Below are positions 1-64,000 of a DNA stretch of 64,000 nucleotides, piece by piece; the first letter of the stretch is position 1; the number at the start of each line of letters is the position of its first letter. Made by a program: the position numbers and the translations under genes. Location of the stretch: contig NZ_JAEHFY010000006.1 of assembly GCF_016623585.1 (NCBI RefSeq), positions 1 through 64,000 of the forward strand, read 5' to 3'. The notes below the pieces were generated by a model, which saw nothing but the letters and a program-made list of their open reading frames with translations, did no database searches and had not been told where the DNA came from. This stretch comes from Pedobacter segetis. GTDB taxonomy: Bacteria > Bacteroidota > Bacteroidia > Sphingobacteriales > Sphingobacteriaceae.

Positions 1-160
1 ATTTCTAATAAAATTAACCCTGTTTGTTTTTGGTTTGCAATTAAGCAAAGCAATTAACTAGCAACTTGAATTAATTATTTAAATAATTTTAGTACTTAGA
101 ATAACTATTTTAAATTTTAGTTGAATTTATTATATGGATAATTATAAAACGACCATTTTC

Positions 161-176
161 GCATTTAGTAAAATGC
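161..176 (-). terminator. weak hairpin downstream of the double-glycine peptide gene
   Basis: GCATTT and AAATGC pair around a 4-nt loop, 31 bases past the stop codon of the small peptide gene. The stem is only 6 bp and no clear T-run follows on the minus strand, so a terminator role is a guess. The rest of 1-206 shows no coding signal that I can support. Confidence 0.25.
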
Positions 177-206
177 AAAAATAGCCGTTACAAAAATTAA
201 CTCATA

Positions 207-362
207 TTACCCATTAGTTAGTGTTCCATCAATATCTACTTTAGTATTATGTGGTATACCATCTAAAACTCCTGTAACATGTACAGTTAGAGTTGCTTTC
301 GGTTTATCCCCTCCAACAACTTTTGAAAGGTCTTTTACTTCAAATTCTTTTAAATTATCCAT
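207..362 (-). CDS. small double-glycine leader peptide (bacteriocin/signal-peptide type precursor)
   Basis: A 51-residue ORF whose N-terminus, MDNLKEFEVKDLSKVVGG, has the layout of a double-glycine leader: a short charged start, the hydrophobic positions L4, F7, V9, L12 and V15-V16, then GG at residues 17-18. Such leaders are cut by C39-peptidase ABC exporters. The predicted 33-residue core starts DKPKATLTVHV, ends DGTLTNG, has no cysteine, and alternates polar and nonpolar residues. The gene is divergent from the regulator at 613, with an operator-like array between them. I see no exporter or modification enzyme in the window, so bacteriocin, signal peptide and other secreted peptide all remain possible. 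Length, leader and ATG start are seen; function is inferred. Confidence 0.6.
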   Translation of the reverse strand: MDNLKEFEVKDLSKVVGGDKPKATLTVHVTGVLDGIPHNTKVDIDGTLTNG

Positions 363-471
363 TATCTTAAATTTAATATTTTATGTCTTTCTTTCACCAC
401 CTTGGCAGGGCAAAGTATTTTCCCTCTTGTAACGCTACTTTTCAAATTTGTAAACAAAAAAATTAAATATT

Positions 472-528
472 GGAATAAAAATATTCCTCAGCAGAATAAA
501 ATATGCTGTTTTAGAATAAAAATATTCC
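472..528. promoter_or_regulatory. three phased operator-like repeats between the peptide and regulator genes
   Basis: Three related elements begin at 472, 493 and 513: GGAATAAAAATATTCC (472-487), AGAATAAAATATGCTG (493-508) and AGAATAAAAATATTCC (513-528). The first is a perfect 6+6 inverted repeat with a 4-nt centre. The second also carries a CAGCA/TGCTG inverted repeat (489-508). The 20-21 bp spacing places all three on one helix face, about two turns apart. They lie between the divergent peptide and Xre-type genes, so binding by the regulator at 613 is the natural inference. Confidence 0.55.
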
Positions 529-612
529 ATATCAGCATAAAGTTTCTTGAAAAAGCAAAAACATTTTTTGCGAAAATTACATTATCTTGCTAAACCAAAA
601 ACCCTCAATCCT

Positions 613-978
613 ATGAATCAAGACATTGGCGCAAAAATTAAAAAAGTAAGGACCGAAAAAAACATCAAACAAGAAGAATTAGCCTATTTTTTAAGAATAA
701 AGCAAAGTACCCTTTCTAAAATCGAGAATGGAAATATTTTCATCAGTTTTGAGCAAATCATCAATATTGCTTACTATACCAAAACGCCCATTCATGATTT
801 TTTTCCTGATAATTTGACCCATCTACAACAAATTAATTTTAGGATGGAGTTGCAAAATTTAGAAAACGATCTGCGCTACCAAAAAGAATTGAATGCCCAA
901 CTCCTTAAAAGGATACAAAACCTGGAAAGGCAATTAACAGAAAATGGAATTACCCCCCACCGCAAACGCAAAGTTTGA
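613..978 (+). CDS. Xre/Cro-family helix-turn-helix regulator with C-terminal coiled coil
   Basis: A 121-residue protein. Residues about 5-64 form an HTH_3 domain (IGAKIKKVRTEKNIKQEELA, then STLSKIENG as the recognition helix). Residues about 72-112 are a heptad-like, charged region (LENDLRYQKELNAQLLKRI) that probably dimerises the protein. I chose ATG 613 because it starts directly before the HTH; an in-frame ATG at 547 would add 22 residues with no domain. The tail (HRKRKV) is basic. Upstream lie three phased palindromic repeats and a divergent double-glycine peptide gene, so autoregulation and control of the peptide are likely. The target is inferred, the domain is clear. Confidence 0.8.
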   Translation: MNQDIGAKIKKVRTEKNIKQEELAYFLRIKQSTLSKIENGNIFISFEQIINIAYYTKTPIHDFFPDNLTHLQQINFRMELQNLENDLRYQKELNAQLLKRIQNLERQLTENGITPHRKRKV

Positions 979-1025
979 GTCGTACCTAAATTCTTGGTAG
1001 CAAAAATTTGTTGTTAAACATTTCA

Positions 1026-1056
1026 TTTAGCAAAATGATATTTTTTAATAACTTTG
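1026..1056 (+). promoter_or_regulatory. predicted promoter of fur-like gene and purA
   Basis: A perfect Bacteroidota -7 element, TAACTTTG, lies at 1049-1056. Nineteen bases upstream is TTTA (1026-1029), three of four matches to the -33 TTTG. The ATG follows 16 bases after the -7 box, giving a very short leader. Confidence 0.5.
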
Positions 1057-1072
1057 AACCTTAATAACTATT

Positions 1073-1552
1073 ATGGCTTTACAAGAGACCATTGATATGG
1101 TAAAAAAGATTTTTGAGACCTATCTCGAAAATAAAAACCTCAGAAAAACTCCTGAACGCTTTGCTATACTAGAAGAAATCTATTCCCGTACCGATCATTT
1201 TGATGTCGAGTCGCTTTACATCCAAATGAAGAATAAAAAATACAGGGTAAGTAGGGCAACTGTTTACAACACTTTAGAATTATTGCTCTCTTGCGATCTG
1301 GTTACCAAGCACCAATTTGGTAAAAATATGGCGCAGTTTGAGAAATCTTACGGTTTTAAACAGCATGACCATATTATCTGTTTAGATTGCGGTAAAGTGG
1401 TGGAGTTTTGCGATCCTAGGGTGCAACAAATACAATCTATGATGGGCGATTTATTGAAATTCGACATCAAACATCATTCTCTAAACTTATACGGCAATTG
1501 TACCCAATTAAAAGAAGGGAATTGCGCATCGCAAGAAAATAAATTTAATTAA
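1073..1552 (+). CDS. Fur-family metal-responsive transcriptional regulator
   Basis: A 159-residue Fur/PerR-like protein. The N-terminal winged helix includes the recognition segment [14 protein letters not shown] (58-71). The dimerisation domain carries HDH at 98-100 and a single CxxC (C103, C106). The second CxxC of structural-zinc Fur proteins is replaced by a wider pair, C143 and C151. Metal (Fe, Zn or Mn) or peroxide sensing cannot be decided from the sequence. It ends 33 bases before purA on the same strand and probably shares its transcript. Family assignment is firm, the effector is unknown. Confidence 0.85.
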
Positions 1553-1585
1553 TTCATTTAAACTCATATCCAACCAAAAAAATAA

Positions 1586-2860
<1,275 letters not shown>

Positions 2861-2883
2861 AAGATTTGAAATAAAGTTATTTT

Positions 2884-2916
2884 AAAGCATTAGCCCTTGG
2901 GTTGATGCTTTTTTTT
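2884..2916 (+). terminator. intrinsic terminator after purA
   Basis: AAAGCATTAGCCC pairs with GGGTTGATGCTTT (two G-U pairs) and is followed by a run of T on the plus strand. It lies 23 bases after the purA stop codon. Confidence 0.85.
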
Positions 2917-3018
2917 GCTCAATTATTGATGGTGATGCAGCTTGGGCTACCTAACTAATTTAATATCCAATTTGCAAAACTGGTAAACTAATGCTTAACA
3001 AAGCAAAAATTAACTAAA

Positions 3019-3351
3019 TCAATACCTCAAGATTTCATTCAAGGTTTTAATCGCCAACTCTAATTCTGTTTTACTGATAAATCCAACTCTTTTAATTAGC
3101 CTTTCTTTAGCAATAGACCTTATATGGAAAACGAGAACCTCAGAAATATCAGTTAAGCAATTATTAGCGTTAGGTTCTAATATGGGGTTGCCCTTGTAAT
3201 TCTTAACTTTAGTAGTTAAAGGAGCTGCAATGATAATTTTAGTATGGGTATTTAACAAATTACCACTCAGTATTACAATTGGTGTATACCCAGCTTGTTC
3301 ACTTCCTTTAACTGGATCAAGGTTGGTGTACCAAATTTCCCCTTGTTTCAA
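3019..3351 (-). CDS. MazF/PemK-family endoribonuclease toxin
   Basis: A 110-residue protein with the MazF start MKQGEIWYTNLDPVKGSEQAGYTPIVILS: the GEIWxxxLDPxxGSEQxGxRP-like stretch is the family signature, with the usual arginine replaced by threonine-proline (YTP). Later segments IIIAAPLTT and ISEVLVFHIRSIAKERL match the second half, with R in the catalytic-site region. MazF toxins cut mRNA at short sites and stop growth when the antitoxin is lost. The start overlaps the antitoxin stop by 4 bases (ATGA), as in coupled toxin-antitoxin operons. No disabling mutation is visible. Confidence 0.88.
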   Translation of the reverse strand: MKQGEIWYTNLDPVKGSEQAGYTPIVILSGNLLNTHTKIIIAAPLTTKVKNYKGNPILEPNANNCLTDISEVLVFHIRSIAKERLIKRVGFISKTELELAIKTLNEILRY

Positions 3352-3581
3352 TCTTTGATTTGCTTAAAATAATCACCCATCCCCTCTTCTGCGATAGATA
3401 AAATATCGGGATCATCTTCAAAGTTTCTGTAAGAACGTACATATTCTGCCTTATTGATTTGATCAAGATAAATGCGAAGTGCTTTTTCTATCAACTTATT
3501 TTTGGGCAATTTAAGTTTAGCAGCTTTTTCTGAAAGCAAACTCATTAAATCATCTGGAAGTGTGCTAGTGAAGGTTGTCAT
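3348..3581 (-). CDS. ribbon-helix-helix antitoxin partner of MazF
   Basis: A 77-residue protein. The first ~45 residues (MTTFTSTLPDDLMSLLSEKA then KLPKNKLIEKALRIYLDQ) match the ribbon-helix-helix fold: a short beta strand followed by two helices. The acidic tail (residues about 53-77, with EDDP and EEGMGDYF) would wrap and block the toxin. The gene precedes and overlaps the mazF-like gene, the usual order for antitoxin-first operons. It probably binds an operator upstream; a palindrome is present at 3621-3642. Confidence 0.82.
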   Translation of the reverse strand: MTTFTSTLPDDLMSLLSEKAAKLKLPKNKLIEKALRIYLDQINKAEYVRSYRNFEDDPDILSIAEEGMGDYFKQIKD

Positions 3582-3620
3582 TTCTTAAATATTTATGTAA
3601 CAAATTTGTATATTTTATTT

Positions 3621-3642
3621 ATGATTTACAAATATAAATCAT
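3621..3642. promoter_or_regulatory. palindrome and -7-like box upstream of the toxin-antitoxin operon
   Basis: ATGATTTA (3621-3628) and TAAATCAT (3635-3642) are perfect inverted arms around 6 bases. The minus strand inside it reads TATATTTG (3630-3637), a full match to the -7 consensus TAnnTTTG, but no TTTG is found at the -33 spacing. It sits 40 bases before the antitoxin start and abuts the 3' end of the DNA glycosylase gene. Autorepression by the antitoxin is inferred. Confidence 0.45.
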
Positions 3643-4244
3643 CAATACTTTGTTTTTGCGCTTACAAATTTATTTCCCTTTAAAAAGAAACGCCAAGGTA
3701 TAGAAAAATAAGGTTCTGGGCAGCTTAAACCAATTCTCGGACTTTCTATAATATCTTTTTCCAAAAATTCAATTCCTTTGTTTTCAATCCAAATTAAACC
3801 ATCAGTAAGAGATGAATTATCAAAACTCTTGTTTAGCCCAAGTGCTTTGGCTAATGAGCCAGGCCCTTTTGCCAATCGGTTTAAAGGCACTTGCCCCCTG
3901 CGCTGTTGCATAATATCCAAACCAAACTTAGGCTCAACTGCCCTTACCAAAATTACCTGTGAGTTGCCTTCATCACCGGTAACAATATTCAACATATCAT
4001 GGATACCATAGCAAACGTACATATAAGAAACACCGCCTCTGTTAAACATGGTGGCGTTTCTTTCTGTTTTTCTATTATTAAATGTATGGCAGCTACTATC
4101 TATGCTTCCCATGTAAGCCTCGGTTTCTACGATCATCCCACCGGTTAACTTACCATCAACATTGCTGAAAAGGAATTTCCCTATCAGCTCTTTGGCCATT
4201 TTAACAGTATCGTTACGATGGTAAAAGGTATTGTCTAAATTCAT
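3642..4244 (-). CDS. DNA-3-methyladenine glycosylase (AAG/MPG family)
   Basis: A 200-residue protein of the AAG family, which removes 3-methyladenine and other alkylated purines at the start of base-excision repair. Signatures are IVETEAYMG (38-46, with the catalytic glutamate), NRKTERNATMF, GVSYMYVCYGIHDMLNIVTG with the intercalating tyrosine region, and RLAKGPGSLAKALG. Length matches bacterial homologues. The gene stands alone, with a 377-base noncoding stretch upstream towards the fRMsr gene. The start at 4244 gives the usual short N-terminus (MNLDNTFYHR). Confidence 0.93.
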   Translation of the reverse strand: MNLDNTFYHRNDTVKMAKELIGKFLFSNVDGKLTGGMIVETEAYMGSIDSSCHTFNNRKTERNATMFNRGGVSYMYVCYGIHDMLNIVTGDEGNSQVILVRAVEPKFGLDIMQQRRGQVPLNRLAKGPGSLAKALGLNKSFDNSSLTDGLIWIENKGIEFLEKDIIESPRIGLSCPEPYFSIPWRFFLKGNKFVSAKTKY

Positions 4245-4621
4245 TGAAAAGAAAATAAAATGTTTCCTTACTAATTTTTATCAGAGTTGTTTGTGCTTTC
4301 GATTGTTTTCTATCTTAAGATACCCTAAATAACCAAAAGTAGAAGGGAAATCCTCTAGAAGATTTCTCACTAGAAATAACAAATACTTTTTGCTGATTTT
4401 TTTTGAAGAAAGTTCAAAACCCAATCAGCCAGCCAAAAGAAAAACCTATTAAAGCAAACGTTTTTGTTAAATCCAACTGTTTTATAGGCATAACTATTGA
4501 ATTTGTCTTTTTTATCGGGTTTAACCCTATTGATAAACTTGATTTAAAAATTTTTGAGCGATAGATTTGTAAAAAACCCTTTCATCTGCACCTAAACCAG
4601 AAATACAAAATAGGTTTATCT
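4245..4621. other. 377-bp intergenic stretch with two short palindromes
   Basis: No ORF here looks like a gene. Two symmetric sites are visible: an imperfect 20-bp palindrome at 4347-4366 (GAAATC arms, TCTAGA centre) and GGGTTTAACCC at 4517-4527. Neither is followed by a T-run, so they are not obvious terminators. It should hold the promoter of the DNA glycosylase gene, but I could not place one. Confidence 0.4.
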
Positions 4622-5095
4622 TTAAAATTTGATCAATCCTAAAACTTGTTCTAAATATTGTTGGTCAGTTTCATCAAAATAATCCAATTGCTCACTATCC
4701 ACATCCATAACCCCAATCACTTCTCCGTTTTTAAAAATCGGAACAACAATCTCAGACTTTGATAAACTGCTGCAAGCAATATGCCCTGGAAATTTATCCA
4801 CATCGGCAACTATCAAAGTTTCTTCTTTTTGCCAACAAGCACCACAAACGCCATTTCCTTTTTTAATTCTGGTACACGCAACGGGGCCTTGAAATGCAGA
4901 AAGCACCAATTCATGTTTCTGTACCAAATAAAAGCCTACCCAAAACCATTTGAATTGCTCTTTTAAAGCAGCACAAACATTACCAAGATTGGCTATTAAG
5001 TCTGTTTCTCCGCTTATCAAGGCCTCTATTTGCGGGATAAGTGATTGATATTTAGATGCTTTATCTCCTTTTATGATATTTAGATCTTCTGCCAT
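4622..5095 (-). CDS. free methionine-(R)-sulfoxide reductase (GAF domain)
   Basis: A 157-residue GAF-domain protein of the fRMsr (MsrC/YebR) type, which reduces free methionine-R-sulfoxide. Cysteines C74, C84 and C108 keep the spacing (10, then 24) of the three functional cysteines of the E. coli enzyme (84, 94, 118); an extra C87 is present. FQGPVACTRI, GVCGACW and VVPIFKNGEVIGVMDVDS are family segments. I chose ATG 5095 (MAEDLN), preceded by GAGGAAAAG as ribosome binding site, over a longer reading that would run into the glycosyltransferase. It follows that gene by one base, as last gene of the ispE operon. Confidence 0.9.
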   Translation of the reverse strand: MAEDLNIIKGDKASKYQSLIPQIEALISGETDLIANLGNVCAALKEQFKWFWVGFYLVQKHELVLSAFQGPVACTRIKKGNGVCGACWQKEETLIVADVDKFPGHIACSSLSKSEIVVPIFKNGEVIGVMDVDSEQLDYFDETDQQYLEQVLGLIKF

Positions 5096-5096
5096 T

Positions 5097-6341
5097 TTAT
5101 TTATTCTTTTCCTCGATCCATTTAGAAAGATATTTTGTGCCCATTGCAGAATGGTATTGCAGCATGGCACCTAAAAAATTACTTTTCCGGTGTTCTTCTA
5201 AGTTCTGGTTAAGTCTTTTGATGCTAGATATAAACCTTTGCCGTCCTTTTTCCTCGTCAAAAAGCTGGTTAACAATATCAATTCCGTTCAACTGAAATTT
5301 GCCCCAAAGGTTTTTATTTTGATAAAGTTTTACCGCATCATCAGAGAAATCTTTAGGGTTGCTAGCCACAAAACCGCCCCAAGGTAAACCCTCACGCATA
5401 CCTTCTACGGCAATTGGTGTGCTTACATTTGGTGTTCCGCTTTGCATGGCATCGATCAACTTGCCCTTTAAACCGGCACCAAAAACCAACGGACATAAAC
5501 AAACCCTTGCTTTTCCCATCACTTCTTTTGCATCCAAAGCCCTTCCTTTTACCAAAAACCCCTCTTTAGGGTTGTTAAGTTGCGTAACCTTTGCCGATGG
5601 ATAAGCACCATAAACATGAACCTGCGCTTCAGGAAGTTTTTTTCTGATCAATGGCCAAATTTCATTTTTAAGATAAATAACCGCTTGGTAATTAGGTTCA
5701 TGCAAAAAATTACCAATGGTAATAAAATGTTCCCTATCCTCAAAATTTAACCAATTATCCGCTTCAGAAACTTCAATTTTTGGCAATAAAAAAGGAAGGT
5801 AAAGCAACAAAGCTTCATCAATATTAAAAACTTCATTTAGCAATCGCATTTCAAACGATGATATAATCAAAGATAAATCGCACCTTAAAATACTGGCTAT
5901 CTCGCGTTTAGCGATATCCTCTTTCAGCAAATCATCAATATAAAAATCTCTTTTTTCTTTAAAAGCTTTTTGCCTTGCAGATCTTAAACAATGCAGGTCT
6001 TCGGTATCCAAAACCTTTATCGCATTGGGGCAATTCTCGGCAACACGCCAGCCAAATTGTTCTTCCGTTATAAAGCGATCAAACAATACAAGATCCGGGT
6101 TTAGGGTTTTTACAAACTCATCAAAACCGCTATCATTTAATTTAATGGTAGCTTTCTCCACATCAAAATTGGCCAGGTTTACCATAAATTCACTATCTGC
6201 AGCAGCGCTGGCAAAAGTAATCTTATATTGCTGATTCTTTAGCGCTGTGATCAGCTGCATCATCCGGCTTCCAGCAGCAGAAGAATTTGGCTCGGGGAAA
6301 ACCGTCCCAATGATCAATATTTGTTGTATTGGTTTGCTCAT
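5097..6341 (-). CDS. glycosyltransferase (GT-B, group 1-like)
   Basis: A 414-residue protein starting ILIIGTVFPEPNSSAAGSRM, a glycine-rich N-terminal Rossmann strand-loop typical of GT-B enzymes. The C-terminal half carries ITIGNFLHEPNYQAV, VHVYGAYPSAKV and LCPLVFGAGLKGKLIDAMQSGTP, the nucleotide-sugar region of group 1 glycosyltransferases, with a G-x-K in place of the usual R-K pair. Donor and acceptor cannot be told. The start codon overlaps the ispE stop by one base (TAATG), so the two are translationally coupled; the fRMsr gene follows after one base. Confidence 0.8.
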   Translation of the reverse strand: MSKPIQQILIIGTVFPEPNSSAAGSRMMQLITALKNQQYKITFASAAADSEFMVNLANFDVEKATIKLNDSGFDEFVKTLNPDLVLFDRFITEEQFGWRVAENCPNAIKVLDTEDLHCLRSARQKAFKEKRDFYIDDLLKEDIAKREIASILRCDLSLIISSFEMRLLNEVFNIDEALLLYLPFLLPKIEVSEADNWLNFEDREHFITIGNFLHEPNYQAVIYLKNEIWPLIRKKLPEAQVHVYGAYPSAKVTQLNNPKEGFLVKGRALDAKEVMGKARVCLCPLVFGAGLKGKLIDAMQSGTPNVSTPIAVEGMREGLPWGGFVASNPKDFSDDAVKLYQNKNLWGKFQLNGIDIVNQLFDEEKGRQRFISSIKRLNQNLEEHRKSNFLGAMLQYHSAMGTKYLSKWIEEKNK

Positions 6342-7144
6342 TAAATATCGGTAAAAACCAAATTATCTTTTTCTAAAAAACTTAGATCAACTTCTTCTTC
6401 AAAAATCCCATAAACAGAAGCCCCGCTCCCACTCATTAAAGAAAACAACGCCCCCGCACTTTTCAATTCTTTTTTAAGGGCTGCTATTTTAGGATGATTT
6501 TTAAGGATATGAGGTTCAAAATCGTTAACAATTTTACTTTCCCAAGCTGTTAAAGGCAGTTTTATCAATTCCTTAAGCGAATGTTTTGGTGTTTGGGCTT
6601 TTACCCCTAGGTAAGCTTCGGCAGTAGAAACATGAACTTGCGGCATTACCAAAACAAGATGATAAGCAGACAAATCAATTTCTATATCCTCAAATTCATC
6701 GCCTTTTCCATTCGCAAAAACGGGTTTGTTTTGGATAAAAAAAGCACAATCTGCACCCAGTTTCCTACAATAAGCTTCCATTCTTTCGTTAGTAAGCTTC
6801 AAATCAAATTTGTTATCGATCAATTTGATAAAAAAAGCAGCATCGGCAGAACCGCCGCCCAAACCTGCACCAATAGGAATATTTTTATGCAAATGGATGT
6901 TAATATTGGGCAAATCAAAATCTTTCCTCAACATATTATAAGCCTGCAAACAAAGGTTTTGGTCTGGGTTACCGGGAATTTCAATCCCAGAAGTCTCAAA
7001 ATCCATCTCGCTACTTTCCACAACTTCCAGCGCATCCTTAATTTTTACGGGATAAAAAACCGTCTCCAAATCGTGGAAACCATCATTTCTCTTATTGGTG
7101 ATATTTAAACCGATATTAATTTTGGCATTAGGAAAAGCAATCAT
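6341..7144 (-). CDS. ispE: 4-diphosphocytidyl-2-C-methyl-D-erythritol kinase
   Basis: A 267-residue GHMP kinase. It phosphorylates CDP-methylerythritol in the non-mevalonate isoprenoid pathway. PNAKINIGL at 5-13 is the IspE N-terminal signature, GAGLGGGSADAAFF (92 onward) is the ATP-binding GHMP motif, and LMSGSGASVYGIF is the third GHMP motif. I start at ATG 7144 (MIAFPNAKIN) and not at a TTG four codons upstream. It is the first gene of an apparent ispE-glycosyltransferase-fRMsr operon. Confidence 0.95.
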   Translation of the reverse strand: MIAFPNAKINIGLNITNKRNDGFHDLETVFYPVKIKDALEVVESSEMDFETSGIEIPGNPDQNLCLQAYNMLRKDFDLPNINIHLHKNIPIGAGLGGGSADAAFFIKLIDNKFDLKLTNERMEAYCRKLGADCAFFIQNKPVFANGKGDEFEDIEIDLSAYHLVLVMPQVHVSTAEAYLGVKAQTPKHSLKELIKLPLTAWESKIVNDFEPHILKNHPKIAALKKELKSAGALFSLMSGSGASVYGIFEEEVDLSFLEKDNLVFTDI

Positions 7145-7254
7145 CAATATTAACAATTAGGAGTTTTGCACATTAATAGGATGGCAAATATAGATTAATT
7201 TAATTTGTAGGATAAAATCTCGTTTTTTGATAAAATAAATATTTGGGCGTTTTA

Positions 7255-7270
7255 TCCGCCAGCTGGCAGA
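7255..7270. repeat. TCCGCC palindromic element
   Basis: TCCGCC-AGCT-GGCAGA, an almost perfect inverted repeat with a 4-base centre. A closely related perfect copy (TCCGCC-AACT-GGCGGA) occurs at 28565-28580, also in a gap between genes, which suggests a dispersed intergenic repeat family. Confidence 0.5.
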
Positions 7271-7309
7271 TTTCGCTATATCATTTTTTGTCTTATCCTT
7301 CGGCTCCCT

Positions 7310-7332
7310 CTTCGGCTCCGCTCAGAGTGACA
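7310..7332. repeat. REP-like element, single inverted copy
   Basis: CTTCGGCTCCGCTCAG then AGTGACA: the reverse complement of the core of the 27-bp array at 7514-7698. A partly duplicated, degenerate half precedes it at 7298-7309 and another (GCGCAGAGTGACAATG) follows at 7335-7350. Confidence 0.6.
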
Positions 7333-7470
7333 AGGCGCAGAGTGACAATGCTAGGGATGACAAAAAAGCCTGCTAGAATTACAGGCGGGGATGCCGCTGC
7401 AATCGTTAATGCACTTATAATATTTATAAAAGCGTAATTAATACCTTAATAAATGACATACTGAATGGAT

Positions 7471-7494
7471 GCTTCGACTCCGCTCAGCATAACA
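7471..7494. repeat. REP-like element, single inverted copy
   Basis: GCTTCGACTCCGCTCAG followed by a diverged end; same inverted orientation as the 7310 copy and facing the direct array that starts 20 bases later. Confidence 0.6.
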
Positions 7495-7513
7495 AGCTTG
7501 AGGGCCTAAGGGA

Positions 7514-7698
7514 AAGTTTTCCTGAGCGGAATCGAAGGGAATGTCATCCTGTGCGAAGTCGAAGGGAATGTCATCCTGAGCGGAGCCGAAGGGAATGTCA
7601 TCCTGAGCGGAGTCGAAGGGAATGTCATCCTGAGCGGAGTCGAAGGGAATGTCATCCTGTGCGGAGTCGAAGGAAATGTCATCCTGAGCGGAGCCGAA
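7514..7698. repeat. 27-bp tandem repeat array upstream of thyA (REP-like)
   Basis: Six 27-bp units start at 7537, 7564, 7591, 7618, 7645 and 7672, preceded by a partial unit. Each has a GGGAATGTCATCCTGAG half and a CGGAGTCGAA half; units differ at one to three positions (for example AGCGG/TGCGG/TGCGA, AGTCG/AGCCG). The core CCTGAGCGGAGTCGAAGG is a common intergenic repeat in Bacteroidota. Because 27 is a multiple of three, long apparent ORFs run through it on both strands; they are artefacts. The array ends 31 bases before thyA and fills most of the 585-bp ispE-thyA gap. Confidence 0.9.
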
Positions 7699-7729
7699 GG
7701 AGAGTGGACAGAAAATTTAAAAACCAAAA

Positions 7730-8551
7730 ATGAAACAATACCTAGATCTGATGCGCCATGTTTTAGAAAACGGCGCACAAAAACACGATAGAACGGGAAC
7801 AGGGACCATTAGCGTTTTCGGTTATCAAATGCGCTTCAATTTAGCCGAAGGTTTCCCGATGGTTACCACTAAAAAACTGCATCTAAAATCTATCATCCAT
7901 GAGTTGATCTGGTTTTTAAGTGGTGATACCAATATCAAATACCTAAAAGAAAACGGTGTAAAAATCTGGGACGAATGGGCTGATGAAAATGGGGATTTAG
8001 GCCCGGTTTATGGTTCGCAATGGCGATCTTGGCCAAAACCAGATGGTGGGCATATCGATCAAATCGCTAATATCATCAACCAAATAAAGAACAATCCGGA
8101 TAGCCGAAGGATCATTGTTTCTGCTTGGAACGTTGCCGAAGTAGAAAACATGGCCTTACCGCCATGCCATAGTTTTTTCCAATTTTATGTAGCCCCCGCA
8201 GATGAAGCCAAAGGAGAAACAAAAGGAAAATTGAGTTGTCAACTTTACCAACGCAGTGCAGATATTTTTTTGGGTGTACCTTTCAATATTGCCTCTTATG
8301 CCTTATTGACCATGATGGTGGCACAAGTTTGCGATTTAAACCTTGGCGATTTTGTACACACTTTAGGCGATGCGCATCTATACAATAACCATATTGAGCA
8401 AACCAAACTACAATTATCACGCAAGCCAAAAGCTTTGCCCACCATAAAAATAAACCCCGATGTTAAGGATATTTTCGGGTTTAAATTTGAAGATTTTGAA
8501 TTGGTGGGGTATGATCCACATCCTCACATAAAGGGGGTTGTGGCGGTATAA
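7730..8551 (+). CDS. thyA: thymidylate synthase
   Basis: A 273-residue ThyA, slightly longer than the 264 residues of E. coli because of an insert near residues 157-165 ([10 protein letters not shown]). It methylates dUMP to dTMP with methylene-tetrahydrofolate, producing dihydrofolate. RTGTGT (21-26), the catalytic cysteine C146 in [11 protein letters not shown], and [23 protein letters not shown] are hallmarks. folA, which recycles the dihydrofolate, lies downstream on the same strand, separated by a broken toxin-antitoxin pair. Confidence 0.97.
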
Positions 8552-8610
8552 GGTCTATTTTAATTAAATCGTCATTAGGTTTATCATATTCAAAAAGTTA
8601 ATTTTACAAT

Positions 8611-8910
8611 ATGTCAATCATTGATCAACACAAAGAACGTTTAGAATTACTTTGTAAAACATACAAAGTTGATAAAATGTATATTTTTGGTTGTGCTTTG
8701 AATGAAAAATTTAACAATAAAAGCTACGTTGATTTATTGGTAAAATTTAAAGAATTTGATTTGGCGAATTATTTTCTGAATTACATTAATTTTAAAGAGG
8801 AGTTGAAACTTCTTTTGATAGAGAGGTAGATTTAATAGAAAAACAAACATTAAAAAACCCCGTACTTAATTAATTCTATAAATAAATGTAAACAATTGAT
8901 TTATGGATGA
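8611..8910 (+). pseudogene. MNT-family nucleotidyltransferase-like antitoxin, frameshifted
   Basis: Reading from ATG 8611 gives MSIIDQHKERLELLCKTYKVDKMYIFGCALNEKF then SYVDLLVKF, the minimal nucleotidyltransferase fold. The reading frame then stops at 8827-8829, but the +2 frame continues with DREVDLIEKQTLKNP (from 8817), and the original frame resumes with NSINKCKQLIYG to the stop at 8910. Two compensating indels (near 8816 and 8865) therefore break the gene. The active site is also eroded: GS has become GC and the first aspartate of SDxD is tyrosine. It overlaps the start of the HEPN pseudogene, the arrangement of intact MNT-HEPN modules. Confidence 0.75.
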
Positions 8911-9256
8911 AAGAATTTTTAATTGGCTGTTCGATATTAAAATTTCCATTGATGAAATAACCTCTTATTTTGAAAACGAAGAAAAAGATTTCAAAAAATA
9001 TAAGAAAAATTTAATGCTAAAAAGGGCAGTTGAAAGAAATTTGGAAATTATAGGGGAAGCATAAAATCGTATTTTGAAAACAGATATAACCTTTATTGAT
9101 AAAATTACAGATGCAAGATCTATTATTGGTTTAAGAAATCAAGCTATTCATTCTTACGATAATATTTCTGACGAGAATATCTGGTCTATAGTTATGAACC
9201 ATCTTCCTAAACTAAAAACGGAGATTGAAAATTTGATTCAAAATGATCAAAAATAA
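8903..9256 (+). pseudogene. HEPN (HepT-like, DUF86) toxin with in-frame stop
   Basis: ATG 8903 opens MDERIFNWLFDIKISIDEITSYF, and ERNLEIIGEA then a TAA stop at 9062-9064. The same frame continues with NRILKTDITFIDKITDARSIIGLRNQAIHSYDNI to 9256. The Rx4H ribonuclease motif (RNQAIH) lies after the stop, so the truncated product would be inactive. One base change to TAA explains the break; the rest of the gene is well preserved, which points to recent decay. Its 3' end overlaps folA by 14 bases. Confidence 0.78.
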
Positions 9257-9743
9257 CTCTAACCTCTCCCTCATCGTAGCCACCGATCAAGAAAACGGTA
9301 TCGGTAAAAACAATCAGTTACTTTGGCATTTGCCCAATGATTTAAAGTTTTTCAAAAAGACCACTTCTGGCCATAGCATAATTATGGGCCGTAAAACATT
9401 CGATTCTATTGGTAAACCCTTGCCAAACCGAAGAAACATCATCATTAGCAGAAAAAAAGATTTAAAGATTGAAGGAGTAGAAGTTTATAATAACTTAGAA
9501 AGTGCGGTTAAAGCTTGCGCCGATGATGAAGAGCCTTTTATAATTGGCGGTGGTGAGATTTACCGTGAATCCCTACCCTTTGTAAAACATATTTATATCA
9601 CTAAAGTACATCATCATTTTAATGCAGATACCTTTTTCCCTAAAATAGAGGCTTTAAAATGGGAAGTAATATTTAAAGAAGACCATCAGAAAGACGATAA
9701 ACACGCTTTTGATTATTCTTTCATGATATTAAAGCGGCTTTAA
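9243..9743 (+). CDS. folA: dihydrofolate reductase
   Basis: A 166-residue DHFR that reduces dihydrofolate to tetrahydrofolate with NADPH. LSLIVATDQENGIGKNNQLLWHLPNDLKFFKKTT carries the Met20-like loop and the LLWHLPxDLKxF signature with the catalytic acidic residue in PND. IIMGRKTFDSIGKPLPNRRNIIISR is the NADPH-binding segment, and FIIGGGEIYRESLP completes the family pattern. It begins inside the end of the broken HEPN gene; thyA lies 0.7 kb upstream on the same strand. Confidence 0.96.
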   Translation: MIKNNSNLSLIVATDQENGIGKNNQLLWHLPNDLKFFKKTTSGHSIIMGRKTFDSIGKPLPNRRNIIISRKKDLKIEGVEVYNNLESAVKACADDEEPFIIGGGEIYRESLPFVKHIYITKVHHHFNADTFFPKIEALKWEVIFKEDHQKDDKHAFDYSFMILKRL

Positions 9744-9794
9744 TTAAAAGCTAATAATTTAATCTTTAGGGATTTTATAAATTAAAAATTTAAT

Positions 9795-9802
9795 TAGCTT
9801 TG
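9795..9802 (+). promoter_or_regulatory. predicted -7 element of the secDF promoter
   Basis: TAGCTTTG is a full match to the Bacteroidota -7 consensus TAnnTTTG, 47 bases before the secDF ATG. The -33 region (ATTT/TTTT around 9772-9776) is a weak match to TTTG. Confidence 0.45.
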
Positions 9803-9849
9803 CCCTCTTGAATTTCAAAATCAAAATTACACCAATCAATTAAAAAAAA

Positions 9850-12816
9850 ATGCAAAACAAAGGAATCATTAAGTTTGCAGCTATTGTATTAACACTTTTA
9901 TGTTTGTATGCGCTTTCTTTCACTTTCGTAACCAACAAGGTAGAAAATGATGCCAAAGAATACGCTAAAGGCGACCCGATTAAAGAAAAAAGATATTTAG
10001 ACTCTATGTCTAACCAACCGGTTTACCCTATTTTAAACCATACCTATCAGTATGTTAAACAAAAAGAAATCCCATTAGGTTTGGATCTAAAAGGAGGTAT
10101 GAACGTTACCATGGAGATTGAATTGTCCCAGCTGGTAAGAAGTTTGGCCAACAACCCATCAGATGCTACTTTTAATCAGGCTTTAAAAAATGCGGAAGCT
10201 AAATTATCAAAAAGCCAAGAAGGTTTAATTTCTTTGTTTGTATCAGAATACGAAAAATTGAATCCAAACGGTAAACTATCTACCTTTTTTGCCACAAAAG
10301 AAAACGCTAATGATCTTAAATTAAATGCTACCAACAATGAGGTAAAATCATTTTTAGATAAGCAATCTACCTCGGCGGTAGAAAGATCGTTCAATATTTT
10401 AAGGACCCGTATAGATAAGTTTGGGGTTACCCAGCCCAACATACAATTACAAGACGGTTCTAACCGTATATTGGTAGAATTGCCTGGCGTAACAGAAAAA
10501 GAACGTGTGCGTAAATTGTTGTCTGGTTCTGCAAAATTAGAGTTTTATGAAACTTATGATAACACAGAAATATTCCCCATACTTCAAAACATCAATAATA
10601 TTTTAGCCGCAAAACAGCCTAAAACAGAAGCTAAACCAACATTAAAAACAGACAGTAATAAATTAGCACTTTCTAAAGATAAGCCAGCCTTATTAAGCGC
10701 AAAAAGAGATAGCGTTGGTAAAGATTCTTTAGGTAAAGAAGCGCTAGCTAAAACAAACCCGTTATTTGCGGTTTTATCTCCTGCCACTTACCAAGGCCAA
10801 AACGGGCAACAAAGCTTACGCCCTGGCCCAACAGTTGGTTATGCTTCTGAAATAGATACCGCAAAAATAAATTCTATCTTTAACGAAGAAGATGTTAAGG
10901 CACTTTTACCAAGTAACCTAAAATTACTTTGGAGCGTAAAATCTATTTCGCCAGATTCTAAAGTTTTTGAACTTTTTGGCATTAAATCTACAGGGCCAAA
11001 CGGAGAGCCCGCTTTAGGTGGCGACGTTATCTCTAACGCCCGTGAAGATTTTGATCAACGAGGCAACCCAGAAGTGGTAATGGTGATGAAAACCGATGGT
11101 GCCAGGGAGTGGAAAAAAATTACCGCTGCCGCAGCAGGTAACCCACAAAGCGAAGACGATAATAAATCTATCGCCATTGTTTTGGATAATTCTGTTTACA
11201 CCGCACCAAGGGTTTCTGGAGAGATACCAAATGGTATTTCTTCAATTTCTGGAAACTTTACGGTTGATGAAACAAAAGATCTAGCCAATATATTAAAAGC
11301 GGGCAAGCTTCCGGCACCTGCAAAAATTGTACAAGAGGCGGTTGTTGGGCCTTCTTTAGGTGCAGCAGCGATCAGCTCTGGTTTAACCTCTGCAGTTGTT
11401 GGTTTAATTGTGGTATTAATTTTCATGATGTTCTATTACAATAGAGCAGGTACGGTTGCCAATATTGCAGTATTTACCAACGTATTCTTTTTAATGGGTG
11501 TATTAGCATCTTTAGGTGCTGTACTAACACTTCCGGGTATCGCAGGTATCGTACTTACATTAGGTATGGCGGTTGATGCTAACGTTTTGATCTATGAACG
11601 TATCCGTGAAGAATTAAACTTGGGTAAATCTTTAAGGTTAGCGATTTCTGATGGTTATAAACATGCGATGCCATCAATTTTGGATAGTCAGGTTACTACC
11701 TTGATTACGGGTATCATACTTTATATATTTGGCTCTGGCCCGATACAAGGTTTTGCAACTACCCTGATCATAGGTATCATTACTTCGTTGTTCTCGGCGA
11801 TCTTAATTTCTAGATTGATCTTTGAATGGATGCTGAAAAAAGAAATGCCGATCAAATTTTCTAACCCTTGGAGCAACCATACGTTCAAAAATGCCAATTA
11901 TAACTTTGTTGGCAAGCGTAAGATATTTTACTTCGTATCAGGGCTATTTATCACTTTGGGCATTATCTCAATTATCGTAAGAGGGTTTAGCCTAGGCATA
12001 GATTTTAAAGGCGGCAGAACTTATATCATCAAATTTGAGAAAGCGGTAAATACAGAAGAAGTTAGGGTAGATCTTAATGATGCTTTTGGCGTAGCCTCTG
12101 AGGTTAAAACCTTTGGCAGCGATAATCAGATCAGATTAACAACACCTTATTTAATTGATAGCCAAGCAGATAATGCAGATCAATTAGTAGAAGCTAAATT
12201 AAAGGAAGGTTTATCAAAATTACCTAATAATAAAGGCACTATTGAAAGTTCCCAAAAGGTAGGGCCAACCATTGCAAACGACATTAAGGTATCTGCAATT
12301 TATGCCGTACTATTATCTATTTTAGCCATTGCGCTTTATATCTTCGTGAGGTTTAGAAAATGGTCTTATAGCGCCGGTGCTTTGGTAGCATTATGCCATG
12401 ATGTGCTGTTGGTGCTATCTTTCTTCTCTTTATTTAACGGAATTTTACCGTTCTCGTTAGATATTGACCAAGCATTTATAGCGGCAATATTAACGGTAAT
12501 AGGGTATTCTATCAATGATACGGTGGTGGTATTTGACAGGGTCAGAGAGTTTTTGGATCAGCATCATGCAAAAACCGATAAAATGTCTGTAGTGATTAAC
12601 GATGCGATCAATAGCACATTAAGCAGAACGGTGATTACGGCTTTAACGGTTATTTTTGTTTTAGCGGTGCTGTTTGTTTTTGGGGGCGAGGTTATCAGAG
12701 GTTTCTCTTTTGCGCTATTGATAGGTGTAATCTTTGGTACCTATTCTTCTATCTGCGTAGCAACACCAGTTGTGGTAGATTTTATCAAGAAAGAGAAAAA
12801 AGAAGAAAACGGTTAA
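9850..12816 (+). CDS. secDF: fused protein translocase subunit SecDF
   Basis: A 988-residue fusion of SecD and SecF, inner-membrane proteins that pull exported proteins through SecYEG using the proton gradient. An N-terminal membrane helix (about 8-27) is followed by PLGLDLKGGMNVTMEIE, the SecD D1 signature. The SecD P1 domain contains a variable serine/lysine/alanine-rich stretch (about 250-335). Six membrane helices follow (about 500-660, with GMAVDANVLIYERIREE), then SecF from about 690 with LGIDFKGGRTYIIKF and GYSINDTVVVFDRVRE. Fusion is usual in Bacteroidota. A strong terminator follows. Confidence 0.97.
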   Translation: MQNKGIIKFAAIVLTLLCLYALSFTFVTNKVENDAKEYAKGDPIKEKRYLDSMSNQPVYPILNHTYQYVKQKEIPLGLDLKGGMNVTMEIELSQLVRSLANNPSDATFNQALKNAEAKLSKSQEGLISLFVSEYEKLNPNGKLSTFFATKENANDLKLNATNNEVKSFLDKQSTSAVERSFNILRTRIDKFGVTQPNIQLQDGSNRILVELPGVTEKERVRKLLSGSAKLEFYETYDNTEIFPILQNINNILAAKQPKTEAKPTLKTDSNKLALSKDKPALLSAKRDSVGKDSLGKEALAKTNPLFAVLSPATYQGQNGQQSLRPGPTVGYASEIDTAKINSIFNEEDVKALLPSNLKLLWSVKSISPDSKVFELFGIKSTGPNGEPALGGDVISNAREDFDQRGNPEVVMVMKTDGAREWKKITAAAAGNPQSEDDNKSIAIVLDNSVYTAPRVSGEIPNGISSISGNFTVDETKDLANILKAGKLPAPAKIVQEAVVGPSLGAAAISSGLTSAVVGLIVVLIFMMFYYNRAGTVANIAVFTNVFFLMGVLASLGAVLTLPGIAGIVLTLGMAVDANVLIYERIREELNLGKSLRLAISDGYKHAMPSILDSQVTTLITGIILYIFGSGPIQGFATTLIIGIITSLFSAILISRLIFEWMLKKEMPIKFSNPWSNHTFKNANYNFVGKRKIFYFVSGLFITLGIISIIVRGFSLGIDFKGGRTYIIKFEKAVNTEEVRVDLNDAFGVASEVKTFGSDNQIRLTTPYLIDSQADNADQLVEAKLKEGLSKLPNNKGTIESSQKVGPTIANDIKVSAIYAVLLSILAIALYIFVRFRKWSYSAGALVALCHDVLLVLSFFSLFNGILPFSLDIDQAFIAAILTVIGYSINDTVVVFDRVREFLDQHHAKTDKMSVVINDAINSTLSRTVITALTVIFVLAVLFVFGGEVIRGFSFALLIGVIFGTYSSICVATPVVVDFIKKEKKEENG

Positions 12817-12832
12817 TAACAAATTCGATTTT

Positions 12833-12868
12833 AAAAACCGCCTAGACATTTAAGCTAGGCGGTTTTTT
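12833..12868 (+). terminator. intrinsic terminator after secDF
   Basis: AAAAACCGCCTAG and CTAGGCGGTTTTT are perfect 13-base arms around a 9-base loop, followed by more T. The symmetric A/T runs could act in both directions. Confidence 0.93.
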
Positions 12869-12915
12869 TATTTTTATCCCAATTATATTAGCTTTCTTTG
12901 TATAAATTTCGGTTT

Positions 12916-13491
12916 ATGGAAAATAAATTCAATTTAAAAGAAATCTTATCCGTATCTATGATATTATTTGCCATCATAGATATTTTGGGTTCTATCCCCA
13001 TTATCATCCAATTAAGGAAAAAGGCGGGCGGCCACATACAATCAGAAAAAGCAACATTGGTTTCTTTGGCTTTAATGATAGTTTTTCTTTTCTTGGGCGA
13101 AGGTCTTTTAAACATCATCGGGTTAGATATCTCCTCTTTTGCCATTGCTGGTTCTATCGTGATTTTTATTATCGCCATGGAAATGGTGCTTGGCATCAAT
13201 TTTTTCAAAGAAGAAATACCCGAAGCTGTTTCTATCGTACCCTTGGCTTTCCCACTGATCGCAGGGGCCGGTACCATGACTACCCTTCTCTCGTTAAAAG
13301 CAGAGTATCATACATTAAACATTATATGCGGTATCATTATCAATTTATTATTTGTTTACCTGGTTTTAAAAAATTCTTTAAGGATAGAGAAATTGTTTGG
13401 CCCTACCGGATTACACATTTTAAGAAAGGCCTTCGGAATTATTCTTTTAGCAATAGCTATAAAAATGTTCAGAAATAATACCGGACTTTAA
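12916..13491 (+). CDS. MarC-family integral membrane protein
   Basis: A 191-residue membrane protein with about six hydrophobic helices (roughly 10-31, 47-66, 72-94, 108-128, 140-158, 170-187). FAIIDILGSIPIII near the start and the central PLAFPLIAGAGTMTTLLSL are MarC family signatures (the latter resembles the conserved P-L-x-x-G-P/A-G stretch). The function of MarC proteins is not established; multidrug-resistance naming is historical. I start at ATG 12916 and not at an in-frame TTG six codons before. It is isolated from secDF by a terminator. Confidence 0.88.
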   Translation: MENKFNLKEILSVSMILFAIIDILGSIPIIIQLRKKAGGHIQSEKATLVSLALMIVFLFLGEGLLNIIGLDISSFAIAGSIVIFIIAMEMVLGINFFKEEIPEAVSIVPLAFPLIAGAGTMTTLLSLKAEYHTLNIICGIIINLLFVYLVLKNSLRIEKLFGPTGLHILRKAFGIILLAIAIKMFRNNTGL

Positions 13492-13583
13492 TAAAAATTA
13501 CATATTTTAGTAAGCATAAACCTTAGCATTTGTTTATAAGCCCGTTTTTGTGGATATTTTTTTGATCTATCTATCAAAAATCA

Positions 13584-13614
13584 TTTGTTTATAAAGAAAA
13601 GTTAAATATCTTCG
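13584..13614 (+). promoter_or_regulatory. predicted promoter of the histone H1-like gene
   Basis: TTTG at 13584-13587, exactly 19 bases, then TATCTTCG at 13607-13614 (one mismatch to TAnnTTTG). This is the textbook Bacteroidota arrangement and predicts a start near 13620, about 28 bases before the ATG. Confidence 0.7.
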
Positions 13615-13647
13615 TTTTGAATATTAACAAAAATTAAATCTTATAAC

Positions 13648-13821
13648 ATGGACAAATTTAAAGAATTAAAAGAACTAATTGCATCAGCAGAAGCAGACGC
13701 TACTGCATTTTTTGACAAAGGAAACAAAGCAGCAGGAACAAGGTTGCGTAATGCTATGCAAAAATCTAAAGTTTTAGCTCAAGATATTCGTAATGAAGTA
13801 ACTGCTAAGAAAAACGGTTAA
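13648..13821 (+). CDS. histone H1-like (Hc1-type) DNA-binding protein
   Basis: A 57-residue protein, MDKFKELKELIASAEADATAF at the start, then FDKGNKAAGTRLRNAMQKSK and a tail VTAKKNG. Small helical proteins with the GNKAAGTRxRxxMQ pattern belong to the histone H1/Hc1-like family of Bacteroidota, thought to bind DNA in the nucleoid. There is no lysine-rich repeat tail as in chlamydial Hc1, so it is the core alone. Its own near-consensus promoter and a perfect-stem terminator frame it as a one-gene, probably highly expressed, transcript. Confidence 0.82.
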   Translation: MDKFKELKELIASAEADATAFFDKGNKAAGTRLRNAMQKSKVLAQDIRNEVTAKKNG

Positions 13822-13840
13822 TCATTTTTAACAATGAATT

Positions 13841-13875
13841 AAAGCCTAAATGGGGATCCCATTTAGGCTTTTTTA
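13841..13875 (+). terminator. intrinsic terminator after the histone H1-like gene
   Basis: AAAGCCTAAATGGG and CCCATTTAGGCTTT form a perfect 14-bp stem with a 3-base loop, followed by T residues; 19 bases past the stop codon. Confidence 0.93.
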
Positions 13876-14069
13876 TTTTATTGCTCTTAATACGGAAATA
13901 TTTTATCTAGTAAAATAGATACACCTTTCTTTATTACACTCAAATTATATTTTTTTCTTGCCAACCAATTTTTTGGTATGTTTTTTTCTTAAGTATTAGC
14001 AAACAAAATCGTTTTAAATTCTTTATTAAGTTTAAATAGAATTTTTGATTTTGATAAAAAAATATAATC

Positions 14070-14546
14070 ATGAAAAAAACCAACATCGGCATAACCGACA
14101 AAAACAGAGAGCATATTGCAGAACAGCTTAATAAAATACTGGCAGACGAGTTTATACTTTATTCTAAAACACTTAACGCTCATTGGAATGTAGAAGGCCC
14201 AGATTTTCATACTGTACACATTTATTTAGAGCAACTGTATAATGATCAGCAACTTATTGTTGATAATGTTGCAGAGAAAATTCGTTCAATAGGTCATTAT
14301 GCTTTAGGGAATTTAAGCCAGTATTTAAAAGTGAGCCATCTTTCAGAAAAGCTCACTAGTAAGTTTGATAGTCAGAATCTTTTTAAAGAATTGCTAGAAG
14401 ACCACGAGAGCATCATCATCTTTATAAGAGAAAACATTACTCCTATTGCAGAAAAATTTGGCGCAGAGGGAATTAGCGATTACATTACGGGTTTAATGGA
14501 AAAACACGAAAAAACAGCTTGGATGTTGAGGGCGCACTTAAATTAG
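14070..14546 (+). CDS. dps: Dps-family DNA-protection ferritin
   Basis: A 158-residue Dps/ferritin-like protein. It forms a 12-mer that oxidises and stores iron with peroxide and shields DNA in stress. The ferroxidase residues sit in SKTLNAHWNVEGPDFHTVHIYLEQLYND, where the histidines, the aspartate and the glutamate of the inter-subunit site (H of NAHWN, D and E downstream) are all present. LEDHESIIIFIRE and MEKHEKTAWMLRAHL match the last two helices. The N-terminal tail is short and weakly basic. A GAAA-loop terminator follows. Confidence 0.94.
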   Translation: MKKTNIGITDKNREHIAEQLNKILADEFILYSKTLNAHWNVEGPDFHTVHIYLEQLYNDQQLIVDNVAEKIRSIGHYALGNLSQYLKVSHLSEKLTSKFDSQNLFKELLEDHESIIIFIRENITPIAEKFGAEGISDYITGLMEKHEKTAWMLRAHLN

Positions 14547-14566
14547 TAAACACTAATTAATTTAAG

Positions 14567-14600
14567 AAAGCAAATTGAGAAATCAGTTTGCTTTTTTTTA
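14567..14600 (+). terminator. intrinsic terminator after dps
   Basis: AAAGCAAATTGA, loop GAAA, TCAGTTTGCTTT (one G-U pair), then a T-run; 20 bases past the dps stop. Confidence 0.9.
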
Positions 14601-14710
14601 TGCTCTTTTTTATCATAAACCCTAGCCTGTTCTGTAAAATTTCCCGTACATCAACATCAAAAAAGACAGATATTTTTAAATGTTTATTAACTTGTGTTAA
14701 AAATTAAACT

Positions 14711-16582
14711 ATGTATAGATTTATATTTGTAACCAGCGGTTTACTGTTGTTTTTCCTTTCTTCAGAAGCTCAGTTGCTTACCATGCCTTCTAAAATCGAG
14801 AGTGCGTTCAATAAACAAACCAGATCGGCAGATGGCAAACCTGGCAAAAACTATTGGCAAAACCATGCTAAATATGATATCTCTATCAAAGTTACCCCTC
14901 CAAATAAAATCATAGCCGGTACAGAAACAATCACTTATTACAATAACAGCCCTGATAAGCTAGACAGCTTAAACATGAAATTGATCGTTAATGTGCATCG
15001 CAACAGCAGAAAAGGTAAAAATACAAACCCTAACCTAGGTCTAACGGTTGATCGGATCATGATAAACGGGGCAAAAGCTTTTTGGGATAATGGTTTAGCC
15101 ATAAATACTAACTATATGCTTCCTTTAACCAAAGAATTAATGCCCCATGATTCTGTTAAATTAACCATTGATTGGCATTATGAACTTTCTACGGGCCCTG
15201 GAAGAGATGGGGTTCTTAATCCTAGCACATTTTTCTTGGCTTATTTTTACCCAAGGGTTTCTGTTTATGATGATTATAAAGGTTGGGATACACAACCACA
15301 TACAGGTTCATTAGAGTTTTATAACGATTTTAATGATTATACCTTAAATGTTACCGTACCTAAAAATTATATAGTTTGGGCAACGGGAGATTTAAAAAAC
15401 CCAAACGAGGTTCTTAAACCAGAATTTGCCAATAAGTTGCAAACTTCTTTAACCAGTGATTCTATTATAAACATCGTAACACAAAAAGATTTAGACACCA
15501 AAAATATCACCGCCCAAAATGAGGCAAACACTTGGACATTTAAAGCCAAAAACATTACAGACGTTACCACAGCCATCAGTAATAATTATGTTTGGGATGC
15601 CAGTAGTGTAATGGTTGACGAAGCAAAAAAACGAAGGGCAAGTGTGCAAGCGGCCTATCCAGATAGCTCGGCAGATTTCCACCAATCTGTTAAAAATAGC
15701 AGGTATGCCTTGGGTTGGTATTCTAAAAATTGGCCGGGCGTACCCTACCCTTTCTCTAAAAGTACCGCGGTACAAGGTTTTGCAGATATGGAATATCCAA
15801 TGATGGTTAATGATAGCCATGAAACCGATTTAACTTTTGCAGAATTAGTACAAGACCATGAACAAGCACATACCTATTTTCCTTTTTATATGGGCATTAA
15901 CGAGAGTTATTATGCCTTTATGGACGAAGGTTGGGCAACAACTTTGGAATATTTGATCGGGATTACCGAAAACGGCAAGAAGGCCGCCGACGATTTTTAT
16001 AAGTCTTTTAGGGTAAAACGTTGGATCAATGGCCCCCACGCCCATGAAAACCCCATTATTACACCCTCTCCAGACGTTAATTTTGGTGCTGGCAATAACT
16101 CTTACGGAAAACCTTCTTTAAGCTATTTGGCCTTAAAAGATATGTTGGGCGATAAATTATTTAAAAAAGCCTTACATACCTACATGGATAATTGGAACGG
16201 TAAACATCCGATTCCTTGGGATTATTTCAACTCTATGAAAAGCGGTTCTGGTAAAAATTTAGATTGGTTTTTCTATAACTGGTTTTATACCCCTTACTAT
16301 ATCGATTTGAGTTTAGATCACATCGCAAAATCATCCAAAAAGAAAACACAGCTTTTCATTAAAAATATTGGCGGTTTTGCCGTTCCGTTTGATGTAATCG
16401 CTACTTTTAACGATGGCACTACTCAGTATTTTCATCAAACACCAGCGGTTTGGGAAAAAAACCAAAAAAACATTATAGTAACCATTAAAACCAAAAAACA
16501 AATCAAAAATTTAATGATTGATGGTGGAATTTTTATGGATGCCAATATAAAAGATAACACGTTAAATGTAAATCAAAATTGA
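14711..16582 (+). CDS. secreted M1-family (gluzincin) metallopeptidase
   Basis: A 623-residue peptidase with a signal peptide (MYRFIFVTSGLLLFFLSSEAQ, cleavage about 20-21). The zinc site is complete: HEQAH at 383-387 and, after 18 residues, E406 in DEGWA. Upstream, FADMEYPMM replaces the GxMEN exopeptidase motif of classical aminopeptidase N, so substrate preference may differ. The N-terminal beta domain (about 45-260) resembles the M1 saddle domain. It probably trims peptides in the periplasm. A cupin gene follows 61 bases later on the same strand. Confidence 0.88.
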   Translation: MYRFIFVTSGLLLFFLSSEAQLLTMPSKIESAFNKQTRSADGKPGKNYWQNHAKYDISIKVTPPNKIIAGTETITYYNNSPDKLDSLNMKLIVNVHRNSRKGKNTNPNLGLTVDRIMINGAKAFWDNGLAINTNYMLPLTKELMPHDSVKLTIDWHYELSTGPGRDGVLNPSTFFLAYFYPRVSVYDDYKGWDTQPHTGSLEFYNDFNDYTLNVTVPKNYIVWATGDLKNPNEVLKPEFANKLQTSLTSDSIINIVTQKDLDTKNITAQNEANTWTFKAKNITDVTTAISNNYVWDASSVMVDEAKKRRASVQAAYPDSSADFHQSVKNSRYALGWYSKNWPGVPYPFSKSTAVQGFADMEYPMMVNDSHETDLTFAELVQDHEQAHTYFPFYMGINESYYAFMDEGWATTLEYLIGITENGKKAADDFYKSFRVKRWINGPHAHENPIITPSPDVNFGAGNNSYGKPSLSYLALKDMLGDKLFKKALHTYMDNWNGKHPIPWDYFNSMKSGSGKNLDWFFYNWFYTPYYIDLSLDHIAKSSKKKTQLFIKNIGGFAVPFDVIATFNDGTTQYFHQTPAVWEKNQKNIIVTIKTKKQIKNLMIDGGIFMDANIKDNTLNVNQN

Positions 16583-16643
16583 TGGTAAAAAATTGTTTGG
16601 TAAAGGTTTACTTAGTGGAGGCTATTTTATCACTTAGATTAAT

Positions 16644-17066
16644 ATGACGGTAAAGAAAATTTGCATCATCATCATCTTCTCTTGTATCACATTCCATGTG
16701 TTTTCTCAAGAAAAAGACACCAAAATTGAGGTTACTAAACTTGCAGAAAGCACCAAAAGCTGGAACGGTGATCAACTACCTGCTTATCCTAAGGGTAAAC
16801 CACAGATCACTATTTTAAAAATAGTGATCCCGCCACATAAAAAATTAGATTTACACAAACATTTGGTAATTAACGCCGGTGTTTTGTTAAAAGGCGTACT
16901 TACTGTGGTTGATGATAAAGGCGATGTTCTTGAACTCAAAGCTGGCGATAGCATTGTAGAATTGGTAAATACCTATCATTATGGCGAAAACAAAGGCGAT
17001 GAACCTGCAGAAATCATTGTTTTTTATGCAGGCGTAGTAGGAACGCCAATAACGGTGAAAAAATAA
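16644..17066 (+). CDS. secreted cupin-domain protein
   Basis: A 140-residue protein with a signal peptide (MTVKKICIIIIFSCITFHVFSQ, about 1-22). Residues about 55-135 form a single cupin barrel; the metal-site first motif is PPHKKLDLHKHLVINAGVLLKG, with candidate ligands H64, H70 and H72, and the second is NTYHYGENKG. Function is unknown; periplasmic cupins of this kind are common and not assigned. It follows the M1 peptidase and precedes the ABC-F gene on the same strand. Confidence 0.8.
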   Translation: MTVKKICIIIIFSCITFHVFSQEKDTKIEVTKLAESTKSWNGDQLPAYPKGKPQITILKIVIPPHKKLDLHKHLVINAGVLLKGVLTVVDDKGDVLELKAGDSIVELVNTYHYGENKGDEPAEIIVFYAGVVGTPITVKK

Positions 17067-17105
17067 ATAGCATAATACGCATCAAATTTCCTGCTGGTAT
17101 TTTCT

Positions 17106-17113
17106 TACCTTTG
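17106..17113 (+). promoter_or_regulatory. predicted -7 element of the ABC-F gene, near-leaderless
   Basis: TACCTTTG matches TAnnTTTG in full and ends 7 bases before the ATG at 17121. Transcription would start at or just before the start codon. No TTTG is seen at the -33 spacing. Confidence 0.45.
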
Positions 17114-17120
17114 CGCCCAA

Positions 17121-19037
17121 ATGATTTCAATAAACGATTTAACTTTTTTAATTGGCTCTAGGGCTTTATACGATGAGGCCAATTGGCACATCAAACCGGG
17201 TGAGAAAATTGGATTAATTGGCGCTAATGGTACCGGAAAATCTACGCTCCTAAAAATTATCGTGGGCGAGTACCAACCATCAAGCGGTTCGGTTTCTATG
17301 GCAAAAGACCTAAAAATAGGTTATTTAAACCAAGATTTACTTTCTTACGATTCTCATCATAGTATTCTTCACGTAGCCATGGAAGCTTTTGAGCGCCAAA
17401 ACCAATTACATGATGAAATTGAGGTTTTACTAAAAAAAATAGAGACCGATTACTCTGAAGAAATTTTAAACAAACTAAGCGATAAGCAGTTAGAGTTTGA
17501 AGCTTTAGATGGTTATAGCATAGAATACAGGGCCAACGAAATCTTAGCCGGCCTAGGTTTTTCGAGCGAAGACCAACACCGCCCTTTAAATACCTTTTCT
17601 GGAGGTTGGCGAATGCGAGTGATGTTAGCGAAAATACTTTTGCAAACACCAGATATCTTATTGCTGGATGAGCCCACCAACCACATGGATTTACCTTCCA
17701 TTAAATGGTTAGAAACTTACCTTAACGGTTTTGACGGCGCAATTGTTATCGTTTCTCACGATAGGTATTTTTTGGATAGGATAGTGAACAGAATCGTAGA
17801 ATCTCGCAAAGGAAAGCTTACCATCTACTCTGGTAATTACACTTACTATTTAGAAGAGAAAGCTTTAAGGGGCGAAATACAAAAAGGAGAATTTAAGAAC
17901 CAACAGGCTAAAATTAAACAAGAAGAACGTTTAATTGAGCGTTTTAGGGCAAAGGCCTCTAAGGCAAAAATGGCGCAATCTAGGATGAAAGCCTTAGACA
18001 AAATGGAGCGTGTAGAAGACGTTGATGATGAAAACCCTACCGTGAACTTTAGGTTTAAATTTTCTAAACCTTCTGGCAGACACGTAATCAGAATTGAGAA
18101 TGCTTATAAAAGCTACCCTACTATTGATATTTTAAACAATGCCGATGGTGTTATTGAAAAGGGCGATAAAATAGCTTTAATTGGTGCAAATGGTAAAGGA
18201 AAGTCAACCCTATTAAGGATTATAGCCGGTACAGAAACCTTTAAAGGCAAATGCGAAACAGGTCACAACGTAACCACAACCTTTTTTGCACAGCACCAAT
18301 TAGAGAGCTTGCATTTAGATAACTCTATTTTAGAAGAGCTGCAATCTTTTGCACCAAAACATAGCGATACAGAATTGCGTTCTATTTTAGGGTGTTTCTT
18401 ATTTACCGGCGACGATGTGTTTAAAAAAATAAGGGTGCTTTCTGGAGGAGAGAAATCTAGGGTTGCATTGGCAAAATCCTTAACAACAGATTCTAATTTC
18501 TTGATCTTAGATGAGCCAACCAATCACTTGGATATTCAATCTGTAAATATATTGATCCAAGCACTAACGCAATATGAAGGTACTTTTATAGCTGTTTCTC
18601 ACGATAGGTATTTTTTGGATAATGTGGCCAATAAAATTTGGTTTATAGAAGGACAAGATATACAAGAATACCCGGGTACTTACCAAGAATATGAAGAGTG
18701 GCAGGCAAGAAGAGAAAAAACAGGTGATCAAGGCGGCATAAAACCTGCAAAAGCAGAAAAACCTAAAAAAGAAGAGATAAAACCATCAGAAATAGAGGAA
18801 AAGAAAAAACAACTGAATAAATTAAATAAGCAGTTACAGACGCTAGAAGAAGAAATTGCCGTTAAAGAAAAAACCGTTAAAGATTTAGAGGGAGAAATTG
18901 CAAAGGAAGAAATATACAGTAACCCTAAAAAATTAACAGAAACCAACGAAAGTTATGCAAAGGCGAAAGAAATTTTGGGAGCAGCACAGTTACATTGGGA
19001 ACAACTAGCCGAAGAGATTATGGTTTTGGAAGGTTAG
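17121..19037 (+). CDS. ABC-F family ATPase (ribosome-associated)
   Basis: A 638-residue protein with two ATP-binding cassettes and no membrane domain. First Walker A GANGTGKST (34-42), signature FSGGWRMRVMLAKILL, Walker B LLLDEPTNHMDL; second Walker A GANGKGKST, signature LSGGEKSRVALAKSL, Walker B LILDEPTNHLDI. The inter-domain linker (about 240-310) is charged and helical as in ABC-F proteins that reach the P-site tRNA. A long lysine/glutamate-rich coiled coil (about 555-638) ends the protein, as in Uup/YdiF-like members. It likely helps stalled ribosomes; which subfamily cannot be fixed here. Confidence 0.93.
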   Translation: MISINDLTFLIGSRALYDEANWHIKPGEKIGLIGANGTGKSTLLKIIVGEYQPSSGSVSMAKDLKIGYLNQDLLSYDSHHSILHVAMEAFERQNQLHDEIEVLLKKIETDYSEEILNKLSDKQLEFEALDGYSIEYRANEILAGLGFSSEDQHRPLNTFSGGWRMRVMLAKILLQTPDILLLDEPTNHMDLPSIKWLETYLNGFDGAIVIVSHDRYFLDRIVNRIVESRKGKLTIYSGNYTYYLEEKALRGEIQKGEFKNQQAKIKQEERLIERFRAKASKAKMAQSRMKALDKMERVEDVDDENPTVNFRFKFSKPSGRHVIRIENAYKSYPTIDILNNADGVIEKGDKIALIGANGKGKSTLLRIIAGTETFKGKCETGHNVTTTFFAQHQLESLHLDNSILEELQSFAPKHSDTELRSILGCFLFTGDDVFKKIRVLSGGEKSRVALAKSLTTDSNFLILDEPTNHLDIQSVNILIQALTQYEGTFIAVSHDRYFLDNVANKIWFIEGQDIQEYPGTYQEYEEWQARREKTGDQGGIKPAKAEKPKKEEIKPSEIEEKKKQLNKLNKQLQTLEEEIAVKEKTVKDLEGEIAKEEIYSNPKKLTETNESYAKAKEILGAAQLHWEQLAEEIMVLEG

Positions 19038-19165
19038 TCCATTAGTTTAAATTAGGTAATAGTATTTGCAACACGTTTTAATAGTTCATCAATTGAAATA
19101 GTTTATCGGTATTTACGAAGTGATTTTTTAACAAGGTTATTAATTTGTTCTTAAGAAAAAATTAG

Positions 19166-20590
19166 ATGGTAAAGAAAAAAGATTTTTTACAATTAAATAC
19201 TGATGGCAGTAATAAATCTGCCATTAGATCACTTTTTAATTTCAACTTTTTAATTTCAACTTATTACTTTCAGCTTTTAGCCTTTTTAACACTCAATTTT
19301 TTACTTTCAACTTCTTGTGCTGCACAAAAAAGACAAAAAAGAGAAAGGGTTCCAAAGATAGAAGTTCCTTCTGTACAAGCTATTTTTGAAAACATTACCT
19401 ACATCCCCGAAATTAAGAGCGTAGAGTTTTATAATGATAAAAAAGACCAATCTTTCCCAATTTTAAATCTTGGCTCTTCAGAAAGATTGATCTTTAAATT
19501 TGATGATCTACGCGGCGGTAGCAGAAACCTGTATTATAGCATTACCCATTGCGATGCAAATTGGAAACCTTCTGCTATCTCTAGCTTAGATTATGCACAG
19601 AGCTTTAGTGAAGATAGGATTAACGATTATAAATTCTCTTTCAATACTTTCCAAAAGTACACCCATTACGAAATTGTATTACCAAATTTAAACGTAATCC
19701 CTAAACTATCGGGCAATTATCTTTTAAAGGTTTATGAAGATGGCGATCAAACCAAATTGTTAATTACTAGGCGTTTTTATATTTTAGCTCAAAAGGTATC
19801 GTTACAGGCAGAAATTGTGCCTTCAAATAAGGTTTCTGATAGGGATAAAAATCAAAAAATAAACTTCAGTATTTTTCATCCCGCTTTAAATATCCAAAAC
19901 CCTTATCAAGAAATTACGGCGGTAGTGCTGCAAAATGGCCGTAATGATGTTTCACAAAGTACACAACGCCCATTGTTTATTAGAAACAATCAACTGGTAT
20001 ATACAGATAACGGTACATTTGATTTTGCCGCGGGTAACGAGTTTAGGAGGTTTGATACCCGAAGTTTCAGGTTTAAATCCGAAGGCGTTTATGAAAATAT
20101 AAAGGACTCTATTTACCGTGTAAATTTATTTGCAGATGTAAGCAAAAATATCCTAAATTATTCATTTCAATATGATGAAAACGGCGATTTTTTTGTTTTA
20201 AACCAAGATGGCAGTACACCAGATTATGATGCCGATTACGGGAACATCAGCTTTGCCCTTAAGGCCCCGGCCCCAGATGCTAACGGTTTTGCATATATAG
20301 TGGGTAAATTTAACGGTTACCAAAAGAATGCACAAAACCGGATGATTTATGATCCTGCTCAAAAATTATTTACGCTCACTATGCCCATAAAACAAGGAGT
20401 GGTAGATTACCATTATATCTGGGCCGATGAAAATGGGAAAACGATTGATGAAAATGCCTTTGATGGTACTTTTTACCAAACAGAAAATAATTATCAGATT
20501 TTGATTTATTACCGTCCGCCGGGCGGAAGGTTTGATGAACTGATCGCTTTTACAGAATTGAATACTGCAAAATATCCCAGGAATTTCTAA
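19166..20590 (+). CDS. exported DUF5103-like protein with a repeat-derived signal region
   Basis: A 474-residue protein. The body (from about 70) matches the DUF5103 type common in Bacteroidota: [54 protein letters not shown], and a C-terminal immunoglobulin-like end with [10 protein letters not shown]. Function is unknown. The export region is odd: 27 residues precede a long hydrophobic stretch (about 22-50) ending in LLSTSCAAQ, and that stretch is encoded by a 14-bp tandem repeat (19232-19273). No other start codon fits, so the signal peptide may have been formed from the repeat. Flanking gaps hold related AAGTTGAAAA repeats. Confidence 0.75.
19232..19273. repeat. 14-bp tandem repeat inside the signal-peptide region
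   Basis: CTTTTTAATTTCAA at 19232-19245 and 19246-19259 are identical; CTTATTACTTTCAG (19260-19273) is a diverged third unit. Related text (TTTTTTACTTTCAAC) recurs near 19297-19311. The 14-base period shifts the reading frame from unit to unit, yet every frame used encodes hydrophobic residues. Confidence 0.75.
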
Positions 20591-20598
20591 AGGAGTCA

Positions 20599-20652
20599 GA
20601 AGTTGAAAAAAATCAGTAGTCGGTAACCAATTGTAATTAAGAAGTTGAAAAG
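20599..20652. repeat. AAGTTGAAAA mini-repeats in the gap after the DUF5103-like gene
   Basis: GAAGTTGAAAA occurs at 20599-20609 and 20641-20651, and AAGTTGGAAG again at 20681-20690. They are reverse-complement relatives of the TTTCAACTT units inside the upstream gene. The rest of 20591-20800 holds no other recognisable feature. Confidence 0.45.
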
Positions 20653-20800
20653 TTATAAAGTTTGTAGTTTGGTTGGCAACAAGTTGGAAGTCTAAAATTT
20701 AATTTTGTAATTGTTTGATAATAAAATACAACATACCAACTTAGAGTGCAGGCCTTGCACTATAGACTGCCAACTACTAATCACCAATAAAAGAAAAAAC

Positions 20801-21322
20801 ATGAAAGAAAAATTTCCACAAGCATCTTATATTACCATGAATGAATTGGTGCTACCAAATGATACCAATACATTAAATAATTTGATGGGTGGGCGGTTAT
20901 TGCATTGGATGGATATTGCAGCGGCTATTTCTGCACAAAAACATTGCAATAACATTGTGGTAACCGCTTCGGTTGATAATGTTTCTTTTCAGCACCCCAT
21001 AAAATTGGGAGATGTTGTAACCATCCACGCTAAGGTTACAAGAGCTTTTAATACTTCTGTTGAAGTAAGATTAGATGTTTGGGCAGAAAACATCCCATCT
21101 GGGCATAGGGTAAAATCAAACGAAGCTTATTATACTTTTGTTGCCGTTGGCGAAGGTTCTAAAACCATTCCGGTTCCTGCTTTGATACCTCAAACAGATC
21201 AAGAAAAAGAACTATTTGATGGCGCATTAAGACGCAGGCAATTGCGTTTAATTTTGGGTGGGAAAATGAAACCAGACGATGCTACCGAGCTAAAGGCTTT
21301 ATTTACTGCCGCAAAACAATAG
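20801..21322 (+). CDS. acyl-CoA thioesterase (hotdog fold, YciA/BACH-like)
   Basis: A 173-residue hotdog protein that hydrolyses acyl-CoA thioesters. NTLNNLMGGRLLHWMDIAAAISAQKHC is the first hotdog helix with the catalytic asparagine/aspartate region, and VTASVDNVSFQHPIKLGDVVTIHAKV plus SNEAYYTFVAVGE complete the fold. I start at ATG 20801 because the reading frame upstream of it holds only repeat-like intergenic sequence. folC follows 58 bases later on the same strand. Confidence 0.9.
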   Translation: MKEKFPQASYITMNELVLPNDTNTLNNLMGGRLLHWMDIAAAISAQKHCNNIVVTASVDNVSFQHPIKLGDVVTIHAKVTRAFNTSVEVRLDVWAENIPSGHRVKSNEAYYTFVAVGEGSKTIPVPALIPQTDQEKELFDGALRRRQLRLILGGKMKPDDATELKALFTAAKQ

Positions 21323-21380
21323 ATCATTAACTCATTTATTAGCTTTCAGCCATAAGCTTTTTGCTTTAAGCACAAAAAAG

Positions 21381-22661
21381 ATGGATTATCAGCAAACCCT
21401 CTCTTACCTCTACGCCAAACTACCCATGTTTACCCGTGTTGGTATTTCGGCGTTTAAAAAAGATTTAGATAACACCCTTAAATTCTGTCATCATCTTCAT
21501 CATCCAGAAAAGAAATTTAAGTCGGTGCACATAGGTGGCACAAACGGGAAAGGCTCCACCTCACATATTTTAGCTGCCATTTTACAAAAAGCAGGCTATA
21601 AAACCGGTTTATATACTTCGCCACATCTAAAAGATTTTAGGGAACGTATAAAAATTAATGGCGAAATGATTTCTGAGCAAGAAGTTGTTGCCTTTGTAGA
21701 AGAAAACCAAACTTTTATAGATGAAGTTTCTCCTTCGTTTTTTGAAGCAACTGTTGCCCTGGCATTTCAGCATTTTGCAAAACATCAGGTTGATGTTGCC
21801 ATTATTGAAGTGGGTTTGGGCGGCAGGCTAGATTCTACAAACGTTATCAACCCAATAGTTTCTGTGATTACAAACATCGGTTTAGACCATGTTGATATTC
21901 TGGGCGATACTTTGCAAAAAATCGCTTTTGAAAAAGCCGGGATCATCAAAAAAAACGTTCCTGTTGTTATAGGAGAATATCAAGAAGAGGTTAAACAAGT
22001 TTTTGAAGATAAAGCCAAAGAACAGGATGCCCCCCTTATTTTCGCAACAAACCAATGGTGTTATGATGATAGCAAAATTGTTGATGGCAAAAGAGAGATC
22101 CAAATCCATGGAAAAGAAAAAAGCTATCAAATTGCTTTAGATTTAACCGGGACTTATCAAATAAAAAACATAAAAACCGTTTTAAGCACAATAAATCAGC
22201 TAAAGCAAAAAGGCTTTAAAATTGATGATGATGTTTTAATATCGGCTTTTAGCCAAGTAAAAAAACTCACTGGTTTAATGGGGCGTTGGCAAACATTATC
22301 AGAAGATCCATTGATTATTTGTGACACCGGGCATAATGAAGATGGGATTAAGGAAGTGCTGAATAACATCAATGAGACAAAATTTGATAGCTTGCATTTT
22401 GTGATCGGGATGGTAAAAGACAAAGACATTTCTAAAGTTTTGAGTTTGTTACCCGCTAACGCTACCTATTATTTTTGCGCACCAAAATTAGAAAGGGCAA
22501 AACCGGCAGATCAATTGAAAGAAGCAGCTGCAAAATATAATTTAAAAGGTTTGGCTTACGCCGATGTTGAAACGGCCATAAAAGCTGCCCAGCAGAACGC
22601 AAAAACAGATGATTTGATTTTTATTGGCGGAAGTACCTTTGTAGTTGCCGAAGCTTTGTAA
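21381..22661 (+). CDS. folC: folylpolyglutamate synthase / dihydrofolate synthase
   Basis: A 426-residue Mur-ligase family enzyme adding glutamate to dihydropteroate and folates. FKSVHIGGTNGKGSTSHILA is the P-loop, TSPHLKDFRERIKING the folate loop, and EVGLGGRLDSTNVI the second ATP motif; LICDTGHNEDGI marks the C-terminal domain. Length is normal. It probably forms a short operon with the acetyltransferase gene that starts 10 bases later. Confidence 0.95.
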   Translation: MDYQQTLSYLYAKLPMFTRVGISAFKKDLDNTLKFCHHLHHPEKKFKSVHIGGTNGKGSTSHILAAILQKAGYKTGLYTSPHLKDFRERIKINGEMISEQEVVAFVEENQTFIDEVSPSFFEATVALAFQHFAKHQVDVAIIEVGLGGRLDSTNVINPIVSVITNIGLDHVDILGDTLQKIAFEKAGIIKKNVPVVIGEYQEEVKQVFEDKAKEQDAPLIFATNQWCYDDSKIVDGKREIQIHGKEKSYQIALDLTGTYQIKNIKTVLSTINQLKQKGFKIDDDVLISAFSQVKKLTGLMGRWQTLSEDPLIICDTGHNEDGIKEVLNNINETKFDSLHFVIGMVKDKDISKVLSLLPANATYYFCAPKLERAKPADQLKEAAAKYNLKGLAYADVETAIKAAQQNAKTDDLIFIGGSTFVVAEAL

Positions 22662-22671
22662 ATTTGCTGCG

Positions 22672-23223
22672 ATGAAATCTGAAAAGGAAAAAATGCTAGC
22701 TGGTGAGCTTTATTTAGCCAATGACCCAGAATTATCCAAAGAAAGAAGAAATGCCAAACGTTTGCTTCGCCAATTAAACATCACAGAATATTTGGTTACC
22801 AAACCCGCAAAAAACATTTTAAAAGAATTGATACCAAACGCCGGTAAAAATCTTTACATAGAGCCTCCTTTCCATTGCGATTACGGTTATAATATACATT
22901 GTGGTAATAATGTGTATTTTAACGTGAACTGTGTGGTTTTAGATACCATACAGATCAATATTGGCTCTAACGTGTTTTTTGCGCCGGGAGTGCAAATTTA
23001 TGCAGCATCACATCCAGAAGATAAAGAAATCAGAAAAACGCTAGAATTTTCTAAACCCGTTACCATTGGAGATGATTGTTGGATTGGGGGTAATGCCATT
23101 ATTTTACCGGGAGTAAAAATCGGCGATAATTGTATTATTGGAGCAGGAAGCGTGGTTACTAAAGATATTCCGGATAACAGCATGGCAGTTGGAAACCCTG
23201 CTAAAGTGATCAAAGGTTTATAG
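22672..23223 (+). CDS. sugar O-acetyltransferase (Maa/NodL-like, left-handed beta-helix)
   Basis: A 183-residue hexapeptide-repeat acetyltransferase. MKSEKEKMLAGELYLANDPELSKER is the Mac N-terminal domain of maltose/galactoside acetyltransferases. The beta-helix has the core PFHCDYGYNIHCGNNVYFNVNCVVLD, the catalytic histidine in AASHPED, and IGDDCWIGGNAIILPGVKIGDNCIIGAGSVV. It transfers acetyl from acetyl-CoA to a sugar; the acceptor is unknown. I chose ATG 22672, 10 bases after folC, over an earlier frame start inside folC. Confidence 0.9.
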   Translation: MKSEKEKMLAGELYLANDPELSKERRNAKRLLRQLNITEYLVTKPAKNILKELIPNAGKNLYIEPPFHCDYGYNIHCGNNVYFNVNCVVLDTIQINIGSNVFFAPGVQIYAASHPEDKEIRKTLEFSKPVTIGDDCWIGGNAIILPGVKIGDNCIIGAGSVVTKDIPDNSMAVGNPAKVIKGL

Positions 23224-23279
23224 TTCATTAGCCATTAGTATAGGGAGTTCATTAACAAACTCTGCAAATACCAATCCCC

Positions 23280-23441
23280 AATGAACTTTTCTAAAAAACC
23301 CAGAAAATATTAATGGCTAATGAACCAATACTCAATGAACTTTTCTAAAAAACATTGCAAATACTAATGACTAATGAACCAATCCCTAATGAACTTTTCT
23401 AAAAAACCCAGAAAATACTAATGACTAATGAAACAACACCT
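23280..23441. repeat. three 54-bp tandem repeats between the acetyltransferase and MscS genes
   Basis: Units start at 23280, 23334 and 23388, each beginning AATGAACTTTTCTAAAAAAC and containing TAATGxCTAATGAACC-type text. Units one and three share CCCAGAAAATA where unit two has ATTGCAAATA. The preceding bases (23221-23279) carry a diverged fourth copy. The array fills most of the 252-base gap. Confidence 0.88.
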
Positions 23442-23455
23442 AACAAACTATTAAA

Positions 23456-23463
23456 TAAATTTG
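23456..23463 (+). promoter_or_regulatory. predicted -7 element of the MscS-family gene
   Basis: TAAATTTG matches TAnnTTTG and ends 12 bases before the ATG at 23476. No TTTG lies at the -33 spacing, so the call is weak. Confidence 0.35.
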
Positions 23464-23475
23464 TAGTTTTATCCA

Positions 23476-25131
23476 ATGAGAATTTTTCTGTTTTTCTTCT
23501 TAATTATCAATGCTTTAAATCTTAAGGCTCAGGATAAAATCTCTGTACCAGATTCTTTGGATAGAGACAGCATAAGTTATGCAGGTTTTCCGGTTACGGT
23601 TTATGATAAAAATCTGTTTTATATCAAAAACAGTATCGGGCCTTTATCTGCAAAAGAAAGGGCAAGGTTAGCAACTGAAAAAATAGTAGAACTAGAGAAA
23701 GATTTAGCCACCAAAACAGACTCTATCATACTTGATACAACAGGTGGAAACGCCAACATCATCTATAAAAACATCATTTTAGTTGCCATCACCCAAGCTG
23801 ATGCAAAAGCTAACCAATCTACGGTAAATCAATTGGCTACAAACTATCAAAAGGCCATTGTTGACATTATCAATAAATATCGTAACGAAAATAACATTGT
23901 TGAGATTGCCAAACGTGTTGGTTTTGGCCTGTTGATCATCCTTTTATTGGTATTGATCATTTTTTATCTCAACAGGTACATCAATAGGTTTAAAGAATGG
24001 TTAAGCTATAAATTAAATAATAAGATTGATGGCATAAAGATCAGAAATTACGAGCTGCTATCGCAAGATAGCCAGATGATCTTTATACGAAGGGCGATAA
24101 ACGTAGGTAAATATTTTATCATTATCCTAACCATATACCTAACCCTACCCATCATCTTTCAACTTTTCCCATGGACAAAAACTTGGAGCGATGCGCTCAT
24201 CAACTTTATATTGATCCCACTTAAAAGCATTGTTTCATCAATTATAGATTTTATACCAAACTTGATAAGCATCATCATCATTGTGATGTTTTTTAGGTAC
24301 ATAGTTAAAGGCTTGGGATATTTAGCAGGCGAGGTTGCCGCCGGAAAATTAAAGCTGAACGGTTTTTATCCAGATTGGGCACAACCTACATTCAAGATTA
24401 TAAAGTTTGTGCTTTATGCCTTTATGGTGGTGGTAATTTGGCCAAAAATACCAGGTTCAGATTCTGATATTTTCAAAGGCGTATCTGTATTTTTAGGCTT
24501 ATTGGTTTCCTTTGGTTCTTCATCTGCAATAGGTAACATGGTTGCAGGTTTGGTAATTACCTATATGCGCCCTTTTGTATTAAAAGATCGTGTTAAAATT
24601 GGCGATGTTACAGGAGATGTGGTAGAAAAATCTTTATTGGTTACAAGATTAAGAACCATCAAAAATGAAATTGTAACCATTCCTAATTCTGCGATATTGA
24701 GCGGTAACACCATCAATTACACGGTAATGGCGAAAAAGGAAGGCTCTATTTTACATACCACCATAACAATTGGATATGATGAACCTTGGCGCAAAATACA
24801 TGATTTATTGATCAGCGCAGCCTTGGCATCTGAAGGTATAGATACCAAAAGAAAGCCTTTTGTTTTACAAACCAGTTTAGAAGATTGGTACGTGGCTTAT
24901 CAAATAAATGCCTACACCAAACAACCAGAAAGATCTGCCTTGATCTATTCTAATTTACACGCTAATATTCAAGATAAGTTTAACGAAGCTGGTGTTGAGA
25001 TTATGAGTTCCCATTATCAAACGCTTAGGGATGGGAATAAAACAACTATACCTTCAGATTATCTGCCGGATGATTATGAGGTACCCAGCTTTGTGATAGA
25101 AAAAGACGATAAGAAAGAAGATAAGATATAG
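23476..25131 (+). CDS. MscS-family mechanosensitive ion channel with signal peptide
   Basis: A 551-residue channel. A signal peptide (1-18, ending LNLKAQ) precedes a periplasmic domain (about 19-150), then membrane helices at about 155-175, 210-232, 255-280, 312-328 and the pore helix region about 335-370. VFLGLLVSFGSSSAIGNMVAGLVITYMRPFVLKDRVKIGDVTGDV is the MscS pore and upper cytoplasmic beta domain signature, and ITIPNSAIL-like text (VTIPNSAILSGNTINYT) follows. It should open under membrane tension to release solutes on osmotic down-shock. Three 54-bp repeats sit upstream. Confidence 0.92.
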   Translation: MRIFLFFFLIINALNLKAQDKISVPDSLDRDSISYAGFPVTVYDKNLFYIKNSIGPLSAKERARLATEKIVELEKDLATKTDSIILDTTGGNANIIYKNIILVAITQADAKANQSTVNQLATNYQKAIVDIINKYRNENNIVEIAKRVGFGLLIILLLVLIIFYLNRYINRFKEWLSYKLNNKIDGIKIRNYELLSQDSQMIFIRRAINVGKYFIIILTIYLTLPIIFQLFPWTKTWSDALINFILIPLKSIVSSIIDFIPNLISIIIIVMFFRYIVKGLGYLAGEVAAGKLKLNGFYPDWAQPTFKIIKFVLYAFMVVVIWPKIPGSDSDIFKGVSVFLGLLVSFGSSSAIGNMVAGLVITYMRPFVLKDRVKIGDVTGDVVEKSLLVTRLRTIKNEIVTIPNSAILSGNTINYTVMAKKEGSILHTTITIGYDEPWRKIHDLLISAALASEGIDTKRKPFVLQTSLEDWYVAYQINAYTKQPERSALIYSNLHANIQDKFNEAGVEIMSSHYQTLRDGNKTTIPSDYLPDDYEVPSFVIEKDDKKEDKI

Positions 25132-25203
25132 GCGTTTGAAGCTAAATACTTGCTCTAACTACCATTAAATTGTTTTGTTTTAAAATATAGTTAGACAGTC
25201 TTT

Positions 25204-25749
25204 ATGATAAGTCAAAAAGATTTTAAATCTATTTATGATGAATACAATAAATTGGTTTTTAACCTTGCCCTCTCCTATTGCCAAAACAAAGACGATGCAC
25301 AAGACATTTCTCAAGAGGTATTTGTAAAACTTTATCAGAAATATCAACAGTTTAATCCCGAGTTATCTTCTCTTAAAACTTGGGTTTATAGGTTAACCAT
25401 CAATCAAAGCCTAGATTTTCTCAAATCAAAAAAAACAGCTAAAAGATTTGGCTTCCTGGTCAGCATTTTTAAAAACGAATCACGAGAAGAAGAAATTCAG
25501 ATTAGCGATTTCCAACATCCGGGCATAATATTAGAAAACAAGGAAGAACTACAGATCCTATTTTCTCATATCAATAGTTTGCCGCCCAATCAAAAAACTG
25601 CCATTATCCTTAATAAAGCAGAAAATCGCTCACAAAAAGAAGTTGCGGAAATTATGCAGACGAGCATTAAAGCCGTAGAATCATTAATTACAAGGGCAAA
25701 AAAAAATATGCAAAAAAAATATCCAAACAGCGAAGGATTTAAAAATTAA
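25204..25749 (+). CDS. ECF-type RNA polymerase sigma factor
   Basis: A 181-residue sigma-70 family protein of the ECF group. Region 2 (about 5-75) has YNKLVFNLALSYCQNKDDAQDISQEVFVKLYQKYQQF and LKTWVYRLTINQSLDFLKSKK; region 4 (about 115-172) has LPPNQKTAIILNKAENRSQKEVAEIMQTSIKAVESLITRAKKNMQ. It directs RNA polymerase to a small set of promoters. The next genes, a small membrane protein and a Spy/CpxP-like protein, start 16 bases after it and look like its operon, and may take the place of an anti-sigma factor and stress sensor. Confidence 0.92.
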   Translation: MISQKDFKSIYDEYNKLVFNLALSYCQNKDDAQDISQEVFVKLYQKYQQFNPELSSLKTWVYRLTINQSLDFLKSKKTAKRFGFLVSIFKNESREEEIQISDFQHPGIILENKEELQILFSHINSLPPNQKTAIILNKAENRSQKEVAEIMQTSIKAVESLITRAKKNMQKKYPNSEGFKN

Positions 25750-25765
25750 CATCGTATAAACCATC

Positions 25766-26044
25766 ATGAACATAGAAGAAAGGTTAAATAAGTTGAGTAA
25801 TATCAACAAGGTGGACTCGCCACCTTTTATGTTTACCAGAATACAACAAAAAATTAACGAGGTTTTGCCTCAAGAAGCACCTTTATATTTTAAATGGAGT
25901 TTTGTGTTAACTGCGGTTATCATTTTAGCATTAAATATAGTGGCAATCAAAAATCAAAAAGCTAATGGTAACTCCAGCTTAGAGAAAGTTGCTACAGAAA
26001 TGCAATTGAAAAACAATAATGATTTTTACAATGAGCAAAATTAA
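25766..26044 (+). CDS. small single-pass membrane protein, possible anti-sigma partner
   Basis: A 92-residue protein with a cytoplasmic N-terminal part (MNIEERLNKLSNINKVDSPPFMFTRIQQKI), one membrane helix (about 45-62, WSFVLTAVIILALNIVAI) and a short periplasmic tail. No database domain is recognised. Its place directly after an ECF sigma gene and its topology suit an anti-sigma-like or sensing role, but the usual zinc-binding motif of anti-sigma factors is missing. Its end overlaps the next gene by 14 bases. Confidence 0.65.
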   Translation: MNIEERLNKLSNINKVDSPPFMFTRIQQKINEVLPQEAPLYFKWSFVLTAVIILALNIVAIKNQKANGNSSLEKVATEMQLKNNNDFYNEQN

Positions 26045-26492
26045 ATTATTGACCATAGCAGTCATCGGTCTTTTGATACTCAATTTTTTGATCATAGGTT
26101 TTTTATTTACCCATAAACCTCCGCACCCTCCAAAAAAAGGTAGCGAAGGCGAAGGCCCTAAAAATATCATCATCCAAAAATTAAACTTTGATCAACAACA
26201 AATAGCAGATTATCAAAAACTAATAGATGATCATCAAACTAAGTTGAAGAATTTAAAAGATCAAATCAAAGAAACAAAACAACTGCTTTATCAACAATTA
26301 AATACCGATGATCCTACAATAAGCCACCAACTAGAAGGCAAACTCGGAGCATTACAGACAGAAATAGAACAAACTCATTATCAGCATTTTTTAGAGATAA
26401 AAAAACTTTGTAAATCCGATCAATTAAAAAATTATCAAGAATTAACAGAAGAATTGGCTCAGCTTTTTAACCAAAATCAACCTCCTAAATAA
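26031..26492 (+). CDS. Spy/CpxP-like periplasmic protein with N-terminal anchor
   Basis: A 153-residue protein. Residues about 6-27 are a membrane anchor or signal (LTIAVIGLLILNFLIIGFLF); the proline-rich HKPPHPPKKG linker leads to a helical domain (about 50-145) built of glutamine-, lysine- and leucine-rich helices: FDQQQIADYQKLIDDHQTKLKNLKDQIKETKQLL. This is the pattern of Spy/CpxP and metal-resistance proteins that bind unfolded chains or metals in the periplasm. The LTxxQ motif of CpxP is not found, so the call rests on layout. ATG 26031 is used; an in-frame ATG at 26019 would add four residues. Confidence 0.65.
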   Translation: MSKIKLLTIAVIGLLILNFLIIGFLFTHKPPHPPKKGSEGEGPKNIIIQKLNFDQQQIADYQKLIDDHQTKLKNLKDQIKETKQLLYQQLNTDDPTISHQLEGKLGALQTEIEQTHYQHFLEIKKLCKSDQLKNYQELTEELAQLFNQNQPPK

Positions 26493-26499
26493 AATTATC

Positions 26500-27261
26500 A
26501 TGCGTAAATTATCCATTATCCCATTCGCTCTTATAGCTATCTTTTTAATCGGATTTAGCTGTAAAAAAGACGCTTCTGCAAATACTAGCGGTACATCAAA
26601 CGTTACTGTTCCTGCAGTTTATAGTAAAATATATGGCGCAACCAGCATAACTTCAGATGGCACCTATATTTACATTAAAACCAACGGTTTGCCAGATCAC
26701 AAATCCGTTTATTATTCTACTTCCAGCAGTTTGTACGAAAGTTATAGTGGGAGTACATTTGGCGGCAATACATTCAAAAAAAATCCAAATACTATCTCAT
26801 CACAAAATTATACTTTTAAAATCCCCTTAAATCCTAAAGTAGCAAGCAATCATGCAGCAACTCCCTTGGGCCCAATTGGTGTTTCATTAAATGGTGTCCC
26901 GTTTTTTAACCAATATGCAGGGCCAAACCAGCCTTTAACAAGTGAGGTGGTTAGCTTTGACAAATATTACGGGCATCCGCAACAATCCGGACAATATCAT
27001 TACCATGTAGAACCGCTTTATTTAACTACTGTAAAGGCCACAAAATCTTCATTACTTGGTTTTTTATTGGATGGTTTCCCTGTTTACGGCCCAGAAGAAA
27101 ACGGTAAAACGGTAGCTAATTCAGATCTAGATGCTTATCACGGACATTTTTCTGTAACGGCAGATTATCCAAACGGTATTTACCACTATCACATTACAGA
27201 TGCAGATCCTTATATAAACGGAAGCGGTTTTTATGGTACGGCAGGTACGGTTTCTAATTAA
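26500..27261 (+). CDS. YHYH-domain lipoprotein
   Basis: A 253-residue exported protein with a lipoprotein-like signal (IFLIGFSC, acylated C21). The YHYH domain carries two His-rich motifs, GQYHYHVEPLYL and GIYHYHITDADPY, plus GFPVYGPEENG and AYHGHFS. Function of YHYH proteins is not established; clustered histidines and an associated SCO gene suggest metal, perhaps copper, handling. It starts 7 bases after the Spy/CpxP-like gene, and its 3' end overlaps the next gene by 29 bases. Confidence 0.85.
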   Translation: MRKLSIIPFALIAIFLIGFSCKKDASANTSGTSNVTVPAVYSKIYGATSITSDGTYIYIKTNGLPDHKSVYYSTSSSLYESYSGSTFGGNTFKKNPNTISSQNYTFKIPLNPKVASNHAATPLGPIGVSLNGVPFFNQYAGPNQPLTSEVVSFDKYYGHPQQSGQYHYHVEPLYLTTVKATKSSLLGFLLDGFPVYGPEENGKTVANSDLDAYHGHFSVTADYPNGIYHYHITDADPYINGSGFYGTAGTVSN

Positions 27262-27817
27262 TTTTGTCCTTATCATTCTGATTTTAAGTTGTGAAAGGCA
27301 AAGTCAGAAAATTGTTTTGAGAGAAATGGAAAATAGTAGTCAAACTAGTTTTCATAATATAAATGGATTGATGTTTAAGAACGAAAAACCGTACAGCGGT
27401 TATATTTATTCTTTATATCCCCAAACAAATGATACCATGGAAGTTAAGTGTTATTATTTAGGAAAAGAACACGGGAATTGGAGAAAATATAGTATTAAAG
27501 GTACGCTAACCGAAAGTCGTTTTTTTGTGAACGGAGCTAAAGAAGGCGAATTGAAAGCTTGGTGGCCAGATGGAAAAAGAAAGCTGGATTATCATTTTCA
27601 AAACGATGAATACGAGGGCAATTACAAAGAATGGAACTATAACGGGCAGCTTATTCTTAATTTGAATTACCACAAAGGATATGAAGAAGGTGTAGAACAG
27701 ATGTTTTATGATAATGGGAATATTAGGGCCAATTACATCATCAAAAATGGAAGAAGATTTGGCTTATTGGGAACAAAAAACTGCGTTAATGTATCGGACA
27801 GTATTTTTAAGAATTAG
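27233..27817 (+). CDS. MORN-repeat-like lipoprotein
   Basis: A 194-residue protein with a lipobox, LILSC, acylating C20. The mature part is a run of MORN-type or YwqK-like repeats: GLMFKNEKPYSGYIYS, HGNWRKYSIKGTLTESRFFVNGAKEGELKAWWPDGKRKLDYHFQNDEYEGNYKEWNYNGQLILNLNYHKGYEEGVEQMFYDNG (repeat length about 22). Such proteins are usually surface or periplasmic and their role is unknown. It overlaps the YHYH gene at the start and the SCO gene at the end (by 29 bases), so the genes are tightly coupled. Confidence 0.75.
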   Translation: MVRQVRFLINFVLIILILSCERQSQKIVLREMENSSQTSFHNINGLMFKNEKPYSGYIYSLYPQTNDTMEVKCYYLGKEHGNWRKYSIKGTLTESRFFVNGAKEGELKAWWPDGKRKLDYHFQNDEYEGNYKEWNYNGQLILNLNYHKGYEEGVEQMFYDNGNIRANYIIKNGRRFGLLGTKNCVNVSDSIFKN

Positions 27818-28442
27818 TTTTTTTTGTTTTCTTTTTTCTCTTTTGGCTTGCGCCGATAATGATAAAACGGAAAGACTACCCTATTATAACAGCCCGGATT
27901 TTACACCAATTTTTTTAAAAACTGATGATGAGGCAAATAGAAAGATAACACATCAAATCGCCAATTTTTCTTGTATAGATCAACATGGAAATATCATCAC
28001 ACAAAAAGACATTATCGGTAAAGTACATGTAGCAAGTTTCATTTTTACCAGCTGTGGAAGCATTTGCCCTATAATTACTAAAAACATGAAACTACTACAA
28101 AATGAATTCAAAAACGATAAAAATGTAGTAATGCTTTCTTACAGCGTAACTCCTTGGATAGATGACGTAGAAAGACTGAAAGTTTATGCTCAAGTGAATA
28201 AAATCAATGCTGCTAACTGGCATCTGCTCACGGGTAAAAAATATGATATTTATAAATTGGCCCGCCAATCTTATTTTGCCGAAGAAGATCTAGGCTTTAC
28301 AAAAGACAGTACACAATTTCTGCATACCGAACATATTTTATTGGTAGATAAAAACAGGAAAATAAGAGGGATTTATAATGGAACCCTAGAACTAGAAGCA
28401 GATCAGCTGATAAAAGACATTAAAACTTTAGAAAAGGAGTGA
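27789..28442 (+). CDS. SCO1/SenC-family lipoprotein
   Basis: A 217-residue thioredoxin-fold protein. LFSLLAC is a clear lipobox (C21). The copper-binding CxxxCP motif is at C89-C93 (SCGSICP), and H179 in FLHTEH is the matching histidine ligand. SCO proteins deliver copper to cytochrome oxidase CuA or act in redox sensing. I start at ATG 27789, directly before the signal peptide; a longer frame start inside the MORN gene would put 27 residues before it. It ends the sigma-factor cluster. Confidence 0.87.
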   Translation: MYRTVFLRISFFCFLFSLLACADNDKTERLPYYNSPDFTPIFLKTDDEANRKITHQIANFSCIDQHGNIITQKDIIGKVHVASFIFTSCGSICPIITKNMKLLQNEFKNDKNVVMLSYSVTPWIDDVERLKVYAQVNKINAANWHLLTGKKYDIYKLARQSYFAEEDLGFTKDSTQFLHTEHILLVDKNRKIRGIYNGTLELEADQLIKDIKTLEKE

Positions 28443-28444
28443 AA

Positions 28445-28473
28445 AAGCTCAGGATTTTGAAAATCCTGAGCTT
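28445..28473. terminator. inverted repeat between convergent genes (terminator)
   Basis: AAGCTCAGGATTTT and AAAATCCTGAGCTT are perfect 14-base arms around one base. On the minus strand a TTTTTC tract follows, suited to the P5C dehydrogenase transcript; for the plus-strand SCO gene only AAATTTTATT follows. It begins 2 bases after the SCO stop codon. Confidence 0.7.
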
Positions 28474-28564
28474 AAATTTTATTGTTATTCTGTTAACCAG
28501 CTTGTTAATAGAAATCTTACCAGTAGGGAAATCTTCATTGTTGCTCATTGGATGCGATGCTGAA

Positions 28565-28580
28565 TCCGCCAACTGGCGGA
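28565..28580. repeat. TCCGCC palindromic element, perfect copy
   Basis: TCCGCC-AACT-GGCGGA inside a longer symmetric stretch flanked by GATGCTG on the left and CAGCAT on the right. Related to the copy at 7255-7270. Confidence 0.55.
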
Positions 28581-28599
28581 CAGCATGAAAGCATATTCA

Positions 28600-30237
28600 T
28601 TACTCTTTATCCAAGAAAGGGTACCTATAATTAACAGGTGGATTAAAGGTTTCTTTGATCGTTCTTGGCGAAACCCAACGTAAAAGATTGATCATGGCTC
28701 CAGCTTTATCATTGGTGCCAGAACCTCTTGCCCCGCCAAAAGGTTGCTGCCCAACCACAGCACCGGTACATTTATCATTGATGTAGAAATTACCTGCACA
28801 ATTTTTTAATTTATCAGAAGCCATTTCAATTGCATATCTGTCTTGAGAGAAAATTGCACCCGTTAAAGCATAAGGAGAAGTTTCATCAATCAGTTTTAAC
28901 GTATTTTCAAAATCTGCATCGTCATAAACATATATTGTTAAAACAGGACCAAATAATTCTTCGCACATGGTGGTATATTTTGGGTCTTTAGCTACAATAA
29001 TTGTGGGTTCTATAAAATAACCGACAGATTTATCATAATTGCCACCACAAATAATTTCTACACTCTTATCTCTTTTAGCTTGATCAATATATTTAGCTAG
29101 TTTATCAAAAGATTTTTCATCAATAACAGCGTTTATAAAATTGCCGAAATCTTCTGTCCCTCCCATCTTAAAAGAAGCAATATCTTTCAACATCATTTCT
29201 TTCATTTTTGGCCATAAAGACTTAGGGATATAGCTTCGTGAAGCGGCAGAACATTTTTGTCCTTGATATTCAAAAGCTCCCCTCACAATCCCTGTGGCAG
29301 CAGCCTTCCAATCGGCAGATGGATGTACCAAGATAAAATCCTTGCCGCCGGTTTCTCCAACTATCCGAGGGTAGCTTTTATATTTGTGGATGTTGTTTCC
29401 TATCGTTTTCCAAATATGCTGAAAAACAGCCGTAGAGCCCGTAAAATGAATCCCAGCAAAATCTGGATGGTTAAAAATAACCTCGCCAACTTCGGGGCCA
29501 TCTGCATAGATCAAATTGATCACACCATCTGGCACACCAGCTTCTTTAAAAATTTTCATGATCACGTTTGCAGCGTAAACTTGTGTATCTGCTGGTTTCC
29601 AAACCACAACGTTGCCCATTAAAGCGCAAGATGCAGGCAAATTGCCTGCTATGGCCGTAAAATTAAAAGGTGTTAAGGCAAATATAAATCCTTCTAAAGG
29701 GCGCTGCTCTAATCTGTTCCAAACTCCACTTGGCGAAACTGGGGGTTGTTGGGCATAAATATCGGCCAGATAGCTCACGTTAAAACGCAAAAAATCTACA
29801 AACTCACAAGCTGCATCAATCTCTGCCTGAAAAGCATTTTTAGATTGCCCCAACATGGTAGCGGCATTTATTTCATAACGATATTTATTTGCCACCAAAT
29901 CGGCTGCTTTTAAAAATATGGCTGCCCTATGCTCCCAACCTAAATTCTCCCAATTGGTTTTTGCAGCTAATGCGGCATCAATTGCCTTAGTTACATGGGT
30001 TTTATCTCCATAATTAAAATATCCTAAAATATGTTTGTGATCATGTGGGGGATGCAATGCAACCTTGTTTTTAGTAGTAACTTCCTCATTACCAATATAC
30101 ATGGGTATATCAATTTCCTTACTTCTGGCTTTTGATAAGGCATCTTTTAGTAACGCTCTTTCCTTGGTGTTTGGGGCATAATTATAAATTGGTTCGTTGG
30201 TAGGCGTAGGAACCTTAAAAAATCCTTTTAGCATCAT
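28600..30237 (-). CDS. L-glutamate gamma-semialdehyde (1-pyrroline-5-carboxylate) dehydrogenase
   Basis: A 545-residue aldehyde dehydrogenase of the RocA/PruA type. It oxidises glutamate semialdehyde to glutamate with NAD+ in proline and arginine breakdown. MLKGFFKVPTPTNEPIYNYAPNT is the characteristic N-terminus; VGETGGKDF (about 293-301) holds the catalytic glutamate and FEYQGQKCSAASR the catalytic cysteine C329. The proline dehydrogenase half (PutA) is not fused and not adjacent. The tail PVNYRYPFLDKE is also typical. Confidence 0.93.
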   Translation of the reverse strand: MMLKGFFKVPTPTNEPIYNYAPNTKERALLKDALSKARSKEIDIPMYIGNEEVTTKNKVALHPPHDHKHILGYFNYGDKTHVTKAIDAALAAKTNWENLGWEHRAAIFLKAADLVANKYRYEINAATMLGQSKNAFQAEIDAACEFVDFLRFNVSYLADIYAQQPPVSPSGVWNRLEQRPLEGFIFALTPFNFTAIAGNLPASCALMGNVVVWKPADTQVYAANVIMKIFKEAGVPDGVINLIYADGPEVGEVIFNHPDFAGIHFTGSTAVFQHIWKTIGNNIHKYKSYPRIVGETGGKDFILVHPSADWKAAATGIVRGAFEYQGQKCSAASRSYIPKSLWPKMKEMMLKDIASFKMGGTEDFGNFINAVIDEKSFDKLAKYIDQAKRDKSVEIICGGNYDKSVGYFIEPTIIVAKDPKYTTMCEELFGPVLTIYVYDDADFENTLKLIDETSPYALTGAIFSQDRYAIEMASDKLKNCAGNFYINDKCTGAVVGQQPFGGARGSGTNDKAGAMINLLRWVSPRTIKETFNPPVNYRYPFLDKE

Positions 30238-30400
30238 TTCAAATTTTGGTAAAAAATAAAGATAAGGATTTTGGGCTAAACATCATTTCTAAAACCAACA
30301 ATTTGATACAGATGAAGCCTTTGTAAATAGAATGTTATATAAAGTATATTTCCATAAAATTTAAACTGCATCCTTTATATTTACCTTCTAAATTTAAAAA

Positions 30401-31183
30401 ATGAGATCGAGATTTTTTTACCCTTCATTAGCAATTCTGTTTGCATTTTCACTAATTTCTTGGGGTGTAGTAGGGCATCGTACCATAGCTAAAATAGCAG
30501 AGAACCATTTAACACCAAGGGCAAAAGCGGTAGTTCAGCAACTTTTAGGCGCAGAAGATATGCCCATAGTAAGCACTTTTAGTGATGAAATTAGATACAG
30601 TAATGAATATAAAGAAACTGGCCCTTGGCATTATCTTAATCTACCGCAAGGCTTATCTTATCAAGATTTTGTAACTCGCTTAAAGTCAGACTCAAGTGAA
30701 AACGTATATAATGCTTTGCTTAAAATGGAAAAGCAGCTTACTAACCCCAACAGCACTAAAGAAGAAAAAACATTCGCTTTAAAGATGGTTATACATTTAG
30801 TTGGAGATTTGCACCAACCCATGCACATCAGCAGGGCAGAAGACCTGGGCGGGAATAAAATTGATATTAGATTTCAAGGCAAGCCAACCAATCTTCACTC
30901 TTTATGGGATAGTGGCCTGATTGACTATAACGGGATGACCTTTACCGAAATGGCTACTGCTTATGATAACGTTAGCGATGAGAAAATAAAAGAATGGCAG
31001 GCCGATGATTTAACAAAATGGTTATATGAGTCTTATGAAATCTCTACAAAACTTTACGAAGAAGTAGCAGAAAACCCCAATTTAGATTATACCTACTACC
31101 CAAAGCATTCTCAAATTTACAAAGAAAGAATACAAAAGGCAGGTATCAGGCTGGCGGGTTTATTAAACACCTTGTTAAAATAA
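30401..31183 (+). CDS. secreted S1/P1-type zinc nuclease
   Basis: A 260-residue trinuclear zinc nuclease. The signal peptide ends at S20 so that W21 becomes residue 1, a required zinc ligand of the family; H26 (VVGHR) is the next. Further ligands lie in FSDEIRY, GPWHYLNLP, MVIHLVGDLHQPMHIS and LHSLWDSGLI. These enzymes degrade single-stranded DNA, RNA or 3'-nucleotides in the periplasm. It is not visibly coupled to its neighbours; lpxK starts 64 bases after it. Confidence 0.93.
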   Translation: MRSRFFYPSLAILFAFSLISWGVVGHRTIAKIAENHLTPRAKAVVQQLLGAEDMPIVSTFSDEIRYSNEYKETGPWHYLNLPQGLSYQDFVTRLKSDSSENVYNALLKMEKQLTNPNSTKEEKTFALKMVIHLVGDLHQPMHISRAEDLGGNKIDIRFQGKPTNLHSLWDSGLIDYNGMTFTEMATAYDNVSDEKIKEWQADDLTKWLYESYEISTKLYEEVAENPNLDYTYYPKHSQIYKERIQKAGIRLAGLLNTLLK

Positions 31184-31247
31184 GGCAACCAACTTTTAGC
31201 AAAATATCAATTAAAATTTTTGAGTAAATTTGGAGGTTTTAATTGAT

Positions 31248-32303
31248 ATGCCTTTTCTCCGTAAATTATTGCTGCCTTTTTCTCTCCTTTACGGAACGAT
31301 CATCTTTATTAGGAATAAACTTTATGATTGGGGCATATTTAAAATTACCTCTTTTGATACCCCGATCATATCCGTAGGGAATTTAGAAGTTGGCGGATCT
31401 GGCAAAACGCCGATGGTAGAATACCTGATCTCTATTTTAAAAAACGATTACAAACTGGCAACTTTAAGCAGAGGTTATGGGCGTAAAACAAAAGGTTTTA
31501 GATGGGTTAAACCCGATGATGAAGCCGTTTTTACTGGTGATGAGCCTTTACAGATTGCCAAAAAATTTAAAGACGTTAATGTTGCTGTTTGTGAGGACAG
31601 GGTTTACGGCATCAACAAAATCAAATCGGGGAATGATGTGATCTTGATGGATGATGCCTATCAGCACAGGGCAGTAAAACCCGGTTTAAGCATCTTATTG
31701 TTTGATTATCATCAAACACAAAAATTTAGATTACTACTTCCTGCCGGAGATTACAGAGAAGGTTTTGGAGGTAGAAACAGGGCCGATATCATTATTATCA
31801 CTAAATGTCCGCTTGGTTTATCATCGGCCGAAAGGCAAAAAATCACAACGATTGTAAAACCCTTTGATCATCAGAAATTGTTTTTCTCTTCTATAATTTA
31901 CAATGGGCATTTACAAAGCCTAATTAATCATGAAAAATTTGCCATCGTAAACATTAACGAAGAAACTACGGTTTTTTTACTAACTGGCATTGCAAAAATA
32001 GCACCTTTGGTAAACGAGATTGAGAAACATAGTAAAAGAATTATACATCATACTTATGCGGATCACCATGTTTTTAGCAAAAAAAATATGCTTAAACTTG
32101 TAACAGAATTTAATGCGTTAAAAACGGATAAAAAAATCATCATCACAACACAAAAAGATGCTGTGCGTTTAAAAACCAAAGAACTTGAAACGTTGATCAA
32201 GAATTTACCTATTTATGAGTGGCCCATTGAATTTAATTTTATAGATGGCCGGCAAAACGAATTTAACAAATTGATACAAAATTATGCTGAACAACATATC
32301 TGA
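31248..32303 (+). CDS. lpxK: tetraacyldisaccharide 4'-kinase
   Basis: A 351-residue LpxK that phosphorylates the lipid A disaccharide at the inner membrane. PFLRKLLLPFSLLYGTIIFIRNKLYDWG is the membrane-associating N-terminus, VGNLEVGGSGKTPMV the P-loop, LSRGYGRKTKGF and GDEPLQIAKK the catalytic regions, and DDAYQHRAV the family DDGxQH variant. I start at ATG 31248, 11 bases after the GGAGG ribosome binding site, and not at an upstream TTG. Its 3' end overlaps the phosphorylase gene by 20 bases. Confidence 0.95.
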   Translation: MPFLRKLLLPFSLLYGTIIFIRNKLYDWGIFKITSFDTPIISVGNLEVGGSGKTPMVEYLISILKNDYKLATLSRGYGRKTKGFRWVKPDDEAVFTGDEPLQIAKKFKDVNVAVCEDRVYGINKIKSGNDVILMDDAYQHRAVKPGLSILLFDYHQTQKFRLLLPAGDYREGFGGRNRADIIIITKCPLGLSSAERQKITTIVKPFDHQKLFFSSIIYNGHLQSLINHEKFAIVNINEETTVFLLTGIAKIAPLVNEIEKHSKRIIHHTYADHHVFSKKNMLKLVTEFNALKTDKKIIITTQKDAVRLKTKELETLIKNLPIYEWPIEFNFIDGRQNEFNKLIQNYAEQHI

Positions 32304-33099
32304 AACCATTACTTACATTAAGCAAAAAGTTGGCGATTTTAACCCAGAGCTAGGGATTATTTTAGGAACAGGCTTGGGCGGCCTTGTTTCAGAAATTAAG
32401 GTAGAACACCAATTGATGTATGCTAATATCCCTAATTTCCCAATTTCTACGTTAGAATTTCATTCTGGGAAATTGATATTTGGCACCTTATCTGGCAAAA
32501 AAGTAGTGGCCATGCAAGGGAGGCTGCATTATTACGAAGGTTATAACATGAAACAAATTACCTTCCCGGTAAGGGTAATGAAAATGTTGGGCATACAAAA
32601 AATATTTGTTTCTAATGCAAGTGGCTCTTTAAACCCTGCGCTTAAAAAAGGCGACTTGATGATCATAGAAGACCACATCAATTTACAGCCCGATAACCCT
32701 TTAATAGGAAGAAATTATGAAGAGTTGGGCCCACGTTTCCCCGATATGAGCCAACCTTATGATAAAATAATGATTGGCAAGGCATTAAGTATTGCAAAAG
32801 AGAAAAATATTATATGCCACAAGGGCGTTTATGTTTCTGTTACCGGGCCTAATTTAGAAACCAAGGCCGAGTATAAATACCTAAGGATCATTGGTGGCGA
32901 TGCCGTGGGTATGAGTACCGTACCAGAGGTAATTGTTGCCAACCACATGGGCTTGCCCGTTTTTGCTATTTCTGTTTTAACAGATGAAGGTTTCCCACAA
33001 GATCTACAACCCGTTTCTGTAGAAGAAATAATTAAAATTGCCAGCGAAGCAGAACCTAAATTAACGGCGATCTTAAAAGAACTGATTTTACAGCTATAA
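32284..33099 (+). CDS. purine-nucleoside phosphorylase (type I)
   Basis: A 271-residue type I (trimeric) PNP that splits purine nucleosides with phosphate for base salvage. GIILGTGLGGL is the phosphate loop, GRLHYYEGY and NASGSLNP line the active site, and VTGPNLETKAEYKYLRIIGGDAVGMSTVPE holds the purine-binding Glu-Asn region. Its start lies inside the end of lpxK. The downstream porin begins two bases after its stop, so the three genes form one operon. Confidence 0.94.
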   Translation: MLNNISETITYIKQKVGDFNPELGIILGTGLGGLVSEIKVEHQLMYANIPNFPISTLEFHSGKLIFGTLSGKKVVAMQGRLHYYEGYNMKQITFPVRVMKMLGIQKIFVSNASGSLNPALKKGDLMIIEDHINLQPDNPLIGRNYEELGPRFPDMSQPYDKIMIGKALSIAKEKNIICHKGVYVSVTGPNLETKAEYKYLRIIGGDAVGMSTVPEVIVANHMGLPVFAISVLTDEGFPQDLQPVSVEEIIKIASEAEPKLTAILKELILQL

Positions 33100-33101
33100 T
33101 A

Positions 33102-35168
33102 TTGAAAAAGCTATTTCTATTATTTTTTTTATTGGTTTCGGCATCTTTTTGCTTTGCACAATTTATCCCACAAAGAGGGAGGCCGTTACCGCTTCCTGGC
33201 AGTCCGCAAAACAACCCAACAGACCCAAGAAACCAAGTACCGGCTCAAAACGATGGAGGCGATGGTAAAGGAGACGAGAACATTGATTCTTTAAGGGCAA
33301 AATTGGATAAGAAGCAAGACTCGGTGGTGTATAATTCTACCTATATCAAATACACCAAAGAAGAATACTTAAGAGATAGTACCCGTTTATTCCCTATTGA
33401 TACCACCACAAAAAATTTCCATAGGTATAGGATCATCGATGAGCCAGAGCACCCCACCATGAATTTAGGCTTAAACGGTTTATCCTATCGTGATATGTTG
33501 TTTGAGCCGGCCAAAACCATTGGTTTTGATCTAGGCAACCATTATTATGATCGCTATTTGTTAAAACCAGAAGACATCAAATATTACAGGGCCAGAAGCC
33601 CATACTCCGATCTATATTATGAAACCCCGGCCTTTGGTAGGTTATCAGAACAAATGTTTTCTGCAACACATTCACAAAACATTAAACCCAATTGGAACAT
33701 AGGCGCAAGTTTTGCGAAAAAAGGCTCCAGGTCTTATTATGGTGCGCCAGCTAGGTTGGCAGATAGGATCGTGGTAAACCATTTGAACGCTGCACTTTGG
33801 ACTTGGTATGAATCGCCAAACAAAAGATATAATTTATTGGCAAACGGAACCTTTAACAACCTTAAAGGCTATGAAAACGGTTCTATTTTTAACGATTCTA
33901 TTTTCACTAAGCCAACCAACGTTAAACCAGAGTTTGAAGCAGCAAGGCTTAATACCGCAAAACATAACTGGCGTGATAACTCGCTTTATATAAAGCAGTT
34001 TTATAATATCGGCAAACAAAAAAGTATTGATAGCAACGCGGTGGTTTTACCTACGCAGAGGATCAGCTATACCTTACGGTTACAAACCCAAAAATATTAC
34101 TTCGTAAACGATGGTTTTGATCAAACAGGTTTACTAAAGCATTATTACATTTACCAAGATTCTTCTAAAACCGGCGATACCACCAAACTTAACCATATAA
34201 GTAACGAAATTAATTATAGCTTTTATTTGCGTGGCAAAAGTGTTTCCTTTTTAAGGAACGAACTGAAAGTAGAGGTAGGAATTAAACAGGATTTTTATAA
34301 ATATCAACAATATACCTTTAAAACCAATTTCCAAAATATTACCCTAAACGGAAATGCCAATTACGGCTTTAATGACAAGGCAAACCTTAACGTAAAACTT
34401 TCGCAAATTATACAAGGAAGAAACTTCGGGGATTTCCTTTACGAAGCGCAATCGGAAATTAAACTAGGCAATAAAGTGGGTAACGTAGTTTTAGAGGCCT
34501 ATTCTCAAAACCAAAGCCCTGCTTTAATTTATGAGAAAGAGATAAGCAACCATTACCAATGGAATATCAATTTTAGCAAAACCACCACCCAGCATTTAGG
34601 GTTCTCCTACATCGTTCCAAAATATAATTTTAAGGCAAAAGCCGAGTATTATTTGGTAAACAACCATTTGTATTTTGCCGAGGGCTTAGATGGTGATGCC
34701 TACCCTGCCCAGTTTGGAGGCAACATTAGCCTATTAAAATTAACCCTGAAAAAAGATTTCAAGTTTGGGAAATTCACGTTCGAGAATTTTTTGGTTTATC
34801 AACAAACAGATCATGAGGATATTTTAAGAACGCCAAGTTTTTATACTTTCCAAAGCTTTTATTATTCTAAGGCCTTCTTTAAGGTTTTAAAGACAGATAT
34901 GGGTATTGATGTGAGATATTTTAGTAAATATACCGCCAATAAATACGCACCTGCGATAGGGCAATTTTATAACGGCGAGAACGTTCAGTTTGATACCTAC
35001 CCTATCGCAGACATTTGGATAAGGACCAACTGGAAAAGAGCCAACCTTTTCTTGCGTTATGATTATGTGGACAGGGGCTTATTTAGCAAAGGCTATTATA
35101 CCGTTAACCGCTACCCTATGCCTTATTCTTTGGCAAAATTTGGTGTGAGTTGGAGGTTTTACGATTAG
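33102..35168 (+). CDS. outer-membrane putative porin (Porin_10 type)
   Basis: A 688-residue protein with a signal peptide (MKKLFLLFFLLVSASFCFAQ), then a proline/asparagine-rich linker (about 22-60), then a beta-barrel made of alternating amphipathic strands ending in an aromatic residue (VSWRFYD). Conserved Porin_10 features are NLGLNGLSYRDMLFEPAKTIGFDLG and SHNIKPNWN-like text. It starts with TTG at 33102, two bases after the phosphorylase stop. Substrate is unknown. Confidence 0.85.
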   Translation: MKKLFLLFFLLVSASFCFAQFIPQRGRPLPLPGSPQNNPTDPRNQVPAQNDGGDGKGDENIDSLRAKLDKKQDSVVYNSTYIKYTKEEYLRDSTRLFPIDTTTKNFHRYRIIDEPEHPTMNLGLNGLSYRDMLFEPAKTIGFDLGNHYYDRYLLKPEDIKYYRARSPYSDLYYETPAFGRLSEQMFSATHSQNIKPNWNIGASFAKKGSRSYYGAPARLADRIVVNHLNAALWTWYESPNKRYNLLANGTFNNLKGYENGSIFNDSIFTKPTNVKPEFEAARLNTAKHNWRDNSLYIKQFYNIGKQKSIDSNAVVLPTQRISYTLRLQTQKYYFVNDGFDQTGLLKHYYIYQDSSKTGDTTKLNHISNEINYSFYLRGKSVSFLRNELKVEVGIKQDFYKYQQYTFKTNFQNITLNGNANYGFNDKANLNVKLSQIIQGRNFGDFLYEAQSEIKLGNKVGNVVLEAYSQNQSPALIYEKEISNHYQWNINFSKTTTQHLGFSYIVPKYNFKAKAEYYLVNNHLYFAEGLDGDAYPAQFGGNISLLKLTLKKDFKFGKFTFENFLVYQQTDHEDILRTPSFYTFQSFYYSKAFFKVLKTDMGIDVRYFSKYTANKYAPAIGQFYNGENVQFDTYPIADIWIRTNWKRANLFLRYDYVDRGLFSKGYYTVNRYPMPYSLAKFGVSWRFYD

Positions 35169-35257
35169 TGTTCTTTTTCTTTTATCAAAAGCGTAAGCGG
35201 TTTTAAAATTAAAACATAAAATATTTTAAAAACTGGCAATAAAATTGTATTATAGTT

Positions 35258-35470
35258 ATGATGGAAGAGCAAAAAAAAGCACATTTAGAAAAAAAATCTC
35301 CCGAAGGCGTAGAAGAAGACTATGATAAAAATAAAGAGAACAACCCTTCGCCCGCCGAGGAAGCAATAACAGAAAAAAACGACAAACCAGCGGGCTTAAG
35401 CCTAACCTGGATTCTTGTGATCTGTGTGATTATTCTCTTTATCGTATATTTTGTGATAAGAAACAATTAA
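35258..35470 (+). CDS. small C-terminal-anchored membrane protein of unknown function
   Basis: A 70-residue protein, hydrophilic and acidic for about 45 residues ([23 protein letters not shown]), then one membrane helix (about 48-66, [19 protein letters not shown]) and a short RNN tail. No recognised family. The 3' end overlaps the end of the convergent PL6 gene by 4 bases (35467-35470). Confidence 0.6.
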
Positions 35471-36783
35471 TCGGTTTTTATGTCCCTCATAAAAATTTTC
35501 CAGTTAGGGCCGATATGTTCATTTAACCAAAACGGAACTTTCTCTTTCCCTTTGATTTGATAAATGCCTGAAGACCTTACTAAATCGGTTTTAAGAGATT
35601 CAAAACCGTCTTCTGAACTTGTTGTACCCTTCACTTTATTGTTTTTTATCGATGCGTCTTTAACATTTTCATTATAAACAATAAGTTTTGTTGGGTTGAC
35701 GATGACATTATCTTCTAAAATAATGTTTACAGGAGGAACAACCCTTTTACTATCCTTCCCAGAACCAATTTCTAACGCCTCTTTACAATCAACAATAATA
35801 TTATCGGTAATGTTAGGGTTCTTTACTTGCCAATATTGGTTAAGTTCTGGCTTTTCGTAAGCATTCATCAAAGAAATGGCCGCTCTTAAACCTGTACCCG
35901 TTAAGCCTTGTAAATAATTGTGATGCACATTTTGGTTTTCACCGATGATTCTTATACCGCCCGTATTCTTAACCTTGTTCCCGATAAAATAATTATCAGA
36001 AACCTCTGAGTTATTACCATGACGAAAAGTTACCGTACCCACGCACTCGTAAAAAAGATTGTTTGAGATAATGTTATGCCCAGATTTAATGGATACGATT
36101 TCTGTTTCTCCATTGCATTGATCAAAAATATTATATTCTACTTTTGCATAAGAATCATACATAGACCATTCGCTGGTCCCGATCCTGATGATTTCTCCTC
36201 CGTTAACGCCTAGATCTGGGCGTGGGCCAAAATAATTATGGTCTATTTGAGAGTAATTTGGTTGATCGGATAACCAAACAACCAACAACGTACCTTGGTG
36301 GGTTTTGCCAGAAAAAGCACAATGATCTACCCTATTATGAATACCAAAAACAGAAACCCATTTGTAATCAAAAGCTTTATCAGGATGGTTATAATTTATG
36401 ATACTTGTATTTGTTAAACGACAGTGATCAGAAGTTTTTGTGAAAGTAATTATCGCATCTTTTTCAGAGTAACCATCGGCGAAAGCCAAACCATCTACCA
36501 CTAAGTAATTTCCGTCTATTTTTAATGTAGAATTGCCAGAAGAGATAATATTACCAGGCTTTTCGCTCAATAAAGTTATGGGTTGTGCCTCTGTACCATT
36601 TGCTTTTAAAACAATTTGCTGGTTTTTCCAATCGCCATCTTTCATAATGATCCTATCGCCGGGCTGTAACTTTAATGCCGCTATTGCAGAGGCGTTTGTT
36701 ACCGGGTAATCTTTAGCATTTGCACTAAAGAAGCAAAGCATTAAAAATGCTGATGCACAATGTTTTATTGAAATATTTTTCAT
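35467..36783 (-). CDS. PL6-type polysaccharide lyase (chondroitinase-B-like beta-helix)
   Basis: A 438-residue exported protein (signal peptide [23 protein letters not shown]). The body is a right-handed parallel beta-helix with PL6 sequence features: [25 protein letters not shown] (the lysine corresponds to the catalytic base) and [14 protein letters not shown] (the arginine to the partner). PL6 enzymes cut alginate (MG or G-rich) or dermatan; alginate fits the locus. It is the last gene of the utilization locus, 3 bases after GH88. Confidence 0.9.
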
Positions 36784-36786
36784 TTT

Positions 36787-37995
36787 TTATTGAATTACGG
36801 CTTGGTTATTTTTTAGTCGGTTTGCTCTTGTTAAGGCTTCTAAATAGTAATAATCTGCATAACTAAGCGGTACGTTTACCTCACTGCTATCTGGTTTAGA
36901 ACCGGTGCTGTGATCAAGGATAAAACCTTTATTTTCCCCAATTTTAGAAGCGTAGTTTCTGCTCAAGTTCTTTAAGATTTTTTGGGCTTTATCTAAATAA
37001 TTATTTGGTGTTTTTGTATAAGTACTCAATTCTAACAATGCCGAAGAAATTACCGCTGCGGCAGATGCGTCGCGTGGTTCATTAGGTATATTTGGGGCAT
37101 CAAAATCCCAGTATGGAATTAAATCTGATGGCATATTTTTATTGTTTAAAATAAATTTTGCTACATTTTGAGCTTGGGAAAGGTATTTAGGGTCCTTAGT
37201 TTCTCTATAGCACATGGTATAACCATAAAGTGCCCAAGCTTGGCCCCTTGCCCAAGCAGAAGAATCACTAAAGCCTTGTTTGGTTTGCTTATGTTCTACT
37301 TCCCCGGTTTCGGAATTATAATCTACCACATGCCAAGTACTAAAATCTTTTCTGAAGTGATTTTTTAAGGTAGTATTGGCATGAGCAACGGCGATATTGT
37401 AAAAAGAAGAGTCTCCACTGAGTTTGGTGGCCTCAAAAAGTAACTCTAGGTTTAGCATATTATCAATGATAACCGGGAAATCCCACTTATCACTATTATG
37501 GTCCCAACTGCGAATTGCCCCAACTTTTGGGTTAAAACGAGTAGATAAAGTTTGTGCCGCCTTGATGATTACTTGTTTATCGTGTTGGTTTTTAGTTAAA
37601 CGATAGGCATTGCCGAAACTACAATATACTTTAAAGCCCATATCGTGAGTTGTACCGTTAAATTTTTCTTTTTCTATGGGATCTGTAAATTTAATGGCTT
37701 CTTGTCTCCATTTTTCATCTTTGGTCAATTCAAATAAATACCAAAGCTCTCCGGCAAAGAAACCGCTGGTCCAATCTTTTGATGGTACCAGTTTTAATTT
37801 ACCGTTCTCAATAGTTCTAGGCGAAACAAGCGCTCCGTTTTTATTGTCTGTATTAGAGATTTCCTTCAACATCAATTCGGTTTGGGCCATAGCTTGCTTT
37901 ACCTCTTTTTCAAAATATAATTTTTGGGCAAAACAACTTGCGCTAATAAATAAAATAGCAAAACAAATTCCAGTTATTTTAATAGGGTTTTTCAT
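36787..37995 (-). CDS. GH88 unsaturated glucuronyl hydrolase
   Basis: A 402-residue enzyme with a signal peptide ending near residue 24. The GH88 catalytic aspartates are D118 (THDMGF) and D178 (VIIDNM), 60 residues apart as in characterised UGLs (88 and 149, 61 apart). WARGQAWALYGYTMCYRETKD is another conserved stretch. It hydrates the 4,5-unsaturated uronic acid that lyases leave at non-reducing ends. GH88 acts on glucuronyl/uronyl residues linked to another sugar and is unusual beside pure alginate enzymes. It is followed by the PL6 gene and preceded by the PL38-like gene, one base away. Confidence 0.92.
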   Translation of the reverse strand: MKNPIKITGICFAILFISASCFAQKLYFEKEVKQAMAQTELMLKEISNTDNKNGALVSPRTIENGKLKLVPSKDWTSGFFAGELWYLFELTKDEKWRQEAIKFTDPIEKEKFNGTTHDMGFKVYCSFGNAYRLTKNQHDKQVIIKAAQTLSTRFNPKVGAIRSWDHNSDKWDFPVIIDNMLNLELLFEATKLSGDSSFYNIAVAHANTTLKNHFRKDFSTWHVVDYNSETGEVEHKQTKQGFSDSSAWARGQAWALYGYTMCYRETKDPKYLSQAQNVAKFILNNKNMPSDLIPYWDFDAPNIPNEPRDASAAAVISSALLELSTYTKTPNNYLDKAQKILKNLSRNYASKIGENKGFILDHSTGSKPDSSEVNVPLSYADYYYLEALTRANRLKNNQAVIQ

Positions 37996-37996
37996 A

Positions 37997-39169
37997 TCAA
38001 TTCATCCAGATCAATGGATATTTAATGGGTAAATTTCTAATTATTTCGGCAACTTTTGGGTTGTGCTCTAGACTTTTCCAAGTATTAAACCAGTTTTGGT
38101 TTTGATAGGCAATTGCTCCAAAGATCAAAGAAGGTTGTGCCACTGGCCACTCGTTCCAATACATCACATCTGGTTTCAAAGTCCATTTAGATTTATCTGC
38201 TATAAAAGGATACATAAACTCTATTCCCTTTTTGATAGATTTCCCATCGGCAGTTTCAAACGCAAATAAATTATCCTGCGGTGTAGAAAGTATCTGGCAA
38301 AGAATAGTGATGGCATCCAAATTAAAGATAGAATAGCCATAAGGTTTTGTTCTTGCCATTTCTAAAGGAAAACTACCATCTGTTGCCATTTGATCGGGTA
38401 ATAAAACGGTTTTGTATCTAGAAGAACAAAAATCTAATAGTTTTTGATTAGCCGTTAGCTTTGCGAAACCTGCAATCTGCAAAGTAAAACAAGTGCCATG
38501 ATTGTTTTTGGCGTTCATCTCATCATGTCCGTTTTTGCTGGTCATTAACCACTGAAGATAGTTGGCAAACCAGTTTTTTATCGTTTTTAAATCGTCTGGG
38601 TTAATTTTATCGCTCATCACTAAAGTACCTTGGGCAACATCCAAAAGATGGATGGTATCAATAATTCCTATCCCACGCCCAGTAAAACGACCTTTAATAG
38701 CTTGTGCGAATTGTAAGTTTGGGTTCATCAAGGTTTTGGGGTTAACAAACCAGGCTTTGAGATGCTTAACTGCTTGTTTCACATATTTTTCGTCGCCCGT
38801 AATTTTATAAGCCGAAGCTAAAGCACCAATAATTTTGCTAAAACGTATCATGGCAAAACGGTGAGCTACAAAATTATCAGGATTTGTTAAACCATCTTTT
38901 TGGATGTAGGGCCCGTTTGGGTTTTGCGGATCGGGCCACCAATAATCTCCTTCAGAGTAAAAATCATGTTTCCCACCGGCGCTCCTTTCAGAACTTTGTG
39001 CCGTAACCGTAATAGGTTCTTGCTTCATTGCCCAATCAGCTTCTTTTAAGGTTTGTTCTTTTAAAACATCCTCGGTTTGCTTAGCAATTGAAGATTCATT
39101 TGTATTAATCTTAGGCGAACATGCCATCAAAATCAAGAAAAAAGAAAATAAGCTTAAAGTTTTTTTCAT
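37997..39169 (-). CDS. alginate-lyase-domain lipoprotein (PL38-like)
   Basis: A 390-residue lipoprotein (lipobox LMAC, C17). The toroid Alginate_lyase fold is indicated by DYWWPDPQNPNGPYIQKDG (about 75-94), the catalytic NNHGT stretch (MNAKNNHGTCFTLQIAGF), and LLPDQMATDGSFPLEMARTKPYGYSIFNLDA. This family includes PL5-like alginate lyases and PL38 enzymes acting on glucuronan; the sequence alone does not settle which. It faces the periplasm or outer surface. It lies three bases downstream of GH2 and one base upstream of GH88. Confidence 0.82.
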   Translation of the reverse strand: MKKTLSLFSFFLILMACSPKINTNESSIAKQTEDVLKEQTLKEADWAMKQEPITVTAQSSERSAGGKHDFYSEGDYWWPDPQNPNGPYIQKDGLTNPDNFVAHRFAMIRFSKIIGALASAYKITGDEKYVKQAVKHLKAWFVNPKTLMNPNLQFAQAIKGRFTGRGIGIIDTIHLLDVAQGTLVMSDKINPDDLKTIKNWFANYLQWLMTSKNGHDEMNAKNNHGTCFTLQIAGFAKLTANQKLLDFCSSRYKTVLLPDQMATDGSFPLEMARTKPYGYSIFNLDAITILCQILSTPQDNLFAFETADGKSIKKGIEFMYPFIADKSKWTLKPDVMYWNEWPVAQPSLIFGAIAYQNQNWFNTWKSLEHNPKVAEIIRNLPIKYPLIWMN

Positions 39170-39172
39170 GAT

Positions 39173-41632
39173 TTATAAATTTAAAAACACGGTTTTAATA
39201 CCTTCGGTTTTAACACTTGCTACGCTTTTTCCACCGTTTGTAAGCAAGCTTATTACTGCCCTCCCGTTATATAGTTCTACTTTTCTAGATCCTGATGAAG
39301 TACCTTGGTCATCAATCAGTTTTCCATCTCCGGTTAAACCAATCTCGATAACATTTTTAGCATCTAAACATAAAACATTATTGGCATCTAACAATTTAAC
39401 TTCAATGGTTATCTTTCCATCGGTGTCTTTAATTTTGCTTAAAGTAAGTTTTGCCGGTTTGCCCCATTTTGCAGTTTGGTATTGTTGTGTAATCTCATCC
39501 GTAACTGTTTCCTTTCCTTTTTTGGCAACAACTTTTAGATCATTCTCTCCTTCTTTATAGTTTACCATCCAACGTAAACCTGCCGCCGGAAAATCTTGGC
39601 TGTTTCGTTTTCTAACTCCTTGACTTATGCCGTTCACAAAAAGTTCTGCTTCTGTTGCATTAGAATATACTTTTACCATTCTAGCCTCACCGGCATCTCC
39701 CCATCTTACCGGCCAACTATGCCCGTAAATATGTGCCATTAATTTATCTGTCCAATAAGATTGGAAAACATAATAGGCTTCTTTTTTAGTGAAATCACGT
39801 TCTATCACGCCCTTTTGGTTTACATAAGGAACAGGGTTATCTGGCCTAACCGGGGTAGAGAAATCTTTGAATGGCCAATAAGCAGAACCCGTTAGCCAAG
39901 GCATGGTTTCTTGTTCTTTCAAATGCCAATCAATCAAGTTGCAGATGTAAGATTCGCTCCAATCGCCATCTTTAGAAACCCTTGCGCTACCGCCAAAAAG
40001 TGAGGCATCCCCTGCCCTTTCGTCTCCTGTACCAGAAGCCTTAACCTTGCTCAAAGCAGCATCCGGGTTTTCAGAATGACGGCCAGCATGGCTATCGCCG
40101 CCCCATTCCATATGGATAAACCTATCTACACTATCAAATTCTTTTTGAGCTATTTCTTTATATTCTGTGTAAATGCCTCTGTACCAGCCTGCCCAAATTG
40201 AGGGCGAATATACATCAACAATATCTTTACAAAAATCACAACGCCGAATGGCTGTCATCCTGGTTGGGTCCAATTTGTGGCTCAAATCATTTAACTCGCT
40301 CATAAACATCCTGATTTTTTCTTCATCAAAGGTGGCAAAATCATTTGGCCAATCGTTTTCATTGCCCAAGCCCCAAATAATTACCGCGGGGTGGTTGTAA
40401 TGTTGCTCAATCATGTTGGTTAACATTCTTTTGGCTTGCGCCTGATAAATATCGCCCCCTAAACCTCCACGGCACCAAGGGATTTCTTCCCAAACCATTA
40501 TTCCTAAACTATCGCAAAGGTTTAATACAATTCTTGATTGTTGATAGTGCGCCAAACGTATAAAATTAACGCCCATATCCTTCATCATCAGCATTTCTTT
40601 ACGGATCATGTCTTCCGTCATGGCGGCACCTACACCTGCATGGTCCTCATGTCTATGTGTTCCTCTTAACAGTAAACGTTTGCCGTTTAACATAAATGGG
40701 CCCTTTTTAACAAACTCGAAATTACGAAAGCCCACTTTTTCTGTATAGAAAGCCTGCTCTCCGTTTTGTGAAACGCTTACTTCAACGGTATATAAGAACG
40801 GGCTGCTTGGCGACCATAGCATTGGTTTTTTGACTGTTAAATTTTCAAGCTCTTGGTTTAAATTTAATGGCGTAAATTGTTTTTGGCTTTCGCCGATTAT
40901 TTTACCATTTGGATCTGTTATCTTGATACCTACTTTTACATTTTTGATATTATTGGGGTTATAAAACCTAGATGATATTTTTAATACGCCTTGCTTACCA
41001 GCAGCATCTACCTCGGCCAGAGCAAAAACCTTATCGAAACTTAATTGGGGCGTATAAACCAAATTTAAGTATCGATAAATGCCTCCGTAAATATTAAAAT
41101 CAGATAAATCTGAGGGAATCATCTCTAAATCCCTAGAGTTATCACAACGTATAGCAATTGGAACCTTGCCCTCAAAACGGCCATTAAAAACAGAATCCTT
41201 TTTAAACTCGGCAACGGCATCGGTAATATCAACCGTCCATTCGTCATAACCGCCTATGTGTTGGCCAACTTTTTTATCGTAAACATACACTTGTGTTTTT
41301 TGGCCGGCACCTTCAAAGTGTAACAAGGTTCTTCCTTTATTGTAAGGATTATCAATTTTTAAATTAGTGCGGTACCAACCAGGGCCTTCATAATAATTTA
41401 CATCGGGATCAACAGCATCTGTTGCGTTAAAGCAATGTGGCAAGTTTACTTTTTCCCAAACCGGCACACTTTCAGAACTCCCTGGTTTTACAGGGCGCAC
41501 AGCTTCCCAAATACCGCCCAAATCTTCTCTTAAAAATTCCCAATTGTTATTGAGTCTTTTAGATTGTTGTGCTTGGGTATTTAAAAACGAACATGAAACA
41601 ACTATGAACAGAATTGATCTTATCTTCCTCAT
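39173..41632 (-). CDS. GH2-family glycoside hydrolase
   Basis: An 819-residue exported enzyme (signal peptide ending AQQS). Domain order: sugar-binding jelly roll (about 25-205, GGIWEAVRPVKP and GWYRTNLKID), immunoglobulin-like domain, TIM barrel with acid/base E in IWGLGNENDWP and nucleophile E in RFIHMEWGGD, and a C-terminal domain (about 620-819) like DUF4982. GH2 substrates are beta-galactosides, beta-mannosides or beta-glucuronides; the choice is not visible. It opens the second block of the locus, 273 bases after the SusCD-surface lipoprotein block. Confidence 0.9.
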   Translation of the reverse strand: MRKIRSILFIVVSCSFLNTQAQQSKRLNNNWEFLREDLGGIWEAVRPVKPGSSESVPVWEKVNLPHCFNATDAVDPDVNYYEGPGWYRTNLKIDNPYNKGRTLLHFEGAGQKTQVYVYDKKVGQHIGGYDEWTVDITDAVAEFKKDSVFNGRFEGKVPIAIRCDNSRDLEMIPSDLSDFNIYGGIYRYLNLVYTPQLSFDKVFALAEVDAAGKQGVLKISSRFYNPNNIKNVKVGIKITDPNGKIIGESQKQFTPLNLNQELENLTVKKPMLWSPSSPFLYTVEVSVSQNGEQAFYTEKVGFRNFEFVKKGPFMLNGKRLLLRGTHRHEDHAGVGAAMTEDMIRKEMLMMKDMGVNFIRLAHYQQSRIVLNLCDSLGIMVWEEIPWCRGGLGGDIYQAQAKRMLTNMIEQHYNHPAVIIWGLGNENDWPNDFATFDEEKIRMFMSELNDLSHKLDPTRMTAIRRCDFCKDIVDVYSPSIWAGWYRGIYTEYKEIAQKEFDSVDRFIHMEWGGDSHAGRHSENPDAALSKVKASGTGDERAGDASLFGGSARVSKDGDWSESYICNLIDWHLKEQETMPWLTGSAYWPFKDFSTPVRPDNPVPYVNQKGVIERDFTKKEAYYVFQSYWTDKLMAHIYGHSWPVRWGDAGEARMVKVYSNATEAELFVNGISQGVRKRNSQDFPAAGLRWMVNYKEGENDLKVVAKKGKETVTDEITQQYQTAKWGKPAKLTLSKIKDTDGKITIEVKLLDANNVLCLDAKNVIEIGLTGDGKLIDDQGTSSGSRKVELYNGRAVISLLTNGGKSVASVKTEGIKTVFLNL

Positions 41633-41854
41633 TTAGGTATATATTGTGAATTGGTATTGCTAAAGTAATTTCTGGCGTTTTAAACAATAGAGATTATCTT
41701 AAAGAAATAGATGATAATCTTAAATTTAAAAAGTTCAGCCATAAAGATAAACTGGTCAAGTAATTTCAATTAACATCTTTTACCAGGTTTTTTATTGGGT
41801 AATATGAGATATTAAGATTAAAATTTACGAAAGACGGCTATTTGTTTTGAACAT

Positions 41855-41898
41855 AAAAAAGCACAAAGGTTATTGTTTGCTCTTTGTGCTTTTTTTCC
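41855..41898. terminator. bidirectional intrinsic terminator after the SusCD block
   Basis: AAAAAAGCACAAAG pairs with CTTTGTGC plus T-run; the A run and T run on either side let it act both ways. It lies 8 bases past the stop of the surface lipoprotein gene on the minus strand, separating the SusCD block from GH2. Confidence 0.85.
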
Positions 41899-41905
41899 CA
41901 GCAAT

Positions 41906-43207
41906 TTATTTTTGAACGTAAATATCAAATTTAACGGTTGCAAAACCTGCATTGGAAGCATCATAAACCACATTTTTAACAAGCATCAAACAATTGGTAA
42001 ATGTCCCACCGGTATTTGCAATCTGTATCCAAATCAGTTTAGCCGAAGTAGCATCAAAAGTGCCAGAAGTGCCGGGTAAATATTTTGCGGTATTCCCAGA
42101 CGGGGCCGATATGCCTGCAAAGAAACCATTATCTTTTAGATCTGGTATGTTGTTGGCATTGAAATTTGTATATAAGGCATCAATTGTAGGATCGCCCGGG
42201 GTTAGCACTTTTAATCTGGTGTTTTTAAGTTTAGTGATATCAGGGATGGTCCATATATCTGCACCGCATTTGAAATTTTTTGCAATATTACCAGCATTTT
42301 GTGGATTATAAAATTGTAACCCGCTAGAAGAAGATCCATACAGTACAAAATCCATCAGCTCTTGATCGGTATTTAGAGAACAGCTACCTGCAACAGTACC
42401 ATTACTAACAAAAAAGTGATTATTTGTTACGGTTGAGGTAGCAGAACCTTGCGCACTCATTTCTACGTTTTGATAGAGCGTATATGGTAATGCAGGCACT
42501 TTTATGATGTATTCTGCTTTTATATCAAAATTATCTGTTGCAATAATTTTAAGGTTTGCGGTGTTTGCTCTGTAAGTGTAAGTATAATTTACATCATAGG
42601 TTTTTGCGCCATTTAAGCTGCTAATAGTGGTAACTACCGTATAGGCACCTTGAGAATCATCTAAAATCTCGATCTTTTTTAAACCAGTTTCTGAACTTGC
42701 TTTCCCTGTTATTAAGATCTTATTATTAACATCTGGCAATTTACTATCCGGGAAATTCTCTAGTTTTGGTAAAGGTGGCTGAAACGATGTTAATTTTATG
42801 ATTGATTGATCTGTGCTATTATCCACTCGTTTTACCACGTTTTTTATAGCGGTGGCAGTGCTTAAATTAGCTTTTCCAAACGCAGAGACAGGGATCATCA
42901 GATCATAATCGTTCTTACTATCTGCCGGTACATAAGCTATGTTTATTAAAGAATCAGACTTTTGCAATCTTATTAAATAGCTGTATATAAACTTTAAACC
43001 TATTTCAGACTTAATATTTGCGTTTATGCTTGTATCTGGCGTTAGTTTTTTGGTAGCTAAATTATAAACGTAATCGTTAGTAGTAACAACATCTTTAATT
43101 GATGATAAACCATTACTCACATTATCTTTATCCTTTTTACAAGCTATCATACCCAATACCAACATGAATATTATGCTAAAGGCTAATTTTATATTTATCG
43201 ATTTCAT
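41906..43207 (-). CDS. SusE/F-position surface lipoprotein (candidate glycan-binding)
   Basis: A 433-residue lipoprotein with a lipobox (GMIAC, C23) followed by KKDKDN, a surface-export-like acidic-lysine start. The sequence has no known catalytic motif. It has two beta-rich parts: an Ig-like segment (about 165-250, NNKILITGKASSETGLKKIEILDD) and a C-terminal domain (about 255-433, with SCSLNTDQELMDFVLYG and a final YDASNAGFATVKFDIYVQK). Position after SusD marks it as a surface glycan-binding protein. The binding role is inferred from location. Confidence 0.7.
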   Translation of the reverse strand: MKSINIKLAFSIIFMLVLGMIACKKDKDNVSNGLSSIKDVVTTNDYVYNLATKKLTPDTSINANIKSEIGLKFIYSYLIRLQKSDSLINIAYVPADSKNDYDLMIPVSAFGKANLSTATAIKNVVKRVDNSTDQSIIKLTSFQPPLPKLENFPDSKLPDVNNKILITGKASSETGLKKIEILDDSQGAYTVVTTISSLNGAKTYDVNYTYTYRANTANLKIIATDNFDIKAEYIIKVPALPYTLYQNVEMSAQGSATSTVTNNHFFVSNGTVAGSCSLNTDQELMDFVLYGSSSSGLQFYNPQNAGNIAKNFKCGADIWTIPDITKLKNTRLKVLTPGDPTIDALYTNFNANNIPDLKDNGFFAGISAPSGNTAKYLPGTSGTFDATSAKLIWIQIANTGGTFTNCLMLVKNVVYDASNAGFATVKFDIYVQK

Positions 43208-43231
43208 ATTTCTTTTATTTAAGATGATGAA

Positions 43232-44821
43232 TTAATAACTTGGGTTTTGCGCTATTTGAATCTGATTATTGGTATCGATTTCGCGTAACGGGATTGGGAG
43301 CAACAAACGATCTTCTGTAACAAAACCTTGAAGTGTTGCCAAAGGGATCGTTGGGGTATAATTTTTATAATGTACCGCATATTCTTCGGCAAAATAAGCC
43401 CTTATCAAAGCTACTGCATCTCCGCTTCTTACCATATCAAAAAAACGTTGATTCTCAAATGCTAATTCTAACCTTCTTTCATTAAATAAAGCTGTTTTAA
43501 AACTAGCATCATCAGATATAGAGTTAGATCCGGTAGAGGGGTATTGATAAAATGCTGAAGTAAAATCGACAGTACCAGGATAAACCACCGCACCCGATCT
43601 TGCCCTAATTTGGTTGATTATATTAACCGAACTACCACTAGATCCATTAAAACCCTCGGCTTCTGCCTTCATTAGAAGTACATCGGCAAATCTGATAATG
43701 GGGAAATCATTCTCTGCATCATATTTACTAATAACTTGTGAAGTAAACTTCTTACAATATGGCCTTGAAGCAGTAAATTGAGCAATTGAAACAGCTTTTC
43801 TTTGATCTATACCACCTGTTGCAGGTGTTCTGTAAGCTTTCTTGATGCTCTCTGTTGGAAAATCATAACCGCTTCCATCGTTATTTACTACCGCATTGCC
43901 GCTACCGGTTGGTGCAAACAAATTTGCGAATGGAGAACCCAAGCCATAACCTCCAGCTTTATACCTTACCGCAAATAAGATTTCTTTGTTCATCTCATTG
44001 TTGATAGAAAACACATCGGCATAAGAATTTAACAAACCATAACCACTATTATTAATTACATCATTTAATAATGGAAGCGCATCTGAATTTTTATGTAGCG
44101 TTAGATATACTTTAGCCAATAATGATTTTGCAGCCCAAGCGTTTGCCCTACCTAAATCTGCAGTATTGATACTACCAAATGTACTGGAAGACAAAAGATC
44201 TTTAGCTTTCAATAAATCTGCCGTAATAAGCGCATAACAATCTGTCACGCTGCTTCTATTTATTTGTTTTGCCACTTTAGGATCAAGAGGTTCTGTTATT
44301 AAAAATACACCTCCAAATAACCTTGTTAACTTAAAATAATGGTATGCCCTTAAAAATAAAGCCTGACCAATTATTTGGTTTTTTTGCTCTGCGGTTATTT
44401 CGGCATCCGTATCTCCAATGGTTAAAGTACCGTTGCTATAAGTTACCCCAAGGCTACGCAGTACATAATTTATAGATCTAATATTCTTATAACTGGCCAA
44501 CCAATAGGTATAAACCTGAGAATGGGAAGAATTTAGTGTAAACTCATCTAAATCATTTAATTCTATATTTGGGGTACTTGTACTATTTGGCACTCCTTGT
44601 TTCACATTATCCCCACGAAGTTCTGTAAACATCCATTCGTTGTATAATGGTTCTTGCATTCCATTGTAACAACCTGTTAATGCCACGTTAATTTCGGCAT
44701 AATTTTTATAAAAAAGATTTGCTTCATTGTTAGATATTGGATCTATATCTATAATTTTCTCACAAGAACTAGCCGTAAACATTACAATTAAGACCAGTGT
44801 TATATATTTTATATTTTTCAT
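43232..44821 (-). CDS. susD: SusD/RagB-family glycan-binding lipoprotein
   Basis: A 529-residue lipoprotein (TASSC, C20). RagB/SusD signatures: NLFYKNYAEINVALTGCYNGM, FLRAYHYFKLTRLFGGVFLITEPLD, YPIIRFADVLLMKAEAEGFNG-like text (FPIIRFADVLLMKAEA), and LFNERRLELAFENQRFFDMVR. It caps the SusC barrel on the cell surface and holds oligosaccharide. It follows susC by 11 bases and precedes the surface lipoprotein by 24 bases. Confidence 0.94.
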   Translation of the reverse strand: MKNIKYITLVLIVMFTASSCEKIIDIDPISNNEANLFYKNYAEINVALTGCYNGMQEPLYNEWMFTELRGDNVKQGVPNSTSTPNIELNDLDEFTLNSSHSQVYTYWLASYKNIRSINYVLRSLGVTYSNGTLTIGDTDAEITAEQKNQIIGQALFLRAYHYFKLTRLFGGVFLITEPLDPKVAKQINRSSVTDCYALITADLLKAKDLLSSSTFGSINTADLGRANAWAAKSLLAKVYLTLHKNSDALPLLNDVINNSGYGLLNSYADVFSINNEMNKEILFAVRYKAGGYGLGSPFANLFAPTGSGNAVVNNDGSGYDFPTESIKKAYRTPATGGIDQRKAVSIAQFTASRPYCKKFTSQVISKYDAENDFPIIRFADVLLMKAEAEGFNGSSGSSVNIINQIRARSGAVVYPGTVDFTSAFYQYPSTGSNSISDDASFKTALFNERRLELAFENQRFFDMVRSGDAVALIRAYFAEEYAVHYKNYTPTIPLATLQGFVTEDRLLLPIPLREIDTNNQIQIAQNPSY

Positions 44822-44832
44822 TATTTTAAAGA

Positions 44833-47800
44833 TTAAAAATTAAGATCTAAACCAAAAGTGAACGAGCGCAAGACCGGGAAAGCACCTCTTTGATAACCAT
44901 CTACCAATGGCGAATAATAAGGATTGGTAGAATCATTTGAAGTTGCCCTCGCCTCTGGATTTATTGCCCTGTAATCTTTGCCAAAAACATACAACAGATT
45001 ATCTGCAGACGCATACATTCTTAAACCGCTCAATCCTGCTTTTTTAGCAAACGCTTTTGGAAAAGTATAACCCAAAATCACATTTCTCAATGATGCATAA
45101 GAGGCATCTTCTACCACGTAATCTGTTAACATCATATCTACGCCGTTGGTGTAATACGGTGTTTTGCCATCGCCAGGGAACATCTCGCTTACCCAATGTT
45201 TGTCATTATTAAAATTTCTGTTAAACTTCTTGGTTTCTTGATAGTAGGCATCGCCATTGATCAATTTACCTCCTTGCGATCCTTGTATGCTCATGCTTAG
45301 ATCAAAGCTTTTAAATTTAAAGTTATTGGTTACTCCCCAAATAAAATCCGGAAAAGGAGACCCCGTAGTTACCCTATCAGCTTCGTTAATAACATTATCG
45401 TGGTTGGTATCTACTATTTTTAACCCCCCAGGAGTATAATATTTAGATATACTGCTGGTTTGCCCCGCAGCCAAAGCATCATTTATCATAGCTTGGGAAG
45501 TCCAAACTCCATCGGTTTTATAACCAAAATATTGAATTGATGGTTTACCAACTATTGCATCATAAACTTCTTGACGTTCGCCATAGTTTTTTTGATCTGG
45601 CTCTCCTCCCAATTCTAATAAAGTGTTTCTATTTGCCGATAAATTTAAAGAGGTAGTCCATTCAAATTTTTTGGTTTTAACATTGTTAGAACTAAACTCA
45701 AATTCTAACCCTGTGTTTTTTATTTTACCAGCGTTATTTATATACGCATTTGAGCCAGTAAAAGACATAGCTGCTTGGTTATACAGTAATTTATCTGTTT
45801 TAGAATTATAATACTCAACCGTTAAATTAATTCTATTGTTTAACAGCCCTAGATCTAAACCAAAGTTAGAGGCATAAGTGCGTTCCCAAGTGATAGTTGG
45901 GTTTGCCAATATTTCGCCTGATGGCGATAAACCAGAATTAACTGTCCCGTTACCGCCTCCAAAATCGTAATTACCTTGATATAACAAATCTGTATAAGAA
46001 AAACTAGCAATTCTATTGTTACCGGTAGCTCCATAACTTGCCCTTAATTTTAGATTACTAAGCCATCTAACATCTTGCAAAAACTTTTCATTACTTGCCA
46101 CCCAGCCTGCAGAAACCGATGGGAAATAACCATATTTACGCCCCGTATTAAAATAAGAACTCCCATCTGTTCTAAAACTGGTGCTGAATAAATAGGTTGA
46201 CTTGTAATCGTAAGTTAACCTACCTAAATAAGAGATCAACCCAACCCTATCTTTGTAGGTTTTGGTTTGCAATAGATCTATTTGCGCTGGTTGTGTTTCT
46301 AATTGATCTGCGGCGAAATCTCTGCCAACAACTCTTGCCGTTTTAATAAAAGTTTGTTGGGTGGTGTAGCCTAATAAACCCGTAAAATTATGATTGCCCT
46401 TTTTCCAACTGTAATTTAAGGTGTTTTCCCATAAAACATCTTTATAGTCTTTATTGGTAACGTCAGATTCGTTAACGGCACCATCTTGTTTAGCGTTGCT
46501 CAACGTTAAATCTTTATCATCTTGATTGGTGTAATAACCACCAATGGATGTTTTAAATATTAACTTTGGAATAATTTCATAAGATAAATCACCACTGCTT
46601 AATACCCTATAAGACATTCTTGAAACGCTTTCGCGTGATGCGATAGATATAGGTGTATTGTTGTTTGTACTCCAAGGGATTATAGTTCCTGAACTTGTAA
46701 AGATAGAACCATCTGGCATCATACCAGAATAATTTAGATCTGCAAAGTGCCTAGCTTGGGCAAAATCCCCCGCTTTAATATTGGCCCATTGTGGGTTTTG
46801 ATTTACAAAAGCTGCCGTAAAAGCGTTATGTACCGTAGGCAAAAAAGAATAAAACCTATAATAATCTGTAAAATTATTTGCGGGCCTATTTGTACCTACG
46901 TAAGAAGGGTTAAAATTTAAGTTAAATTTCAATTTCTTTGTGATATTACCGTTAACTTTTGCTTTAAAAGTACCCCTAGTGTTATCATTAAACTTTATGG
47001 CTGCTTGGTTTTTTTGGTAACTCCCAGAAATATAATATTTCAAATCTTTACTACCGCCAGATAGGCCTAATTGAGCATTATAAATAGATGCGTTTTGCAA
47101 ACCCACCTGTTGCCAATTTGTGGGAGAGCCTGAAATTTGATTCTCTATTATGTAAGCAGCCTTTTCACTCGTAGTTATCAGGTTTTGTTTATTTGTAGCA
47201 ACAGAAGGATCTTGGGCCCTCAAAGCGGCATCACGATACAAACCATTAACATAATCAGAAAAAGTCATGATATCATTTAATTTGTATGGATCGCTAACCC
47301 CATAATAAGTTTTAAATGAATATTTTGGCTTATCAGAATTGCCCGATTTTGTAGTAATTAAAATAACTCCATTTGCAGCTCTAGAGCCATATATCGCAGC
47401 TGATGCAGCATCTTTTAAAACCTCTATAGATTCTACATCTTGAGGATTAACAAAAGACATACCGTCTGGCACAGGATAACCATCAACAACAATAAGTGGC
47501 CCAGAATCTGTATTGATGGATGCGAAGCCCCTAACCCTAATTTGCGGATCGGCACCTGCCTCTGATGTTGTGTTTTGGATGGTAACACCTGCAATCTTAC
47601 CAATTAAAGCGTTATCTAATCTTGAAGTAGGTATTTCATCTAAATTGGTGTTTACCAGCTTGCTTACCGCACCCGTAACCGAAGATTTTTTTTGTGTACC
47701 ATAACCCACCACCACGATCTCATCTAATTTGTTGCTCTCTACCTCCATGGTAACGTTCATCACTTTTTGGGTAGTTACCCCCAAAGCAACGGGCTTGTAA

Positions 47801-48048
47801 CCCAAAAACTTAAATAACAAGATTTTTCCTGGTTCGGCAGAAATGGTGTACTCTCCATTAATATCGGTAACTGTACCTGTTTTAGAATCCTTTATTGATA
47901 CAGATACCCCGGGTAGCGTCTCCCCATCAGCAGATTTCACTACACCTTTTACTTTGGTTTTTGTTTGGGCCATAGCAGGGTTGTTGCCCAAAAAAAAGCA
48001 CAGCATCGTTACTGAAAGCAGGTTTAAAATGTAAAACTTTAATTTCAT
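44833..48048 (-). CDS. susC: SusC/RagA-family TonB-dependent outer-membrane transporter
   Basis: A 1071-residue transporter. Signal peptide (1-27, AMAQ), carboxypeptidase-like regulatory domain (about 30-110, VKGVVKSADGETLPGVSVSIKDSKTGTVTDINGEY), TonB-box-like LDEIVVVGYGTQKK, plug with RVRGFASINTDSGPLIVVDGYPV, and a 22-strand barrel ending FGLDLNF. It imports oligosaccharides bound by SusD. Its promoter has two TTGGT-nn-ACCAA operators directly on the -7 box, and it heads the susC-susD-lipoprotein operon. Confidence 0.95.
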   Translation of the reverse strand: MKLKFYILNLLSVTMLCFFLGNNPAMAQTKTKVKGVVKSADGETLPGVSVSIKDSKTGTVTDINGEYTISAEPGKILLFKFLGYKPVALGVTTQKVMNVTMEVESNKLDEIVVVGYGTQKKSSVTGAVSKLVNTNLDEIPTSRLDNALIGKIAGVTIQNTTSEAGADPQIRVRGFASINTDSGPLIVVDGYPVPDGMSFVNPQDVESIEVLKDAASAAIYGSRAANGVILITTKSGNSDKPKYSFKTYYGVSDPYKLNDIMTFSDYVNGLYRDAALRAQDPSVATNKQNLITTSEKAAYIIENQISGSPTNWQQVGLQNASIYNAQLGLSGGSKDLKYYISGSYQKNQAAIKFNDNTRGTFKAKVNGNITKKLKFNLNFNPSYVGTNRPANNFTDYYRFYSFLPTVHNAFTAAFVNQNPQWANIKAGDFAQARHFADLNYSGMMPDGSIFTSSGTIIPWSTNNNTPISIASRESVSRMSYRVLSSGDLSYEIIPKLIFKTSIGGYYTNQDDKDLTLSNAKQDGAVNESDVTNKDYKDVLWENTLNYSWKKGNHNFTGLLGYTTQQTFIKTARVVGRDFAADQLETQPAQIDLLQTKTYKDRVGLISYLGRLTYDYKSTYLFSTSFRTDGSSYFNTGRKYGYFPSVSAGWVASNEKFLQDVRWLSNLKLRASYGATGNNRIASFSYTDLLYQGNYDFGGGNGTVNSGLSPSGEILANPTITWERTYASNFGLDLGLLNNRINLTVEYYNSKTDKLLYNQAAMSFTGSNAYINNAGKIKNTGLEFEFSSNNVKTKKFEWTTSLNLSANRNTLLELGGEPDQKNYGERQEVYDAIVGKPSIQYFGYKTDGVWTSQAMINDALAAGQTSSISKYYTPGGLKIVDTNHDNVINEADRVTTGSPFPDFIWGVTNNFKFKSFDLSMSIQGSQGGKLINGDAYYQETKKFNRNFNNDKHWVSEMFPGDGKTPYYTNGVDMMLTDYVVEDASYASLRNVILGYTFPKAFAKKAGLSGLRMYASADNLLYVFGKDYRAINPEARATSNDSTNPYYSPLVDGYQRGAFPVLRSFTFGLDLNF

Positions 48049-48101
48049 GATCTATTAAAATTGGTTAATTGGTTAAAGCTGATTTTTAAAAAATCAACAA
48101 A

Positions 48102-48128
48102 TTGGTTTACCAAAAATTGGTTTACCAA
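48102..48128. promoter_or_regulatory. two GntR-type operators at the susC promoter
   Basis: TTGGTTTACCAA at 48102-48113 and again at 48117-48128, 15 bases apart. Each is a TTGGT-nn-ACCAA palindrome, the half-site form of FadR-subfamily GntR operators. The distal copy overlaps the susC -7 element. The same motif, doubled into a perfect 28-bp palindrome, lies before the gntR gene. Confidence 0.8.
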
Positions 48129-48156
48129 AAGTATCATAAATATTATCAAATACAAA
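48126..48156 (-). promoter_or_regulatory. predicted susC promoter
   Basis: On the minus strand TTTG (48153-48156), exactly 19 bases, then TACTTTTG (48126-48133): a full match to TTTG-N19-TAnnTTTG. The TTTG of the -7 box is also the start of the operator TTGGTAAACCAA, so repressor and polymerase would compete. Predicted start near 48120, about 70 bases before the ATG. Confidence 0.8.
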
Positions 48157-48314
48157 ATTTTATACGGATTAGGTTAATCCATATATTACATCTAAATAAT
48201 GATTACAATTGTTTGGCTCTTTTTGGTGATACTAAATTACGCCTATTGAAAATTTACCGAGAATAAAATCTTAAATGAAAGGTGGAAATTCTTAAAAAAG
48301 CGGTAGGTTTTACA

Positions 48315-51300
48315 TCAGTTGTAAGAAGATGGCAACTTACCGTATTGCTTTTTAAACTCCTTACTGAAATATTTGGCATCATTAAAGCCTACCATGTAAG
48401 CTACCTCTGATACATTGCCCGCCTTCTGTTGAAACAATTGCAAGGCCCTTTTTAACCGGATAGATTTTATAAAATTATTGACCGTTAAACCCGTTAAGGC
48501 ATCAATTTTTTTATAAAATACGGGCGTACTCATGCCTATTTCTGATGCGAAAGCATTAACGTTAAACTCTGAATTGCTGATATTATCTTCTAATAGCTGC
48601 ATCACTTTGTTTAAGAATTCTTGGTCTGACGATTCTATTTGAACTTTTGAAGGCTCCAACGAGAACTGTTGGGAAAATTTATCACGCATATTCTGATGCA
48701 GGGCCAAAAGATTTTCTATGATTAAACAGATCTTTTGTGTGCTAAATGGCTTTGTTAAATAAACGTCGGCCCCGGTTTTTAACCCTTCTAGTTCATGTAA
48801 ATCGCCGGTTCTGGCGGTAAGCAAAACTACTGGGATATGCCTGGTCCTAACATCGGTCTTAATTTTTGCGCAAAACTCAAAACCATCCATTTTTGGCATC
48901 ATTACGTCGCTAACTATCACATCGGGTATTTTTTCTAGGGCTATACCTAATGCCTCTAAACCATCGTTAGTGGTAATAACTTGATAATATCGGCCTAATG
49001 TTTTAACTATAAAATCTTTGACCTCGGGGTTATCATCTACCACCAAAACAAGAGGTTGATTGCTCACGATAGAACCTTTTTTAGGGTTTTGTTGGTAAAT
49101 AATAGCATCTACTTCAGATTGAAGCTGATAGAGGGCACTATCATCAACATTAAAATTTTGATTTATCTCTTCTGGTTTGTAATGTTCTTTACCTATTTTT
49201 AGTGAAAGACAAAAACTGGTGTTTTCTGCATCGTTTTCTAAAAATAAATCGCCATGGTGCATTTTGGCGATACTCTTAGAAAGTGCCAAACCAATACCCG
49301 TACCCGTATTTCTTTGTTGATGGTTTGGGACCTGATAAAAATCCGTAAATATTTTGCCCTTATCTGTTTCTGTTATCCCCTTGCCGTTATCTAAGATCTT
49401 TATCAACACATGATCATCTTGATGCAAAACTTGTACTCTTATTCTGCCTTTTTTATGATCGGTAAACTTAAAGGCGTTAGAAAGCAGGTTAAAAATTATT
49501 TTTTCTAGCTGTTCTTTATCAAAGTAAACCTCTATATCCTTTTTGGTGCTTTTAAATTCGAATACGATATTATTCTGTATCGCCAATTGCTGAAACGAAA
49601 GATAAATCTCGTGGACAAAAGATACGATATTATCGGCCATTAGATTAAGTTTCATTTTACCGCTCTCAATTTTTCTAAAATCCATCAACTCGTTAAGCAA
49701 CCTCATTAAGCGCTTGGCATTTTTATCAACAATTTGCAATTGCTTGTTTAAATCGAAATTTTGCTGCGTGTCTTGTATCAATTTTTCTAGTGGCCCCAAG
49801 ATCAACGTTAGCGGCGTTCTTATTTCATGAGATACGTTGGTAAAAAAAGCCAGTTTCATCTGATGTACATCATGTTCTCTCTTTAATAAAGCCCTGATCA
49901 ATAAAAACCTCAAAACCAAATAAAACAAGGCTGCCGATACCAGAAGATAAAACAAGTATGCCCACCAAGTTTTCCAAAATGGGGGTTTTACCCTAATCTT
50001 TAAACCCGATGCTGTGTTGTTCCATATCCCATCGTTATTTGCTCCCTTTACCAATAGTTTGTAGTTGCCATCGGGCAGGTTTGTGAAAGTTGCGGTTGGA
50101 TCTTCCACGTAATTCCAATCTTTATCAAAACCTTCTAATTTATAGGCATAGCTGTTTTTCTTTGCTTTAACAAAATTGAGGGCAGAAAAATCTAAACTAA
50201 AAACATTCTGTTGGTAATTGAAAACAAGTTCATCAATGGTGTTTAGAGATTTGGGCAGCAAGTTGCTATCGTCTTTAACATTAATTTCTTTGTTAAAGAG
50301 CCTTAAATGGGTAAAAACAACTTTTGGGGCAGTTTTATTTTCATTGATACCTTCGGGATCAAAGCTTACCAAACCATTATAGCCACCAAAATATAGGGTT
50401 CCTTCGGTATCTTTTAAAACAGAATGATAATTGAATACATTGCCCGGCAAACCATCATTACGGTTGTAGGTACGGATATTTCCTTGCGCTATTTTTGCAA
50501 TGCCTTTATCTGTACTTAACCATAATGCTTGTTCATTATCTTCTACAATTGCAGCAATATTGTTTGATGGCAAACCGCTGTTTCTGGTGTTTAGTAAAAA
50601 CAGTTTTCTTTGTTTTGGTGAATAATAGGCAAATCCATCTCCACTGCTCCCAAACAACAACTTACCATCGCTAGCTTGCGAAATAACTACAACATGGTTT
50701 AAAAAAGAGCTTTTTTGCGCAATTAGTTTAACAAATTGATTTTGCCCGTGGCGAAGATAAAAAACACCATTATCTGCTGCAACCCAGATATTTTTATTGC
50801 GGTCTTGATAAATATTAATGATGTTTAACGATGGCAAATAATAATCTTTACCGTAAACGCTCAATGGCATAAATTGATCGTTGGCCCTATCAAAAAGGTA
50901 CAAACCTTTTCCTTTTGTACCCACCCATAACCTGTCTTTATCATCCGAAATCAAAAAAGTAATCCTTTTTTCGCTTAGGTTGTTGCTTTTAGATAATCTA
51001 TAGTTTTTAAACTTGCCGCTTTGGGTATCATAAAAATCTATCCCTCCTTCATAAGCGGCAATCCATAAGTTTTGGTTGTTATCTAGGCTAACGGCTTTTA
51101 TTAGGTTAGAACTAAGGCCGTTCTTGCTATCTTCGGCCTTAAAATTGGTAAAATACCCGGTTTTATGATGATAATAATTTAAACCCTCGGCTTCGGTACC
51201 GATCCATAGATTACCCAGTTTATCCTCTTCCATTGCGCTTATGATATTGCTGCTTAAAGAGTTTTTGTAAGAGTAGTGCTTATAAACTTTAAAGGTTATC

Positions 51301-52376
51301 GCGTTTGGGTGATAAACATTTACCCCACCATAATAGGTGCCCACCCAAATAGAACCTACCTGATCTTGAAATATATCGTAAATAGAATTTTGGTTTAAGC
51401 TGGTTGATTCTTCTGGGTTGTGTAATTGATTTTTAAATTCTTGGTTAACGGGATCATAAATACTGATGCCGTTTAGGGTGGCTATCCATAAAAAACCATC
51501 TTTATCTACCAATATTTTACGGATGATATTGCTGCATAAACCACTATTTAGGGTAGTAAAATGTTTAAACCCAACGTTGGTTTTACTTAATAGATTAAGA
51601 CCGTTAAAATGCGTACCTATCCATAAATTATGGTTTAAATCTTCGGTGATACTATTAATATCATTGGCAGATAAACTTTGTGCATCATCGTTACTATGGA
51701 AATAGGTCTTAAGTTTATAAATGCCATTTTTTAAATTTATAGTAACCAAGCCAGCTTGCGTACCTACCCATAAATTTCTTTTACTATCTTGATAAACGGC
51801 CTTTATTATTGGGTTTACCACACCATAGCCACGGCCATTTTCACAAAAGAACCTTTCAAATGTCCCATCTTCATGTAGCTTATTTAACCCGTTTTCTGTG
51901 CCTATCCACAAATTACCATCCTTATCTTCATAGATGCACCTGATGGTATTATTACTTAGGCTATTCTTCTTTTTGGGATCATTTAAAAACCTGATAAATG
52001 ATTTTGTTTGTGGAACATATTTGTTTAAGCCGTTTTGGGTACCCACCCATAAATTACCTTTACTATCTGTTAATAAAGCATTAATGTTTTGGTTGCTGCT
52101 TAAAGATGTGCTATCATTAGGGTTACTTTTAAAGATCTCGAACTGACGGGAATCATACCTGTTTAAACCATCCTTAGTGCCAAACCACATAAAACCCATG
52201 CTATCTTGTGTAATGGATATTACGCTACTTTGGGAAAGGCCAGACTCTACGGTAAGCTTATCAAACGAAATAGATTTCTTTTGAGCAGAAGAGTTTAACA
52301 TAAAAACAAAAAGCAATAGCGTTAAGCCAATTGCCTTTTGTACTATTGTTTTATGTGAAACTTTTAAATTGGTCAT
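48315..52376 (-). CDS. hybrid two-component system regulator (HTCC)
   Basis: A 1353-residue one-protein signalling system. Signal peptide or anchor (about 10-31), two periplasmic propellers of Reg_prop repeats (GLWIGTxxGLN, DKDGNLWIGTENGLN, about 40-720), Y_Y_Y domain (about 730-795), membrane helix (about 803-825), HisKA with H850 in FTNVSHEIRTPL, HATPase (NLLSNAFKF, DNGKGI, GTGIGLALSK), receiver with D1157 in IVSDVMMPKMDG, and a C-terminal AraC-type HTH. It probably senses an oligosaccharide of the locus and activates the genes. I start at ATG 52376 and not at the upstream GTG. Confidence 0.95.
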   Translation of the reverse strand: MTNLKVSHKTIVQKAIGLTLLLFVFMLNSSAQKKSISFDKLTVESGLSQSSVISITQDSMGFMWFGTKDGLNRYDSRQFEIFKSNPNDSTSLSSNQNINALLTDSKGNLWVGTQNGLNKYVPQTKSFIRFLNDPKKKNSLSNNTIRCIYEDKDGNLWIGTENGLNKLHEDGTFERFFCENGRGYGVVNPIIKAVYQDSKRNLWVGTQAGLVTINLKNGIYKLKTYFHSNDDAQSLSANDINSITEDLNHNLWIGTHFNGLNLLSKTNVGFKHFTTLNSGLCSNIIRKILVDKDGFLWIATLNGISIYDPVNQEFKNQLHNPEESTSLNQNSIYDIFQDQVGSIWVGTYYGGVNVYHPNAITFKVYKHYSYKNSLSSNIISAMEEDKLGNLWIGTEAEGLNYYHHKTGYFTNFKAEDSKNGLSSNLIKAVSLDNNQNLWIAAYEGGIDFYDTQSGKFKNYRLSKSNNLSEKRITFLISDDKDRLWVGTKGKGLYLFDRANDQFMPLSVYGKDYYLPSLNIINIYQDRNKNIWVAADNGVFYLRHGQNQFVKLIAQKSSFLNHVVVISQASDGKLLFGSSGDGFAYYSPKQRKLFLLNTRNSGLPSNNIAAIVEDNEQALWLSTDKGIAKIAQGNIRTYNRNDGLPGNVFNYHSVLKDTEGTLYFGGYNGLVSFDPEGINENKTAPKVVFTHLRLFNKEINVKDDSNLLPKSLNTIDELVFNYQQNVFSLDFSALNFVKAKKNSYAYKLEGFDKDWNYVEDPTATFTNLPDGNYKLLVKGANNDGIWNNTASGLKIRVKPPFWKTWWAYLFYLLVSAALFYLVLRFLLIRALLKREHDVHQMKLAFFTNVSHEIRTPLTLILGPLEKLIQDTQQNFDLNKQLQIVDKNAKRLMRLLNELMDFRKIESGKMKLNLMADNIVSFVHEIYLSFQQLAIQNNIVFEFKSTKKDIEVYFDKEQLEKIIFNLLSNAFKFTDHKKGRIRVQVLHQDDHVLIKILDNGKGITETDKGKIFTDFYQVPNHQQRNTGTGIGLALSKSIAKMHHGDLFLENDAENTSFCLSLKIGKEHYKPEEINQNFNVDDSALYQLQSEVDAIIYQQNPKKGSIVSNQPLVLVVDDNPEVKDFIVKTLGRYYQVITTNDGLEALGIALEKIPDVIVSDVMMPKMDGFEFCAKIKTDVRTRHIPVVLLTARTGDLHELEGLKTGADVYLTKPFSTQKICLIIENLLALHQNMRDKFSQQFSLEPSKVQIESSDQEFLNKVMQLLEDNISNSEFNVNAFASEIGMSTPVFYKKIDALTGLTVNNFIKSIRLKRALQLFQQKAGNVSEVAYMVGFNDAKYFSKEFKKQYGKLPSSYN

Positions 52377-52425
52377 AAATATCACTCAATATTAAACAAA
52401 CCAATTTAATAAAAATTATCTTTTA

Positions 52426-53178
52426 CTAAGAAAAGCTCAAACCGCCATTAATGTCAAAATTGGCCCCCGTGATATAACTAGATTCATTTGAAGAAAGATA
52501 AATAACCAAATCTGCCACTTCTTTTGCAGCTCCTTCTCTTTTTAATGCGGTTGCGTTGGCAACGTTCCCCCTAACTTCTGGTTTGGTAAAAGTATCGTGA
52601 AAAGCGGTTGCTATCATACCCGGTGCAACGGCGTTAACCCTAATTCCCCTTGGACCAAATTCTTTTGCTAAAGCCCTAGTATAGGTCATTACAGCACCTT
52701 TTGAAGTAGCATAGGCAGTGGCGCCCGGCCCACCGCCGTCTCTGCCGGCTAAAGAAGAAAAATTAATGATAGAAGAACCTGATGGCATAAATGGAGCTAC
52801 CGCTTTAACTGCTAAAAAAACAGATTTTAAATTGATAGCCATGATCAAATCCCAAAAATCTTCATCCATTTCTGCAGTTGTTTTGCGGGCAACCAATCCA
52901 CCCGCTACATTGGCCAAAATATGTATTTCATCACCAAAGGCAGCTCTGGTTTCTTTTACTAAATTTTCTACCTCGGCACTTTTTGTCATATCTGCTTTTA
53001 CCATGATCGCTTGGCCGCCTATGGCTTTTATCAAAGCAAGGGTATCATCGGCATTTTGCTTATTGCCGAAATAGTTTATCACCACCTTTGCACCTTCTTT
53101 TGCTAATTGTAAAGAAACCGCCCTACCTATATCCCTGGATCCGCCAGAAACTATTGCTACTTTATTTTTTAATCGCAT
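52426..53178 (-). CDS. short-chain dehydrogenase, probable DEH (4-deoxy-hexoseulose uronate) reductase
   Basis: A 250-residue classical SDR: cofactor motif VSGGSRDIGRAV (10-21, a variant of TGxxxGIG), NVAGG at 90-94, catalytic serine near S141/S142, Y156 and K160 (YATSK), tail YITGANFDINGG. In alginate loci of Bacteroidota an SDR of this kind reduces DEH to 2-keto-3-deoxygluconate. The neighbouring KdgF and PL17 genes support that job. Cofactor preference is not certain. Immediately downstream of the MFS gene (18 bases). Confidence 0.87.
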   Translation of the reverse strand: MRLKNKVAIVSGGSRDIGRAVSLQLAKEGAKVVINYFGNKQNADDTLALIKAIGGQAIMVKADMTKSAEVENLVKETRAAFGDEIHILANVAGGLVARKTTAEMDEDFWDLIMAINLKSVFLAVKAVAPFMPSGSSIINFSSLAGRDGGGPGATAYATSKGAVMTYTRALAKEFGPRGIRVNAVAPGMIATAFHDTFTKPEVRGNVANATALKREGAAKEVADLVIYLSSNESSYITGANFDINGGLSFS

Positions 53179-53196
53179 ATTTTAAATGATTTAATT

Positions 53197-54477
53197 TTAT
53201 TTTTTTGTGGTGATATATTTAATGCTTATCCATGTTAAAGGCACTAAAACAGCAGCCAATACAAAAAACGAAACGTAACTTGTTTTAGTGATGATTGGCA
53301 CTGCCCAAGTGGTTAGCAAAGTACCTGCTACTGCCGCCGTACCCGCCATACCCGCAACCGTACCTACATTTTTCCCATTAAAATAATCGCTTGGCAAAGT
53401 TTGTATATTGCCGATTAGAAATTGAAAACCAAATAGCGTAAGCCCGATCAGAACCATCGCTAGTATGGGCTTATCTTTCAAACTTCCTAAAAAATAAACG
53501 ATGGCAATTAAAGATAGGAGCATAATACCGCAACCTATTGCGATGGCAATTTTTCTGGCCTTCTCTGCATCCGTCCCGTTTTTTATCAGTTTGGAAGAAT
53601 AATAACCTCCAATTAAACTTCCAACGGCGGCAAACAAATAAGGCACCCAAGTAAAAGCACCAATTTGTTTAATATCAAAATGGAAGGATTCTTTTAAAAA
53701 GGTTGGCAACCAAGTTACAAAAAGCCACCAAACCGGGTCGATGAAAAAGCGGCCCATTATTATCCCCCAAGTGTTCCTAAATTTTAAAAGCTCTTTCCAA
53801 GTTAGAACTGGTGCTTCTATAACATTGGTAATTATTTCTCGGTTTATAGGTTTATCTAAAATATGGTTTCTTTCTTCTTCGGTAAGCCAAGGATGCTTAT
53901 CGGGCGTGGCTTTATTGATTACCAACCAAGGAATAACCCAAATTATACCTATACCGGCTATCAAAACAAAGGTTATTTTCCAGCCAAAGGCGATAAAGAG
54001 AAAAGCGATAATAGGTGCCGAGATAACAGAGCCTAAAGAGGCACCCGCTCCAAAAATACCTTGTGCCATTGCTCTTTCTTTTGGAGGAAACCACTCTGCA
54101 TTACTTTTTGTAGCACCCGGCCAATTGCCGGCCTCGCTAAAACCCAACATAAACCTAAAAACACTAAAAGACATGAGCGATCTTGCAAAAGAATGGCAGG
54201 CAATAGAAACACTCCAACCGATAATTGATAAAGTCATTCCTATCCTAGTGCCAACTGCATCCATCAATTTGCCCGTAAAGGTTTGCCCTAAAGCATAGGC
54301 GATCATAAAAAAGGTGGTAATAATTGCCAATGCGCTTTTATTATCAACATCGGCTATGCCAAAATCTTTATAAATATAAGGCCACATAATATTAATGGCA
54401 CTTCTATCCACATAATTGATTACGGTAGCCAGCCCAATTAAGGAAATTATCCACCACCTTAAACCTTTAACTTTCAT
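53197..54477 (-). CDS. MFS transporter, hexuronate (ACS) family
   Basis: A 426-residue major facilitator. It shows the 12-helix layout, with NYVDRSAINIMWPYIYKDFG near the first helix, ALGQTFTGKLMDAVGTRIGM (loop 2-3 motif) and FMLGFSEAGNWPGATKSNAEWFPPKERAMAQGIFGAGASLGSVI. These are signatures of the anion:cation symporter/ExuT-like group that carries hexuronates and DEH across the inner membrane. It lies between the beta-helix gene (6 bases upstream) and the SDR. This is the likely importer of lyase products. Confidence 0.9.
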   Translation of the reverse strand: MKVKGLRWWIISLIGLATVINYVDRSAINIMWPYIYKDFGIADVDNKSALAIITTFFMIAYALGQTFTGKLMDAVGTRIGMTLSIIGWSVSIACHSFARSLMSFSVFRFMLGFSEAGNWPGATKSNAEWFPPKERAMAQGIFGAGASLGSVISAPIIAFLFIAFGWKITFVLIAGIGIIWVIPWLVINKATPDKHPWLTEEERNHILDKPINREIITNVIEAPVLTWKELLKFRNTWGIIMGRFFIDPVWWLFVTWLPTFLKESFHFDIKQIGAFTWVPYLFAAVGSLIGGYYSSKLIKNGTDAEKARKIAIAIGCGIMLLSLIAIVYFLGSLKDKPILAMVLIGLTLFGFQFLIGNIQTLPSDYFNGKNVGTVAGMAGTAAVAGTLLTTWAVPIITKTSYVSFFVLAAVLVPLTWISIKYITTKK

Positions 54478-54483
54478 GGTTGC

Positions 54484-55491
54484 TTAATTTGATAACGGAA
54501 CATTTGCCACGCCACTTGCTGCATTTATCACTTTATTATTAGAATAGATCTTGTTCCCAACGGCTTCGCCTTTACTGCTTTTCAATCTTACATTAAAACC
54601 GAAACCCGAGGAATTTACATTGCAAATGTTATTTTTAAACTCATTATAGCTACCCCAACCGCTTGCCGCACAATTGATTTGAAACCCGTCTAATAGTACC
54701 GAAGGTTGGGTATTAAAGCCGGTATTATCTTCAATCAGATAATGATTACCTTTAACATCAATCCAGCTATCGGCACTGTTTGCACCAGTAATGCCCTGTG
54801 CTTCAAATGTATTGCCCTTGATCAAACCCCCGGTGGTTCCTTCTTTTATATCGATACACTCTGCAGCAACATAAGGGCCTATTTTATTGTTCAATACTTT
54901 GTTAGAATCACACTTATCTGGCTGCCCATCAGAATATTTTGCCCAATTACTAACCGCAGAACCTATATAAATCCCTTCGCCGTAATCTGGGGTTTTTAAT
55001 CCCGTATAAGTTATTTCTGAATTTTGAATGGTGTTGTGCTTACTAAATTTGCGTAAGTGGATGGCTTCTTCGCCTATTTGGGTCACAATAATCCCATCAA
55101 TTAGATTATGGTTTGCACCATCTGCAACTATGCCTTTTAAACCGTTTCTAATGCTAAAGCCTTTTATGCGCCAATAATTAGCTTGCAGGCTAAGAACATA
55201 TCCCGTTTCTTTACTGCCACCATCTAAAATCACATTTCTAGAACCTACCAAAGTTATCGGCTGAGTAGAAGTACCACTATTACTGGCAGTTATTATAAAC
55301 TTTCCATCGTAAATACCGTCTTTTAATACGATGGAATCTCCGGGTTTTGCTATATCCAAAACATTTTTAAGTTCTTGGGAGTTGGCCACATTGATCAAAT
55401 TTCTTTTGATCTCTGCTTTTGTTATAACTGCTTTTTGGCTACATGAGATGATTACAACGGGCAATAAAAGCAAATATATTCTCTGTATCAT
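54484..55491 (-). CDS. right-handed parallel beta-helix lipoprotein, probable polysaccharide lyase
   Basis: A 335-residue lipoprotein (VIISC, C17). A long beta-helix follows: QELKNVLDIAKPGDSIVLKDGIYDGKF, KGFSIRNGLKGIVADGANHNLIDGI, ECIDIKEGTTGGLIKGN and DSWIDVKGNHYLIEDNTG. The residue pattern resembles lyases with helix-bound acidic/lysine clusters, but I cannot assign it to PL6, PL31 or PL9 with confidence. It may also be a C5-epimerase-like protein. The esterase gene overlaps its start by four bases, so it is co-translated. Confidence 0.65.
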   Translation of the reverse strand: MIQRIYLLLLPVVIISCSQKAVITKAEIKRNLINVANSQELKNVLDIAKPGDSIVLKDGIYDGKFIITASNSGTSTQPITLVGSRNVILDGGSKETGYVLSLQANYWRIKGFSIRNGLKGIVADGANHNLIDGIIVTQIGEEAIHLRKFSKHNTIQNSEITYTGLKTPDYGEGIYIGSAVSNWAKYSDGQPDKCDSNKVLNNKIGPYVAAECIDIKEGTTGGLIKGNTFEAQGITGANSADSWIDVKGNHYLIEDNTGFNTQPSVLLDGFQINCAASGWGSYNEFKNNICNVNSSGFGFNVRLKSSKGEAVGNKIYSNNKVINAASGVANVPLSN

Positions 55492-56369
55492 AAACCTGAT
55501 CCTTTTAAAAATTCTACTATTTTATTATTCAAATCTCTGTTTTGTTCTTCTGTAAACCCACCATGTTTACCACCAGGAACAGTTATAAACTGGTTCTTAA
55601 CTCCCATTTCATCCAGTTTCTTTTTTAAATCAACAGATTGTTGGTAAGGGACAGTTGGATCAGCATCGCCATGGACAATAAATATTGGTGGACTATCTTT
55701 TTTTATCTGATAAATTGGTGAGACTGATTTAGCAAAGGCCTCATCCTTTGCTCTTGTACCCAGCCAACTAATGGCAGATTTACTGGTAATATTTTTACCG
55801 TAAGCCCAATCATAAACATCTGTTATACCGTATTTATCTATAATTGCGGCTACTTTAATTTTATTTACTTCTGTACAATTGGTATCAAAAATTGGATTGT
55901 TACCCAACAAACCGCCCATTAAAGCCAAATGCCCGCCTGCAGATCCACCCATGATCACAATTTTACTGGCATCAATATTTAAAGACCCTGCATTTTTTAT
56001 CAAATAAACCAAAGCGCATCGGGTATCTTCTACTGCCGCAGGTGCGGTTGCTTGTGGCGTTAAACGATATTCTATATTCGCAACGGCATAACCCATTTTA
56101 AAGAAGGTATTAAAACCTGTCTGGGATTCTTTAACTCCATGGTTCCAACCACCGCCATGTATGTTAACTATAATTGGTGTTGGTTTATTTTTATTTGGGG
56201 GCAAATAAATATCCATACGCCCATCCCAATCTCCAACTTGTGTATAGATTACATCAATTTGGGAGGTAAAGCCATCTGGTAGTTTAACTTTTTTAAATTC
56301 TGGCCGTTCTTGCGCTTTGGACATAAAAGTTATTAGCAGCATTAAAGAAATTGATAACAGTTTTTTCAT
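55488..56369 (-). CDS. secreted alpha/beta-hydrolase esterase (BD-FAE-like)
   Basis: A 293-residue exported hydrolase (signal peptide ending FMSKAQ). Motifs: oxyanion HGGGW (IVNIHGGGWNHG), nucleophile serine in GGSAGGHLALMGG, aspartate in HGDADPTVPYQQS, histidine in PGGKHGGF. Families of this kind remove acetyl or other acyl groups from polysaccharides. In this locus it points to an acylated substrate or host polymer. It overlaps the beta-helix gene by 4 bases (ATGA). Confidence 0.86.
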   Translation of the reverse strand: MKKLLSISLMLLITFMSKAQERPEFKKVKLPDGFTSQIDVIYTQVGDWDGRMDIYLPPNKNKPTPIIVNIHGGGWNHGVKESQTGFNTFFKMGYAVANIEYRLTPQATAPAAVEDTRCALVYLIKNAGSLNIDASKIVIMGGSAGGHLALMGGLLGNNPIFDTNCTEVNKIKVAAIIDKYGITDVYDWAYGKNITSKSAISWLGTRAKDEAFAKSVSPIYQIKKDSPPIFIVHGDADPTVPYQQSVDLKKKLDEMGVKNQFITVPGGKHGGFTEEQNRDLNNKIVEFLKGSGL

Positions 56370-56472
56370 TATTGATTATATTTTTAGAAAAGTTATTTTA
56401 ATATGCCAAACAGGGTTTTATCATGCTAAAAAAGAAGGGCCAAAACAAAAATCCAAATCAACTTAGCTCTGC

Positions 56473-56496
56473 CCTTCGACTTCGCTCAGGGTGACA
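56473..56496. repeat. REP-like element inside the utilization locus
   Basis: CCTTCGACTTCGCTCAGGGTGACA, a single copy in the same orientation as 7310-7332. It lies between kdgF and the esterase gene and shows that the intergenic repeat family reaches this region too. Confidence 0.6.
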
Positions 56497-56555
56497 TTTG
56501 CATTTCAAGTTTTTTCGATGTAAAAACACTCGCCTAGTTTTAATCGTAATAGCCG

Positions 56556-56891
56556 TTATTTTAAAAAATCTGCTCTATGCGGACTAAAAACATCTATTAA
56601 AACACCTGTTTCTTTACAAACAACACCATGTGTCTTGTGTGGTGGAGCGTAAAAACCGTCTCCTTGTTTAAGGGTTTTTACATTACCATCTATACTGGCC
56701 TCAAAAACACCGCTTTCTACATAGGTAACTTGGGCGTGATGATGTTGGTGTAAAACTCCGATAGCCCCTGCTTCAAATTTTACCTTTACCATCATTACGG
56801 AATCATCGTAACCATAAATTTGTCTTTTAATTCCATTTCCAAGGTCTTCCCATGGAGTTTCGCTTTCTATTTGAAATAAATTGTTGTTCAT
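56556..56891 (-). CDS. kdgF: KdgF-like cupin, unsaturated uronate linearising enzyme
   Basis: A 111-residue single-domain cupin with the KdgF pattern: metal ligands H48, H50 or H52 and Q54 in VLHQHHHAQVTYVESGVFEA, and H88 in PPHKTHGVVC. KdgF speeds opening of 4,5-unsaturated monouronates to DEH and is found with alginate or pectin loci. It is small, cytoplasmic and stands between PL17 and the esterase gene. The name is based on fold, size and context. Confidence 0.84.
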   Translation of the reverse strand: MNNNLFQIESETPWEDLGNGIKRQIYGYDDSVMMVKVKFEAGAIGVLHQHHHAQVTYVESGVFEASIDGNVKTLKQGDGFYAPPHKTHGVVCKETGVLIDVFSPHRADFLK

Positions 56892-56955
56892 TTTTTGTTG
56901 GTTTTGTTAGTTCATTAGTTAAATTAGTTTATTGTTTCATTAGGCATTTGTTGAA

Positions 56956-59091
56956 CTATTTTATTACCACATAGTTATTTTTGTTTTGATAATTGATCAT
57001 ATATTGATAAACCTTATCCTTAAACTTGAAGGAGAATGCCGTTTGCTCATCATTTGTGGTAATTATTTTTAAACCGCTAATACTACTTGCTGCCGCATTT
57101 ACGGTCTCATTAACTGGATCTACACCCCCATGAACTTCTGTAATACTTATAAAAGTTTGATTTTTAGCCTTTGGCTGAGAAAGAATAAATGCTTTACCAT
57201 CTACCAAATTCATATGGGGATCATTTGCGCCAACGGAAACCAATTTTACTTGAAGCGGATTTTCTGTTATAAAATGAATGGTATAAAACCTTTTATTGTT
57301 AAGGATGCTCACAAAACCGCCTTTATCATCTAATTGGTTTTGAGCGTTGAACCATAAATGCTGATAGCCGAAATCGGTGCCTAATGCCTTCAAATCATCC
57401 TTTTTAGCATCAATATCAAAAGAACTATTTACCAATTGCCCGGCATACCAAAATGGAAGATCATACTGGTGCTCTGTTTTAGAAGTTGCTTTAAAAACAT
57501 CAATCAATAAAGGTTTTGTATAACCTAGAATTTTAACTAGGGCTGATGTTCTTAAAAGTTTTACATCGGCGTAAGCATTATCTTCTTTGGCACTTACCAC
57601 TTGCAAATTGCTATCTGCTTTAAAATAAACTAGATCTGGATGATATTTTTGGGCCACATCAACTTTGCCTTTAAAATCTGATTGCTCATCTACCACCAAG
57701 GTATTATGGGCTACGGTTTGTTTTGCCCACGTATTGTTCTCTGGCAGATAATTCCCCACACCTTTGGTATCTATGTTTATAAACCTTGCAGAACCATAAT
57801 CTTCAAAAATTTGCGTCCCGTTATCATAAAAAAGGATATTTAAACGATCAAAATGGCCATGCCCCATCCCTTGTGAAGCGGCTTTGAGCAACAAACATTC
57901 TTGATCTTCATTTTTACCATAACGCAAAATCCCTAAGCCGCCCTCTTGGCCGCTTGCGCCATCCCTGATCCATTGCGAAACATATTTAAAAGGTTTTGTT
58001 TTGCCTTCGGCGATGGCTTTTGCAACTTTTAAACCTGCATCAGAAACTATAACCCTACCTTGCCGATTGGCAATATCCAATAAAAAAGACTCTGGCTCAA
58101 TATCGGCGTAAGCTATATCTAAACCATAAACCAACTCTATAGATTCATAGGTTTTATCTTTTATCGCATCATTTATGGGGAAAAAAGTTTTATCGGTATA
58201 GGTCAATTGCAGGGAAGTATTTATCGCTTTTGCTAGTAATTTATCCCTGTAATCGAATATTTTTAGCCCAGGCTGATAATTGTTGATCGCTTTAGCAAAT
58301 AGCACAAACGGAAGCATGGCATAGCGTTGATAATAAGGCCCTTCAGAATAATAGCCATCCGGAGAAAAAAGCTGATCAAGTTGTGCAAAGTACCCTGTTT
58401 TACCATCTAAATTAGAACCTTTTAGCGCCATTTCTACATATTTAGGTTGGTGCAGTACGTAGCCCGTCATCCCAACGGCAGCCAAAGCCCAAGTACCATG
58501 GTTGTGTATCATGTTGAAAACATCGTAATGTTCTTCGGTAATGAATTTTAAAATCGGGATAAAAAGTTGCTCTTCTATTATTGCCCTGTCCTTAGTACTG
58601 ATAGCGTTATAAGCCATATCATAACCTTGGATCACGTAAAACTGCCAAACAAAATCGTTTAGGCATTGCCAAAAGATTCGGCCGCTATCATCGTCACTTT
58701 TTCTTTTTGGATGCAAGCCCCATTCTTTGTAATGCGCTGCATAAACCAATAAAATATTTTTTATGTAATCTGCATATTTTTGGTTCCCAGTTATTTGATA
58801 AGCGATGCCGCAATCCAAAATATTACTATAGTTCCTTTTATGTTGCTCATGCGTATAACCACCACCGCCATCTTTGGGCGTAGGTACAATAATTGGATGG
58901 GTTATTGCAAAATCTGCCCTTTCCTTTACTTCTTGGTAAGATTTTTTTAATAAAGGATATTTACCGATTCCACTTTTAACAACATTGATATTTGCTTTGG
59001 TGAGAATGATATTTGGATGCGTTTGTGCAGCCAATTTTAGGCTACAAAAAACACAAAACATTACAATTACCACCTTTTTTAAGTAGTTCAT
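56956..59091 (-). CDS. PL17-family exolytic oligoalginate lyase
   Basis: A 711-residue exported lyase (signal peptide ending LAAQ). N-terminal alpha/alpha-toroid (about 25-340) and C-terminal heparinase II/III-type beta sandwich (about 390-700). Active-site residues N197, H198 (MIHNHGTW) and Y254 (YYSEGPYYQRYA) match N201, H202 and Y258 of the PL17 enzyme Alg17C, with the same 56-residue spacing of H and Y. It releases unsaturated uronate monomers that KdgF and the SDR then process. The gntR gene is 49 bases upstream. Confidence 0.94.
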   Translation of the reverse strand: MNYLKKVVIVMFCVFCSLKLAAQTHPNIILTKANINVVKSGIGKYPLLKKSYQEVKERADFAITHPIIVPTPKDGGGGYTHEQHKRNYSNILDCGIAYQITGNQKYADYIKNILLVYAAHYKEWGLHPKRKSDDDSGRIFWQCLNDFVWQFYVIQGYDMAYNAISTKDRAIIEEQLFIPILKFITEEHYDVFNMIHNHGTWALAAVGMTGYVLHQPKYVEMALKGSNLDGKTGYFAQLDQLFSPDGYYSEGPYYQRYAMLPFVLFAKAINNYQPGLKIFDYRDKLLAKAINTSLQLTYTDKTFFPINDAIKDKTYESIELVYGLDIAYADIEPESFLLDIANRQGRVIVSDAGLKVAKAIAEGKTKPFKYVSQWIRDGASGQEGGLGILRYGKNEDQECLLLKAASQGMGHGHFDRLNILFYDNGTQIFEDYGSARFINIDTKGVGNYLPENNTWAKQTVAHNTLVVDEQSDFKGKVDVAQKYHPDLVYFKADSNLQVVSAKEDNAYADVKLLRTSALVKILGYTKPLLIDVFKATSKTEHQYDLPFWYAGQLVNSSFDIDAKKDDLKALGTDFGYQHLWFNAQNQLDDKGGFVSILNNKRFYTIHFITENPLQVKLVSVGANDPHMNLVDGKAFILSQPKAKNQTFISITEVHGGVDPVNETVNAAASSISGLKIITTNDEQTAFSFKFKDKVYQYMINYQNKNNYVVIK

Positions 59092-59140
59092 TTTACAAGA
59101 GATCTAAATTTTAAATAATTAGGAGCTATCTTTTGGGGCC

Positions 59141-59890
59141 TTAACCCCCTTTTATTTCATTGATGATCTTTTTGGTTGCAAAGCCAGCTTTACTTATTTG
59201 CCAAATCTCATTTAAGTGCTTTGCCATTGCATTTTCTGCTAAGGCAACATCTTGCTTTTCAATGGCTGCTAATATGGCCTTATGCTCTAATATGGCAGTT
59301 TTCTCTCTGTTCTCGCCACATATTTTATTATCTACGATGTTCTTGATCAAATCTGGGATCAAAATTAAAATCATAGACTCTATTACCGAGTTTTTTGAAG
59401 CTTTGGCAATCTTTATATGAAAAAGCATATCTTCTTCTACCGCATCTCTATTTCCCTTTTGCACCTTGTATTCATATTCAGAGAGCGCATTTTTAATCTC
59501 TTTCAAATCTTCTTCGCTCCTCCTTTCTGCAGCTAATTTAACAGCCGATAACTCTAAATGGTACCTTGCCTCTATTAAAGCGTTAAAATCGTCTTTGTTG
59601 TAATTAATGATATCAGAAATAATACTATCAATAACGTTGATGCTTAAACCGGCTACATAAGTACCGCTTTGTGGGTTGGTTTTTAAAAGTCCGTAAAATT
59701 CTAATTTTAAAATCGCTTCTCTGATATAACTTCTGCCAACACCAAATTTTTCTGATAGCACACGTTCTGCGGGCAACCTATCTCCGGGTTTTAATTGGCC
59801 AGAATTGATCAGTTGCTTTAACTGACCTATAATTTTATCTACAGGGGTTTCTACCTGTATGCTTGTAAAGTTATCTATTAAGGATTTCAT
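59141..59890 (-). CDS. GntR-family (FadR subfamily) transcriptional regulator
   Basis: A 249-residue regulator. The N-terminal winged helix (about 14-80) has KPGDRLPAERVLSEKFGVGRSYIREAILKLEFYGLLKTNPQSGTYV; the C-terminal FCD domain (about 90-245) has EARYHLELSAVKLAAERR and conserved histidines (FHIKIAKAS, LEHKAILAAI, MAKHLNEI) that bind a metal and a uronate-type ligand. The start at ATG 59890 excludes an 18-residue upstream stretch lacking the domain. A perfect 28-bp palindrome overlaps its own -7 box, and the same motif occurs twice at susC, so it likely represses both. Confidence 0.92.
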   Translation of the reverse strand: MKSLIDNFTSIQVETPVDKIIGQLKQLINSGQLKPGDRLPAERVLSEKFGVGRSYIREAILKLEFYGLLKTNPQSGTYVAGLSINVIDSIISDIINYNKDDFNALIEARYHLELSAVKLAAERRSEEDLKEIKNALSEYEYKVQKGNRDAVEEDMLFHIKIAKASKNSVIESMILILIPDLIKNIVDNKICGENREKTAILEHKAILAAIEKQDVALAENAMAKHLNEIWQISKAGFATKKIINEIKGG

Positions 59891-59907
59891 ACAAAATTTC
59901 TGAATTA

Positions 59908-59935
59908 TTGGTTTACCAATTAATTGGTAAACCAA
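59908..59935. promoter_or_regulatory. perfect 28-bp operator palindrome upstream of gntR
   Basis: TTGGTTTACCAA followed by TTAA and TTGGTAAACCAA forms a perfect palindrome over 28 bases, 17 bases before the gntR ATG. It contains two full TTGGT-nn-ACCAA sites, the same as those at susC, and starts inside the -7 box of the promoter. Confidence 0.88.
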
Positions 59936-59940
59936 ATGTA
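59933..59940 (-). promoter_or_regulatory. predicted -7 element of the gntR promoter
   Basis: TACATTTG on the minus strand matches TAnnTTTG; its TTTG is shared with the 28-bp operator. At the -33 spacing only TTTT (three of four matches) is seen. Confidence 0.6.
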
Positions 59941-59972
59941 GCAAAACCTATCGATTAAAAAAATTTTAGCTT

Positions 59973-61403
59973 TTATTTTATAAATTTTTTATTGGCTTGA
60001 TAGTTATCGCACTGATAAAAAGCTATATATGTGCCGTTATCATACTCGCTGAAAGGGATATGAAATTCATTATCGCCTTTGGTAATATTTATTTTTTGAC
60101 GATAAACACGCTTGCCAGATGTGTCAAAAATTGAAAACTCTCCTAAAACAGCTTTGTTGGTGTTTATGTTTAGCTTTAAATCTGAAGATTGATTAAGTAA
60201 ATTAAGCTTTAATGCCAAGGTTGATCCGAGCATATTTATGCTTGTTGTTGGAGAAAATTTTTCTTTCCCGTCTTTATCAACTTGTTTCAAACGGTAATAA
60301 TTTGTCCCGATGATTGGGTTGCTATCCTTAAAAAAATAATCCGTAAGGGTATTGCTATTCCCTACGCCATTCTTACTTCCTATATTAACAAAGTTTTTTC
60401 CATCCTCAGACCTTTCTATATCAAAATAAGCACTGTTTTGTTCTGATGAAGTTTGCCATTTTAATTGTATTCCATTGTTCAGCTTTTCTGCCTTTAAGAA
60501 AGTAAGATTAATGGGCAAAACGGTTAATTCTTCAATAGATATATCTGAGACATATAAAACCTCGTCCCTTAAATCTGCTGGCGTGGCTATACTTCTATAT
60601 ATCCCCCATTTAGGGCGAATGAAACTGTTTGCCGGGTTTGCCATTGTGCCATCGCCAGGCCTAATGGTTTGGATATCGCTATTGTTGTAAGAAAGAACAT
60701 TTACATCATCGCTCACTCTTTTGATATTGATAGAATAGGTACCGTGTACCCCAATTGTAATGGTTTCGGTAGCTTGTACCCAGGTATTTTCAAATCCCGA
60801 AAGATTTACGACCTGTTTTTTATCAGAAGAGGCATCCTGATCTTTAACATAGATCAGTTCTAATTTGTTGGGCGTTCCCTTTCTCAGGGTTAAAGTAAAA
60901 ATTGGGTCGCTATCATCACCATCAACGGCCTTAACTTGGTGTATATGTGTAAATGATGATGAAGGTTGCCATCCGGTAGGGATCTTGAAACGCCATTTAT
61001 ATTGAACAATTTCTCCATTGGTGCCTTTTAGGGCATCGGGCGAAGACCCAAAAGTTTTGATCTCTACCCTTTGCCTATCGGTTTTATCGGTCGAAACATC
61101 ATTATCCTCATTTACATGAGAATAAAAAGCAAATACGTTTTTATTAAGATCCGCATCGTAAACCTCGACTATGTGCCTTCCAAATGATTGATGAGAACCA
61201 TTGCTAGAATTGGCAGAAACTCCTATCTGATCTGGTGCCTCTACCGCCGTAGAACTAGAGCCGGGTTTCACAAAAACACCATTAATTAATTCATAGGTAT
61301 TGTTTGGGATATTATCTGCATTTAAAACAGTTTGGGCATTTGATTTATTGTTGATTAGCAAAACAAATGTTACGAGAACTATTTTAAAAAGATTCTTTTT
61401 CAT
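59973..61403 (-). CDS. T9SS-secreted jelly-roll polysaccharide lyase
   Basis: A 476-residue exported protein (signal peptide ending SNAQ). The catalytic domain (about 50-300) has DRQRVEIKTFGSSP, SSFTHIHQVKAVDGDDSDP and FIRPKWGIYRS; arginine-glutamate, His-Gln and GIYR-type motifs are the jelly-roll lyase pattern seen in PL7, PL13/PL20 and PL28. I cannot decide which family, and thus alginate, glucuronan or ulvan-type substrates stay open. A fibronectin-like segment (about 305-395) and a T9SS sorting domain (about 405-476) follow; the usual VYPNP start of that domain is degenerate here. Confidence 0.78.
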   Translation of the reverse strand: MKKNLFKIVLVTFVLLINNKSNAQTVLNADNIPNNTYELINGVFVKPGSSSTAVEAPDQIGVSANSSNGSHQSFGRHIVEVYDADLNKNVFAFYSHVNEDNDVSTDKTDRQRVEIKTFGSSPDALKGTNGEIVQYKWRFKIPTGWQPSSSFTHIHQVKAVDGDDSDPIFTLTLRKGTPNKLELIYVKDQDASSDKKQVVNLSGFENTWVQATETITIGVHGTYSINIKRVSDDVNVLSYNNSDIQTIRPGDGTMANPANSFIRPKWGIYRSIATPADLRDEVLYVSDISIEELTVLPINLTFLKAEKLNNGIQLKWQTSSEQNSAYFDIERSEDGKNFVNIGSKNGVGNSNTLTDYFFKDSNPIIGTNYYRLKQVDKDGKEKFSPTTSINMLGSTLALKLNLLNQSSDLKLNINTNKAVLGEFSIFDTSGKRVYRQKINITKGDNEFHIPFSEYDNGTYIAFYQCDNYQANKKFIK

Positions 61404-61444
61404 TGATTTTTGATTTTTCAGGTATAATTATATCTTAAAACAAG

Positions 61445-61490
61445 AAGACCTACAAAGAATAAATCCTCATAAGTCTTTTTGTTTTTTTAT
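61445..61490. terminator. possible terminator after the large T9SS gene
   Basis: AAGACCTA (61445-61452) and TAAGTCTT (61470-61477) pair with one G-U around a 17-base loop. The T-run is on the plus strand; the minus-strand side has only CTTGTTTTA, so support is weak. Confidence 0.3.
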
Positions 61491-61504
61491 ATTGATAATG
61501 AAAG

Positions 61505-64000
61505 TTAGTTTTTAACTATCCTGTTTGTACTGGTTATTTTCCCGTTTCTAGAAACTGACAGTAAATAGACACCAGAATTATTTTGGTCTAAATTTAGGTT
61601 CATCGCATTTTCCCCATCATATTTTTTAGATATTAGTGTTCTGCCTACTAAATCTGTAACGATAACCAAATCTCCTTTAACCAAACCTTGAAGATTAACC
61701 AAACCTTTGGTAGGGTTAGGATAAACAGAAAGTGTAGCTAAAGAGCCAAAATTTACTGCTTGGATAGCACTTGGATCAATGGTTCCGTCTAAATCTGTAC
61801 TCAATAACCTATAATAATTAGCACCGAAAGCTGGGTTTTTATCCGTAAAAGAATAATCGAAAATACCAGCTTTATTATTTGCATTTATACTTCCTATTGT
61901 TTCAAAAACAACTCCGTTTGAAGAGCGTTGAACATCAAACTTAGATAAGTTAACCTCAGATGTTGACCGCCAGTTTAGTACTGCAGTTTGGTTGACCGCT
62001 TTAGCCGTGAAAGAAATTAGTTTTACGGGTAATGTACCAACTTTACCAACCAAAAATGGTGCAAAGCTAGAAACTGTGGTGGTAATGGTATTGGCCGTAT
62101 TATCGCCAGGGCCAGTAAAAGTACCGTAAGAAGAACCCGTATATTGTGCAACGCCTACACCTGCATCAGCAAATCCATTAAAATTGCTTCCTTCTAAACT
62201 GGCATCCCAACCTAATGTTACATCACAATTGCCAGTACCGCTGGTTCTTGCAATATTGTAAATAGCATCTACTAAATCGGCTTTTTGAGTTCCTGATAGT
62301 GCAGTTCCGTTTGGTGTGGCATCATTAGTTGCGCCTTGGAAAACGTTGATAGAAAAATCTGAACTTGCTGCGGGATTAAGAGTAACTGGTAAATAATTAG
62401 ATGTTGAACCCACAGGTACTGATTTTGAAGCTGTTACTCCTAAAACTAAAACTTTACCCACATTGGCACCCGAAGTTTGTGTATTTAAATAGCTGGTTGA
62501 TGAGCCTCCGTTAATAGAAGTGGTAGAAGAAAGGGTCAAGTTTTGTGATGGTGCAATATTTATCATTCCATTATTTAAGGAAAGATTTCCGACAATATTA
62601 AGATTACTACCTATAGTAATTGAAGAATTAGCACCTGTCCTATCCATTATTAAATTATTTAAATTTTGGCTTCCTGAAGTGAATACCAATGTGCCAGAAT
62701 TACCGCCGGTACTTCCTCCAATTGATAAACTAGCATTTGTGTTACCAGTTATTGTTCCTGTACCAGAAATATTACCATTAACAACCAATGTCATCGTTGT
62801 TGAAGGAGTTAAGGCTGTTATCCCGTTATTGACTAAATTTGTAATAGTGCGTCCTCCGGTAATTGTATAAGTAACCCCAGAATTTACAGTTAAAGTCCCA
62901 ATTTTTCCAGGGGCTTGGGTGCTTGGTAATTCTCCGGTATTAGAAACAGAAGAACCTATTTCTATATTTACCAAATCTGTTGCCTGTGTACCAAGCTGTA
63001 TAATAGATGTACTTCCAATGGATGTTCCGGAGGTTGTGCTCCTTTTTATTGTAGAACCATTTGCCATGGTACAAATGTTTGAAACAGCCGATAAAGTTGC
63101 CGTACCAGAAATCACTAAGCTATTATTTACCGTAAAATTAGTTGAAGCAGTTTTAGTGCTTGTATTGATTAAAACCAAATCATAATAATTATTAATAAGT
63201 ATTGCGCCATCTGAATTATTTGAACCAGGGCTTAAGAATGTTTGAGTTCCAGCTTTACTGTAAACCACTTTTCCGTTATTGTTAAAGGTTGTACAATCCA
63301 TTGTAGGCGTTGAGCCGGTAAGCTCTAAAGTTGCACCGTTTTCTATAGTAACGGTACCGCATTTGGTAGTAGAATTATTTCCTACAAAAGTAGATGATGC
63401 TCCACTTCTTGAAGTAATTAAAGTTGCCCCGCTCTTTATAGTTAAAGCTTCTGACGAGCCAATTGCAATAAATGACCCTGTAATAACCGTACCACTAGAA
63501 ATGGTAGTATTCTTAAATTTTATACCGGTATTTAAAGTCCCGATTGCCCCAACATTTAAGGCAAATTCTGCATCATTGGTTGTACCAGATGAATTCCACT
63601 CACCGGTCTCTGTAATATTTCTTGTAGCACCAATAAACTTTAAGATGCCAGGTAAAGTATTAGAGATCATACCACTAGCCGTGGCGGTACTGCTCGTTCC
63701 TGCATAAGTTCCATCTGATCCAGAAACATCGGCAGTGCCAGAAAATGCCCTAATCTTTCCGCTAACATTTAAAGTGTTTGTTCCAATAGCAACCCCTCCT
63801 GTTATGTTGATGTCTAGGTCTTTACAGTTTACGCTCGCAACATCAATCGTAATAACATGGGCATCTTGTATGTAAACATTGTTTGCAGCGGTTGGAGCCG
63901 TAGAAGCAGTTGCCCAAGTCCCTCCTGTTCTTATTTGCCAATTTGCAACATCGCTCCAGTTTCCCGTTGCTTTAGATCTATAATCACCATCAGTAGCTGT
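61505..64000 (-). CDS. large T9SS-secreted beta-solenoid protein (5' end outside window)
   Basis: An open frame of 831 codons that runs off the right edge; the start is not in the window. The visible N-terminal part (RSKATGNWSDVANWQ and VYIQDAHVITIDV) is the pattern of a repeat-containing surface protein. Glycine-, threonine- and serine-rich beta-solenoid text fills the middle (TITGGRTITNLVNNGITAL). A fibronectin-like segment and a complete T9SS sorting domain close it (LSVYPNPTKGLVNLQGLV, KNGKITSTNR-like tail). No catalytic domain is visible. It could be an adhesin or a lyase whose enzyme domain lies beyond the edge. Confidence 0.8.
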   Translation of the reverse strand, partial: TATDGDYRSKATGNWSDVANWQIRTGGTWATASTAPTAANNVYIQDAHVITIDVASVNCKDLDINITGGVAIGTNTLNVSGKIRAFSGTADVSGSDGTYAGTSSTATASGMISNTLPGILKFIGATRNITETGEWNSSGTTNDAEFALNVGAIGTLNTGIKFKNTTISSGTVITGSFIAIGSSEALTIKSGATLITSRSGASSTFVGNNSTTKCGTVTIENGATLELTGSTPTMDCTTFNNNGKVVYSKAGTQTFLSPGSNNSDGAILINNYYDLVLINTSTKTASTNFTVNNSLVISGTATLSAVSNICTMANGSTIKRSTTSGTSIGSTSIIQLGTQATDLVNIEIGSSVSNTGELPSTQAPGKIGTLTVNSGVTYTITGGRTITNLVNNGITALTPSTTMTLVVNGNISGTGTITGNTNASLSIGGSTGGNSGTLVFTSGSQNLNNLIMDRTGANSSITIGSNLNIVGNLSLNNGMINIAPSQNLTLSSTTSINGGSSTSYLNTQTSGANVGKVLVLGVTASKSVPVGSTSNYLPVTLNPAASSDFSINVFQGATNDATPNGTALSGTQKADLVDAIYNIARTSGTGNCDVTLGWDASLEGSNFNGFADAGVGVAQYTGSSYGTFTGPGDNTANTITTTVSSFAPFLVGKVGTLPVKLISFTAKAVNQTAVLNWRSTSEVNLSKFDVQRSSNGVVFETIGSINANNKAGIFDYSFTDKNPAFGANYYRLLSTDLDGTIDPSAIQAVNFGSLATLSVYPNPTKGLVNLQGLVKGDLVIVTDLVGRTLISKKYDGENAMNLNLDQNNSGVYLLSVSRNGKITSTNRIVKN

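What the first reader, a model, noticed from the sequence alone, without database searches (positions are those of the whole stretch)
207..978. Double-glycine peptide with a divergent regulator at the left edge
A 51-residue ORF carries a bacteriocin-type leader ending V-V-G-G and a cysteine-free 33-residue core. It diverges from an Xre-type regulator with a C-terminal coiled coil, and three phased palindromic repeats lie between them. No exporter is visible nearby. The peptide is shorter than usual gene-calling limits and easy to miss. Together this could be a small secreted signal or bacteriocin unit of a type not described for this lineage. Leader and layout are seen in the sequence; GG-leader export by C39 peptidase transporters is established; function is inferred.
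Basis: partly seen in the sequence, partly recalled or inferred. Interest (0 to 1): 0.72.

Follow-up and report, generated by a model that had tools for sequence, protein, structure and literature searches.

The report
Hidden precursor of a modified peptide
A tiny overlooked gene at the end of this DNA piece most likely makes the raw peptide that a set of enzymes, cut off from it by a repeated element and a gap in the assembly, would tie into rings and export; its switch gene and start signal are shared with related bacteria that carry quite different peptides in the same slot.

Summary
In detail: a 51-codon ORF (207-362, minus) with an 18-residue GG leader and cysteine-free 33-residue core, divergent from an Xre-type regulator, with three near-palindromes about 20.5 bp apart. 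Codon use and leader profile favour a real gene. "No exporter nearby" is an effect of the window edge: position 1 is a contig end made of one end of an IS-like repeat. Contig C70 starts with the repeat's other end, then carries accessory, ATP-grasp, SPASM, C39-exporter and HlyD genes, up to rel. rel adjoins fur in 9 of 17 genus genomes; here peptide and Xre sit beside fur, enzymes and exporter beside rel. So the peptide is probably the first gene of a grasp-with-spasm-like graspetide operon (0.7). A stem-loop after the peptide gene is shared with 15 of 17 such loci. Against: the joint is unsequenced, the repeat's flanks do not pair, both maturases miss NCBIfam cut-offs. Less expected: in four genomes the Xre gene keeps a 52-bp element 87-96% alike while the peptide genes beyond it differ entirely.

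The parts
1..77 (+). One end ('X' end) of a multicopy IS-like repeat; the contig, and so the window, begins inside it. That it is an insertion sequence is inferred; no transposase was seen
   Evidence: 75-105 bp at 100% identity at 7 contig ends of the own genome; 14 matches of the terminal repeat, 7 of each end type, all within about 110 bases of contig ends
148..189 (-). 19-bp stem-loop with T-rich tail, 17 bases after the peptide stop codon
   Evidence: scan; fold (-22.8 kcal/mol, z -7.6); similar hairpins after GG-peptide genes in other ATP-grasp loci (controls)
207..362 (-). 51-aa GG-leader precursor peptide gene
   Evidence: codon use; leader profile
309..362 (-). 18-codon leader ending V-V-G-G
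210..308 (-). 33-codon core: no Cys, Ser or Glu; 6 Thr, 4 Asp
387..438 (-). 52-bp conserved promoter/leader element; TACTTTG in it resembles a Bacteroidota -7 box (that consensus is recalled)
   Evidence: alignments; 46 of 53 to 50 of 52 identical columns between the four genomes; its 25-bp inner pattern, exact only in these four of 301 genomes
472..487 (.). Palindrome 1, GGAATA-N4-TATTCC, proposed operator
492..508 (.). Palindrome 2 (weaker), proposed operator
513..528 (.). Palindrome 3, AGAATA-N4-TATTCC, proposed operator
613..978 (+). Xre-type (HTH_3) regulator; C-terminal region looks like a coiled coil by eye
1073..1552 (+). Fur-family gene; synteny anchor
   Evidence: PF01475 102.4 bits; relatives
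1586..2860 (+). purA (name recalled from the sequence); synteny anchor
   Evidence: ORF; 86-95% identical ORFs beside fur in relatives

Best explanation
The 51-residue peptide is the precursor of a graspetide-type modified peptide. Proposed order in the genome: purA, fur, xre (one way), then the other way peptide, stem-loop, IS-like repeat, a 249-aa accessory protein, ATP-grasp, SPASM protein, C39 exporter, HlyD, then rel. Mechanism: Xre, acting on the phased palindromes and/or the 52-bp element, controls the divergent peptide promoter; the stem-loop lets peptide mRNA exceed maturase mRNA; the ATP-grasp enzyme joins Thr to Asp side chains in the core; the SPASM protein assists; the C39 transporter cuts after GG and exports the core. 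Shown: the ORF and its coding signal, the repeats, the element, the repeat ends at both contig starts, the maturase/export genes beside rel, and rel next to fur in 9 of 17 genus genomes. Inferred: the joint itself, that the repeat is an insertion sequence, regulation, modification and export. The repeat may now reduce expression of the maturase genes.
For: (1) Synteny: of 18 genus genomes 17 had a Fur hit. Among these rel lies directly before fur in 9 (60-75 bp between alignment ends), within 819 bp in 1 (G012), one extra gene away in 1 (G002); 3 (G010, G013, G014) showed no rel in the stretch held, two of them ending close to fur; 3 (own, G007, G016) have Xre next to fur. In the own genome rel is on C70, with HlyD, C39, SPASM, ATP-grasp and the 249-aa gene between it and the contig start, in the right orientation. 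(2) C66 and C70 begin with the two different ends of the same repeat. (3) C70:1-9000 has no GG peptide that scores well (best -5.1), while 18 of 20 ATP-grasp loci read had a GG peptide near by, judged by eye. (4) The leader scores 10.0 in a profile of 24 such leaders. (5) A hairpin of -16 kcal/mol or stronger lies within 90 bases after the GG-peptide gene in 15 of 17 loci measured, -20 or stronger in 9, and here -22.5; controls: co-directional gene gaps 15 of 120 and 0 of 120, other gaps 6 of 30 and 3 of 30. (6) The own genome has one TIGR04192 match at E up to 1e-30. (7) In G151 a GG peptide diverges from an Xre-like gene (28% to this one) and leads to the ATP-grasp operon (L152). Weak: leader similarity to the peptides of L166 (59% over 17 residues, E 0.10) and L161 (41% over 22, E 0.31; L161 also has the C39 exporter most like C70's of the 18 found, 58.6%).
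Against: The C66-C70 joint is not sequenced. Flanks of their two repeat ends show no shared target duplication; single short matches link C70's end to C72 (5 bp) and C15 (3 bp), and no length pairs most ends, so rearrangement or extra DNA between the contigs is possible. ATP-grasp and SPASM score below NCBIfam cut-offs (200 of 230, 120 of 175). The core has no Cys, which PMC8939145 calls typical of this branch; the same paper says the C39 peptidase is not typically encoded in ATP-grasp loci, though it is its commonest listed associated family. The stem-loop could be a plain terminator of a one-gene transcript. The leader profile is weak: 8 of its 24 members score below 0 when left out; a GG peptide of another export unit (C70, 179 aa) scores 5.4 and the C2 peptide 1.9. 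Two other C39 exporters exist in the genome.
Confidence: 0.7

Rival explanations
1. An unmodified bacteriocin or signal peptide, transcribed alone (the stem-loop is its terminator) and exported by another C39 transporter of the genome.
For: Three C39 matches in the genome, two of them outside the ATP-grasp cluster, each near a GG peptide; G017's peptide in the same Xre slot shares its first 18 residues (78%) with the C39-linked peptide on C2; in G114 an Xre relative diverges from a GG peptide in a 13-kb stretch with a C39 transporter and no ATP-grasp hit; hairpins of -20 kcal/mol or stronger also occur in 3 of 30 gene gaps that are not co-directional.
Against: Then the C70 ATP-grasp cluster would lack a visible precursor and the rel-fur synteny would be a coincidence.
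Confidence: 0.2
2. The module was broken by repeat-mediated rearrangement: peptide and maturases once formed one operon but now lie apart or are silenced, so the peptide is a relic.
For: No target duplication shared by the two repeat ends; no homologue in 398 other family genomes.
Against: Intact ORF with gene-like codon use, intact regulator ORF and element.
Confidence: 0.08
3. Chance ORF beside an Xre gene.
For: No homologue of the peptide found.
Against: Codon use, leader profile, position behind the conserved element.
Confidence: 0.02

Closest known systems
Bacteroidota ATP-grasp plus SPASM graspetide loci ('branch 5' of PMC8939145; NCBIfam TIGR04192/TIGR04193 grasp-with-spasm)
   Same: GG peptide upstream of ATP-grasp and SPASM genes; precursors that differ between close relatives; in the 20 loci read here a C39 hit in 18 and a HlyD hit in 12; stem-loop after the peptide gene in 15 of 17
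   Different: Maturases below family cut-offs; core without Cys; Xre regulator, whereas the passage read names an OmpR-family regulator as specific for branch 5; an IS-like repeat within the inferred operon
Microviridin/chryseoviridin-type ATP-grasp ligases
   Same: Closest solved relatives of the C70 ATP-grasp: 7m4s AMdnB E 8e-15, 7mgv CdnC E 3e-14 (that CdnC makes chryseoviridin is recalled)
   Different: NCBIfam MvdC and MvdD scores 97 and 92 bits, far below cut-offs of 425 and 475
CylR2-type small Xre repressors
   Same: Closest solved relative of the Xre protein: 1utx CylR2, E 4e-7, residues 8-64 only; that it represses a bacteriocin operon is recalled
   Different: Extra C-terminal region; other lineage
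GG-leader bacteriocins, including bacteroidetocins of Bacteroidetes (PMC6671954, listing and start of abstract seen only)
   Same: Small peptide with GG leader
   Different: No NCBIfam or Pfam bacteriocin model reached its cut-off; no comparison with bacteroidetocins was run

Membership tests
grasp-with-spasm (TIGR04192) | ATP-grasp protein above curated cut-off of 230 bits | tested here: not met
   200.2 bits; next family 107.2
grasp-with-spasm (TIGR04193) | SPASM protein above curated cut-off of 175 bits | tested here: not met
   120 bits; a Cys cluster CDICQDCEFRYMC is present
Bacteroidota graspetide precursor | Small peptide with GG site | tested here: met
Bacteroidota graspetide precursor | Encoded upstream of, and co-directional with, the ATP-grasp gene | tested here: inconclusive
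   Orientation and synteny fit, but the joint lies in an assembly gap at a repeat
Bacteroidota graspetide precursor | Core with Thr/Ser and Asp/Glu available for linkage | tested here: met
   6 Thr and 4 Asp; a weak criterion
Bacteroidota graspetide precursor | Conserved cysteines, called typical of branch 5 in PMC8939145, not universal | tested here: not met
   no Cys in the core
Bacteroidota graspetide precursor | Side-chain ester or amide linkages in the product | not testable with these tools
   needs mass spectrometry
GG-leader bacteriocin models in NCBIfam/Pfam | Score above cut-off | tested here: not met
   only NF038163, 15.1 of 35 bits; TIGR01847 did not appear; no Pfam hit at E up to 1
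Xre/HTH_3 regulators (PF01381) | Score above gathering cut-off | tested here: met
   35.7 of 23 bits

The most novel reading that the evidence does not exclude
The Xre gene with its 52-bp element and phased operators is a transferable regulatory dock: it stays constant while the exported-peptide operon plugged into it is exchanged wholesale (graspetide-like operon, other GG peptide, Sec-type small proteins with a lipoprotein-like/DUF1573 operon), in three of four genomes beside fur. One regulatory input would then serve an interchangeable set of secreted weapons or signals.
Probability: 0.35. Interest if true: 0.65.

Novelty: new variant of a known kind. Interest (0 to 1): 0.5.

Why it matters
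It offers an orphan maturation cluster its probable substrate, which a short ORF and a contig break had separated from it, and so makes a poorly characterised graspetide branch testable with named genes. The constant regulator and element with swapped cargo suggests how bacteria may change secreted peptides without rewiring their control.

Tried and rejected
Element elsewhere: one looser hit in G122 lies inside a long ORF and was dropped as chance. Peptide homologues: none besides itself in 18 genus genomes at E up to 1, in 399 family genomes at E up to 0.05 or in plasmids at E up to 0.1; a dN/dS test was therefore impossible. Phage records were not searched. Target-duplication pairing of the 14 repeat ends: no length pairs most of them. 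The repeat's body was not found: a 105-bp query of one end matched only 7 contig ends, so its family was not named. First idea that the 26-bp repeat marked a DNA-inversion site: dropped when the 14 copies proved to be two end types at contig ends. RNA fold of the element's stretch: not better than shuffles (z 0.6). The genome-contig scan with the Xre alignment gave 48 loci: three strong (the genus relatives), the rest weak HTH matches, by their titles mostly from Bacillota. The 249-aa protein: no Pfam or NCBIfam hit and no relative among the loci held. Rfam: no match in the window. The leader profile was trained on 24 leaders picked by eye from 17 of the 20 loci (L163, near-identical to L162, left out; L159 and L167 had none); hairpins were measured in the same 17 less L153 plus L163. 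G015 had no Fur hit and was left out of the synteny count. Literature: 'grasp-with-spasm' found no paper; other searches gave listings; one of them touched the Xre/bacteriocin question and none looked for the element, so I claim nothing about its absence from print.

Full report
What was claimed and what is there. The 51-codon ORF at 207-362 (minus), its VVGG leader, the cysteine-free core, the divergent Xre gene (613-978) and three phased near-palindromes are present. The ORF looks like a gene: its codon log-odds (0.37 per codon) exceed 94% of 309 chunks of the window's 34 long ORFs and all 73 shadow ORFs (model and controls share those ORFs), and its leader outscores all 26 GG-bearing ORFs among 529 background small ORFs in a profile of ATP-grasp-linked leaders (10.0 against at most -0.5). 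That profile is weak: 8 of its 24 members score below zero when left out, and GG peptides of the genome's other export units score 5.4 and 1.9.

The window edge hides the rest. The window is the start of contig C66. Its first 77 bases are one end of a multicopy repeat: 7 contig ends carry it at 100% identity, and 14 matches of the terminal repeat, 7 of each end type, lie within about 110 bases of contig ends. I read it as an insertion sequence, but its body and transposase were not seen. Contig C70 begins with the other end type, then carries a 249-aa gene, an ATP-grasp gene (TIGR04192, 200 of 230 bits), a SPASM gene (TIGR04193, 120 of 175 bits), a C39 exporter and HlyD, all running towards a convergent rel gene.

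Synteny ties the two contigs. Of 18 genus genomes, 17 had a Fur hit. rel directly precedes fur in 9, lies within 819 bp in 1 and one extra gene away in 1; 3 showed no rel in the stretch held; the own genome, G007 and G016 have Xre next to fur. In G007 (contig length and position as in Pedobacter psychrophilus CCM 8644) rel and fur flank a different operon plus Xre, with a degenerate second copy of the rel 3' end, a sign of an insertion site. In the own genome rel is next to the maturation/export genes and fur next to Xre and the peptide, so both sides of the junction are in hand. The joint itself is unsequenced, and target-duplication pairing does not support it: the C66 and C70 flanks do not match, and C70's end matches C72's end over 5 bp and C15's over 3 bp.

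Anatomy shared with other ATP-grasp loci. TIGR04192 matches (E up to 1e-30) occur in 80 of 399 family genomes, once in the own genome, and in none of the other 17 genus genomes. In 20 such loci read, 18 had a GG peptide near the ATP-grasp gene, judged by eye; a C39 hit appeared in 18 and a HlyD hit in 12. A hairpin of -16 kcal/mol or stronger follows the peptide gene in 15 of 17 measured loci, -20 or stronger in 9, and here -22.5. Controls: co-directional gaps 15 of 120 and 0 of 120; other gaps 6 of 30 and 3 of 30. C70:1-9000 has no GG peptide that scores well (best -5.1). PMC8939145 (section 6 part 1 of 3, and passages) describes Bacteroidota ATP-grasp/SPASM loci with GG precursors typically upstream and apparently unrelated precursors beside closely similar enzymes, which fits a peptide without homologues; it also calls Cys typical there, and this core has none. 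PMC13097080 (passages only) reports that group 14 graspetides co-occur with a SPASM protein and often with an NHLM-type transporter.

The regulator slot. Xre relatives (E up to 1e-14) occur in 6 of 301 family genomes. In the four of this genus (own; G016 95%, G017 54%, G007 45% identity) a 52-bp element lies in front of the divergent gene. The own copy matches the others in 47 of 53, 47 of 52 and 47 of 52 columns. Against G017 and G007, identity in 50-column windows is 0.94 and 0.92 there, about 0.5 on the Xre side 50 columns away and about 0.2 inside the cargo gene; against the close G016 the element (0.86) stands out little from the Xre side (0.76-0.85), and only the cargo side falls (0.48, then 0.22). 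A 25-bp pattern from the element was exact in these four and, apart from one chance hit with a mismatch, absent from the rest of 301 genomes. Beyond the element the genes differ: the GG peptide here; another GG peptide in G017; small proteins with Sec-like N-termini (by eye) in G016 and G007, with a lipoprotein-like and a DUF1573 gene in G007. In G017 the Xre unit is on another contig and rel-fur is intact. Palindromes of the same kind recur in G016 (centres 41 and 20.5 bp apart); in G017 and G007 only diverged versions were seen, partly by eye. In another genus, G114's Xre relative also diverges from a GG peptide in a stretch with a C39 transporter; in G040 no such peptide was seen.

Judgement. 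Best reading: precursor of a grasp-with-spasm-like graspetide operon under Xre control, split by an IS-like repeat (0.7). I do not file the maturases as members of TIGR04192/TIGR04193, since both cut-offs were missed. The novel part is the constant regulator and element with exchanged cargo; four genomes are too few to call it a system.

Noticed in passing
C70 SPASM gene (L010:1980-2936) and one SPASM gene in each of L150-L169: None of these 21 SPASM proteins (ATG-started ORFs) has the radical-SAM motif CxxxCxxC (motif recalled), so they may not be self-sufficient radical-SAM enzymes.
   Followed up: partly
L013:3890-4261 (G007): Degenerate second copy of the rel 3' end (residues 622-743, 60% identical) beyond an AbiEii-type gene and its neighbour: the rel 3' end looks like an insertion site.
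   Followed up: partly
G000:C2:785-3856 (L009): C39 exporter followed by a 68-aa GG peptide and a 168-aa membrane-protein-like ORF: a second bacteriocin-like unit in the genome.
   Followed up: partly
L011:4674-9020 (G000:C70): HlyD and C39 exporter divergent from a 179-aa protein with a GG leader: a third export unit.
   Followed up: no
window 3019-3581: MazF/PemK-like toxin gene (PF02452) with a ribbon-helix-helix partner, a probable toxin-antitoxin pair.
   Followed up: no
window 7506-7778: Overlapping ORFs on both strands made of short repeated units, so probably a tandem DNA repeat, just before a long ORF that looks like thymidylate synthase (by eye; no repeat or family search run).
   Followed up: no
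window 555-571: Perfect inverted repeat with 7-bp arms between palindrome 3 and the Xre start, outside the named three.
   Followed up: no
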